Part shown: piece after piece, positions 1-64,000 of the stretch
Numbering within the stretch: the stretch's first letter is position 1
Layout: every line of letters begins with the position of its first letter
Source: Listeria ivanovii subsp. londoniensis
GTDB taxonomy: Bacteria > Bacillota > Bacilli > Lactobacillales > Listeriaceae
DNA: 64,000 nt
Assembly: GCF_000763495.1 (NCBI RefSeq)
Contig: NZ_CP009576.1
Location: 2,647,001-2,711,000, forward strand
Direction of reading: 5' to 3'
Program-made: the position numbers and the translations under genes
The notes under the pieces: model-generated
The model's input: only the letters and a program-made list of their open reading frames with translations
Database searches by the model: none
What the model was told of the DNA's origin: nothing

Positions 1-290
1 AGTTCTGCGGTTTGCGGATATTCCGACTTATCTATCGCATTTTTTTCGAGTGTTTCTGCCATAAGTAACTGCGCTTCTTCTTCCATGTATGTTTGGCAAA
101 AAGTCGCTAAGTTTTGTCTAGCATTTCCCTCATCCATCAACTGATCTTTCACAAGTTGATAGGCAATACGCGGTTCCATTGGCTCTTTCTTTAAAACATA
201 TTTCGGAATACTCGTGCTCTCTTCCTCGGAACCAAAGAGTGGAATTCGATAACTTTCATGTTTTCGCTTGTCGTTTTCGCTATAAAGCAT
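1..290 (-). CDS. gadD3: Glutamate decarboxylase, N-terminal part (runs off the left edge)
   Basis: Translating the reverse strand from the ATG at 290 gives about 96 residues starting MLYSENDKRKHESYRIPLFG, followed by EPRIAYQLVKDQLMDEGNARQ, which is the conserved N-terminus of bacterial glutamate decarboxylases. The family is PLP-dependent and cytoplasmic. It converts glutamate to GABA while consuming a proton, which gives acid resistance. The pyridoxal-lysine region lies outside the window. An AGGAGG-type RBS precedes the ATG and a sigma-B promoter lies about 40-60 bases upstream. The symbol rests on gene order, since this is the Listeria copy without a linked antiporter. The family call is secure and the paralogue number is less so. 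Confidence 0.88.
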   Translation of the reverse strand, partial: MLYSENDKRKHESYRIPLFGSEEESTSIPKYVLKKEPMEPRIAYQLVKDQLMDEGNARQNLATFCQTYMEEEAQLLMAETLEKNAIDKSEYPQTAE

Positions 291-327
291 CTTTTTTCCT
301 CCTTAAAATTACTGACTCTTTTGACCA

Positions 328-353
328 ATACCCATTAAAGTATCTACCCAAAC
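328..353 (-). promoter_or_regulatory. Sigma-B promoter of the glutamate decarboxylase gene
   Basis: On the reverse strand GTTT (350-353) is followed after 16 bases by GGGTAT (328-333). This fits the sigma-B consensus GTTT-N15/16-GGGWAT and sits just ahead of the decarboxylase RBS. Acid-tolerance decarboxylases are known sigma-B targets in Listeria. Confidence 0.75.
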
Positions 354-355
354 CG

Positions 356-384
356 TTCAACTTTTCACAAATTTTTGTTATACT
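356..384 (+). promoter_or_regulatory. Sigma-A promoter of the SdpI-like gene
   Basis: TTCAAC (356-361), a 17-base spacer and TATACT (379-384) lie upstream of the RBS AAGGAGG and the ATG at 411. The promoter is back-to-back with the sigma-B promoter of the decarboxylase. Confidence 0.55.
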
Positions 385-410
385 ACGAAGATACCAAAAA
401 GGAGGTTATT

Positions 411-719
411 ATGTTTGATTTAATTTTCCCACTTTTACTCATTATTCTCGGCGTCCTCTATCGCATTAATCCCCCACAAAATAAAGAAAGCCGTTTTAGT
501 TACCGAACAAAGGCTTCATTAAAAAGTGCTTCAAGCTGGAGAAAAGCTCATCGATTACTTAGTTTTTATTGGATAATTACTGGTATTAGCTTACTTATTT
601 TCTCGCTCCTTCTTGCTTTTATTCCGATGCACGCCTTCATTCGGAGTTCGATATTACTTGCAACTAGTATTTTCGCCGTATTACTTACTGTTATTTTAGT
701 AGAGAAAAAGTTGCAATAG
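411..719 (+). CDS. Small SdpI/YfhL-family membrane protein
   Basis: A 102-residue protein with a start at ATG 411 behind AAGGAGG; an upstream in-frame start at 375 has no RBS. There are three hydrophobic helices (about 3-18, 50-70 and 75-98). Between the first and second lies the motif RFSYRTKASLKSASSWRKAHR, typical of the SdpI family, whose founding member gives Bacillus immunity to the SdpC toxin. Whether this one confers immunity is unknown and no toxin gene is adjacent. It is monocistronic and ends directly in a hairpin terminator. Confidence 0.75.
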   Translation: MFDLIFPLLLIILGVLYRINPPQNKESRFSYRTKASLKSASSWRKAHRLLSFYWIITGISLLIFSLLLAFIPMHAFIRSSILLATSIFAVLLTVILVEKKLQ

Positions 720-749
720 AAAAGTACCGCCATCAAGCAGTACTTTTCT
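718..749. terminator. Bidirectional terminator
   Basis: Ten-base perfect arms AGAAAAGTAC / GTACTTTTCT around a 12-base loop. It serves the SdpI-like gene on the plus strand and the antiterminator gene on the minus strand. Confidence 0.8.
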
Positions 750-779
750 GTAATCCATTACATAACCATCCAAAAAAAT

Positions 780-1634
780 TTAATCTTCTTTTACAAACGT
801 ATTTCGTTCTGTTACACGAAAAATATGAATAGTGAGGTAGACTCGTTCATCTCTTGTTAATTCTGTATGGTGGGTATTAATCAAGTACGCGTCAATTTTC
901 TTCGTACAATCAAATGCTTCGGGATACTTAATTTGCACTTGTTCATACAAAAAGTCGTCTCCTGAATCAACAATTTCTTTCCGAAGCAATCTTTGTGCAA
1001 AATACTGTAAATGTGTGATAAATCGAGTGTAATTAAGTGAAGTTTCATCCAAGACCATCCCATAATGATAAGTTACGATACTTAGAATGTCTTGAACGAT
1101 TTGTGTCATTGCTACTGTCATATGCATTTGTTGCCCATCTTGCCTAGCATTGACGATGTGGAGTGCAATAAAGCCTGCCTCATCCTCATCTAGCTTAATT
1201 CCTACTTCTTCTTCAATAAACTCCAGCGCCTTCATACCAATCAAGTACTCTGCGTGGTAAAACCGTTTTATTTCCCATAAAAGTGCATTTTTCAAATTAA
1301 TACCTTGATTATAGCGAGATACAGCAAAATTAATATGATCTGTTAAAGTTAAATAAATATTATCACTTAAATCTGTTTCGAGTGTTTCTTGCGCGTACTG
1401 AACAACATCATCCGCCACACGCAGATGCTTCAACGGGATTTCACTAAGTAGCTCTGATAACTTCTCTGATAGTTCGTGTGTTTCCATAATAAATGTTTTT
1501 TCAATCTTGGACGCGTCCACTTCATCTCCAAGTTTCTTTTGAAAAGCAAGGCCACGTCCCATAACTACAGACTCCTTACCACTTTTACCCTCGGCGATTA
1601 CAACATTGTTATTCAGAATTTTTTTGATAATCAT
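780..1634 (-). CDS. BglG/LicT-type transcription antiterminator
   Basis: 284 residues. The CAT RNA-binding domain occupies about 1-60 (MIIKKILNNNVVIAEGKSGKE, with VVMGRGLAFQKK). Two PTS regulation domains follow (about 70-170 and 180-284), with phosphorylatable histidines such as LTDHINFAV and FIALHIVNA in PRD1. The family binds nascent RAT RNA and prevents terminator folding when the cognate PTS sugar is present. The ATG at 1634 is chosen over an out-of-frame ATG four bases upstream, with GAGGTGA as RBS. No PTS or glycosidase gene is adjacent, so the protein is an orphan whose only visible target is its own leader. Confidence 0.9.
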   Translation of the reverse strand: MIIKKILNNNVVIAEGKSGKESVVMGRGLAFQKKLGDEVDASKIEKTFIMETHELSEKLSELLSEIPLKHLRVADDVVQYAQETLETDLSDNIYLTLTDHINFAVSRYNQGINLKNALLWEIKRFYHAEYLIGMKALEFIEEEVGIKLDEDEAGFIALHIVNARQDGQQMHMTVAMTQIVQDILSIVTYHYGMVLDETSLNYTRFITHLQYFAQRLLRKEIVDSGDDFLYEQVQIKYPEAFDCTKKIDAYLINTHHTELTRDERVYLTIHIFRVTERNTFVKED

Positions 1635-1654
1635 GCATCTTCACCTCTCTCAAA

Positions 1655-1720
1655 AGAAAAAACCCAAACTAATTCCAATGCTATAGAAATCAAAATAGCA
1701 CTTGAATTAGTTCAGGTTTT
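1655..1720 (-). terminator. Leader terminator controlled by the RAT
   Basis: On the reverse strand AAACCTGAACTAATTC pairs imperfectly with GAATTAGTTTGGGTTT around a further AGTGCTA/TAGCATT stem, followed by a T run. It lies in the leader of the antiterminator gene and its 5' arm overlaps the RAT, as expected for BglG-type attenuation. Confidence 0.8.
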
Positions 1721-1743
1721 GCCTGCCTTGGCAGTAACAATCC
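1715..1743 (-). promoter_or_regulatory. Ribonucleic antiterminator (RAT) site
   Basis: The reverse strand reads GGATTGTTACTGCC...GGCAGGCAAAACC over 29 bases, the canonical RAT bound by BglG/LicT/SacY proteins. It ends in the 5' arm of the overlapping terminator. Confidence 0.88.
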
Positions 1744-1759
1744 TATACATTTCTCTAAC

Positions 1760-1788
1760 ATTATAGTACAAAAAGAAACCGATTACAA
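1760..1788 (-). promoter_or_regulatory. Sigma-A promoter of the antiterminator gene
   Basis: The reverse strand has TTGTAA (1783-1788), 17 bases, then TATAAT (1760-1765). The RAT starts about 17 bases downstream, so it falls at the start of the transcript. Confidence 0.8.
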
Positions 1789-1901
1789 GTAGTTTTTTTG
1801 ATATTCAATTTAGCCCTATTTCTTATCTTCCCTACTTTACTACAACTTATTCATTGACATGTGATTTGCGGCATGCTATTTTTGGCTGGAGGTGATAAAT
1901 T

Positions 1902-2312
1902 ATGGTAACACGCTCGGAACAAATTTTTGTTAACTTGCCTGTAAAAGATTTACAAGCATCTATTGCTTTTTTCACGAAGCTTGGTTATGAATTCAATCCC
2001 AAATTCACTGACGAAAACGCTACTCAAATGATTATTGGGAAAAACATTTTCGCCATGCTCTTGAAAGAAGATTTCTTCCAGACCTTCCATAAAAACGAAC
2101 TCGCAGATACAACCAAAGTACGCGAAGTCCTCATTACGATATCACTTGAAAGCCGAGAAGCTGTTGATGAATTAGTAGATTTAGCTCTAAGCATCGGCGC
2201 AGAGACAGCAGCTGAACCTCAAGAATATGAATATATGTATAGTAGAAGTTTCCTCGATTTAGATAAGCATCTATGGGAAATACTTTATTTCAATGAAGAT
2301 GCGTTTGAATAA
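1902..2312 (+). CDS. VOC (glyoxalase/bleomycin-resistance) family protein
   Basis: 136 residues, with an ATG behind GGAGGTGAT. The N-terminus QIFVNLPVKDLQASIAFFTKLGYEF is the typical first beta-alpha-beta of a vicinal-oxygen-chelate fold. The C-terminal half ends SFLDLDKHLWEILYF, with the conserved acidic metal ligand. The substrate cannot be deduced; relatives include metalloenzymes and antibiotic-binding proteins. It appears monocistronic and shares a terminator with the convergent gene. Confidence 0.82.
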   Translation: MVTRSEQIFVNLPVKDLQASIAFFTKLGYEFNPKFTDENATQMIIGKNIFAMLLKEDFFQTFHKNELADTTKVREVLITISLESREAVDELVDLALSIGAETAAEPQEYEYMYSRSFLDLDKHLWEILYFNEDAFE

Positions 2313-2315
2313 ATA

Positions 2316-2357
2316 AAAAGTAGCTGCTGGAATCTATCAAATTCCAGCAGCTTTTTT
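2316..2357. terminator. Bidirectional terminator
   Basis: AGCTGCTGGAAT (2322-2333) and ATTCCAGCAGCT (2341-2352) form a 12-bp perfect stem flanked by A and T runs, between two convergent genes. The stop codon of the reverse-strand gene lies in the loop. Confidence 0.85.
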
Positions 2358-2846
2358 AAATTTCTTGATTTTTTTAATGACCCAATCATAATGACTAGAT
2401 GTACTAGAAATAAAATAAGATCCTAGTGACGTAGTATTGGTCCATTTAAAATATTTTTTTGTAAATAATTCTTCATTTGAATGTCCTTCTATCATCTGCA
2501 TCTCTTTCTGATGTGTCTCATCAAGCAATTCTCTAGCTTCTCTTAAACTAGTACCTTGATATTTCTTCCAAATTGCAGCATTTAATTCTGGTGTCATTTT
2601 CCACGTATAACCTTCTGCTGGAATAACTGGCTTTCCACCTGACATTCCAATTCTATACCACTCTAACATCATCCTATGCCATTCATGCAAATGCACGACC
2701 ACATCACGAATGTTCTTATCTCGATCCTCAAACGGAAATGGTTCCATCTGTTTTTCAGCAGGAATAGTATCAATCAAAGTGTTGAGTTTTTGATAATTTT
2801 CTGCACCTAATTTCATTAATTCTGTTTTATTTGTCGGCCTCGCCAT
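2337..2846 (-). CDS. ClbS/DfsB family four-helix protein (DUF1706)
   Basis: 169 residues starting MARPTNKTELMKLGAENYQKL. I chose ATG 2846 because AAGGAG lies ten bases upstream; a longer TTG start at 2870 would put the RBS inside the coding region. The motif DVVVHLHEWHRMMLEWY and the C-terminal SSTSSHYDWVIKKIKKF place it in the DinB-like ClbS/DfsB family. Members include ClbS, a cyclopropane hydrolase protecting against colibactin, but most are uncharacterised. The role here is unknown. Confidence 0.78.
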   Translation of the reverse strand: MARPTNKTELMKLGAENYQKLNTLIDTIPAEKQMEPFPFEDRDKNIRDVVVHLHEWHRMMLEWYRIGMSGGKPVIPAEGYTWKMTPELNAAIWKKYQGTSLREARELLDETHQKEMQMIEGHSNEELFTKKYFKWTNTTSLGSYFISSTSSHYDWVIKKIKKFKKAAGI

Positions 2847-2968
2847 AATAATCTTACTCCTTCCTAACAATTATGTAAGTTTTATTACTTATTTTGTTGC
2901 CTTATAAGCGGGATTTCCAAAGAATTTACCTATAAAATAAACATAAGAACTAAGAAAAGGATGATTAA

Positions 2969-3310
2969 ATGAAGAAAATATTTGTAGGTATTATTAGTCT
3001 ATTAATTCTTGGAGGTGTAGGTTTAGGTGTATTCTACTATTGCTATGATAAGACAGCAGTAGCAGAACAGTATTACGTTAAAATCACCAAAGACGGTGAA
3101 AATACCGGCGATAGAGGCTTTGCTTATTCTTACGTACTTTCAGGTTACAATAAAGATGGAGAAGAAGAAAAAATGAGTTTCAAAGCGGATAAAAACTTAC
3201 GCAAAGGAGCTTACTTAAGACTTTACTATAAAAATTTCAAAGGCGTCACGACATTTGAAGAAGTAACTCCCGAGCAAGTCCCAAACAAAGCTGCTGAAAA
3301 ACTTAATTAG
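2969..3310 (+). CDS. YxeA-family secreted or membrane-anchored small protein (DUF1093)
   Basis: 113 residues. Residues 5-24 form one hydrophobic segment (signal or anchor) and the rest is a small beta-rich domain with YYVKITKDGEN and FKADKNLRKGAYLRLYYKNFKGV, characteristic of YxeA-family proteins. An AAAGGATG RBS precedes the ATG. The function of the family is not established. It is monocistronic with a GC-rich terminator immediately downstream. Confidence 0.75.
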   Translation: MKKIFVGIISLLILGGVGLGVFYYCYDKTAVAEQYYVKITKDGENTGDRGFAYSYVLSGYNKDGEEEKMSFKADKNLRKGAYLRLYYKNFKGVTTFEEVTPEQVPNKAAEKLN

Positions 3311-3315
3311 TAACA

Positions 3316-3342
3316 AGCCCCTCGGTTTTCCGCGGGGTTTTT
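3316..3342 (+). terminator. Rho-independent terminator
   Basis: CCCC-T-CGG, a TTTT loop and CCG-C-GGGG are followed by a T run just after the YxeA-type gene. Confidence 0.75.
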
Positions 3343-3724
3343 AAATAGAAATATACACTTCTATTTTGCCATCTGTATGATACCATTCGAAATCCGTATT
3401 ATAAGCTCGATTAAGTTCACTATTTCGCTTCCAAATTTCATTCCACGCTTGTTCCACCCCTTTTGGATTGGTTGTATCTACTTTAAAAACAAGATACTCT
3501 CCTGCTTCAATATTAGCTGTCATTTCTTGTTTCCAATTGGTTGTTCCAACGAGTAAATCATAATCCCCCATGTAATCACTTGCATAGTTACTATAGACTG
3601 CAAAAATATCTCCAGTTGGTTTTTCTACCATTACTTCACCCCAAAGTCTCGCAATTGGGCTAAAATCATCATTGTTTGTTCGTATTTGTTTTCCGTAAAT
3701 CACTTTATTTTCTTGTAGATTCAC
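3341..3724 (-). CDS. GyrI-like / AraC-type effector-binding domain protein
   Basis: 127 residues. The start is GTG 3724, preceded by AGAGGTGG. The protein is a stand-alone GyrI-like ligand-binding domain, with FSPIARLWGEVM near the start, DYDLLVGTT in the middle and LVFKVDTTNPKGVEQAWNEIW in the second half. It has no DNA-binding domain. Such proteins bind small cationic molecules or act as partners of regulators. It lies about 50 bases downstream of the WYL regulator on the same strand, which suggests shared transcription. Confidence 0.75.
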   Translation of the reverse strand: MNLQENKVIYGKQIRTNNDDFSPIARLWGEVMVEKPTGDIFAVYSNYASDYMGDYDLLVGTTNWKQEMTANIEAGEYLVFKVDTTNPKGVEQAWNEIWKRNSELNRAYNTDFEWYHTDGKIEVYISI

Positions 3725-3777
3725 TATTTACCACCTCTTTAAATACATTATAGCGAATAAAACCTGACAACTATCTG

Positions 3778-4674
3778 TCAACAATTCAAATGAAAATAAA
3801 GTTTTTCCACTTCTCTTTTAAACTGCACTTTTAATGACTCTGGCTCAACAATTTTCACAGAACTAGTAAACATTAATATAAAAGGAATGATATTTTTACT
3901 GCCGTCATAATCGAACGTGACCCGAACATATTCGTTATGAATATCCATTTCTTCTAATAGAAAATAATCAAGCAATTTGCCAAGTTGATTTTTTGGGAAG
4001 TCCAGAGTGATTTTATTTGTTTTATGTACAATTTCTTCTATTTTATTTAAAACAACTATTTCTTTATCCAGCTGGTTTAAGGTAAGTATTCTCGTTAATT
4101 TAAAATTACGAGTTGCCTTCCGCTTGTGACAATATGCTTCTAAGTACCAACTTCCATCCATTAAATTTAATTTCTGAGGGGAAATTTGCCTCTTTGTTTC
4201 TGTTCCATCCATGGCAACATAGTTTATTTCTAATTGTTTGTTTGCTGAAAATGCTTTTTGAATATGCGCCATTTTGCGTTTCACTTCGGTTTCAATTTGC
4301 TGTCTATGTTGTGTAGCTGAGTCGAAATAAATATGATTTGTTGTTGACTTTTCCGTTTGTAATAACGTGATTTTTTCCCGTAGTAGCTCTTGGTTTTCAT
4401 TTAATACAAATCCAGACCTTGCTTGAAGTGCTTCGAGTAGAATTTGTTTTTCTGTTTCCGAAAAGGTAAATGTCGACAGTTTATACGAATCAAGCATAGT
4501 AAAACCACCATTTTTACCTGGTAGTGCAACGACTGGGAATCCTGCGTAAAGAAGCGTATCCATGTCACGATAAATAGTTCGTGTACTAACTTCAAATTTT
4601 TCTGCCAATTCACTTGCAAGCACTTTTCGTTCTAATATTAATACTAATATAGCTAAAATCCGCTCCAATTTCAC
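3778..4674 (-). CDS. DeoR/YafY-type transcriptional regulator with WYL domain
   Basis: 298 residues from GTG 4674 (KLERILAILVLILERK). The longer frame to 4725 lacks an RBS, whereas GGAGGT lies seven bases before this GTG. The HTH_11 domain at about 1-60 has ASELAEKFEVSTRTIYRDMDTL. The WYL domain lies in the middle (YLEAYCHKRKATRNFKLTRI) with a C-terminal WCX extension. The family senses small ligands or nucleic acids. A TATAAT-like -10 at about 4701-4707 lies inside the end of the upstream gene. The effector is unknown; the adjacent GyrI-like protein may be functionally linked. Confidence 0.85.
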   Translation of the reverse strand: MKLERILAILVLILERKVLASELAEKFEVSTRTIYRDMDTLLYAGFPVVALPGKNGGFTMLDSYKLSTFTFSETEKQILLEALQARSGFVLNENQELLREKITLLQTEKSTTNHIYFDSATQHRQQIETEVKRKMAHIQKAFSANKQLEINYVAMDGTETKRQISPQKLNLMDGSWYLEAYCHKRKATRNFKLTRILTLNQLDKEIVVLNKIEEIVHKTNKITLDFPKNQLGKLLDYFLLEEMDIHNEYVRVTFDYDGSKNIIPFILMFTSSVKIVEPESLKVQFKREVEKLYFHLNC

Positions 4675-4718
4675 CCGCAAGACCTCCAACACTTTTAGTA
4701 TTATTATAACATGTATTT

Positions 4719-5288
4719 TTACCAATCAAAAACCCATGCATAGGTTATCGACATTACTTCTCGCATCATCCCTTTATATTTTGCGATTGTCTTTGATTTT
4801 GCCGGAAGTCCTGTTGCATCAATGTTTTGACGTTTCGCAAGCATCAGCGCCCGATACATATGATAATCACTTGTAACAATCACTGTTTTCTCAAGCTGAA
4901 ATTTTTCTTTACTATTGCTAATATTTTCTTCCGTTCTTTTGGATTTAGTTTCCGTATCAATCCGTGCTCTTCGAATACCTTCATTAACTAAATATTCTTC
5001 CATAACTGATGCTTCTGTCTCGCTCTCATCTGTGCCCTGACCACCACTAACAATCACTCTAGCTTTTGGATGCTCATTTAAGTAATCTACAGCCGCATCG
5101 AGTCTCTCCTGTAAGACATGGGATGGTTGAGCCGGTTCGCCGATTACTTTTGCTCCTAGAATAAGAACCGTCTTGGCATTATCACTTGGTTTCGTCTGAG
5201 TTCCACTAAACATACATATTGCAACAATGAACAGATATAGCAGACTAATCACAATGAAAACAATGAAAATTTTTCTAAGTTGTGTCAT
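4719..5288 (-). CDS. YdcF/SanA-like DUF218 membrane protein
   Basis: 189 residues with an N-terminal membrane anchor (about 7-28) and an extracytoplasmic DUF218 domain. Visible family signatures are VLILGAKVIGEP, ERLDAAVDYLNEHPKARVIVSGGQG and TVIVTSDYHMYRALMLA. Relatives are implicated in envelope barrier function (SanA) and nucleotide or SAM binding (YdcF), and the reaction is unknown. GGGAGGA precedes the ATG. Its last bases overlap the promoter of the downstream WYL regulator. Confidence 0.8.
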   Translation of the reverse strand: MTQLRKIFIVFIVISLLYLFIVAICMFSGTQTKPSDNAKTVLILGAKVIGEPAQPSHVLQERLDAAVDYLNEHPKARVIVSGGQGTDESETEASVMEEYLVNEGIRRARIDTETKSKRTEENISNSKEKFQLEKTVIVTSDYHMYRALMLAKRQNIDATGLPAKSKTIAKYKGMMREVMSITYAWVFDW

Positions 5289-5467
5289 TTTATTCCTCCC
5301 TTAACTTCTTTCTAGTAAGTTTAACAAATACTTTTAAATAAAAGAGAAAGAAATAATCAAGTTATAGGAAATTCATCTTATTATAAAAATTCTCAAAATA
5401 AATACCCCAATAATTAACTGAGGTTTATCATTGATGCTATTTAAAACATATATTAACTAGCTTTAAT

Positions 5468-5529
5468 AAAAAAGGTTATGCATTGTGCAACAGTTTTATT
5501 AAACCATTACAGAATACATAACCTTTTTT
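5468..5529 (-). terminator. Large hairpin, probably the original ssrA terminator
   Basis: On the reverse strand AAAAAAGGTTATG...CATAACCTTTTTT forms a long stem with a T tract. It starts nine bases beyond the left 13-bp repeat, at the distance expected for the tmRNA terminator before the Abi_2 cassette inserted. The rest of the 5289-5538 gap shows no gene. Confidence 0.65.
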
Positions 5530-5538
5530 ATCTAGGTC

Positions 5539-5551
5539 AAAAGTGGAGATG
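5539..5551 (-). repeat. Left direct repeat (att-like), copy of the ssrA 3' end
   Basis: AAAAGTGGAGATG on the plus strand is identical to 6721-6733, which contains the last eight bases of tmRNA. The copies are 1182 bp apart and flank the Abi_2 gene. This is a typical product of site-specific integration at a tmRNA 3' end. Confidence 0.7.
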
Positions 5552-5587
5552 TTCAACTTTTAATTTTTAAAAATTAAATTACACTAT

Positions 5588-5616
5588 AAAAGGATGCTTA
5601 CAGTAAGCATCCTTTT
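5588..5616. terminator. Terminator of the Abi_2 gene
   Basis: AAAAGGATGCTTA - CAG - TAAGCATCCTTTT is a perfect 13-bp stem with a three-base loop, inside the repeat-bounded segment and downstream of the Abi_2 gene. Confidence 0.8.
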
Positions 5617-5696
5617 AGTACTGATAAACATTAAAACTGCGTACAGTTAGAATGCCAAGGTTTTAATCCTTGTTCCTTGTCTAAATACTATCAATA

Positions 5697-6605
5697 CTAA
5701 TATACTTTGTCAACTAATAAACGCAACGCTGAAAAAAATCTTTTAATATCATAGTTTTGTTTATAGAAGTTTTTGTTTTTGTCACATCTATTAACAAACT
5801 CTCTCAAAACTTCTCTTTTGTTATTTTGTATTCCCATACTACAGTATTTTTTATGCAAGAGAAAAACAGCAAATATGTCATGTATTCTTTTAACTCTAAG
5901 CTGATTATCGCTAAGATAGGAGTTATTTGCTTTTAAAAACATGTTATTAGTCTTTCCTTGTTTTATGTCTAAAATCAATGGACTACTATGCGCTGCTTTG
6001 TTTCTTATATTTTTTGCGAATTTTAAAAGTTCATTTGCCATTTTAAAATCTTCTTTATTGAAAAAAACATTAGCATAATAGTGCTCAGTGAACATTGTGA
6101 AACCACCATAGCTCATTAGCTCCAATGCCACCCATACAGGTGTTTCTTCGTAGTATTTTGTATATATTCTCGTATATGTTTGGACTCCTTCCTGATTAAA
6201 AAACATTTCCTTTTCAAAAAGACGCCTCTTTCTGTTGCTATCGGCTTTAAAAAATGAGTTTACTATACCATATCCATCCTCTGTTCTATCCAAAGTAATA
6301 TTTTTTAATATTTTAGTTTTAATAGAATGCTCAATATCCAGACACATTTGTAACAATATATATCTTAATCTCATATCCAATATGGCTAAATCAGATAAAT
6401 ATGCAAACTCTAAGTCCTTATATCTACCATTCTCATCTTGATCATAGTTTTTCCTATAGGAACCGAGTTTATAATAATAATTATTTTCCATCAAAATTTC
6501 CTTTGCTTCAGTTTCATTAATTATTTGAAATTTTATATTTTTCGCACGCATCTTTTCAATAAGTTCTTCATAAGTAAGCAATCTCTTTTTTTGTTTGTAT
6601 TTCAC
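5697..6605 (-). CDS. Abi_2 (AbiD/AbiF-like) abortive-infection protein
   Basis: 302 residues, beginning at GTG 6605 ([19 protein letters not shown]). The N-terminal part has [12 protein letters not shown] and [29 protein letters not shown], the hallmark of Abi_2/AbiD/AbiF proteins. Residues 201-206 are RNKAAH, the R-N-x-x-A-H HEPN-type motif of RNA-targeting defence nucleases. In lactococci such proteins abort phage infection. The gene is strongly AT-rich relative to its neighbours, sits alone between 13-bp repeats at the ssrA 3' end and has its own terminator, all signs of horizontal transfer. No partner toxin, antitoxin or integrase gene is visible. Confidence 0.85.
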
Positions 6606-6720
6606 TTATGCATCATCCCTTTTATATTGTGATAAAGATATTATAACACAAAACAAAAAAGTGCCACAAACGCCTCAACAAAGCATTTTAAAGCACTTTT
6701 CATCTTTTTTCATTCTTCTA

Positions 6721-6733
6721 AAAGTGGAGATGG
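6721..6733 (-). repeat. Right direct repeat (att-like), within the ssrA 3' end
   Basis: Same 13 bases as 5539-5551. It spans the tmRNA acceptor-stem 3' strand and five bases beyond. Confidence 0.7.
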
Positions 6734-7092
6734 TGGGAGTCGAACCCACGTCCAGAAATATCGGCACTTAAATATCTACGAGCGTAGTCACCGTATTAGT
6801 ATTTCGCATAAACCTCAGCCCGGCAACAGGCTTCCATTCAGCTAGTCTGATTAAGCTCTTCTAACTAACCCCAGACGGAGATTATTTAGTGTAGCCCACT
6901 TAAAGTGAGACCCTTACCGTAGCACATGGGCGATGCACGGAGGATCAGCTATGCTACTGCTTATTAGGCAGCGAAAGCTAGGTTTTGTTTTTCTTTGCCA
7001 GTTATTATTGGCTTTGACGTTAATAACGAGGACGATCCCCCCGACTCGCAACTCAAGCTCGAACTATCCCTGTCGAATCCGTAACATCCCCA
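6726..7092 (-). ncRNA. ssrA: Transfer-messenger RNA (tmRNA)
   Basis: On the reverse strand the 5' GGGGATG pairs with the 3' CATCTCC (one G-U pair), followed by discriminator A; CCA is not encoded. The TGG..TTCGACTCCCACC T-arm and the D-arm-like GATTCGACAGGGAT are present. The tag reading frame at 6967-6999 encodes GKEKQNLAFAA and ends TAATAA (6961-6966). tmRNA rescues stalled ribosomes with SmpB, whose gene is 10 kb away here rather than adjacent. Confidence 0.97.
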
Positions 7093-7115
7093 GGAAACAA
7101 GTCTAACAGCTATCA

Positions 7116-7143
7116 TTATACAGGAAAAAACAAGGCTTTACAA
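7116..7143 (-). promoter_or_regulatory. ssrA promoter
   Basis: The reverse strand has TTGTAA (7138-7143), 16 bases, then TATAAT (7116-7121), about 24 bases before the mature tmRNA 5' end. The transcript would need 5' processing. Confidence 0.75.
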
Positions 7144-7252
7144 ATAGAAAAAATTTGCGCTATAGCACAAATTTTATTTTAATTCATGGTTATTGGAACG
7201 CTATATTCAAGAGTTTCTACTCCTGCAACCTAAGAGTATCGTACCGTTAAAT

Positions 7253-7548
7253 CTAATAATCACCTATTGCTAATGTAGTAGTTGGAGCAACAATTTGTTT
7301 TGTTGTTTTATCATAATCTACTGCTAATTAATTATAAAAAGGTAGTGTAATAGTGCCATCCGTATCAAATACTACTGTTTGAATTAGGTATTCTTCCTAG
7401 ATCTAAAATCAATTGCTATTAATTCTGGATAATTTCGATAGTTCGGAACAGTATACTAGCAATTTCATATACCGCTTGCGCTAGCATCCATTGTTTTAAA
7501 AGAAACCATACCTACAATGATGACACTCATAATTAAACAAACCTTCAA
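7253..7548 (-). pseudogene. Degenerate gene for a small secreted protein
   Basis: From TTG 7548 (GGAG upstream) the reverse strand reads a signal-peptide-like stretch, LKVCLIMSVIIVGMVSF then KTMDASASG with an A-x-A-type cleavage site, and then a stop. Further on, another frame reads TVVFDTDGTITLPFYN, a stop, then LAVDYDKTTKQIVAPTTTLAIGDY before the next stop. The coding-like segments interrupted by stops and frame changes indicate a decayed exported protein. The parent family is not recognised. The remainder of 7144-7577 shows nothing else. Confidence 0.5.
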
Positions 7549-7577
7549 GAATTCTCCATGTCAGTCTCCTTAAAAAA

Positions 7578-7605
7578 CTAAGCGGGATGATTACACCCCG
7601 CCTAA
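7578..7605 (-). terminator. Terminator of the alpha-glucan operon
   Basis: The reverse strand TTAGGCGGG...CCCGCTTAG stem is followed by TTTTTT, just after the last gene of the operon. Confidence 0.85.
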
Positions 7606-7611
7606 CTTTCA

Positions 7612-10600
7612 TTATTTTGTTCCAGACATAACTCGAACATTATCAATATGAATACTTGTTCCACCTGGTGAATCCATTTGGAAACTAGTGTTGATATTAC
7701 CAGTTGTAACTTTGACATCTTTAATTGTTACGTAATGCCAAACATTATCTGCTACTAAATCAATTGTTTGACCTTCGCCACTGTCATAATTATTTACTGT
7801 CATTTGGGCTTTTGCCGCGCCATCTTCACTTACTTTAACCCAAGCTTCGACATCATATGTGGCATTATTCGCTGGTACAGAAATTTGTTGAGCTAGCGTT
7901 TGTTTATATGCGCCAGGGAGATAGAAGTATGCACTTTGGCTACCGAATGCTGGTGATTCTGGAGGATTAACGCCTGAACCACTATCTATACCATAAGCAT
8001 TATCTTGACCATCTGGATGTGATTCTACCCAATTGGTTGTTCCACTCGGATTTCGTTCAAAACCAACATTATCTAATAAATTCACTTCTGATTGGACTGG
8101 TGACTCTACTGGATCAGCCGAAACGAGAATTCGGTCCATATTAATAGCCCCTGTTGTTTCGCCGTCCATCAAAAAAGTGATTTTATTTATTCCGGCTTTC
8201 AGATCTACTGCTTTTTCTGTATCTGACCAAATATTCCAGTTTTCGCCTTCTGAAGGGAAAGTAACCCGAGAATTATATTCACCATTCGTGTACAAATCAA
8301 GTGTCTGTGGTATACCTGTCCCATTGGCAGTACGCGTATTTAATACATACTCGCCATCTGCCGGCACATCTACTTCAAACTTAATTTCATCTCCAGTTGT
8401 ACCAAAACTACCAACAAATCCCGCACCGCTATAGAACCAGTGATCCGATGCTACTGCAAGTGTTCCTGCAAGATCTGCTTCTTCTGCTTCGACTTTCGCA
8501 ATAGTTGGCGTGAAACCAATATTTACTTTATCAAGTTGTACTTGGTCAGCTTTGTCATCCGCATCGGTTACCACTTTATAAGTAATGCTATTTTTACCTG
8601 CTGAAAGTGGTAATGCTTCTGATGCAACAACTGAATCTGCTGCTGGTTTTAGCATTGTTTGTTTCACGTATTCGCCGTTAACAAAAATACTTAATGATTG
8701 ATTATCACTGGAAGTATTTTTATAAGTTAGATCCACATTGTAATCGCCAGCATCTTTTACATTTGCATAAACAGTTGTTCCAGCGCCATCTGTATCATAG
8801 CCATCTACATATGTTTTTTCAGAAACTGGTTTGTCAGCTACAGTACTTGCAAAATTGGAACCATTTTCCATTTCGTACGTTCCAGTTTGTACGACGCTTC
8901 CAGATCCATTAGCTGTAATCACTGTTTCCGCATCTGCTTGAGCCGGTACTTTTACATAAGTTACCGCTCCGTAAATATCGCTAGAAACAGCATAACCGCC
9001 TCCATCCGCATTTTCTAGTGAAGATAAATCATCATAAAGCTTGCTATCTGCTCCATTAACTTGAACACTTTCGGCTGCATTACCATGAAGTTTAACGATA
9101 TAATTTTCTGTATCCGCTTGATAACTTCCTTCTTTTGCTCCAACAGTGAATGTCGTGCTATCAGCTGTTTTAGAAGTAGTCATTTTTTGTTTTAAATAGG
9201 TTTCTTTTTCATAATCAAAAGATTTTCCGTCATCGTCATAATGTGTAAACGTTGTATTATCTTCCGAGGCAAAAGTGTCTAAATAAACTGTTTTGACTGC
9301 TGATTCACCAACATAGTTTTGTGGTTGTTGCATCGGCATAATTGCACCCTGTTTAACGAACATTGGTACATCTGTCCAGTCTTCATCATTTACTTCATAA
9401 TTGATTGTTTGATTTCCTTCATAAACATCTCCACGGTTATAGTCAATCCAAGTCCCTGCTGGTAAATAAATATCACGAGAACCTGCTCCTTCTTCTAATA
9501 CAGGCGCTGCAAGAATCCCATCACCAAACATCCACTCATCCGTCAAATCTACTACATTTTCATCAGTTGGGTTGTCGAAAGTTAATGGTTGAACTAGACC
9601 AACACCAGATTCATAGGCTTGTCTTTCATATGCATACATATAAGGAATCATTGAATAACGCCAATTCATACTACTTTTCACTACTTCTTCTGCTGTTCCA
9701 CCATAAAACCAAGGTTGGCGTTGTTGATTGTCATTTCCATGTGTACGGAAAACTGGTACAAGGGAACTAAATTCCATCCAACGGCTATATAGTTCAGGAT
9801 CTGGATTTAAGACCTGCCCAGAATTAGCATTAAAGCCACCTGTATCCATGCCCCATTTCGTTTGTCCTAAATTAATTGTCGAAAGCATCGTACTTGGCTG
9901 TTCTTGCATCCCATTTGCCCAATCGATTACTTCGCCTTTTTTCCATTGAACTCCGATATCTCCGGACCAAATAGAAGTTGAATAACGTTGCGCTCCTGGA
10001 TAATATGTTCTACCAGTTTGCCAGACACGTTCATTTGTATATTCCCGTTGCCCTTCATACATTGCTTCAGAAGTAAAACCCGTTGTGAAATTCCCGAACC
10101 AATAATCTGCCCCATTAGAAGATACTTTGTCCGTTTCATCATTCCACCAACCAACAATTCCTTTATCTAGTGCATCTTCGGAATGAGACCACCACCAATT
10201 GCGTTCGTCTGGATTATACGGATCAATACTTCTAACCATTACCGGGAAAGCATAGTCTTCATAAGCTGCTTGGCCTGGATACCAGTAACCCTTTGCTTCT
10301 GCATCTTTGCCTTGTTGCGTCTCGGTGCCATCTTCTAAATTAGTTACAACTCGGGGCTTCGTAATACCAATCATTTTGACACCAAGCGCATCCATATCCG
10401 TTTTTAAAGTTGTATCTGCTGAAGATGGGAAATTATCCGTATTCCAAGCAAACTCACCATAATCTCCACCATGGACTGGATCTCCGTAAAACTTCCAATC
10501 ATAATCAAACGCAAATGAATCAATCGGAATTCCTTTTGCTCGATAAGTATCGATATTTTTTCTGAATTCCGCTTCATTTGTTCCCCACTCAAAGTTAGAA

Positions 10601-11547
10601 AAACCAAGTGACCATTTCGGCATCATTGGTGCGTGTCCTGTAACATCGGCGTAAGAAGACATAATTGCTTCGGGTTTGCCAGACATCAAGTACATTTCGA
10701 CATTTTCTTTCACATAACGGCGTCCTTCAACCACTGTATCGCCATAATAAAACTCTAATTTTTCTTCATCTGAAACCGAATATGGATAACCACCATCACT
10801 ATCTACTAAAAGACCATAGCCAGCCGTTGACCACATGAACGGTCCACCAGCATTCCCTTGCTGACCAGCTTGAGCAGTTTTCCCGCTATTTAAAGCTGTA
10901 TCATCGCGCTCCATACCTAGGTCTCCATCACTAAAACTAATTCCGTAAGCACCATATACATGGTCACTCGCACCACGTTTAAATCTTACACCTCCATCAA
11001 AAATCCCACCATCAGCTGACTCAGATAATAAAGTTTTTCCGTCCTTATCTTTAAATGTCATTCGTGCTGGATTTTTGGCGATTTCGAGTGTACATTCATC
11101 GGTTGTGATTTTTATTGGGTCGGATTCTAAATCAATTGTTGCACCAATTGCTGTAAAAGTAGCATCTGGGTCAATCATTGGTGTCGACTCACTATTTTCT
11201 ACATTTCTTGGACGTAAATTCACTTTTAATAAGTTATTTGCTAGTGGAGAAATCTCCAAATAATCATCTTGGTCTTCATCTCCATTATCTATTTTAAGTG
11301 TAATTACGTTATCTGTGACAGTTGCGTCAATGACATTCCCAAGACCTTCTTCTGCACTCAACTTCGCGTATTCATCCTTACTTAGTTGTTGCGCAGCTTC
11401 TGTTTTCGCAGTTTCTTTTGATTCTTTTTTCTTCGTTTCTTCTGCATTTACTTGTACTTCGAGCGGCTGAGTTATCCCCAAATTCAACCAAACAAGCGGA
11501 AGTACCGCCAAACTGACACAAACTTGCTTCATACCTTTTTTCATCAT
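7612..11547 (-). CDS. Secreted GH31 6-alpha-glucosyltransferase (cycloalternan pathway type)
   Basis: 1311 residues. There is an N-terminal signal peptide (about 1-35, ending QVNA). The GH31 catalytic region spans about 200-750, with the probable nucleophile D470 in GWWNDETDK and the acid/base D530 in SIWSGDIG. Two CBM6/35-like modules (about 885-1010 and 1020-1145) and a C-terminal jelly-roll carbohydrate module (about 1155-1311) follow. Length and module order match 6-alpha-glucosyltransferases (CtsY) that act on maltooligosaccharides to form isomaltosyl ends used to build cycloalternan. It is the last gene of the operon, 12 bases after the LRR gene. Either ATG (11547 or 11544) could start it behind GGGGCGAG. 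GH31 is certain; the transferase specificity is inferred from its partner. Confidence 0.88.
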   Translation of the reverse strand: MMKKGMKQVCVSLAVLPLVWLNLGITQPLEVQVNAEETKKKESKETAKTEAAQQLSKDEYAKLSAEEGLGNVIDATVTDNVITLKIDNGDEDQDDYLEISPLANNLLKVNLRPRNVENSESTPMIDPDATFTAIGATIDLESDPIKITTDECTLEIAKNPARMTFKDKDGKTLLSESADGGIFDGGVRFKRGASDHVYGAYGISFSDGDLGMERDDTALNSGKTAQAGQQGNAGGPFMWSTAGYGLLVDSDGGYPYSVSDEEKLEFYYGDTVVEGRRYVKENVEMYLMSGKPEAIMSSYADVTGHAPMMPKWSLGFSNFEWGTNEAEFRKNIDTYRAKGIPIDSFAFDYDWKFYGDPVHGGDYGEFAWNTDNFPSSADTTLKTDMDALGVKMIGITKPRVVTNLEDGTETQQGKDAEAKGYWYPGQAAYEDYAFPVMVRSIDPYNPDERNWWWSHSEDALDKGIVGWWNDETDKVSSNGADYWFGNFTTGFTSEAMYEGQREYTNERVWQTGRTYYPGAQRYSTSIWSGDIGVQWKKGEVIDWANGMQEQPSTMLSTINLGQTKWGMDTGGFNANSGQVLNPDPELYSRWMEFSSLVPVFRTHGNDNQQRQPWFYGGTAEEVVKSSMNWRYSMIPYMYAYERQAYESGVGLVQPLTFDNPTDENVVDLTDEWMFGDGILAAPVLEEGAGSRDIYLPAGTWIDYNRGDVYEGNQTINYEVNDEDWTDVPMFVKQGAIMPMQQPQNYVGESAVKTVYLDTFASEDNTTFTHYDDDGKSFDYEKETYLKQKMTTSKTADSTTFTVGAKEGSYQADTENYIVKLHGNAAESVQVNGADSKLYDDLSSLENADGGGYAVSSDIYGAVTYVKVPAQADAETVITANGSGSVVQTGTYEMENGSNFASTVADKPVSEKTYVDGYDTDGAGTTVYANVKDAGDYNVDLTYKNTSSDNQSLSIFVNGEYVKQTMLKPAADSVVASEALPLSAGKNSITYKVVTDADDKADQVQLDKVNIGFTPTIAKVEAEEADLAGTLAVASDHWFYSGAGFVGSFGTTGDEIKFEVDVPADGEYVLNTRTANGTGIPQTLDLYTNGEYNSRVTFPSEGENWNIWSDTEKAVDLKAGINKITFLMDGETTGAINMDRILVSADPVESPVQSEVNLLDNVGFERNPSGTTNWVESHPDGQDNAYGIDSGSGVNPPESPAFGSQSAYFYLPGAYKQTLAQQISVPANNATYDVEAWVKVSEDGAAKAQMTVNNYDSGEGQTIDLVADNVWHYVTIKDVKVTTGNINTSFQMDSPGGTSIHIDNVRVMSGTK

Positions 11548-11559
11548 CTCGCCCCTTTT

Positions 11560-12504
11560 TTATTCTGTAATTGTTACAGGAAAATCATACCATCCAAGAT
11601 ATTCTCCATCGTTATATCCTAATGAAATCTCAAGCAAATGTTCTCCTGGTGCTAAAAATGCTGTATCTATCGTGTACATATACGATCCTTCATAAGTTGG
11701 ATACTCAGGTTCATACAGGGTGCTGCCGTTATCCCTAATAATAATTATGTTCCTCGGACTTGCCGCAATAAAGTCTAATGCTTGGTATACAAATGGAATA
11801 AAAACGTCTAAATTCTCCCCTTGCTTAATGGTAGTTTTCGGATAAGTTGCTGTTTGCTCATCAAATGACCAGCTACTTAGTTGTTTTGATTGAAATATTT
11901 CTTCTGGAATAGAAATTAAATGATTTTGATAAAGAAGTAATGTGTCTAGGTTAGTTAAATTCATCCAAATATCTTTTTCAACAAAACCAGAAAGCCCCGC
12001 ATCTTCCAAATTAACATCTATCAGGTTTTCCATTCCAAAAAAATGTGGAATGTTCAACCCAAATTTGTTCCCAGACATATCTACTGTCGTTAAATTAGGA
12101 TAAACTTCATTCGGAAAAGAAGTAATATTCGCACTATTAGCTTGAATATTTTTTAAGGAAGGCAAACTTGCTGATAACGATGGCATTTCACCTATATTAT
12201 TGCTCCAAATACCTAACTCTACCGCATTAGGAAAAACTTCATTATTTAGAACATTTAAATCCTCACCTGTTAAGTCTAATCCCGGCAAAGCAATTACAGT
12301 AATTGTATCCAAATCATCTTGGGTAATAATATCATTTACTGATTCCTTACCAAGTTCCTCTGCGAACACTTCTGCAATTGCTTCAACCGGAAAAGCTTCA
12401 ATAATTGGAGCTGGAAGTGGCACCGTCTCAGCTTGTACTTTTGTCATCGGAGTAAAGATAACGCAACACATAGTTATCAATAACATTCCTATTATTTTTC
12501 TCAT
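11560..12504 (-). CDS. Secreted LRR (internalin-like) protein inside the glucan operon
   Basis: 314 residues: signal peptide 1-25 (ending VQAE), then the cap-like PLPAPIIEAFPVEAIAEVFAEEL and SVNDIITQDDLDTITVIAL. Irregular leucine-rich repeats follow (about 65-205, for example LPSLKNIQANSANITSFPNEVYPNLTTV), then an Ig-like C-terminal domain. There is no LPXTG, GW or other anchor, so it should be released. It is related to the protein at 46428-47471 (shared PLPAPII..FP and SVNDII-Q-DLD). It is flanked on both sides by GH31 genes in one operon, so it may be expressed with them. Its role in glucan metabolism is unknown. Confidence 0.85.
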   Translation of the reverse strand: MRKIIGMLLITMCCVIFTPMTKVQAETVPLPAPIIEAFPVEAIAEVFAEELGKESVNDIITQDDLDTITVIALPGLDLTGEDLNVLNNEVFPNAVELGIWSNNIGEMPSLSASLPSLKNIQANSANITSFPNEVYPNLTTVDMSGNKFGLNIPHFFGMENLIDVNLEDAGLSGFVEKDIWMNLTNLDTLLLYQNHLISIPEEIFQSKQLSSWSFDEQTATYPKTTIKQGENLDVFIPFVYQALDFIAASPRNIIIIRDNGSTLYEPEYPTYEGSYMYTIDTAFLAPGEHLLEISLGYNDGEYLGWYDFPVTITE

Positions 12505-12525
12505 TCATGCTCCCCCTTTCAATTT

Positions 12526-12556
12526 GCCACCCTTTTTATCCACTAAAAAGGGTGGC
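12526..12556 (-). other. Intercistronic hairpin
   Basis: GCCACCCTTTTTA and TAAAAAGGGTGGC form a 13-bp perfect stem with a five-base loop between the two upstream operon genes. No T tract follows, so it is more likely an mRNA-stabilising or processing element that lets the 5' gene be expressed above the 3' genes. Confidence 0.6.
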
Positions 12557-12562
12557 ATAACT

Positions 12563-15500
12563 TTATTTCTTAATAACTACATGGTCAAAGTTAATTCCTA
12601 CCGTGTCATCTGCTTCAAAATCAAAGACAACTTGGTTATTTCCATCATGTAAAGTTACTGGTACTTCCACCGTTGCCCAAGTATCCCAATCTGCCGTTTT
12701 TGGCAAAGTGATTTTTTGTTTGGCACCATTCACATAAACAGTTCTTGTTGCATCTTCTACTCCAGCACTATAACGAACTTCCATTGTGTAATCTGAAGCG
12801 CCATCCACCGCATCGATATCAAACTCGACCGCTTCTTTTTCTTGGTCAAAGCTTGCTACAAATCCTGTGCCTGTATATCCAGCGTGGTCACTCGCAGTAG
12901 TTACATTTGTTAAATGACCAAATTCAGCCTCATATGGTGCATGATTTGTTCCATTCATTACAATGGTTTGAGCACTCGTTTTTGCTTCTGCTTTTACATA
13001 AGTTAGATTTTGTACAGAATCATAGTAATAGCCAGTTGTAGCTTCATTGAATGCATCAAGCGTTCCTGCTTTTGCTACTTCTGTTCCATCAAGCGTAACG
13101 CCTGTTGGTTCAGTGCTGAAAACTTGCATGGTTGTTTCATCTGCCATTGCTGGAAGATCTACGGTTACTTTTTCATTTGCAAAGTCTTCAGAAACACTAA
13201 TGTCATGCATTTCTCCACCATTTACATCATCATAAAAGCTATATTCGCTTTCTCCTGATGGGTAAACACGGAAAGTTAGATTTTCATAAGCATTTAAATC
13301 ATTTCCGACATTTTGGCCAAGTTGATAGCCATCTGTCATGTTCATCGGAATAATTGCACCTGCTTTTGCAAAGACAGGAAGTGTATCAACATCTGCATGG
13401 TAAGAAATTGTTTCACCACCTGGATGAATACCACCATTCCAAATATCAACCCATTCTCCTTCTGGTAAATAAACTTCTTTTTCAGTTTGACCTTCTTGTA
13501 CAATTGGTGCTACTAATAAATCATTACCAAACATATACTGTTCATCCAAAACGTGGGTGTTCACATCATCCGGATAATCCATTGCCATTTGACGCATCAT
13601 TGATTTACCATTGTCAGCAGTATCTTTTGCTGCCGTGTAAATGTATGGCAATAAATTCATTCTTGTATATAGATATTTTTGGAACGTTGGTAAAATTGTT
13701 TCGTCACCTGTTCTAGCTACTGCGTTCCAAGGTGAGCGTTCTTCACTTGGCGATGGATCTGATTTTTCCGAGTGGAACTGCATAATCGGTGCAAATGCTG
13801 CCATTGCTGTTGCCCGTTTATAAAGTTCGGATGTCGGATAATCTCCCGTAAATCCAGCCATATCCCAAGCCCAATAAGAAACACCTGATGTGGAAGCGCT
13901 AAGTCCTGCTTTTACAGATGATTGGAATGATTCAAAAGTAGAAGTTTGATCTCCTGACCAGTAAATTCCTGATTTTTGAGCTCCTGAAGTTCCAGAACGA
14001 CTGAATGAAACTGCTTCCGGATTAATGCTTTTTGCAAAATCAAAATAGCTAGAAACATAATCACTTGGATAACGGTTTCTCATTTCTTGTCCATTTTCAC
14101 CGTTAGAGAAAGTTGTATCGCGTCCCCAGACCATTTCTCCACCATCTGTTTTAAATCCGTCAATCCCCACATCTGTTAATAAGTATTCACGTTGCGACGT
14201 CCACCAATCTACTGCTTCTTTATTAGTGAAGTCTAGTAATATCCCATTTCCAAACCACTGAGACGCTGGAACACGATATGGTGCTCCTGTCCCGTCATCC
14301 GCACTGTACCCTTGGCTTATCATGTATTCTTCATCATTATCTCGTTGTTCGTAAACAGTGCCATCATCTTTTAGTACTGGCACTTGCCATAAAACGATAT
14401 TCATCCCTGCATCATGAACACTATCCACCATTGTTTTTGGATCTGCCCATTTCCCGTTAAAAGTAAAATCATCATAGCCAAATGCTTCCCCATCTTTTTT
14501 AGCTGTGTAGGTTGCATCATTCCAGATATAGTACGTTTCTTCATCACTCCATTGCTCTAATACAAATCCAGTAGCTGGAATTTCGTTTTCTTCTGCATTA
14601 GCTAGTGCTGTACTAACATCTGAATCTCTGTCCCACTCATTTGCTGACATCCAAAGGCCAAAAGCCCATTTCGGTAGCAAAGTGGTTTTCCCAGTTATAT
14701 CTGTATAGTTATTCACAATATCATTTTGATCTTTGCCGCTAATAACATAATAGTCTAGCATCGTCGTCATATCTCCATCATTGTCCAAAACAAAGCTGTA
14801 CTTGTCTTCTACTTTAGAAGCCATTTGGAACTGTGAATGGAAATCCGAATTAACATACATACCATATTTATTAGCACTTACAAAGAATGGTACTGCTAAA
14901 TAAGTTCTTTCTGTTTGAGCTTGATCTTGATATTCATTATAGACATAAGTTTCTACATCTTTTCCGCGTTGGTTAATTGTGTCATAACGTTCACCAAAAC
15001 CATAAAACGCTTCATCACTTGGGGTTACAAAATTATTTTGATATTGGTTAATAACGTTTTTACCATCTGTTAACCAACCCAAACTATTTGCTGTTGTATA
15101 CTCACTTGTAAGTAAAGTTCCATCTGCTTGATAAACTTCCATCCGATATGGTGATTTTTGGATCTCCACTCGTAAATCTTCAGTTGTAATCAATACTTCA
15201 TCTGCACCATCTTCTACAGTGTAACCTGATTTACCAGCATGTCCTGTTTCCTTACCAGTTGGGGAAAGTTCCATCCGTAGCGTATCTAAATCTTCAAAAG
15301 ATACATATAACTTCGGCGTGAAATTTCCTGCCGTAGCCGTCATATTCAATGTAATAGAATCGCCATTATCCACGACACTACTTACATTCTCTACATATTC
15401 CCAATCTGTTACATAAAAAGTAAAAGGACCACTTTCATAGGTTGCCCCGCCGTTAGCAGAACCTTTTGTTGTATAAGTAATTTCATCGCCTTTTTCAAAT

Positions 15501-15838
15501 TTCCCTAAATCTGCTTTCCAGTAAGTATTATTACCACTATTATAATCATAGCTTGCTGTTACATTTTCTTGTGCAACTCCATTTTTAGTCCATTCCACCC
15601 AGACATTATCCCCGTCTTCTATTGGCCAAGTTGTGATATTTAGCGTGACATCTTCCCCAGCTTTTGGATCTCTTGGCGAACGTTCTGTCGGTTGAACAGA
15701 ATATAAATCATCATCTCCGTATGGCGAGTGATATTCCCCATCCATCGCGAAAACATTCGTCCCAAATCCACTTAAACAACTAAAAATAAGTATTCCTAGA
15801 ATAAATACCAAACTAATTTTTCTGAACTTTCGCTTCAT
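12563..15838 (-). CDS. Secreted GH31 1,3-alpha-isomaltosyltransferase (cycloalternan-forming type)
   Basis: 1091 residues, almost the length of CtsZ-type isomaltosyltransferases. Signal peptide about 1-32 (ending VFAMD). An N-terminal beta domain (about 45-145) precedes the GH31 barrel (about 270-800), with nucleophile D565 in DGFKTDGGE and acid/base D630 in IYWSGDQTS. A proximal beta domain and a C-terminal CBM35 (about 970-1091, YEAEFGHLTNVTTASDHAGYTG) follow. The family transfers isomaltosyl units and cyclises them into cycloalternan, which Listeria is known to make outside the cell and import. It is the first gene of the operon. GGGAGG precedes the ATG. Confidence 0.9.
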   Translation of the reverse strand: MKRKFRKISLVFILGILIFSCLSGFGTNVFAMDGEYHSPYGDDDLYSVQPTERSPRDPKAGEDVTLNITTWPIEDGDNVWVEWTKNGVAQENVTASYDYNSGNNTYWKADLGKFEKGDEITYTTKGSANGGATYESGPFTFYVTDWEYVENVSSVVDNGDSITLNMTATAGNFTPKLYVSFEDLDTLRMELSPTGKETGHAGKSGYTVEDGADEVLITTEDLRVEIQKSPYRMEVYQADGTLLTSEYTTANSLGWLTDGKNVINQYQNNFVTPSDEAFYGFGERYDTINQRGKDVETYVYNEYQDQAQTERTYLAVPFFVSANKYGMYVNSDFHSQFQMASKVEDKYSFVLDNDGDMTTMLDYYVISGKDQNDIVNNYTDITGKTTLLPKWAFGLWMSANEWDRDSDVSTALANAEENEIPATGFVLEQWSDEETYYIWNDATYTAKKDGEAFGYDDFTFNGKWADPKTMVDSVHDAGMNIVLWQVPVLKDDGTVYEQRDNDEEYMISQGYSADDGTGAPYRVPASQWFGNGILLDFTNKEAVDWWTSQREYLLTDVGIDGFKTDGGEMVWGRDTTFSNGENGQEMRNRYPSDYVSSYFDFAKSINPEAVSFSRSGTSGAQKSGIYWSGDQTSTFESFQSSVKAGLSASTSGVSYWAWDMAGFTGDYPTSELYKRATAMAAFAPIMQFHSEKSDPSPSEERSPWNAVARTGDETILPTFQKYLYTRMNLLPYIYTAAKDTADNGKSMMRQMAMDYPDDVNTHVLDEQYMFGNDLLVAPIVQEGQTEKEVYLPEGEWVDIWNGGIHPGGETISYHADVDTLPVFAKAGAIIPMNMTDGYQLGQNVGNDLNAYENLTFRVYPSGESEYSFYDDVNGGEMHDISVSEDFANEKVTVDLPAMADETTMQVFSTEPTGVTLDGTEVAKAGTLDAFNEATTGYYYDSVQNLTYVKAEAKTSAQTIVMNGTNHAPYEAEFGHLTNVTTASDHAGYTGTGFVASFDQEKEAVEFDIDAVDGASDYTMEVRYSAGVEDATRTVYVNGAKQKITLPKTADWDTWATVEVPVTLHDGNNQVVFDFEADDTVGINFDHVVIKK

Positions 15839-15941
15839 CTCACTTTCCTCCCTTAATTCACCTTTTTCCTAAAAAAGCACTACTTTAGATGTAATATTTT
15901 TCAAAATTGTTAATTTTAGAATAGTTGTATTGTACATATAA

Positions 15942-15986
15942 TCACATAGTGTTATAATTTTTCACAGATACACTACAAATATTCAA
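15942..15986 (-). CDS. Candidate micro-ORF, 14 residues (pep3)
   Basis: TTG start at 15986, eight bases after a perfect AAGGAGG (15995-16001). It encodes MNICSVSVKNYNTM and stops at TGA 15942. The strong RBS is the main argument, and the TTG start and low hydrophobicity weaken it. It lies in the leader of the alpha-glucan operon. Confidence 0.25.
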   Translation of the reverse strand: MNICSVSVKNYNTM

Positions 15987-16030
15987 ATTAACTTCCTCCT
16001 TACAAAAAACGCAATTATGCCAGACCATAT

Positions 16031-16072
16031 TCATGGAAAAACAATAATTGCGCTCATCAGAAGAACTTGCAT
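16031..16072 (-). CDS. Candidate hydrophobic micro-ORF, 13 residues (pep2)
   Basis: ATG 16072 to TGA 16031 encodes MQVLLMSAIIVFP, a short hydrophobic peptide. It starts seven bases after the stop of pep1 with only a weak AGG, so translation would have to be coupled. Its composition resembles the short hydrophobic peptides sensed by Rgg proteins, and an Rgg-type gene is divergent to it. No experimental-type evidence is visible. Confidence 0.3.
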   Translation of the reverse strand: MQVLLMSAIIVFP

Positions 16073-16079
16073 AGCTAAC

Positions 16080-16118
16080 CTAGAATAACCAGTTAATACT
16101 TGTTACGAAAGTTAACAT
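16080..16118 (-). CDS. Candidate micro-ORF, 12 residues (pep1)
   Basis: ATG 16118 is eight bases after GGAGG in AAAGGAGGGAG (16124-16131 core). It encodes MLTFVTSINWLF and stops at TAG 16080. The RBS is among the strongest in the region yet serves no longer frame, which argues for a real leader peptide or pheromone precursor. The gene is divergent to the Rgg-type regulator and upstream of the glucan operon. Confidence 0.4.
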   Translation of the reverse strand: MLTFVTSINWLF

Positions 16119-16216
16119 GTTTTCTCCCTCCTTTTTTTATCTATACAAAAATTCTATCCTAGAAACCCAACATAAAATTAAAATACATCAAATTTGAACA
16201 AAAGGAGTTGTGTTTT

Positions 16217-17128
16217 ATGCAAAATGTCGGTGATACGTTGAAATTTATTCGGAAAAGTAAAAGTTTAACACAAAAAGAAGCTTGTTCTGAAGCACTAAGT
16301 CGTTCTAATTACCAAAAGATTGAGAATAATAAGATTATTCCCGGTATGGACCGCTTTATTCAAATCTTACTCAATTTTAATATGACATTAGAAGAATTTG
16401 AGTTCATTAAGCGTGATTTTACACCTTCTCCAAAAGAGAATATCCTTTATTTATACTCCAAGATCCTTACCTCTTCAGAAACAGATATTCTCAAAGATGT
16501 TATTTCCAAATGCAATGATTACTTAAAAGAACACCCGACTGATATCTTTATTTCAGATGTGAAAGCTTCTCTTGAAGGTGTTTTGCTTGCTGAAAAAGAA
16601 CATAATTTCAAATTAGCTCGAGAAAAAGTAGCTTATATTTGGGAAAGACTAGCCAAATCAGATGAGTTATTTTGGAATGATATTATGATTTTAAGAAATA
16701 TTTTCTTTATTTTTGAAAATGAAACAGCTCAACATATTGTCAACCGTCTAATTGTTCAACTTAAGAAATATCGCTATTTATACCCCACTCTTTCAATTGA
16801 AATTTCCCTTCACGTCAATCGAGCCACTTACTTAATTTTGGATGAAAAATATGAACTCGCTTTGCACTTTATTGAAAAGTCTATTAAAATCGCTAAGCAA
16901 AACCATTATTATCTTCACTTTTGTATGGCGATTGCTAAAAAAGGTATTGTTCTCTATAAGTTAGGTGAAAAAGCAACTGGTAAAGAATTTATGCAACGAG
17001 CACTTCGCGTTGCTAAGGTCCTTGAGGAAGAGCGGATCTTAAGTGGTATTAAAGATGAAATTAATTATTTCCTTCATGATGATATTGAAGAGCTTTCCTT
17101 AAATGAAGCAACTAAAATTAATATATAA
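16217..17128 (+). CDS. Rgg/GadR/MutR-family transcriptional regulator
   Basis: 303 residues from ATG 16217 (MQNVGDTLKFIRKSKSLTQKEACSEALSRSNYQKIENN). An in-frame TTG at 16208 overlaps the spacing of AAAGGAG (16201-16207) and is rejected. The N-terminal HTH_3 domain (about 5-65) is followed by a long all-helical TPR-like domain (about 75-300), as in Rgg, PlcR and PrgX-type regulators. Several of these bind short peptides. It is divergent to the alpha-glucan operon and the likely local regulator of it. It ends at a terminator shared with smpB. Confidence 0.88.
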   Translation: MQNVGDTLKFIRKSKSLTQKEACSEALSRSNYQKIENNKIIPGMDRFIQILLNFNMTLEEFEFIKRDFTPSPKENILYLYSKILTSSETDILKDVISKCNDYLKEHPTDIFISDVKASLEGVLLAEKEHNFKLAREKVAYIWERLAKSDELFWNDIMILRNIFFIFENETAQHIVNRLIVQLKKYRYLYPTLSIEISLHVNRATYLILDEKYELALHFIEKSIKIAKQNHYYLHFCMAIAKKGIVLYKLGEKATGKEFMQRALRVAKVLEEERILSGIKDEINYFLHDDIEELSLNEATKINI

Positions 17129-17132
17129 AAAT

Positions 17133-17180
17133 CCTAAATCTAGTTTCTTCAACGGTTTAAGTTGAATGACTAGATTTAGG
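17133..17180. terminator. Bidirectional terminator between the rgg-type gene and smpB
   Basis: CCTAAATCTAGT (17133-17144) pairs perfectly with ACTAGATTTAGG (17169-17180). Confidence 0.85.
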
Positions 17181-17183
17181 CTT

Positions 17184-17648
17184 CTATTGTTGGCGTTCTT
17201 TGAAAGCACGCTCAATATCACGTTTTGCTTCTTTTTGTTTTAAATCTTGACGCTTATCGTATTTCTTTTTACCTCTAGCTACTCCAATTAAGACTTTTGC
17301 GTAGCCATCTTTAATATACATTTTTAGCGGAACAATCGAATAACCAGACTCTTTTGTTTCTCCAATTAAACGGCTAATTTGTTTTTTATGAAGTAGCAAC
17401 TTGCGCGTTCGTAGTGGGTCGTGGTTGTAGCGGTTCCCTTGTTCGTATGGGCTAATGTGCATATTGTGTAAAAAAATTTCCCCTTTATCAATACGTGCAT
17501 AGGAATCTTTTAAGTTTACCCGTGCATTTCTAACGGATTTAATTTCAGTACCTTGCAGGACAATGCCAGCCTCAAAAGTTTCTTCAATTGCGTAATCGTG
17601 GCGCGCTTTTTTATTTTGCGCGACTAGCTTACCATCACCTTTTGGCAT
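17184..17648 (-). CDS. smpB: SsrA-binding protein SmpB
   Basis: 154 residues, the normal length. Landmarks are [47 protein letters not shown] and the basic C-terminal tail with [19 protein letters not shown]. SmpB binds tmRNA and delivers it to stalled ribosomes, where the C-terminal helix enters the empty mRNA channel. It starts 15 bases after rnr, in a secG-est-rnr-smpB order. In many Firmicutes ssrA follows directly, but here the glucan locus and Abi_2-linked region intervene. Confidence 0.97.
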
Positions 17649-17663
17649 AACTCCCCATCCTTT

Positions 17664-20045
17664 CTAGCGACGTTTTTTCTTTTTCGGGCTTTCTTTTGCT
17701 ACTCCTTGGTAAAAAGGTTTTTTCTTCTTTTTCTTTTTCGGTTTTGTATACCATTCGTCTTCTTTACGTTCTGATTTTGGTTTCGCGTCTTCTGTTTTAC
17801 CAGTTCGGCGTTTATTACGATTATTTTTTGTACTACTCTTAAAGTTTCTCGTTTTATCTATTGGTTTTTCACGTTGACGTTTCTGCTTTTCACTAACCGG
17901 ACCTGGTTTACCTTCACTGCGAAGTGCAAAATCAATTTCGCGAGCGTCTACGTCTACTTTTGTTACTTCCACCTCTACTTCATCACCAATACGATAAATT
18001 TGACCTGTACGTTCACCAATCATCGCTAATTGGTTTTGGTGAAATTTGAAGTAATCACCTTTCATAGCACTAACGTGAACTAAACCTTCAATTGTTGTAG
18101 GTAGTTCAATAAATAAGCCAAAATTCGTTACAGAACTAATGATACCTATAAAACGTTCGCCAACTTTATCAACCATGAATTCCGTTTTCTTGAGTTCATC
18201 GGTTTCACGTTCTGCTTCCACTGCACGACGTTCCATTTTAGAGCTATGTTCAGCAATCTCAGGAAGCTCCTCAGCACGTTTTTCTAGTGTTTCTGGACGA
18301 ACATCTCCGTTAATTAAATACTCTCTAATTAGCCTGTGAACGATCAAATCCGGATAACGTCTGATTGGTGATGTAAAATGCGTATAAAAGTCTGTTGATA
18401 AACCAAAATGTCCTGCGCTTACTGTATCATACTTCGCTTGTTGCATAGAACGAAGCATCACAGTTGAAACGACCATTTCTTCAGGCTTCCCTTTTACTTC
18501 TTCTAGCACTTGTTGTAGGGCCGCTGGATGAATATCATTAGCAGTCCCTTTAACAATTAAGCCGAAATTAGTAATAAATTCAAAGAAACGAGCTAGTTTA
18601 TCTTCTTTTGGATCTTCATGAATACGATAAATAAATGGTACATCCATCCAGTGGAAATGTTCTGCCACTGTTTCGTTTGCCGCAAGCATAAATTCTTCAA
18701 TCAAGTGCTCACCAGCTGAACGTTCGCGCATTACAACAGCTTCTGGATGTCCATCTTCATCAACTACTACACGAGCTTCTTTAAAATCAAAATCAATCGC
18801 ACCACGTTTTTCCCGTTTAGTTCGAAGTATTTCTGCTAAATTTTGCATTGCTTCAAGCATTGGAACGATAGCTGCATACTTTTCGCGTAATGCTTCCTCT
18901 TTTTCAACTAAAATGTCGTTTACATCCGTATAGGTCATTCTTTCTGTTGTTTTAATGATGCTTTCAAAAATTTCATGATTGACTACATGACCATCTGCAT
19001 CAATTTCCATTTCACAACTCATGGTAAAACGGTCTACTTGCGGGTTAAGCGAGCAAATTCCATTCGATAGTTTATGTGGCAACATCGGAATTACCCGGTC
19101 AACCAAATAAACACTCGTTCCGCGATCTTGCGCTTCGACATCAAGCGGCGAGCCTTCTGTCACATAATGGGTTACATCCGCAATATGAACGCCCAGCTTC
19201 CAATTGCCATTCGGAAGTTGTTTAACAGTAACCGCATCATCTAAATCTTTAGCATCTGCCCCATCGATCGTAATAATCATTTGATCTCGTAAATCACGGC
19301 GGTTACCAATATCCGATGTGTTAACTACATCTGGCGCTTTGCTTACTTGTTCCATCACTTCTTCCGGGAATCCGATAGAAATGCCATGTTTATGGATAAT
19401 CGATAAAATATCCACCCCAGGATCATTTCGGTGGCCAATAATTGATTTTACAACACCTCTAGAACGAGCATGTCCGGTTGCATATTCGGTTAATTCGACG
19501 ATAACTTTATGGCCATCTACTGGTTTTAAGCCATCTTCTAAATCAATTTCCACTTCTCCAAATAAGCGCTTATCATCAGGGATAACAATTGGCGTGCCAG
19601 CTAAATCTTCCATATAAGTTCCAACAATTTGCGTGGTTTTCCGCTCGACGATTTTCTTAATAGTACCCTCTGCTAAATTATCACTCTTACGTTTTGTGAT
19701 AGTCGCAAAAACCAAGTCTCCGTTCATTGCATCTTTCACTTCATTTGGCGGGATAAAGATATCATCTAATTCTTTCTCTTCTGGGAGAACAAAGCCAAAA
19801 CCACGTTCATGAGCACGGAATGTTCCTTTTACCAAATCCATTTTTTCAGGTAGGGCATACCGATTCTTCCTTGAGCGGACAATAGTTCCGGAATCTTCCA
19901 GTTTTACTAAGGATTTGACCATTAATTTAAAATCATCTGCATTATTTAAAGCGATTTCTATCTCTAAATCTTCTAACGCGAATGTTTTATTCGGCGTTTC
20001 AGTTAATAGATTAATAATTTTTTCTTCCATTTGTTTTTGTTCCAC
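17664..20045 (-). CDS. rnr: Ribonuclease R
   Basis: 793 residues. An N-terminal winged-helix (about 1-60) and two cold-shock domains (about 65-230) precede the RNB catalytic domain (about 245-575), with the magnesium-binding aspartates in IDGADAKDLDDAVTV. The S1 domain is at about 625-705 (GIISSVTNFGLFIELPTT), followed by a Lys/Arg-rich tail. RNase R is a processive 3'-5' exonuclease that degrades structured RNA and tmRNA-tagged non-stop mRNAs, so its linkage to smpB makes functional sense. The RBS is GAGAGGAGGGA-like, before the start at 20045. Confidence 0.96.
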   Translation of the reverse strand: MEQKQMEEKIINLLTETPNKTFALEDLEIEIALNNADDFKLMVKSLVKLEDSGTIVRSRKNRYALPEKMDLVKGTFRAHERGFGFVLPEEKELDDIFIPPNEVKDAMNGDLVFATITKRKSDNLAEGTIKKIVERKTTQIVGTYMEDLAGTPIVIPDDKRLFGEVEIDLEDGLKPVDGHKVIVELTEYATGHARSRGVVKSIIGHRNDPGVDILSIIHKHGISIGFPEEVMEQVSKAPDVVNTSDIGNRRDLRDQMIITIDGADAKDLDDAVTVKQLPNGNWKLGVHIADVTHYVTEGSPLDVEAQDRGTSVYLVDRVIPMLPHKLSNGICSLNPQVDRFTMSCEMEIDADGHVVNHEIFESIIKTTERMTYTDVNDILVEKEEALREKYAAIVPMLEAMQNLAEILRTKREKRGAIDFDFKEARVVVDEDGHPEAVVMRERSAGEHLIEEFMLAANETVAEHFHWMDVPFIYRIHEDPKEDKLARFFEFITNFGLIVKGTANDIHPAALQQVLEEVKGKPEEMVVSTVMLRSMQQAKYDTVSAGHFGLSTDFYTHFTSPIRRYPDLIVHRLIREYLINGDVRPETLEKRAEELPEIAEHSSKMERRAVEAERETDELKKTEFMVDKVGERFIGIISSVTNFGLFIELPTTIEGLVHVSAMKGDYFKFHQNQLAMIGERTGQIYRIGDEVEVEVTKVDVDAREIDFALRSEGKPGPVSEKQKRQREKPIDKTRNFKSSTKNNRNKRRTGKTEDAKPKSERKEDEWYTKPKKKKKKKPFYQGVAKESPKKKKRR

Positions 20046-20078
20046 TTCTGTCCCTCCTCTCTCTGTTTTAAAAATTGT

Positions 20079-20825
20079 TTATTCTTGCCAGTCTAGACTA
20101 TCTAAAAAGGTTAAAATAGCTTGATTTACTTCTTTTCGTTCTTTATCTAGTGTTATTACATGACCAGAATTTTTGAACCAATGTAATTCTTTTTCTGTTG
20201 ACTCCACTGTATCATAAATGAACTGTGCTCCGCTTACATCGACCATATCATCTTTTTCCCCCTGAACAACCATAATTGGGGCATAAATCATATCCATTTC
20301 AGCAGCTACACCATTTATTTCATCTTTTAGTTTTGCAATGGTATTCATTGGCGCGTCTTTGTATGCCAACATTTCATTATCAATTTGTTCCGGATTTTTA
20401 CCTTCTAATTTTTTATAATTACGAACATAATCTAAAAAGCCTTGGATTATTGGAGACGAGCTATCCATTCTTGTTGGAGTACTCATGGCTATAATTCCCT
20501 TTAACGGTTTAGAAAAACCTAATTTTAATGAAAAAAGTGCCCCTAGTGAAAGTCCAGCCACAGCTATTTCTTTATAACCAAGCGATTTTAAGTGGTCATA
20601 TGCTGTAAGAACATCTTCCCACCATTCTTTTGGGCCTGTTTGTAATAATAAATCTGGTGATACGCCGTGACCTCTGTATTGAGGTGCATAACATGTGTAA
20701 TTATTTTCTTGTAAAAACCTACCTAGAATTCTCACATCCGCTGAGCTTCCTGTAAATCCATGTAAAAGCAATACTGCCCGAGGACCTTTTTCGAATAAAA
20801 ATGGTTGTGGTGGTGTTATTTTCAT
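20079..20825 (-). CDS. Carboxylesterase/monoacylglycerol lipase-type alpha/beta hydrolase
   Basis: 248 residues. VLLLHGFTGSSADV gives the oxyanion region, GLSLGALFSL carries the nucleophile serine in a G-x-S-x-G elbow, EKDDMVD the acid and NSGHVITLD the histidine. This is the Est30-like carboxylesterase usually found between secG and rnr in Firmicutes. Substrates are short- to medium-chain esters. ATG 20825 follows GGAGCGA. It is paralogous to the protein at 21517-22260, which lacks the serine. Confidence 0.9.
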   Translation of the reverse strand: MKITPPQPFLFEKGPRAVLLLHGFTGSSADVRILGRFLQENNYTCYAPQYRGHGVSPDLLLQTGPKEWWEDVLTAYDHLKSLGYKEIAVAGLSLGALFSLKLGFSKPLKGIIAMSTPTRMDSSSPIIQGFLDYVRNYKKLEGKNPEQIDNEMLAYKDAPMNTIAKLKDEINGVAAEMDMIYAPIMVVQGEKDDMVDVSGAQFIYDTVESTEKELHWFKNSGHVITLDKERKEVNQAILTFLDSLDWQE

Positions 20826-20933
20826 AGTAACTATCGCTCCTTGATTCTTTTGGGAGTTTTGTCGTGTTAGTTATTTTTATTAGGTGCGCCTTATGTTGAA
20901 ATTCTTAGGCGCGAGTTTATTGTTTTTTATTCT

Positions 20934-21119
20934 CTTGGGTTTTCTCTATTTGGTGGATACTTCCGTTTTTTTGGAAACAACGCTTCACTTTGTTACGCCT
21001 TGTATTGGAGTTCTTTGCTAGTTCATTGTTTTTAGTTCCTTGGGTTTTCTCTATTTGGTGGATACTTCCGTTTTTTTGGAAACAACGCTTCACTTTGTTA
21101 CGCCTTGTATTGGAGTTCT
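20934..21119. repeat. Tandem 105-bp direct duplication in the est-secG intergenic region
   Basis: Positions 20934-21014 and 21039-21119 are 81 bp identical, starting CTTGGGTTTTCTC and ending ATTGGAGTTCT, with a partly similar linker of about 24 bp. The period is 105 bp. I see no open frame in it. It fills most of the gene-free stretch 20826-21193. Confidence 0.9.
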
Positions 21120-21153
21120 AGGGAAGCTTAGTACGCTTCCTGAGAACTCCAAT
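21109..21153. other. Long intergenic hairpin
   Basis: ATTGGAGTTCT then GGGAAGC pairs with GCTTCC then AGAACTCCAAT around a seven-base loop. It begins at the end of the second repeat copy and abuts the secG terminator; read on the plus strand it is followed by an A run rather than a T run. Confidence 0.6.
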
Positions 21154-21155
21154 AA

Positions 21156-21185
21156 AAAACCACCTAAATTTTCATTCAGGTGGTT
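21156..21185 (-). terminator. secG terminator
   Basis: The reverse strand AACCACCT...AGGTGGTT stem is followed by a T run, nine bases after the secG stop. Confidence 0.8.
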
Positions 21186-21193
21186 AACTCTCG

Positions 21194-21427
21194 TTACTGT
21201 ACAAAGTATGCCAGTGCAATTAGTATTACGAAGAAAACAATGGATAGAACGATGGTTGTACGATGTAAAATAAGTTCTAGTCCTCTTGCTTTTTGTTTAC
21301 CGAATAATTGCTCAGCTCCACCAGAGATGGCGCCGGATAGGCCAGCACTTTTACCTGGTTGAAGTATGATAACTGTAATTAACAGTACTGATACGATGAT
21401 AAGTAAGACCGTTAAAACTGTACTCAT
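21194..21427 (-). CDS. secG: Preprotein translocase subunit SecG
   Basis: 77 residues with two transmembrane helices (about 3-22 and 52-74) linked by the conserved [26 protein letters not shown]. SecG is the small subunit of the SecYEG channel and aids SecA-driven export. AGGAGG precedes the ATG. It has its own terminator, so coupling to the downstream esterase-rnr genes would need read-through or another promoter. Confidence 0.96.
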
Positions 21428-21516
21428 TGTTCTTTCCTCCTAAAACCGCCCAATTTGACTAAAGATAATTTTACCATATTTGTGATTATACGTAAAGACT
21501 TGTTTCGATACAATCA

Positions 21517-22260
21517 TTAAACAACTTTTTCTTCTAGCCAAACTAAATCGTCCAAGAAGTAGATTAAGTCTTCTTCTAATATATCTTTTTCACAGTCATT
21601 AACAATATCGTGACCTGATCCAGCATAGAAGCACAATTGTTTATCATCTGTGTGAATGTGTTTGAAAATATAATTAGCGTTATCTGCATCGATTTCTTCA
21701 TCTTGGCAGCCCTGACCAATCATAGTTGGAACGTGAATTTTCTCGATATCTTTTGCAACATTTTTGTAAAAACTAGCACGTGCTTCCGTCATGATATCAA
21801 TCTCAGGAAGGTAGTTTTTCAACATATTGTCGGCTTCTTGTTCTACTATACCTTGTTTCTTTAATTGTTTAGTTAAATAGTTTTCGATTGGAATATAACG
21901 CATTTTGCGGTTCACATTGGCACATAGTGGAACAATTGCTTTTGGTGAAAATGATTCTGCCATTTTGAGTGCAAAAACACCACCCATAGCTACTCCGACA
22001 ATTGCAATTTCATTATATCCATCTTTTTCAAGTTGACGATATCCAGCCACCGCATCTTCATACCACATTTCCGGTGTTGTTTTCAAGAAAATAGCAGGTT
22101 CATCCCCGTGCCCCCTAAAATTTGGCGCATGTACTGTGTACCCATTTTCTGCTAGAATTTCTCCAAGTTCTCTTACGTCTTCTGTAGTCCCTGCAAAGCC
22201 ATGCAAGAGCAAAACAGCACGATTTCCCGCTTTTAACGTAAAGCTACGATCCGCACTCAT
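21517..22260 (-). CDS. Alpha/beta hydrolase (esterase-like) lacking the nucleophile serine
   Basis: 247 residues, paralogous to the esterase at 20079-20825. The HGFAGTTEDVRELGE oxyanion region, a GQGCQDEEID acid region and the GSGHDIV histidine are present. The nucleophile elbow, however, reads IVGVAMGGVFAL: alanine where the family has serine (codon GCT in the DNA). It is therefore probably catalytically inactive, or uses a different mechanism. It ends in an acidic tail. It is transcribed on its own, upstream of secG. Confidence 0.82.
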   Translation of the reverse strand: MSADRSFTLKAGNRAVLLLHGFAGTTEDVRELGEILAENGYTVHAPNFRGHGDEPAIFLKTTPEMWYEDAVAGYRQLEKDGYNEIAIVGVAMGGVFALKMAESFSPKAIVPLCANVNRKMRYIPIENYLTKQLKKQGIVEQEADNMLKNYLPEIDIMTEARASFYKNVAKDIEKIHVPTMIGQGCQDEEIDADNANYIFKHIHTDDKQLCFYAGSGHDIVNDCEKDILEEDLIYFLDDLVWLEEKVV

Positions 22261-22442
22261 TTTTACGCAATCCTCCTAATATCATCACTTTTATAATCCA
22301 CTCCATTGTAGCTCATATCAATTAAATAAGCTAACTTTTGAGTTCTGACCAATAGACCAATATTAACCCTATCTCTTAAAGTTGTCAAATACTTTTTCCT
22401 CACATTTGAAACACCCTGATATGAAAGGGTTTTTGGTATATT

Positions 22443-23162
22443 TCAATTGTGAATTTTTACGCTTAAACGAGAAAAAAAAGTGTGAATTAACTGTAACAAC
22501 TGCTTTGGATTTTGCCGTGGTAAAAAATGAGTTCCATTATTTATAATTTCCATCTCGCCACGTTGAACGGAATGAATCATTTTCTGTGTATCTTCTGAAG
22601 AAATCATATCAAACTCACCTATCACAGCTAAAAGCGGCGCACTAATTTTCTGTAAGTCCGCCTCTGACATATGCGGATGATAAATTGTCAAAGCCAGTTG
22701 GCGTTTCATTCGATCGAAAAAGCGGCTAAATGGCGCAAAAATACTCGCTACACCATAAGCAATCCGACAAAATAAATCTGGCAAGAACCGAATTTGATTA
22801 ACATGATAATTTGTTCCAATCACAACAGATGCAATTTGGCGACTCGGCTGCATTTTCCCCATTACTAAAGAAATAATCCCACCATCGCTATAGCCAACAA
22901 CTTTATATTTATCAATTTTTAAAAAATCAAGTAGCGAGAGCATATCTAATGCCATTATTTCAAAATCTAGCGGCGTAGTTCCGGCGTCACTTTGACCATG
23001 GCCTCGGCTATCTACTGCTATCACCATATGATCAATCGCTAAGTCGTCTGTCATACGCTTCATCGCACGGTGACTTTGACCATTCCCATGAATTAACAGA
23101 ATGGGCTCTCCCTCACCAACAATTTTATAAAATATGTTAATTCCATTGATTTCTGCAATCAT
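22443..23162 (-). CDS. Alpha/beta-fold hydrolase
   Basis: 239 residues. ILLIHGNGQSHRAM, AVDSRGHGQSD, a GYSDGGIISL nucleophile elbow, GEFDMIS acid and NGTHFLPRQNP histidine are all in place, so it should be active. It belongs to the large MhpC/RsbQ-like family; the substrate is unknown. AAGGAGAAA precedes the ATG. Confidence 0.85.
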   Translation of the reverse strand: MIAEINGINIFYKIVGEGEPILLIHGNGQSHRAMKRMTDDLAIDHMVIAVDSRGHGQSDAGTTPLDFEIMALDMLSLLDFLKIDKYKVVGYSDGGIISLVMGKMQPSRQIASVVIGTNYHVNQIRFLPDLFCRIAYGVASIFAPFSRFFDRMKRQLALTIYHPHMSEADLQKISAPLLAVIGEFDMISSEDTQKMIHSVQRGEMEIINNGTHFLPRQNPKQLLQLIHTFFSRLSVKIHN

Positions 23163-23266
23163 AAAGCATTTCTCCTTGTGGAAACTTTTACTACCCTTAT
23201 TTTACACCTGATTATACTTGATTTCATATAAAATTGCATTGTTTTTTATCGTAATTAAATGAAAAT

Positions 23267-23299
23267 ACGTCTGATTCCATTATCGCTAGAATCAGACGT
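23267..23299 (-). terminator. Terminator after the 55-residue protein gene
   Basis: ACGTCTGATTC...GAATCAGACGT, an 11-bp perfect stem, with T-rich sequence on the reverse strand. Confidence 0.75.
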
Positions 23300-23304
23300 A
23301 TTAT

Positions 23305-23472
23305 TTATTTCATGAGTCTTCGATGGAATTGTTGTTGCGGCATATCTGCATGGATGATTTTCTTCGGTACAGAATGCTTTTCGGCTAAGGGGTGGTTTTT
23401 TTCATGCACCACAGCGTCTTTGATTTTTGGAGTTTCGAGCACTTTTGAGGTCTGAGTATTTTTTACTTTCAT
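23305..23472 (-). CDS. Small basic hypothetical protein, 55 residues, sigma-B type
   Basis: ATG 23472 lies eight bases after AGGAGG; an ATG at 23478 is too close to the RBS. It encodes a 55-residue hydrophilic protein starting MKVKNTQTSKVLETPKIKD and ending QQQFHRRLMK, with no signal peptide or membrane segment. A sigma-B promoter just upstream and a terminator downstream frame it as an independent stress gene. The function is unknown; it has the composition of an intrinsically disordered protein. Confidence 0.8.
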   Translation of the reverse strand: MKVKNTQTSKVLETPKIKDAVVHEKNHPLAEKHSVPKKIIHADMPQQQFHRRLMK

Positions 23473-23496
23473 CAGCATTACCTCCTATGTCAAACA

Positions 23497-23521
23497 TTAC
23501 CCCATTAGTTATTTTTAAAAC
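23497..23521 (-). promoter_or_regulatory. Sigma-B promoter of the 55-residue protein gene
   Basis: The reverse strand has GTTT (23518-23521), 15 bases, then GGGTAA (23497-23502). The predicted start of transcription is a few bases before the RBS. Confidence 0.7.
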
Positions 23522-23526
23522 AGAAA

Positions 23527-23560
23527 AAACACCGCGAAAATTTTACTTTTCGCGGTGTTT
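23527..23560 (-). terminator. Terminator of the glycolytic operon
   Basis: AAACACCGCGAAAA and TTTTCGCGGTGTTT form a 14-bp perfect stem just after eno. Confidence 0.88.
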
Positions 23561-23579
23561 AGCGTTTTATTCAATCAAC

Positions 23580-24872
<1,293 letters not shown>

Positions 24873-24986
24873 TTATAATTCTCTCCTTTGTTGGATTCAT
24901 TTGAATGTAGATTCAAAGACCCATCCGTTTTTAAATTCGTTTTCATTGTAGCTCTGTTTACTAAAAAACTAAAGCAATAACTAACA

Positions 24987-26519
24987 TTATTTTTGAATTA
25001 AACTTTCGCCTGTCATTTCGGCAGGTTTTTCAACGCCGAGCAAATCAAGCATTGTTGGTGCTACGTCAGCCAGACGACCACCTTCACGAAGCGTTACACC
25101 TTTTTTCGTTACAATTACTGGAACTGGAACGGTAGTGTGTGCTGTGTGTGGTTTTCCTTCTGGAGTAGACATTGTTTCAGAGTTACCATGGTCGGCAAAA
25201 ATAATCGCTGAACCACCTTTTTCTAAAATAAGGTCTACTACACGGCCAAGATTTTCATCTACTGCTTCGATTGCCTTGATAGTTGGCTCAAGCATACCTG
25301 AGTGTCCAACCATGTCTGGGTTTGCAAAGTTTAAGATAATCGCATCGTGTTTGTCGTTTTTGATGTCTTCCACAAGTGCATCTGTAACTTCATATGCACT
25401 CATTTCAGGTTGCAAATCGTATGTTTCTACTTTTGGCGAATTAATTAGAATCCGGTTTTCACCAGGGAATTCTTCATTTCGTCCACCATTCATAAAGAAT
25501 GTTACATGCGGATATTTTTCCGTTTCGGCAATGCGAAGTTGTGAAAGTCCTTCATTAGAAAGTACTTCGCCAATTACATTTTTCATTTCAATTGGCTCAA
25601 ATGCAACTTCCGCATCAATGCTTGGGTTGTATAGAGTCATTGTAACGAATTTAATGTTTTTAGGGTGATCTGCCCCACGGTTGAAATGATCCCATTCTTT
25701 ATCAGTGAATGCATTAGAAAGTTGAATCGCACGGTCAGGACGGAAATTGAAGAAAATAACTGCATCGTTGTCTTTAACTGTTGCAACAGGTTTGCCATCT
25801 TTAGTAATGATAGCTGGAACAACGAATTCATCATTTTTGTCATTAGCATAAGAAGCTTTGACAAGTTCGATTGGATCTTCAAATTTTTCACCTTCAGCGC
25901 TTACGATTGCGTTATATGCTTTTTCAACACGTTCCCAGCGTTTGTCACGATCCATTGCGTAGAAGCGGCCAGAAACAGTTGCAATCGCGCCATAGTTTAA
26001 ATCACTAATCGCTTTTTGTAAAGTTTCTAAATACTCTACGGAAGATTGTGGAGCCACGTCACGTCCATCAAGGAAAGCATGGATGTACACGTTTTTCACG
26101 CCTTTATCTTTGGCTGTTTCAAGTAGTGCAACGAGGTGATTAATGTGACTGTGCACTCCACCATCTGAAAGCAAGCCAAACAAATGTAGGTCCGAGTTGT
26201 TTTCTTTTGTATAAGTGAAAGCATTGTTTAGGGCTTTATTCTCTTGGAATTCGCCTTCTTCAATTGCTTTATCAATACGTGTTAAGCTTTGGTAGACAAT
26301 CCGTCCAGCTCCGATGTTTGTATGACCAACTTCGGAGTTACCCATTTGACCTTCCGGAAGACCAACGTCAAGTCCAGCAGCTTTAAGTTCCCCATGAGGA
26401 AAATTAGCTAAGTAACGGTCAAAGTTTGGTTTGTTCGCTTGAGCTACAGCATTACCTACTGTTTCTGCACGTTTACCAAAACCATCGAGGATAATAATTG
26501 CTACAGGTGATTTACTCAT
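24987..26519 (-). CDS. gpmI: 2,3-bisphosphoglycerate-independent phosphoglycerate mutase
   Basis: 510 residues. The metal site begins [10 protein letters not shown]; the phosphoserine region is [14 protein letters not shown], and [10 protein letters not shown] closes the phosphatase-like half. It interconverts 3- and 2-phosphoglycerate and needs Mn2+. It starts one base after tpiA ends, with GGAGG inside tpiA, so the genes are translationally coupled. Confidence 0.97.
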
Positions 26520-26520
26520 T

Positions 26521-27321
<801 letters not shown>

Positions 27322-28512
27322 TTATTTGTCGCTAATGGAAGCAACACCAGGAAGCTCTTTACCTTCAAGATATTCTAGAGACGCACCGCCACCAGTGGAA
27401 ATATGTGTGAATTTGTCAGCAAAACCTAAGTCCATAGCCGCTGCTGCAGAATCCCCACCACCGATAATTGTAGTTGCATCAGTTAGGTTTGCAATAGCTT
27501 CACAAACGCCAATTGTACCTTTAGCAAAGTTGCTAAGTTCGAATACGCCCATTGGACCATTCCAAACAACTGTTTTAGCACCTTGAAGTTCTTTTGTAAA
27601 TAGGTCGATTGTAGCTTGACCGATATCAAGTCCCATTTCGTCAGCAGGAATACTATCTGCATCTACTGTATGGAAAGGAGCATCGTTACTGAATTCTTTA
27701 GAAACAACAGCATCAACTGGTAATACTAATTTGTCGCCAGCTTTTTCAAGTAAGCCTTTAGCAAGTTCGACTTTATCTGCTTCTAAAAGAGATTTACCGA
27801 TTTCTTGACCTTGAGCTGCCATGAAAGTGAAAGTCATTCCTCCACCAACAAGTACTTTGTCTGCTTTTGTAAGTAAGTTTTCAATCACACCGATTTTGTC
27901 AGAAACTTTAGCGCCACCTAGGATTGCTACTAGAGGACGAGCTGGATTGTCAACTACACCGCCGATAAATTTGATTTCTTTCTCCATCAAAAATCCTGCC
28001 GCTGATTCTAGGTTAGAAGCGATTCCAACGTTAGACGCGTGCGCACGGTGAGCTGTACCAAAAGCGTCATTCACGAAAACGTCGCCTAGGCTAGCCCAGT
28101 ATTTTCCAAGTTCTGGATCATTTTTGCTTTCTTTTTTACCGTCAATATCTTCAAAACGTGTATTTTCAAAAAGAAGTACTTCGCCGTCTTTTAAATCAGC
28201 AATTGCTCTTTCAAGTTCTGGACCACGAGTAGCAGGAACGAATTTCACTTCTTTTCCAAGTAATTCGCTTAAACGAGCGGCTACTGGACGAAGAGATTTC
28301 CCTTCTTTATCTTCTTCAGTTTTTACTTTTCCAAGGTGTGAAAATAGGATTGCTTTACCGTTTTGTTCTAAGATGTATTCGATAGTTGGAAGTGCTGCTA
28401 CGATACGGTTATCGTTGGTAATTTTACCGTCTTTCATTGGCACGTTAAAGTCAACACGAACTAAAACTTTTTTGTCTTTTAAATCTAAATCAGTTACAAC
28501 TTTTTTAGCCAT
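27322..28512 (-). CDS. pgk: Phosphoglycerate kinase
   Basis: 396 residues. [13 protein letters not shown] at the N-terminus, [10 protein letters not shown] mid-chain and the nucleotide-binding VGGGMTF and GGGDSAAA loops are intact. It makes ATP from 1,3-bisphosphoglycerate. GGAGG precedes the ATG. A hairpin separates it from gap, so expression relative to gap is probably reduced. Confidence 0.98.
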
Positions 28513-28567
28513 TTTAGAGTTCCTCCATTGATTTTAAAGGATTAGGGTTGCCCCCGTTATTTCAGAA

Positions 28568-28599
28568 AATAAGCGGAAACAATAGTGTCTCCGCTTATT
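28568..28599 (-). terminator. gap-pgk intercistronic hairpin
   Basis: AATAAGCGG...CCGCTTATT with extended pairing across AAACA/TGT. It lies in the 135-base gap between gap and pgk and may be a partial terminator or an mRNA 3' stabiliser for cggR-gap. Confidence 0.65.
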
Positions 28600-28647
28600 C
28601 TTGTTATTGCTGAAGTGACGAGCACCTCAGTAAAATTAATCTGCTAA

Positions 28648-46427: not shown

Positions 46428-47471
46428 ATGAAAAAAATATTAACTAGTTTAAGTTTCGCTTTATTACTGATTACTTTATTATTCAATGTTTCAGGAGGAG
46501 ATATAAAAGCAAAGGCAACTTCTGACTTATATCCACTACCCGCACCAATTATTGACGTCTTTCCAGATGATGGGCTTGCAAAAGATATGGCCAAAAATCT
46601 CAATAAAGATTCTGTTAATGATATTATTGATCAAGCTGATTTAGACGCATTAACGGGATTGGGATTTGAAACAGAAACAATCACAAATGACTCCATGAAG
46701 CTATTGGAACGAGCAATGTTTAGTAACGTTACCTCCGTTAGTATAATGGAATTTGGTGAAGGTTTAACCGAGTTTCCGGACATTATGACCATTCCGAAAT
46801 TAGCAAGCTTATACTACCAAGTACCACCATCTGGAGTTTCCAGAAGTTTATCACTCCCAGATTATCAAAACTATCCAGAAATGTATGCGATTACCATGAA
46901 TGGCAGCACGTTAATTGGGCCAATTCCTGATTTTACTGGGATGCCTAAGCTGAAGAATTTAAGTATGTCTCGGATGTCCATTTCAAGTGATGATATTCCT
47001 GATTTTCAAAATATACCAGAACTAGAAACCTTGGATTTAAGCTATAATGAACTAACAGATAAAATCATTAATTTTACTAACCTACCATCATTAACTCGCT
47101 TAGGATTAAATTTAGATTATAATCACCTAAACGAACTTCCAAGTAATGTAATTGATTCTATTTTTGTTCATAATCAGAATGGTACAGTCCCTGACCAAAC
47201 TATCAATCAAGGTGAAGCTTGTACTATTGAATTACCAATTTACTTCCAAATGAAATCTATTGGTATGTTAGTAAATCCAAATGTCTCTGGGGCATATGTA
47301 ACTGATAATGTATATTCTGTCCCTGTAACATTAGACGAAGCAACAAATTCAATGACACTTGATACCTCAACGCTTAACCCAGGAGTCTATAAATTTAATG
47401 TTCAATTTAATATGGCTTATCCAGTTACTGAACAAGGTTGTATTTATGACTGGGTTCTTACAATTAATTAA
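46428..47471 (+). CDS. Secreted LRR (internalin-like) protein
   Basis: 347 residues from ATG 46428, nine bases after AAAGGG; the ATG codons at 46410 and 46419 sit in or before the RBS. Signal peptide about 1-29. Cap PLPAPIIDVFPDDGLAKDMAKNLNKDSVNDIIDQADLDAL. Irregular LRRs span about 75-250 (LKNLSMSRMSISSDDIPDF, LETLDLSYNELTDKI), then an Ig-like C-terminal domain. No anchor is visible. It is paralogous to the LRR protein in the alpha-glucan operon, and both differ from classical internalins in repeat spacing. No PrfA box is visible in 46169-46427. Confidence 0.87.
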   Translation: MKKILTSLSFALLLITLLFNVSGGDIKAKATSDLYPLPAPIIDVFPDDGLAKDMAKNLNKDSVNDIIDQADLDALTGLGFETETITNDSMKLLERAMFSNVTSVSIMEFGEGLTEFPDIMTIPKLASLYYQVPPSGVSRSLSLPDYQNYPEMYAITMNGSTLIGPIPDFTGMPKLKNLSMSRMSISSDDIPDFQNIPELETLDLSYNELTDKIINFTNLPSLTRLGLNLDYNHLNELPSNVIDSIFVHNQNGTVPDQTINQGEACTIELPIYFQMKSIGMLVNPNVSGAYVTDNVYSVPVTLDEATNSMTLDTSTLNPGVYKFNVQFNMAYPVTEQGCIYDWVLTIN

Positions 47472-47476
47472 GAAAT

Positions 47477-47563
47477 AAAGACCTGAATTCCCAATTGTAG
47501 TGACCCCAAAAAGTTAGACTTTTTGGGGTCACTACAATTTCACTTTGGGATTTCAGGTCTTTT
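47477..47563. terminator. Nested long hairpin: IS-end-like palindrome inside a terminator
   Basis: The outer arms AAGACCTGAATTCCC and GGGATTTCAGGTCTT flank an inner perfect 19-bp stem, TTGTAGTGACCCCAAAAAG / CTTTTTGGGGTCACTACAA (47495-47537), with loop TTAGA. It terminates both the LRR gene and namA. The inner palindrome resembles abutted terminal inverted repeats of IS3-type elements. Confidence 0.7.
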
Positions 47564-47566
47564 AAT

Positions 47567-48583
47567 TTATTTCCATGCACGAGAGTATTGCTTCGGTGCC
47601 TCGATTGTTTCACCTAATGCTTGTGCCGCATCTTTCGCAAAGTATGGGTTTCTTAGTAATTCACGACCAACAATAATTAAATCTGCCCGTTCATTACATA
47701 AAATTTCTTCTGCTTGTTCCCCGCGTGTAATTAACCCAAGTGCTCCAGTGGCAATTCCTGCTCCACGACGAATTTCATCGGCAAATGGTACTTGATAACC
47801 TGGGAAAACTGGAGGTGCTACATTAACGAGTCCACCAGTACTGACATCAATTAGCTCTACTCCATCTGCTTTCATCCATTTAGCAAAAGGAATATAATCC
47901 TCTAATTGCAAACCACCATGAGCATAGTCTGTTGCTGAAACTCGCACAATAATTGGTCCGTCCCACACTTCTTTAACTGCTTTAATAATGTCACTTAAAA
48001 TTTTATAGCGATTACCAGCTGGACCGCCGTAATTATCTTCACGTCGATTAGTAATCGGTGATAAGAATTGATGAATTAAATAGCCATGAGCTGCATGAAT
48101 TTCAATGACATCAAAACCAGCTTCTTTCGCTCTGTATGCCGCGCGTTTAAAATCTGCAACTACTTCTTTAATTGCTTCTTTTGTTAGCTCAGTTGGTTTT
48201 GTTGATTTTTCATCATAGGCAATAGCTGATGGCGCTACGATTTCACCTGGCAAAACGGCTTTTCTACCAGCGTGTGCCAGCTGAATTCCTGCTTTTGCGC
48301 CGTGATAATGTAATCCATCTACTATTCGTTTTAAAGCTGGTACTTGTTCATCATTCCATAAGCCTAAATCGAGCTCAGAAATGCGACCTACTTCTTGAAC
48401 AGCCGTAGCTTCTAAAATGACAAGCCCTGTCCCACCAGCAGCTCTAGAAACATAGTGAGCAAAATGAAAATCTGTTGCGATTCCGTCTTTATTTTCTACT
48501 GAATACATACACATTGGTGACATAACTACTCTATTTTTTAACGTTACATCTTTTAATTTATATTCTGAAAAAAGTTTTGACAT
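47567..48583 (-). CDS. namA: NADPH dehydrogenase of the old yellow enzyme family
   Basis: 338 residues from ATG 48583 (MSKLFSEYKLKDVTLKNRVVMSPMCMY), the length of YqjM. FMN-binding SPMCMYS, the H-x-x-H-like pair in EIHAAHGYLIHQFLSP and GVELIDVSTGG are present. The enzyme reduces alpha,beta-unsaturated carbonyls with NADPH and is a detoxification enzyme induced by electrophiles in Bacillus. Monocistronic or weakly linked to whiA, whose stop lies 25 bases upstream. Confidence 0.93.
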   Translation of the reverse strand: MSKLFSEYKLKDVTLKNRVVMSPMCMYSVENKDGIATDFHFAHYVSRAAGGTGLVILEATAVQEVGRISELDLGLWNDEQVPALKRIVDGLHYHGAKAGIQLAHAGRKAVLPGEIVAPSAIAYDEKSTKPTELTKEAIKEVVADFKRAAYRAKEAGFDVIEIHAAHGYLIHQFLSPITNRREDNYGGPAGNRYKILSDIIKAVKEVWDGPIIVRVSATDYAHGGLQLEDYIPFAKWMKADGVELIDVSTGGLVNVAPPVFPGYQVPFADEIRRGAGIATGALGLITRGEQAEEILCNERADLIIVGRELLRNPYFAKDAAQALGETIEAPKQYSRAWK

Positions 48584-48608
48584 TCTAATTCGCATCCTTT
48601 TCTTTTAT

Positions 48609-49580
48609 TTAGCTATTACTAACTTTTAGACCAACTTGCGAAGGAGATTCTCCACTTCTAAGTCGTTCGGCAATTTGATCAAGTTTTCGGAGGCGATGGT
48701 TAATGCCTGATTTACTCACTTGTCCAGTTGTTAGCATTTCACCTAATTCTTTCAATGTTACATCTTCATTTGCAATTCGCAGTGCCGCAATTTCACGTAA
48801 TCGCTCGGGTAATGCTTCTAAACCAACTGTCGCTTGAATATATTTAATATTATCAATTTGTCGTACAGCAGCATTAATGGTTTTATTCAAATTAGCCGTT
48901 TCACAGTTTACTAGTCGATTCACCGAGTTACGCATATCTCGCATAATCCGAACATCTTCAAAATGGAGTAGGGCACTCGTCGCTCCAATAATACTTAAAA
49001 ATTCGGTAATTTTTTCTGCTTCTTTCAAATAAGTAATAAAACCATTTTTCCGTTCAAGCGTTCGGGCATTAAGATCGAATTGATTCATTAAAGCACATAT
49101 TGCTTCATTGTGTTCTTCATATACAGAGAAAATTTCTAAATGATAGGAAGATGTTTCTGGATTATTAACTGAGCCACTCGCTAAAAAGGCACCACGCAAG
49201 TAAGCTCGTTTGGCACTCCTTTTCTTAACAAATCCCCTATCTATTGACTTCGTAAACGTCATCGGTGGTTCAAGAATCCGTAAATCTTCCAAAATCCCTC
49301 GTGTTCCAGACTTTAAGCGCACAATATAGACATTATTTTTTTTGAGTTTCATTTTGCGACGAACAAGAAGTTCAATTGGCACTTCATATAAATCTTTCAG
49401 TAATTGATACATCCGCCTTGCAATAGCTGCATTTTCGGTTTGGACATCCATTATCACTAATTGATTTGAAAACGAGATTGCGCCATTCATTCGAATAAAA
49501 GCTGCGAGTTCCACTTTTGCATCGCTATCACTGACGTCCATATGGGTTAATTCTTTCTTTGTTTCCGATGCAAATGACAT
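48609..49580 (-). CDS. whiA: DNA-binding protein WhiA
   Basis: 323 residues. The N-terminal LAGLIDADG-like domain (about 10-210) includes [14 protein letters not shown] and [30 protein letters not shown]-type features. The C-terminal HTH (about 245-305) has [39 protein letters not shown]. In Firmicutes WhiA affects cell division and chromosome segregation. Last of the rapZ-yvcK-whiA operon; AAAAGGAGTGAG precedes the ATG. Confidence 0.96.
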
Positions 49581-49587
49581 GGCTGAC

Positions 49588-50556
49588 TCACTCCTTTTCT
49601 AATTTTTTATCTGGCAACATTGCTAAAAGTGCGTCTGCTACCTTATCAGCAGCATGGCGTACAAGTCCATCTTCTGTAGAAAGAAAATCTTGATAAATTG
49701 CTTCCACTCCAAGCTTTTCCATTTCTTTCGCGTTGTGTTCCACCTGAGCAACGTCTTCCGGGAACAACAATTCTTTTGGTACAGTAGTTGTGTTAATTAA
49801 TGTTTTATCAATAAAGGATTTACCAACGTGTTCATGGATTACTTTAATATGGTCTGCGTCTGAAAAAAAGTCGGTTTCTCCAATTTGCGTTAAAATATTC
49901 GTGATGTATACTTTTGGCGCGTTACTTGCAATAATTTCATCCGTTAAATCCGCCAGCAATAAATTAGGTAAGATACTAGTATATAAGCTTCCTGGGCCAA
50001 TAACAATCAAATCAGCTTCTTTAACTGCCGCTACAGCCGTTGGATAGGGTTTCACATTTTCCGGTTCAATAAATACACGATTAATATGCTTTCCTTGCAA
50101 AGGAATAAGTGATTCTCCATGAACAATCGAGCCATCTTCCATTTCAGCACTCAAAATTAACGGCTGATCTGTCGCCGGAATAACTTTGCCACGAATTTTA
50201 AGAACCGTTGCAAGCACATTAATTGCATCCACATAACTATCATTCAATTGTGATAAAGCAGTTAAAATCAGATTTCCAATAACATGCCCTGATAAATCCC
50301 CATCTACCGTAAAACGATACTGAAACAAATCTACCACACGCGGATCAACATTAGATAAAGCAAGCATAACATTACGGATATCCCCAGGTGGAAGCACATC
50401 CATTTGCTCGCGGATTTTACCTGAACTGCCACCATCATCGGCGACTGTTACAATAGCGGTCAGATGAATATCTTTTTGCTTCAATCCTTTTAAAACTACG
50501 GGAAGACCTGTGCCGCCACCTATTACGACTACTTTTGGTTTCAATTCACTTCTCAT
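49588..50556 (-). CDS. yvcK: YvcK/GlmR gluconeogenesis factor
   Basis: 322 residues. The Rossmann-like N-terminus [19 protein letters not shown] and [26 protein letters not shown] bind UDP-GlcNAc. In Bacillus it stimulates GlmS and is needed on gluconeogenic carbon; in Listeria it affects cell-wall homeostasis and virulence. It starts two bases after the rapZ stop (RBS inside rapZ), so it is translationally coupled. Confidence 0.96.
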
Positions 50557-50557
50557 A

Positions 50558-51433
50558 TTAACGACCCTTTCTACGTTTCATGTCTCGATGTGAGATCGTT
50601 GTTTCATATTTTGGCTGAATGGCTTTCCCGACGAACTCAGTTAAAGCAACTGAACGATGCTGCCCTCCTGTACATCCGATCGCGATAACAAGCTGTGTTT
50701 TTCCTTCTCGTTTATAAAAGGGAAGCGTAAACATCAGTAAATCTATTAGTTTGTCTAAGAAGGTCTGCGTTTCTGGCCATTTCATTACATAATCATAAAC
50801 ATCTTCATCTAATCCGGTGAGTGGACGCATTTTGTCAATGTAGTGTGGGTTTGGTAAGAACCGAACATCAAACACTAAATCAGCATCAATTGGGATTCCA
50901 TATTTAAAACCGAAAGACATCAGCTGTACATTGAAAACGTCTTTATCTTCTGTTTGGAATTCATTATTAATTCGTTCACGCAATTCACGAGGTGCCATAT
51001 TGGACGTATTAATCACTAACTGAGAACGCCCCTTTAAATCACTAAGCAGTTCACGCTCAGCACTAATACCGTCAAGCACCGAACCATTTGGCTCAAGTGG
51101 ATGATGACGACGCGTTTCTTTGTAGCGTGAAACAAGTACTTTATCATCTGCCTCTAAAAAGAGGATTTTGGTAGTAATAAAGTTGGTATTATCTAATTCA
51201 TCAAGCGCTGGTTCAATCGAATCAAAGAACTCTCGTCCACGAAGATCCATTACTAGCGCGATTTTATCCATTTTATCGGTTTCTTTCATTAGCTCCCAGA
51301 ATTTCGGGAGTAAGCTTGGTGGCAAATTATCTACACAAAAATAACCGAGATCTTCTAACGACTGCATTGCAACTGTTTTACCAGCACCAGACATCCCAGT
51401 AATAATCACTAATTTTAATTGATTAGAAGCCAT
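50558..51433 (-). CDS. rapZ: RNase adapter / UDP-sugar-binding protein RapZ (YvcJ)
   Basis: 291 residues. Walker A GMSGAGKT at about 12-19. The central region has [10 protein letters not shown], and the C-terminal domain carries [26 protein letters not shown] and [13 protein letters not shown]. In Gram-negatives it controls GlmS synthesis; in Firmicutes YvcJ affects competence and binds nucleotides. First gene of rapZ-yvcK-whiA. Confidence 0.96.
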
Positions 51434-51498
51434 ATATGCCTCATCCTTTCGTACAAATTATATCTATCTTCCATTTTAGCATACTTCTTTGTAGAAAA

Positions 51499-51533
51499 TC
51501 CCGGAAAAGTCTCCAAAGAGCGTTTCCGGGATC
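51499..51533 (-). terminator. pgcA terminator
   Basis: The GATCCCGGAAA / TTTCCGGGATC pairing ends eight bases before the pgcA stop on this strand and is followed by T-rich sequence. Confidence 0.75.
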
Positions 51534-51541
51534 TTTCTTTT

Positions 51542-53272
51542 TTAAGCCTCAATATAGGTGAGCAAATCGGTTTTTATTTTTTCTAATTTAGTTATACTTT
51601 CTTCTTTGTTTGCACCGCGAATACTAAAGTAAAACTTGATTTTCGGCTCTGTGCCAGATGGACGTAAACAGAACCATGAACCATCTTCAAAATAGCATTT
51701 AACCACATCGGCAGTTGGTAACTTAATTACTTCTGTTTCACCGGAAGCAATCCAAGTTGTCTCACTTCTCAAATAATCTTCCACACGCTCAATCTTAAAT
51801 CCCCCCATACTTGTTGGAAGTTGTTCTCTAAAACCACTTGTAATATCTTTAATACGCTCGGAACCATCTTTCCCACTTAAAGTTAAGGATACAAGATCGT
51901 CTTTGTAGTAACCAAACTCGGAATAAATTTGTTCTAACTCATCGAGTAAAGTCCGACCCTCTGTTTTACATACAAGCGCTACCTCTGTAATTGCTAACAC
52001 GGCTTGGATAGCATCTTTATCTCGAGTGAACGATTTCACCATATAACCATTACTTTCTTCATAACCAAATTCAAAAGTATGTTTGCCCGTTTCTTCAAAT
52101 TGTTTGATTTGCTCTGCAATAAATTTAAAACCAGTTAAAACTTCAATCATTTGGACACCAAAGTGTTTGGCGATTTCAGTTCCAAGATTACTTGTTACGA
52201 TAGATTTTAAGACCGCAGCATTTTCCGGTAGTTCATTTTGAGTCTTCTTTTGTTTCAATAAATAATGTAAAATAATCGCGCCAATTTGATTCCCAGAAAG
52301 AATTTCGTAGTCTCCTGCTTGATTACGCACAGCTACGCCTAGTCGGTCAGCATCAGGGTCCGTCCCGACTAAAATATCCCCACCGTACTTTTTACCATAT
52401 TTAGTCGCAAGTAAGAATGCCTCGCGATTTTCAGGATTTGGTGATTTCACAGTACTAAAATCCGGATCATTTACAAATTGTTCGTCTACTTTAATAATGT
52501 TTGTAAATCCCACACTTTCAAGCGCAGGAACTCCCAAAATCCCGCCAGTACCATGAAGTGGTGTAAAAACAATTTTTAAATTTTTTCCATCTTCTCGAAC
52601 TAGCTCCTTATTCACAATAACTTCTTTTAATCGTTCCAAATAAGGATGATCGACTTTTTCACTAATCACTTCTAGCAAACCATCATTAAGTAGTTCTTCT
52701 TGATCTGCTACTTTGACAGAAAAAATGTCTTCTACAGCCTCTATATATTCTGTTACTGCACTTGCACCATTTGGAGGCATTTGCCCCCCATCTTCTCCGT
52801 ATATCTTATAACCATTATACTCTGGCGGATTATGACTAGCTGTAATAACAATACCTCCGAAAGCATTTAAATAACGCACTGCGAATGAAAGTTCCGGAGT
52901 TGGGCGAAGTGCCTCGAAAACATAACTTTTAACGCCATGTTTCCCTAAAACAGCTGCTGATTCAAATGCAAATTCGCGTGACATATGACGTGGATCATAA
53001 GCAATGACAATACCTCGTTTTTTCGCTTCTTTTCCATTTTCAGCTACAAATTGAGCTAATCCGAAAGACGCTTTCCGGATAGTATAAATATTCATGCGAT
53101 TCGTTCCCGCACCAAGTACCCCGCGCATTCCCGCTGTACCAAATTCCATATTCCGGTAAAAACTATCTTCTAATGCTTTCTCGTCGGAAACTATTTCAGC
53201 TAATTGAGCCTTTAAAGACGCATCTAACGTTTCATTTGTAGTCCATTTTTGATATTCCTTTTGCCAGTTCAT
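51542..53272 (-). CDS. pgcA: Phosphoglucomutase / phosphomannomutase (alpha)
   Basis: 576 residues. Active-site serine loop TASHNPPEYNGYKIYGEDGGQ, metal-binding GTDPDADRLGVAVR, sugar-binding GYEESNGYM and phosphate-binding RPSGTEPKIKFYF are intact. It interconverts glucose-6-P and glucose-1-P, feeding UDP-glucose for teichoic acid and glycolipid synthesis. It follows galM and galE, which suggests a UDP-sugar operon. GGAGGAG precedes the ATG. Confidence 0.95.
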   Translation of the reverse strand: MNWQKEYQKWTTNETLDASLKAQLAEIVSDEKALEDSFYRNMEFGTAGMRGVLGAGTNRMNIYTIRKASFGLAQFVAENGKEAKKRGIVIAYDPRHMSREFAFESAAVLGKHGVKSYVFEALRPTPELSFAVRYLNAFGGIVITASHNPPEYNGYKIYGEDGGQMPPNGASAVTEYIEAVEDIFSVKVADQEELLNDGLLEVISEKVDHPYLERLKEVIVNKELVREDGKNLKIVFTPLHGTGGILGVPALESVGFTNIIKVDEQFVNDPDFSTVKSPNPENREAFLLATKYGKKYGGDILVGTDPDADRLGVAVRNQAGDYEILSGNQIGAIILHYLLKQKKTQNELPENAAVLKSIVTSNLGTEIAKHFGVQMIEVLTGFKFIAEQIKQFEETGKHTFEFGYEESNGYMVKSFTRDKDAIQAVLAITEVALVCKTEGRTLLDELEQIYSEFGYYKDDLVSLTLSGKDGSERIKDITSGFREQLPTSMGGFKIERVEDYLRSETTWIASGETEVIKLPTADVVKCYFEDGSWFCLRPSGTEPKIKFYFSIRGANKEESITKLEKIKTDLLTYIEA

Positions 53273-53317
53273 TAGTCACACTCCTCCAAATATTTCTTGC
53301 TCTGATTTTAACAGGTT

Positions 53318-54388
53318 CTATATATTTCGTCTATCCACTGTAAAACGGAAAGTAGTTCTAGACTTGAACTGCTCTCCTGGTCTTAGAACAATATCACCAA
53401 ATCCCTGTTGATTAATCGCATCAACTAAGCCTTGTGTTTCCATCGTTATTCCAGCGTATTTTGGCACGAGCATTCCATCAATCTTAAATTTACTTGCCAA
53501 ACTATTTGCAGTATAGACTACAACCGCATCTGAGGTTGTCTCCATTTCTAAACATCTACCTGATTTAGGATCAAACAAAACCGCATCAGGCTTTTTATTT
53601 TCATGTTTCAAAATAAAAGCATGGTCAAGCCCTGTTCCTACTACTCTTATTTGCTCGTCAGCACTACTAGTAATTTCAGCAATTTCATTTCCCGCCTGTA
53701 GATTGAAAATGGAATCATTCACCGCCCAAATTTCCCCAGTTGGGAGCGTTTCAGCATCTACTGGCAAAAAATGCTCACTGTTAATTTTTAGTTGATGCTT
53801 TAAAACCGTGGAACCATTTTCTCCAGTAAGGTTAAAGTAAATATGATGGCTTGGGTTATAAAGAGTTGGCTTTTCAGTCTCTGCTTCATAATCAATTAGC
53901 CATTCGTTTTTGTTGTTTAGCGTGTAACTCATTTTTGTATCTATTTTTCCAGGATAGCCATTTTCTCCATCTTTCCACTGATACCGAAATGTCATGACAA
54001 TTTGATCTGGTTGTTCCTCTACACCTACATCCCACATTCTTTTACTAAAATTTGTTTTCCCGCCATGAAGCGAATTATTGCCATCGTTTTGTGATAACTG
54101 AAACTCTTCGCCATCCAATTGAAATCGCCCTTTTGTAATTCGTCCAGCAACAGGACCAACCACGGCGCCAAAATAAGGTGAATAAGCTAAATAGTCATCC
54201 AAGTTTGAAAAGCCAAGACTAACATTTGCAAACTCACCGAATTTATCAGCAGTTTCAATTGAAGTAACTATTGCTCCATAATTCAAAATGCTCATTTTCA
54301 TTCCTCGGTCATTTATTAAAGTCCACTGCCAAACAGTCTTGCCTTCTAACTCGCCAAAATATCGTTTTTGTACTTCGATGAAAATCAC
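53318..54388 (-). CDS. galM: Aldose 1-epimerase (galactose mutarotase)
   Basis: 356 residues. LNYGAIVTSIETADKFGE, NDGNNSLHGGKTNFSKRMWDV, NPSHHIYFNLTGE and VGTGLDHAFIL match the GalM fold, with catalytic histidine and glutamate positions conserved. It interconverts alpha and beta hexose anomers for the Leloir pathway. The start is uncertain: GTG 54388 is only two bases after AAGGA, so a nearby ATT or ATC may be used. It sits between galE and pgcA. Confidence 0.9.
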   Translation of the reverse strand: MIFIEVQKRYFGELEGKTVWQWTLINDRGMKMSILNYGAIVTSIETADKFGEFANVSLGFSNLDDYLAYSPYFGAVVGPVAGRITKGRFQLDGEEFQLSQNDGNNSLHGGKTNFSKRMWDVGVEEQPDQIVMTFRYQWKDGENGYPGKIDTKMSYTLNNKNEWLIDYEAETEKPTLYNPSHHIYFNLTGENGSTVLKHQLKINSEHFLPVDAETLPTGEIWAVNDSIFNLQAGNEIAEITSSADEQIRVVGTGLDHAFILKHENKKPDAVLFDPKSGRCLEMETTSDAVVVYTANSLASKFKIDGMLVPKYAGITMETQGLVDAINQQGFGDIVLRPGEQFKSRTTFRFTVDRRNI

Positions 54389-54406
54389 ATTCCTTCTTGA
54401 GTTCTA

Positions 54407-55390
54407 TTAAAAACCATTTGGGTGCGACACATGCCACTTCCAAGCAGTTGCGATAATGTCTTCCACATCCGTATAAACAGGTGCCCAACCAAGCATATTT
54501 CTAGCCTTAGCACTTGAAGCAATTAAGGTTCCCGGATCTCCTGCTCGTCTTGGAACTACTTCAGCAGGAATCTCTTTTCCAGTCACAATTCGAGCAGCTT
54601 CAAGCATTTCTTTCACTGAAAAGCCATTACTGCTACCTAAGTTAAAAATATTACTTTCTCCGCCATTTTTCAAATATTCCAGTGCTCGAATATGTGCATC
54701 AATCAAATCTTCTACATGGACATAATCACGGATACACGTACCATCTGGAGTATGATAATCATCTCCATAAATAGCTAATTTTTCTCTTTGACCTAGCGCT
54801 ACTTGCAAAATAATTGGTACGAGATGCGATTCCGGTTGATGGTCTTCGCCAATAGAACCATCTGATTTTGCACCTGCAACATTGAAATAACGTAAGGCCA
54901 CATATCTCATTCCATACGCTTTATCGCACCACTTCATCATTTTTTCCATCATTAGTTTAGTTTCTCCATAAGTACTTTGTGGATTGGTTGGCATATCCTC
55001 TGTAATCGGCACTTGCTCAGGCTCCCCGTAAGTTGCCGCACTGGAAGAAAAAACAATGTTCTTCACATTAAACGCTTCCATTACTTCTAGCAAAATTTGC
55101 GTACCATAAACATTATTATTTAAATAGGAAAGTGGCTCTTCCATTGATTCACCAACAAGTGAACTAGCGGCAAAATGAACAACTGCTTCCACTTCCTCAC
55201 ATTCAAAAACGGAATTCAAAAATTCTTTATCACGGATATCACCTTTATAAAATGTTGCTTTCTGGTGAACTGCTTCTATATGGCCAGTTTTCAAATTATC
55301 AATAACTGCCACCTGATATCCTTGATTAACTAGCTTATTTACTGCATGGGAACCAATGTATCCGGCTCCTCCCAAAACGACAATACTCAT
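54407..55390 (-). CDS. galE: UDP-glucose 4-epimerase
   Basis: 327 residues from ATG 55390 ([20 protein letters not shown]), with GGAGAG upstream; an ATG at 55405 precedes this RBS. NAD-binding GxxGxxG, the S-x-n-YxxxK site ([10 protein letters not shown] and [11 protein letters not shown]) and RYFNVAGA are intact. It interconverts UDP-glucose and UDP-galactose. Serotype-related galactosylation of Listeria teichoic acids needs it. First gene of galE-galM-pgcA. Confidence 0.95.
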
Positions 55391-55455
55391 TATGTATCTC
55401 TCCATTCCTACTCTTTTTATCTATTTTACACTACTCTGGTCTATGTAGTCACGCA

Positions 55456-55492
55456 AAAATGGACCTAAGATAATTTGTCTTAGGTCCATTTT
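55456..55492 (-). terminator. trxB terminator
   Basis: AAAATGGACCTAAGA pairs perfectly with TCTTAGGTCCATTTT, just after the trxB stop. Confidence 0.85.
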
Positions 55493-55503
55493 ATAACTAT
55501 CCT

Positions 55504-56502
<999 letters not shown>

Positions 56503-56540
56503 CTAAATTAATCCTAATACGGAATAGCAAAAAGGTCTAT

Positions 56541-58016
56541 TTATCTGCTCAGAATTTGCTGTATCTCATCTGCACATTTATGGAAGTCCACCTCATCCGC
56601 CAAAACAAACTCTAAATCTGGTAAAAATATTTTGGCAATAGCCGTAGCGACGATTTCTATCGTATAGCGTCCAAGAATTAATTCTTTTCGATTATCATTC
56701 AAAACAAGTGAAAATACCGCTTTATATAAAGGTAAGTTTTCCTCATTAAATGAAACACCATTTTCTCGAAGTAAATTCATTGCTTTTGTAATTAAAAAGC
56801 AATTTTGCTCCACATTGCCATCTGGGAAATAATCAAAATCCGTGAACATCAAATGCTCCATATAAGACCACTTACTCATATCAAGCAACGGGTGAAACAG
56901 CATCATTTCTGGTCGATTACTTGAAACAGTGAGTGCATAAACACCTAACAAATGCGTCAAATCATCTTCCGCTTGAAGCATTTCTAGGATAAGACGCGTG
57001 TCATTCGTTAAATCTAATTCTCGCTCCCATGGAAATCTAACATCCTCATATAAATCGCACTCTAAGAATGAATGCCAGAACATTTTTGCACCTTCCACAT
57101 CTCCTATATAATAAGCCGCTTTGGCACGATAATAATAATATTTACTACGCTCAGTAACTTCCAAATCAGCTACTTGTTCAAGCAAATCGTCCGCCGCGTC
57201 ATAAGCCCCCATCATCGCGTGAATCAATCCAAGTTTTTCTTTATGGTGTGAAAGAACTGGCAACACATCTCGCAATTCCACATATAGCGAATCAGCCATT
57301 TCCCTATTTCCCTTATAAAAATGATACACGAAGAAATCGCACAATCCTAACAGATTCCCGGGATTCCTTTGGAGTAAATCACTTAAAACTTTTACCCCTT
57401 CCGCTTCTTTCAACTGCTCAAAATAAAGAGAAGCAAGCTGATTATAAGCTGGCCAAAAGTTTGGTTTTTCATCAATTACTTTTCTTAAAATATCACAAGC
57501 TGAGGCACTGTCTTCTTCTGCCAAATAGCGATTAATTTCTTTTTTATAAGTATAAAATTCTTGTTCCAATTTAGAGAAGCCATTTTCTAACGTCTCACCA
57601 AAAGGAGTTTCTTCTAGTAAAACTTCAATTAAGTCACGAGCTTCTTCTGCATAATCCCCGTCTGTCTCCATTTCTAAGTAACGATTCGCATATTGGAGTG
57701 CGCGTCGATAGTCTTTCATATAAGCAAAGTTATTAGCAATAAAATAATAGCAGTAATCCATATTTCCATCCCGTTTTTCCAAGATGTCTCTAAGTAATTG
57801 ATTAGATTTATGGAATTGTCCTATTTCCGTGTAACAAATCGCGAGTTGGCAAAGAATTACTGACTCTCCTGGCTCCAGTTCTGAAGCACGCACCAAATAT
57901 CGAATCGCTTCTTTAATTCGTTGATCACGAAAAGCTTCCACACCACGTTCAAAATAAAATTGTCCATTCGGATAAAATGGATAGATTTTCGCTAGTATTT
58001 TTTTGTTTTTGTCCAT
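56541..58016 (-). CDS. TPR-repeat protein
   Basis: 491 residues, no signal peptide. TPR motifs are visible at about 15-115 (QFYFERGVEAFRDQRIKEAIRYLVRASELEPG, LCQLAICYTEIGQFHKSNQLLRDIL) and about 170-290. The C-terminal third is helical and acidic and matches no domain I recognise. TPR proteins act as protein-protein scaffolds; the partner is unknown. GGAGGTGGG precedes the ATG. It lies between the hprK-lgt-ppaX side and trxB. Confidence 0.85.
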   Translation of the reverse strand: MDKNKKILAKIYPFYPNGQFYFERGVEAFRDQRIKEAIRYLVRASELEPGESVILCQLAICYTEIGQFHKSNQLLRDILEKRDGNMDYCYYFIANNFAYMKDYRRALQYANRYLEMETDGDYAEEARDLIEVLLEETPFGETLENGFSKLEQEFYTYKKEINRYLAEEDSASACDILRKVIDEKPNFWPAYNQLASLYFEQLKEAEGVKVLSDLLQRNPGNLLGLCDFFVYHFYKGNREMADSLYVELRDVLPVLSHHKEKLGLIHAMMGAYDAADDLLEQVADLEVTERSKYYYYRAKAAYYIGDVEGAKMFWHSFLECDLYEDVRFPWERELDLTNDTRLILEMLQAEDDLTHLLGVYALTVSSNRPEMMLFHPLLDMSKWSYMEHLMFTDFDYFPDGNVEQNCFLITKAMNLLRENGVSFNEENLPLYKAVFSLVLNDNRKELILGRYTIEIVATAIAKIFLPDLEFVLADEVDFHKCADEIQQILSR

Positions 58017-58082
58017 TTTCCCACCTCCAACAATATCCTTATTCTAATGAGTATAACACACAATTTATGACTGCGGGCGACA

Positions 58083-58108
58083 AAAAAGCTGCTCGAATTA
58101 AGCAGCTA
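58083..58108 (-). terminator. Terminator, probably original to the hprK-lgt-ppaX operon
   Basis: AGCTGCT - CGAATTA - AGCAGCT, with a T tract on the reverse strand. It lies 1.5 kb downstream of the acetyltransferase gene whose transcript it would normally end; accessory genes now intervene. Confidence 0.65.
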
Positions 58109-58298
58109 CCTCAAAAAAATTACTTTTTGATATGAATTTATTATTTAGAAATACAAGTCTTGATTGATTTAAAATGAAAGCTGTTATATTCACAAAGAAG
58201 AGAATTTAACTAAGAATAGTTTTTCAAAAACGAACGAAGTATTCAATGGAATTAACCAGTCAATAGTAACGCAAGGATTTGAATCACAAGAACCACTA

Positions 58299-58637
58299 AT
58301 GGTGTTTTCTAATCAAACAGACGGGGGCGGTTCTAAGTATAAGTTTGTTACAAAACAAACTGTTAGCTTAGCTGTTGCAAATACGATTTACAATGTAGCT
58401 TTTTTAGCTGCAGGTGGAGCATTAGGAAAAGCTGCTAAAACTGGAATCGCTGCTGCCGCTTCTAGCATTGTAGGTGGAGGAGCAAGCTTATTTAAAAAAT
58501 ATAACTATATGCGTCAGACAATTTATAAATACGCTACAAAGACACAAGATAAATATAAAATAATTGATGAATATTTATATTCTAAAAATGGCAAACCTGG
58601 AAAAATAACAACATCATATAGTATAGTAAAAAAATAA
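58299..58637 (+). CDS. Gly/Ala-rich hydrophobic ORF, apparently truncated at the N-terminus
   Basis: 112 residues from ATG 58299, but the frame is open back to a TAA at 58170-58172, adding 42 codons without a good start or RBS. A central stretch (about 27-65) is hydrophobic and rich in Gly and Ala (NTIYNVAFLAAGGALGK, GIAAAASSIVGGGASLF). The C-terminus is basic (YKYATKTQDKYKIIDEYLYSKNG). The layout recalls the pore or bacteriocin-like tails of secreted toxins, but I do not recognise a family. A strong terminator follows. It is likely the 3' remnant of a larger gene. Confidence 0.45.
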   Translation: MVFSNQTDGGGSKYKFVTKQTVSLAVANTIYNVAFLAAGGALGKAAKTGIAAAASSIVGGGASLFKKYNYMRQTIYKYATKTQDKYKIIDEYLYSKNGKPGKITTSYSIVKK

Positions 58638-58643
58638 TAATTA

Positions 58644-58677
58644 ATCGACTTCAAAAAATGAACTTTTTGAAGTCGAT
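58644..58677. terminator. Bidirectional terminator
   Basis: ATCGACTTCAAAAA and TTTTTGAAGTCGAT form a perfect stem between the convergent ORFs of the accessory insert. Confidence 0.85.
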
Positions 58678-58679
58678 CT

Positions 58680-59138
58680 TTATATCAAAGCATGAATTTT
58701 TAGCAATTTAAACCGGATAAAACACTTATTTTTTTTATAGAATTGCAATATAATAATATATAGTAAAAAAACAATTACAAATATTATAGCTAAAGATTTT
58801 ATAGAAATAACTGATACATTATCATAGTTCAAAAAAGCCAGTGTAAAAGGTATCAAAATAGCTAGAATTACCATGAAGAAATAAGAAATTTTTCCTTTGT
58901 TGAGTAAATATCTTTCATCATTTCTTCTTTTTTCCTCATTAACCTCTTTTTCAAGTTTTTCTTTAGGTGTTAGAAGCGCGGTAATTAGATACGCTAGCAC
59001 AGCTACTAATACACCAGTAATTAATGTTAAACCACTTCCTTCAAAAGGTTTTCTATCACTTATAATAGAAAATAATAAAATTGCAGATAACATTGAAACA
59101 AATACAATGAAAAATTTTTTAATAGAATATTTTCTCAT
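58680..59138 (-). CDS. Small membrane protein of the DUF2178-like type
   Basis: 152 residues with four predicted helices (about 9-27, 36-56, 83-102 and 112-133). Between helices 2 and 3 lies a charged segment KEKLEKEVNEEKRRNDERYLLNKG, whose DERxxxIxxK-like core is typical of small membrane proteins paired with XRE repressors. The ATG overlaps the stop of the XRE pseudogene by four bases (ATGA), so they formed one operon. GGAGG lies ten bases upstream. The function is unknown. Confidence 0.65.
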   Translation of the reverse strand: MRKYSIKKFFIVFVSMLSAILLFSIISDRKPFEGSGLTLITGVLVAVLAYLITALLTPKEKLEKEVNEEKRRNDERYLLNKGKISYFFMVILAILIPFTLAFLNYDNVSVISIKSLAIIFVIVFLLYIIILQFYKKNKCFIRFKLLKIHALI

Positions 59139-59330
59139 ATTTTTTCTCCCTCCAAACTAAAAATTTCTTCTACGGTTAAATTGAAATACCTAGCCACTTT
59201 CAAACTAAGTTCCATGCTGGGATTGTATTTATCTTTTTCAACAGCATGTATGGTTTGGCGAAAAACTTCTAGAACTTTAGCTCAATCATTTTGAGTAATG
59301 CCTTTTCCCTCTTAAGTTTATAACTTTGTT
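59135..59330 (-). pseudogene. XRE-family HTH regulator, inactivated
   Basis: The reverse strand encodes EVFRQTIHAVEKDKYNPSM followed by ELSLKVARYFNLTVEEIFSL, the signature of small YozG/Cro-type repressors. Upstream, KGITQND is followed by an in-frame TGA (59282-59284) where relatives have leucine. A one-base deletion near 59308 shifts KLREGKG out of frame, and no start codon is left. The residual frame overlaps the membrane protein gene by four bases. Confidence 0.75.
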
Positions 59331-59358
59331 TATAACGACCACTATTATACCATCATCT

Positions 59359-59376
59359 AGTAAAGATAGCTTTACT
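59359..59376. promoter_or_regulatory. Operator-like palindrome, copy 1
   Basis: AGTAAAG-ATAG-CTTTACT overlaps the -35 region of the XRE pseudogene promoter (-10 TATAAT at 59344-59349 on the reverse strand). Confidence 0.55.
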
Positions 59377-59402
59377 TTATTATAAAACAAAGAAAAACAA
59401 AA

Positions 59403-59420
59403 GTAAAGTCTTCTTTACTT
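59403..59420. promoter_or_regulatory. Operator-like palindrome, copy 2
   Basis: AGTAAAG-TCTT-CTTTACT has the same arms and four-base spacer as copy 1, centred 44 bases (about four helical turns) away, and extends to a longer hairpin (AACAAA...TTTGTT). Nothing else is seen up to 59635. Confidence 0.55.
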
Positions 59421-59635
59421 TTGTTTGGAATATTTAGTTTTTTTAAACGAAATATTTTGTTCTATTAATATTATTAAGTAAAAATTATCTTTATCTATAG
59501 CCACGAAGAACCAATATCTCCATGATAATCTACCTGCAAAATAAAAAAACTTAGCCACAATATAAAAATTCATATCATGGATAAGCTTAATTAGAAATAT
59601 TAAAATATATTGAATCCTATTACAACACAAAGATT

Positions 59636-60133
59636 TTACTTCAAAATAGCTTTTTCTTTAATTTTTAAAGGATTACCATAAGCAAAACTTTCAGGCGGTA
59701 TATCTTTTGAAACTATAGCTCCCGCAGCGATAGTAGCGCCATCGCCAATTGTCACACCGGGAAGAATAGTCACATTTGCACCAATCATGACATTGTTTCC
59801 AATCACCACTTCACCGATACTATATTCAGCAATCAAATATTCATGCGTTAAAATAGTCGTTTGATAACCAATAATTGAATTTTCTCCAATTGTAATCTTC
59901 TCAGGGAAAAATAAGTCTGGCATTACTTTATAAGCAATTGCTGTTTTCTTGCCAATTTTCATTCCTAAGCAAGCCTGATAAATTCGTCTTTTTCCGCCCA
60001 TCCATGGAAAAAAACGACCAAATTCAATAACTATTGTATTTTTTACTGCTCGCCAAAAGGAAACCGTTTTATAGACTTGAAACAGCGTGTTGACTTTTTC
60101 GTCGGGGGCTTTTAGCTTCTCTAGCCGTCTCAA
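59636..60133 (-). CDS. Left-handed beta-helix acyltransferase (hexapeptide acetyltransferase)
   Basis: 165 residues from TTG 60133, with GAGG eight bases upstream. Hexapeptide repeats run through about 80-155 (ITIGENSIIGYQTTIL, VVIGNNVMIGANVTILPGVTIGDGATIAAGAIVSKD). The C-terminal GNPLKIKEK is typical of NeuD/CatB-type O-acetyltransferases. The target is unknown, possibly envelope sugars. It starts three bases after the ppaX stop and belongs to the hprK-lgt-ppaX operon. Confidence 0.88.
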   Translation of the reverse strand: MRRLEKLKAPDEKVNTLFQVYKTVSFWRAVKNTIVIEFGRFFPWMGGKRRIYQACLGMKIGKKTAIAYKVMPDLFFPEKITIGENSIIGYQTTILTHEYLIAEYSIGEVVIGNNVMIGANVTILPGVTIGDGATIAAGAIVSKDIPPESFAYGNPLKIKEKAILK

Positions 60134-60136
60134 AAT

Positions 60137-60790
60137 TTATTCCTCGTCCCTAACAATCGCAAGTAAGTCGCTCATTTTTGTTAGCATGAAATCCGGTTGA
60201 AACTGTGCTAAGTGTTCTGGTCCTTTGATTGCCCAAGCTACACCAGCAGTTAATGTTTCTGCATTTTTGCCAGCTTCAATATCATGATAATTATCACCAA
60301 TCATAATCGCTTCTTCTTTGGATGCGTTTAGTAAAGAAAGAGCCATTTCAATTCCCTCAGGATCAGGTTTCGCATTCGACACTTGATCTAATCCAATCAC
60401 TACTTGGAAAAACTTATCTAGCCCTGTCACTTTTAGGCCACGCATAATTGTATCGTACATTTTTGTGGAAACAATACCTAGCTTATAATCTTCTTCATAC
60501 AAAGCTCGAATCGCTTCATAAACCCCATCATATTCCAAAATCAAATCATCATGATGCTTCAAATTATACTCGCGATAAAAAACACGCATTTCTTCTGCAT
60601 GTGCTGGATTCATTTCCCGAAAAGTGTCCATAAGGGAGGGACCAATAAATGGCAAAATATCCTCTCTTGTAAAAACACGGTCAGGTAAAAATTCTTGAAA
60701 CGTCGCTTGAAAAGTTTTAATAATCAACTCATTTGTGTTTATCAGCGTGCCATCTAAGTCAAACAACAATGTAGTAATTTTCCCAGTCAT
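60137..60790 (-). CDS. ppaX: Pyrophosphatase PpaX (HAD family)
   Basis: 217 residues. HAD motif [13 protein letters not shown], motif II IVSTK, motif III with K near SNAKPDPEG and motif [15 protein letters not shown] are intact. In Bacillus PpaX hydrolyses the pyrophosphate released when HPr kinase/phosphorylase dephosphorylates HPr-Ser-P, consistent with the hprK-lgt-ppaX order here. Confidence 0.93.
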
Positions 60791-60821
60791 AATTTCTTCC
60801 TTTCTAGAACAAACTTAACTT

Positions 60822-61655
60822 TTATTTTTTCTTTGCTACTTTTCCGTACTTATCTTCCATATAATATGGTGGATTCATTTTTAGACGACGATATACAATT
60901 ATTCCAATCGATAGAATAATCAACAACACAGACAAGACTTGCGAAACACGGAAATCGCCCCACATCAAGCTATCTGTCCTCATTCCTTCAATAAAGAATC
61001 TTCCAAACGAATACCAAATCACGTAGCTAAGGAAAAGCTCCCCTCGACGTATTTTCGTACGGCGAATCACTAGCAATATAATAAACCCAATCACGTTCCA
61101 TAAACTTTCATATAAAAACGTTGGTTGGTAATAAGCTCCATCTATGTACATCTGGTTGATAATAAATTCTGGTAAATGTAAATTCTCCAGAAAAGTCCTA
61201 GTTGTTTCCGCTCCGTGAGCTTCTTGGTTCATAAAGTTTCCCCAACGCCCAATCGCTTGTGCAATAATTAAACTTGGGGCAACCACATCTGCTAACTGCC
61301 AAAACGAAATTTTCTTTATGCGTGAAAAAATAACTGCTGTCAGTACCGCACCAATTAAAGCTCCATATATGGCAATGCCTCCGTGCCAAATCTTCACAAT
61401 TTCACTTAAGTTATTCTTATAAAAATCCCATTCAAAAATAACATAGTAAATCCGAGCACTAATAATCGAAATCGGTATCGCCCAAATAAGTAAATCAACA
61501 ATGATTTCTTTATCCATTTTACGCTTATTTGCTTCACTAAGCGCCAGAAGTAGCGCAATCACCACGGCAGAAGCAATAATTACTCCATACCATTTAACAG
61601 AAATATTCCCAAGTTGAATCGCCACCGGATCAAGTGGCTGTACGCCATTATTCAT
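60822..61655 (-). CDS. lgt: Prolipoprotein diacylglyceryl transferase
   Basis: 277 residues from ATG 61655 ([24 protein letters not shown]), AGGGG upstream; the longer frame to 61691 has no RBS. Seven helices; the signature [13 protein letters not shown] contains the essential arginine/asparagine region, and HGGIAIYGA carries the histidine. It attaches diacylglycerol to lipoprotein cysteines at the membrane. Between hprK and ppaX in the operon. Confidence 0.96.
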
Positions 61656-61742
61656 AATTCCCCTACTTTCAAAAGACAACTCCGCAACCAAACAAGTCTA
61701 TTTAAATGTCTGTTAGGCTGCGGAGATATTCTCTATATTTAT

Positions 61743-62681
61743 TTAATCATTCATACTACTATTATGACCTATTAAATTATTAAGGTCTTGTGTAAATTGC
61801 TCCGCTGCATTATACCCCATGTTTTTCAATCGGAAATTCATCGCCGCTACCTCAATAATAACAGATAAATTTCGCCCTGGACGAACTGGGACAGTAATTT
61901 TTGGAATATCCATGTCAAAGATTTTTGTTTTCTCTTGATCTAATCCAACACGATCATAATGCTTATCTGGATCCCAATTTTCAAGGTGCACAACAATTGT
62001 TATTTTCTTACTTGAGCGAACTGCACCCGCTCCAAACAACGTCATTACATTAATAATTCCAAGGCCTCGAATCTCTAGCAGATGTTCAATAATCGCTGGT
62101 GAAGATCCAATTAATGTCATTTCATCTTCTTGACGGATTTCAACATTATCATCAGCTACCAGTCTATGGCCGCGTTTTACCAGTTCTAATGCTGTCTCAC
62201 TCTTACCAACGCCACTGCTTCCTGTAATTAAAACTCCAAGTCCATATATATCCACTAACACACCGTGCATAGAGATTACCGGCGCTAGCCTACTTTCTAA
62301 GTAATTTGTAATATAAACGGATAAACGAGTCGTCTTAAGGCGCGAGCGAAGCACAGGAATACCAGCTTCTTTCGCTGCCTCCACTAATTCTTTTGGTACT
62401 TCTAAATTTCTTGAAATCACAAAAGCCGGAGTTCGCTTTGTACACATTTGTCGATATCTTTTAAGTCGTTCTTCTGGCTCCATACCCTCTGAAAAAGAAA
62501 TTTCCGTCATCCCAAAAAGTTGTACTCGATCTTCCGGGTAATAAGAGAAAAATCCTGTGAGTTCCAGACCTGGCCTAGATAAATCACTTGTTAAAATTGG
62601 CCGTTCAAGTCCCTTTTCCGAACAAATTAACTCTAAATTAAGTCGTTCTACTAAATCCTTTACTGTAACCGATTTTGTCAT
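61743..62681 (-). CDS. hprK: HPr kinase/phosphorylase
   Basis: 312 residues from ATG 62681 ([17 protein letters not shown]), GGAGG seven bases upstream; the longer frame to 62717 includes the RBS. The N-terminal domain (about 1-130) precedes the kinase domain with P-loop GSSGVGKS and the K3 signature region [15 protein letters not shown]. It phosphorylates HPr at Ser46 to set CcpA-dependent catabolite repression. First gene of hprK-lgt-ppaX. Confidence 0.97.
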
Positions 62682-62865
62682 GCAAGTACCTCCAAATGAA
62701 TTATAAAAGTCCGTCACTGTTTACCACAAAATAATATTTACAAAGCTCCTTCTCATTTTAGCACTTTCGAGAGAATCAAGCTAGTTCTTTCTTTCTAAAT
62801 GGCTCTACATAGCGAAACCAGCTACACTTCAAAGTCGGTTTGACTTCGAAATGCAACTGGAATGT

Positions 62866-63219
62866 TTAATGCTCATTTTTACTCCATAAAACAGAATTGA
62901 TAATCATATTCGCAAATGCCATAATCGCAGCGATAATAAGTGCTGTCCCAAAACTATCGAATTGGAAGGAATCTCCAATAAAGAAAGTTGTTAGTTCAAG
63001 CATCAGTGCATTAATAACAAATGTAAATAGCCCTAATGTGAAAATATTAATCGGTAAAGTCAAAAGCAGTAAGATAGGGCGAATTAGCATATTAAGAATC
63101 GCTAATATAAAACTGGCTAGTATCGCTGTTGTGAATCCGTCTACGTGAAAACTTGTAAAGAATCCTGATAATGCTACAAAAAGTACCGAGTTGATGATTA
63201 CGCCAATAATCCAACGCAT
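62866..63219 (-). CDS. YvlD-like phage-holin-4-superfamily membrane protein
   Basis: 117 residues with four helices. The sequence FILAILNMLIRPILLLLTLPINIFTLGLFTFVINALML is the hallmark of the YvlD/DUF360 family. The function is not established; homologues sit in envelope-stress operons. The RBS GGGAGTG lies in the end of the pspC-like gene. Confidence 0.9.
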   Translation of the reverse strand: MRWIIGVIINSVLFVALSGFFTSFHVDGFTTAILASFILAILNMLIRPILLLLTLPINIFTLGLFTFVINALMLELTTFFIGDSFQFDSFGTALIIAAIMAFANMIINSVLWSKNEH

Positions 63220-63227
63220 AATTTAGT

Positions 63228-63428
63228 TCACTCCCATTCAGATTCAGGGGTTGCTTTCGGAATTATGATTGCAGCGATAATGTAAAGAAGAATCCCTGAG
63301 CCAAAGAATAATGTTAGACCTACCCAGATTAAACGAACAATCGTTACTTCAATACCAAAATACTCTGCAAGTCCACCACAGACACCACTAATCATTTTTT
63401 GTGAAGAAGATTTATATAGCTTTTTCAT
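63228..63428 (-). CDS. PspC-domain protein (YvlC-like)
   Basis: 66 residues: YKSSSQKMISGVCGGLAEYFGIEVTIVRLIWVGLTLFFGSGILLYIIAAIIIPK is a complete PspC domain with one amphipathic and one transmembrane helix. PspC proteins act in membrane-stress response. It is co-transcribed with the yvlB- and yvlD-like genes. Confidence 0.93.
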   Translation of the reverse strand: MKKLYKSSSQKMISGVCGGLAEYFGIEVTIVRLIWVGLTLFFGSGILLYIIAAIIIPKATPESEWE

Positions 63429-63451
63429 TGTTTTCCCTTCCTTTCACTTTA

Positions 63452-64000
63452 TTAAACACTTTTATTTTCGAGTTCAGAAACTTTGATTATTCCATTTCCA
63501 ACTTTAGCTTGGAGTGTTGCCATGCTTATTTCTTCTGCATTTTGAGTGAAGACAAAAGTCCTCTCTGCATCGTCCCAAATTTTTGCGTTTTTTAAATCAA
63601 AGTAAATTTTTTCTTTTTTCGTTCCGAGTGTTCCATCAACATTCCAAGTTGGCGGTATTTGAATACGAATATCACCATTTGGGGCTGATAGATCTGCTGC
63701 TGAGGAAGTTTCGTTTTCTAAAATATACTCGACATCCCCCTGAGCTGCTTTAACAATTGACGTATGGAAATTACCTTGAAGCGCTATATCTCCTTTAGCC
63801 GTTGACATATCCACATTTTCAACAGTACTACGTTTGAAGAAAATTTCTCCATCCGCAGATTCTGTGCTAAGAAATTTACCACTAGCTCCTGATGAACGAA
63901 TGTCTCCGTGACGTGTTTTGATGATAGCATCTTCTGCCGCTGTATCATCGTATTTTAAGTTACCATTTAGTAATTGGATTTTCACTTGTTCATATAAACG
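63452..64000 (-). CDS. YvlB-like DUF4097 protein, 5' end outside the window
   Basis: At least 182 residues. The frame is open through position 64000 (RLYEQV before KIQLLNGNLKYDD), so the N-terminus is missing; the GTG at 63985 is probably internal. Repeated beta strands with the DUF4097 pattern (IKTRHGDIRSSGASGK, GEIFFKRSTVENVDMSTAKGDIALQGN, LSAPNGDIRIQIP) form a right-handed beta-helix-like adhesin fold. First visible gene of a yvlB-pspC-yvlD cluster linked to envelope stress. Confidence 0.85.
   Translation of the reverse strand, partial: RLYEQVKIQLLNGNLKYDDTAAEDAIIKTRHGDIRSSGASGKFLSTESADGEIFFKRSTVENVDMSTAKGDIALQGNFHTSIVKAAQGDVEYILENETSSAADLSAPNGDIRIQIPPTWNVDGTLGTKKEKIYFDLKNAKIWDDAERTFVFTQNAEEISMATLQAKVGNGIIKVSELENKSV

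Follow-up and report, generated by a model that had tools for sequence, protein, structure and literature searches.

A 1,181-bp stretch of DNA without an integrase gene is inserted at the 3′ end of the tmRNA gene, ssrA, of Listeria ivanovii subsp. londoniensis, within the 64-kb region that we analysed (the window). The insert contains an Abi_2-family gene, abi, and, on the 3′ side of that gene, a predicted small RNA that would probably keep the predicted RNA-cutting, anti-phage protein in check. We consider it likely that the cassette is the remnant, or a stripped form, of an ssrA element, similar to a cis-mobilizable element (CIME) and carrying a HEPN RNase together with a 3′-encoded antitoxin RNA.

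Insertion at the 3′ end of ssrA

The insert is bounded by an exact 13-bp direct repeat, AAAAGTGGAGATG, with copies at 5539-5551 and 6720-6732, a spacing of 1,181 bp. The original prediction had the outer copy right and set the inner one at 6721-6733, one base off. With up to one mismatch allowed, these are the only two copies in the 64-kb window (shuffle mean 0.17). The whole 3.05-Mb genome has just three exact copies, two being the cassette repeats; given this genome count, by our arithmetic a copy arising by chance in the correct strand and no more than 2 kb away would be expected roughly once per 3,000 trials. Seven bases from the outer repeat, rather than the nine first proposed, lies a hairpin with 31-nt arms that are 84% complementary; over 61 nt it shares 75% identity with the terminator that follows ssrA in another Listeria genome (G024). 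In G013, the closest genome in this region, the native terminator hairpin directly follows ssrA: the ssrA end is joined directly to the outer repeat and the hairpin, forming an empty site, and the window flanks joined at 5538/6720 align to it at 391/411 with zero gaps. Given that G013 has this arrangement, we conclude that the hairpin is the terminator that ssrA had originally, now displaced by 1,181 bp, as had been suspected. Taken together, the repeats, the gap-free empty site and the displaced terminator indicate insertion at the ssrA 3′ end, and they support well the site-specific reading of the original prediction, along with the single-copy empty site that it anticipated.

We compared the region downstream of ssrA in 24 other Listeria genomes, one per species, with about 19 kb covered in 22 of them and 2.4 kb (G010) and 4.7 kb (G004) in the two where the contig ends. 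DUF218 and WYL genes lie downstream of ssrA, arranged as in the window, in 14 of the 24. The insert at ssrA is confined to 1/25 genomes examined, the window's own, and the Abi gene was not seen downstream of ssrA in the other 24 within the distances given; relatives or pieces of abi occur elsewhere in six of them. The gene is not, then, one that all Listeria share at this position without an empty site, the outcome that would have spoken against insertion. The further suggestion that other strains may carry other defence genes between the same two repeats was not borne out, since no other cargo was found there in any Listeria genome examined. The ssrA-side end of the insert (~66 bp) has look-alikes directly after ssrA in five relatives (G020, G011, G016, G017 and G019) and in three contigs labelled L. 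monocytogenes, in alignments that take in ~80 nt of ssrA itself; no second repeat of at least 11 bp accompanies it in the five relatives. Such insert-free ends may have been left behind by former elements, or they may represent a second kind of native terminator that recombination has spread. A search of viral contigs with a pattern for the ssrA-side end gave nine matches, none preceded by ssrA sequence.

Table 1. Features of the cassette and its flanks (window coordinates)
Feature	Position	Strand	Remarks
Flanking DUF218 gene	4719..5288	-	kept downstream of ssrA in 14 other Listeria genomes
Displaced native ssrA terminator	5466..5531	-	fold of 5462-5538: -33.9 kcal/mol, z -10.2
Outer (attR-like) copy of 13-bp repeat	5539..5551	.	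exact repeat; joined-flank alignment to G013
Outer end of insert	5552..5586	.	homology to G024 module starts at window 5578
Predicted small RNA, ~92 nt from inferred start	5587..5678	-	AAGGAAC leader, two hairpins, terminator
Small RNA terminator	5587-5617	-	
Small RNA hairpin 2	5628-5655	-	UNCG-type loop
Small RNA hairpin 1	5656-5672	-	
Predicted small-RNA promoter	5685..5713	-	TTGACA-17-TAGTAT; -35 within last abi codons
abi gene, 302 aa	5697..6605	-	GTG start; Abi_2/AbiD HEPN RNase; motif R201-N-K-A-A-H206
Predicted abi promoter	6640..6667	-	extended -10, TGTTATAAT; GTGGCA-16-TATAAT, TG before
ssrA-side end of insert with replacement ssrA terminator	6654..6719	-	hairpin ~6656-6701, -19.4 kcal/mol, z -4.2
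ssrA-side (attL-like) copy of 13-bp repeat	6720..6732	.	spans ssrA 3′ end
ssrA (tmRNA), target gene	6724..7091	-	intact, tag GKEKQNLAFAA; ARAGORN; Rfam RF00023 214.6 bits

The cassette has a G+C content of 28.3%, against 36.5% for the window, and abi is the sole ORF longer than 45 aa between the repeats, with no integrase or transfer genes, which agrees with the integrase-less, AT-rich Abi_2 cassette originally described. An integrase-bearing element is found at ssrA in another Listeria. G008 carries a ~20.1-kb element (L054, L120; G008:C15:241425-261558) between two copies of a 12-bp repeat, CGCCAGCTCCAT, with a tyrosine integrase gene adjoining ssrA (PF00589, E 4e-25), the native terminator beyond the distal repeat and a similar terminator immediately within the proximal one. 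The window's ssrA-side end is 78% identical to that of G008 over 153 nt, about half of which is ssrA. Because of this resemblance, the anatomy of the insert fits an ssrA-using element that brought its own terminator and was reduced to its ends and one module. The repeat core of the G008 element, CGCCAGCTCCAT, differs from CATCTCCACTTTT. Integrase genes adjoin ssrA in both G008 and G010, and a search of the window's genome with the G008 integrase (E ≤ 1e-30) gave one relative, 41% identical, at a different locus, which by eye belongs to a type I restriction (hsdS) system. By its anatomy the cassette can be classed with the reduced elements for which PMC5704250 uses the term CIME: like these, it retains attL- and attR-like sites, here the 13-bp repeats with their gap-free empty site, and is devoid of genes for integration or transfer. 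It differs in being just 1.18 kb long, with a single module, and its mobilization is presumed. By eye alone, the genes of the G008 element appear conjugative.

The abi gene and a predicted small RNA on its 3′ side

The abi product has the Abi_2 domain (PF07751, E 3.2e-24; 86.7 bits against a cut-off of 25.6), is assigned to AbiD by PADLOC (E 2.5e-24), and contains the HEPN motif RxxxxH as R201NKAAH206. The form R[ND]xxxH is kept in 40/40 near-full-length homologues, these being the 40 of 44 loci that passed a coverage and E-value filter, which four failed. The putative promoter element TGTTATAAT also precedes the copies of abi in G024 and G006. With the AbiF protein of phiC2, the window protein shares 21% identity over 214 residues. 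In a protein tree, a branch with support 100/99 splits the 31 proteins of the window's group from eight others, namely phiC2 AbiF, six plasmid AbiF-type proteins and Lactococcus lactis AbiD1. The last of these sits on an unreliable long branch; with 22% identity over 88 residues, we set AbiD1 (pIL105) aside as a validated reference. We likewise do not count a link to the solved PbAbiF structure (8vz6) as support: a profile that included C. difficile AbiF matched it with E 4.4e-12, which falls to 0.002, below three chance-like rows of repeat proteins, for the 30-protein profile of the window's group without that row, and the single window protein gave no match to 8vz6. Used directly as a query of genome contigs and viral contigs, the Abi protein led to nothing that could be confirmed.

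Conservation of the cassette does not end with the gene. The copies in G024 (85% identical, window 5578-6653) and G006 (73% identical, window 5588-6659) extend well beyond the abi stop codon, and what is conserved past the stop is an AAGGAAC leader, two hairpins (1 and 2), the second of which has GUACGC or GUUCGC as its loop, and finally a terminator. The structure that the original prediction took for the terminator of abi is read as the end of a separate predicted small RNA with its own predicted promoter, which overlaps the abi stop codon; the gene was correctly recognized, and the conserved RNA beside it was overlooked. The segment 5583-5678 folds with -30.2 kcal/mol (z -5.6; z -1.5 without the terminator). 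Among five Listeriaceae, eight of 15 base pairs show a compensatory change and 91.8% of cells pair, values reached in 0/500 shuffles. The structure was itself derived from these five sequences; when it is slid along them, 22.5-49.3% of cells pair. Taken singly, promoter matches in the cassette stretch are unremarkable (12, against 8.0 in shuffles). A predicted structured RNA is encoded beside a putative toxin gene as in type III toxin-antitoxin (TA) systems, on the 3′ and not the 5′ side. Against Rfam, neither the window RNA nor its genome (G000) matches RF02397 (sau-5971) above the gathering cut-off, and the weak matches that the window RNA does give, SIB_RNA among them, score far under the cut-off.

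The G006 copy (L061:9483-10559) has a related Abi gene that is split over two frames with a stop; its 3′ RNA is fully conserved, scoring 82.1 bits against the covariance model R1 described below, of which it is itself a source sequence. The G024 copy lies beside tRNA-Ser(CGA), and its two 11-bp matches to the tRNA end were unconvincing as marks of a tRNA-end insertion.

Related loci, AbiF and Sau-5971

We looked for the same arrangement at the window locus and 43 related loci, scoring a promoter if its -35 element begins no more than 40 nt upstream and no more than 114 nt downstream of the stop codon. A promoter was found in 33/44 loci (shuffle mean 3.18, maximum 7), with none in the remaining 11; for the window's own group, the count is 24 of 31 proteins, with none in seven. 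Some of the 44 loci are near-identical, such as L030/L031/L032, L079/L080 and L081/L097, and the 33 promoter-bearing loci represent 30 distinct RNA starts. Hairpin 1 follows 8-26 nt from the -10 element in 24 of these 30 RNAs (shuffle mean 2.58, maximum 7) and does not exceed the score in six; at any score, 25 stems were found, with 21 different sequences. In two loci the RNA stands apart from the gene, the -35 element beginning 13 nt (L102) and 106 nt (L105) after the start of the stop codon, which argues that the promoter is not a by-product of the protein C-terminus. R1, built from the five closest RNAs, misses those of more distant homologues. Of its four weak matches in the 44 source sequences, one sits where the RNA would be expected, in L091 (E 1.1). 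A scan of 395 genomes of the order recovered the five sequences used for training plus a single false match (G246), which lies inside a gnd-like gene with no Abi gene nearby. Since R1 misses the distant RNAs, the case for a wider RNA family is made by position, promoter and hairpin geometry. The streptococcal satellite phages Javan543, Javan317 and Javan218 similarly have a gap in the annotation, 230-289 bp long, after an Abi_2 gene, and it contains hairpins that by eye are RNA-like, but there the gene adjoins integrase and repressor genes, and the promoter script was positive in Javan218 alone of the three. Across the four such loci, from satellite phages and a plasmid (L095, L096, L098 and L099), the gap of 230-289 bp separates the Abi gene from an integrase gene, and the script was positive only in L098.

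The cassette invites comparison with AbiF and its RNAs. AbiFCd of C. difficile requires the corresponding R and H residues for toxicity and is neutralized by RCd22 through binding (PMC12373285), and AbiFr, an RNA of the sister clade, acts by binding the PbAbiF protein (PMC12373285, PMC12737573). With these type III TA-like pairs the cassette shares an Abi_2 HEPN protein with R[ND]xxxH and an adjoining small structured RNA. However, the window RNA is encoded on the 3′ side of the gene and has a predicted promoter to itself, whereas theirs lies 5′, in the leader; and the known abiF RNA, RF03085, is absent from the window locus, whose protein falls in the separate clade described above. RF03085 was not found in the window or in the 43 related loci at E-values of up to 1, 5 or 10. 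By comparison, it was recovered upstream of abiF in phiC2 (37.6 bits, cut-off 37) and in four of six AbiF-type plasmid loci (39.6, 36.5, 35.2 and 29.7 bits), two of these five matches being over the cut-off. Sub-threshold matches at G023:C115:13392-13428 (32.1 bits) and G007:C3:20177-20213 (29.4 bits) are perhaps true abiF RNAs. Among the open PMC papers listed for AbiF and its ncRNAs (titles and beginnings of abstracts), we found no 3′ RNA for the window's Abi_2 group. Abi_2/AbiF proteins have been proposed as ancestors of the Cas13 HEPN domains (PMC12165695, PMC12373285), and how an AbiF-type RNA partner became a guide is presented as an open question (PMC12737573); a clade with an unrelated-looking RNA on the opposite side of the gene is a natural comparison.

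A counterpart in the same slot is already catalogued in Staphylococcus. On the contig of locus L094, the abi frame ends at 2107 and is followed by an RNA (2121-2216) that is Rfam RF02397, sau-5971 (117.2 bits); the contig also has a fragment of an integrase upstream and, downstream, rpsR in the opposite orientation. RsaL/SAU-5971 is listed between rpsR and SA0355 as 'highly expressed' (PMC3386247, Table 1), and since the gene order matches, we infer that SA0355 is this Abi_2 gene. The same source describes the RNA as 'processed from large 3'UTR of SA0355' and not as an independent transcript, whereas Sau-5971 is listed as a bona fide sRNA validated by 'NB', which we take to mean Northern blot, in Table 1 of PMC5826253. 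The 3′ end of rpsR is an insertion site of staphylococcal islands (PMC11217367). Sau-5971/RsaL/srn_0880 occupies the same slot, right after the Abi_2 gene, and has, in matching order, an AGGAA leader, two hairpins and a terminator; it differs in that the window RNA does not match RF02397 in sequence. No function for it is given in the accessible parts of PMC3386247 and PMC5826253, and we found no link between sau-5971 and the Abi family or abortive infection in the open PMC literature; if our reading is true, a function can be proposed for an sRNA long catalogued in S. aureus. Across 398 genomes of the class, RF02397 gave sub-threshold matches in 38 genomes and no match that exceeded the cut-off. 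At the 20 such loci that we inspected, no relative of the 31 Abi proteins of the window's clade is encoded, and we therefore count these matches as chance.

Proposed mechanism and alternative readings

The best reading of these comparisons is that the cassette pairs an Abi_2 toxin with an RNA partner on its 3′ side, was left stranded at a site resembling an attachment site, and resembles AbiF/AbiFr in reversed order. An element integrating at the ssrA 3′ end would have lost its integrase and kept both ends. In growing cells, abundant small RNA would bind and silence the Abi_2/AbiD/F-family HEPN RNase, in the manner of RCd22 and AbiFr; a phage that upset the supply or stability of the RNA would free the RNase, which would cut cellular and phage RNA and so abort the infection. 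Addiction to the toxin-RNA pair would also keep the chromosome from losing the cassette once the integrase was gone. We propose this division of labour because the R and H residues are needed for toxicity in C. difficile and RCd22 neutralizes by binding. For the cassette itself we infer transcription in Listeria, dimer formation, binding, toxicity, neutralization, the phage trigger and mobilization. A broader proposal, to which we give slightly better than even chances, is that a large sister clade of AbiF uses a distinct class of 3′-encoded and independently transcribed partner RNAs, of which Rfam has a single Staphylococcus family; that Sau-5971/RsaL is the Staphylococcus member and serves as antitoxin to a chromosomal HEPN RNase; and that, once the integrase has decayed, such pairs persist as orphaned cassettes at attachment sites (ssrA in Listeria, rpsR in Staphylococcus). 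What becomes of defence modules that have lost their integrase could be tested at this single small locus, for which an empty site is known.

Other accounts of how the cassette arrived have to be weighed. It might be an active minimal element, the 1.18-kb cassette still being moved in trans by an integrase that an ssrA-targeting ICE or prophage supplies. The exact 13-bp ends and the clean empty site in G013 are compatible with this, as are the integrase-bearing ssrA element of G008, with its similar ssrA-side end, and the integrases beside ssrA in G008 and G010. However, the sole relative of the G008 integrase in the genome (at E ≤ 1e-30) is elsewhere, at the hsdS-type locus, no second genome has the same ends around this or other cargo, and the G008 core is not the same as CATCTCCACTTTT; we regard present-day mobility as unlikely. 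Alternatively, no site-specific recombinase took part, and the module was copied in with a new ssrA terminator by recombination between relatives, the repeat being microhomology. We doubt this too. The outer repeat is an exact copy of the ssrA 3′ end, and G008 attests an integrase-bearing element of that design within the genus, although it is true that G024 and G006 have the module alone (~5578-6653), at unrelated positions and lacking convincing repeats at its ends, that five relatives have the ssrA-side end but no insert, and that the ssrA-DUF218 distance ranges from 162 to 2019 bp in 15 genomes.

The role of the RNA also admits other accounts. That it is a mere 3′ UTR or terminator of the abi mRNA, without partner function, would accord with the description of RsaL/SAU-5971 as a processed 3′ UTR (PMC3386247), with the unremarkable single promoter matches and with the unexceptional fold of the window RNA once the terminator is removed (z -1.5). 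Promoters in three-quarters of the homologous loci (33/44, against 3.2 by chance), compensatory changes in the RNA pairs, and the separation of promoter and RNA from the gene in L102 and L105 argue against it, and we consider it quite improbable. The RNA could instead regulate the abi mRNA or another target, with L. lactis AbiD1, which is controlled via its mRNA leader (PMC2661086), as a precedent; but RCd22 and AbiFr, the RNAs of the sister clade, bind the protein (PMC12373285, PMC12737573), which makes a regulator of this kind improbable. Our preferred reading of the RNA remains that of an antitoxin to the HEPN RNase.

Several smaller observations were made along the way. The locus L131 of the window's genome (G000:C1:466000-480000) resembles a type I restriction locus with two opposed hsdS-like genes and tyrosine recombinases, by eye likely a phase-variable system. 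Three Listeria wastewater 'phage' contigs that end in ssrA (L066-L068) were rejected as host chromosome, 3.4-5.5 kb of them aligning to the window at ~74-78%; together with the Staphylococcus contig of L094 (OR850092.1), they are wastewater 'phage' contigs that carry host chromosome, from the Listeria ssrA region and rpsR, respectively. Small ORFs in the ssrA-DUF218 interval of the G022 group and of G016/G017/G019 (L036-L049) are unrelated to one another, and those of G022 and G016 gave no Pfam match over the cut-off and no PHROG. Their presence, in an interval that varies in length among 15 Listeria genomes, suggests that it is a small insertion hot spot.
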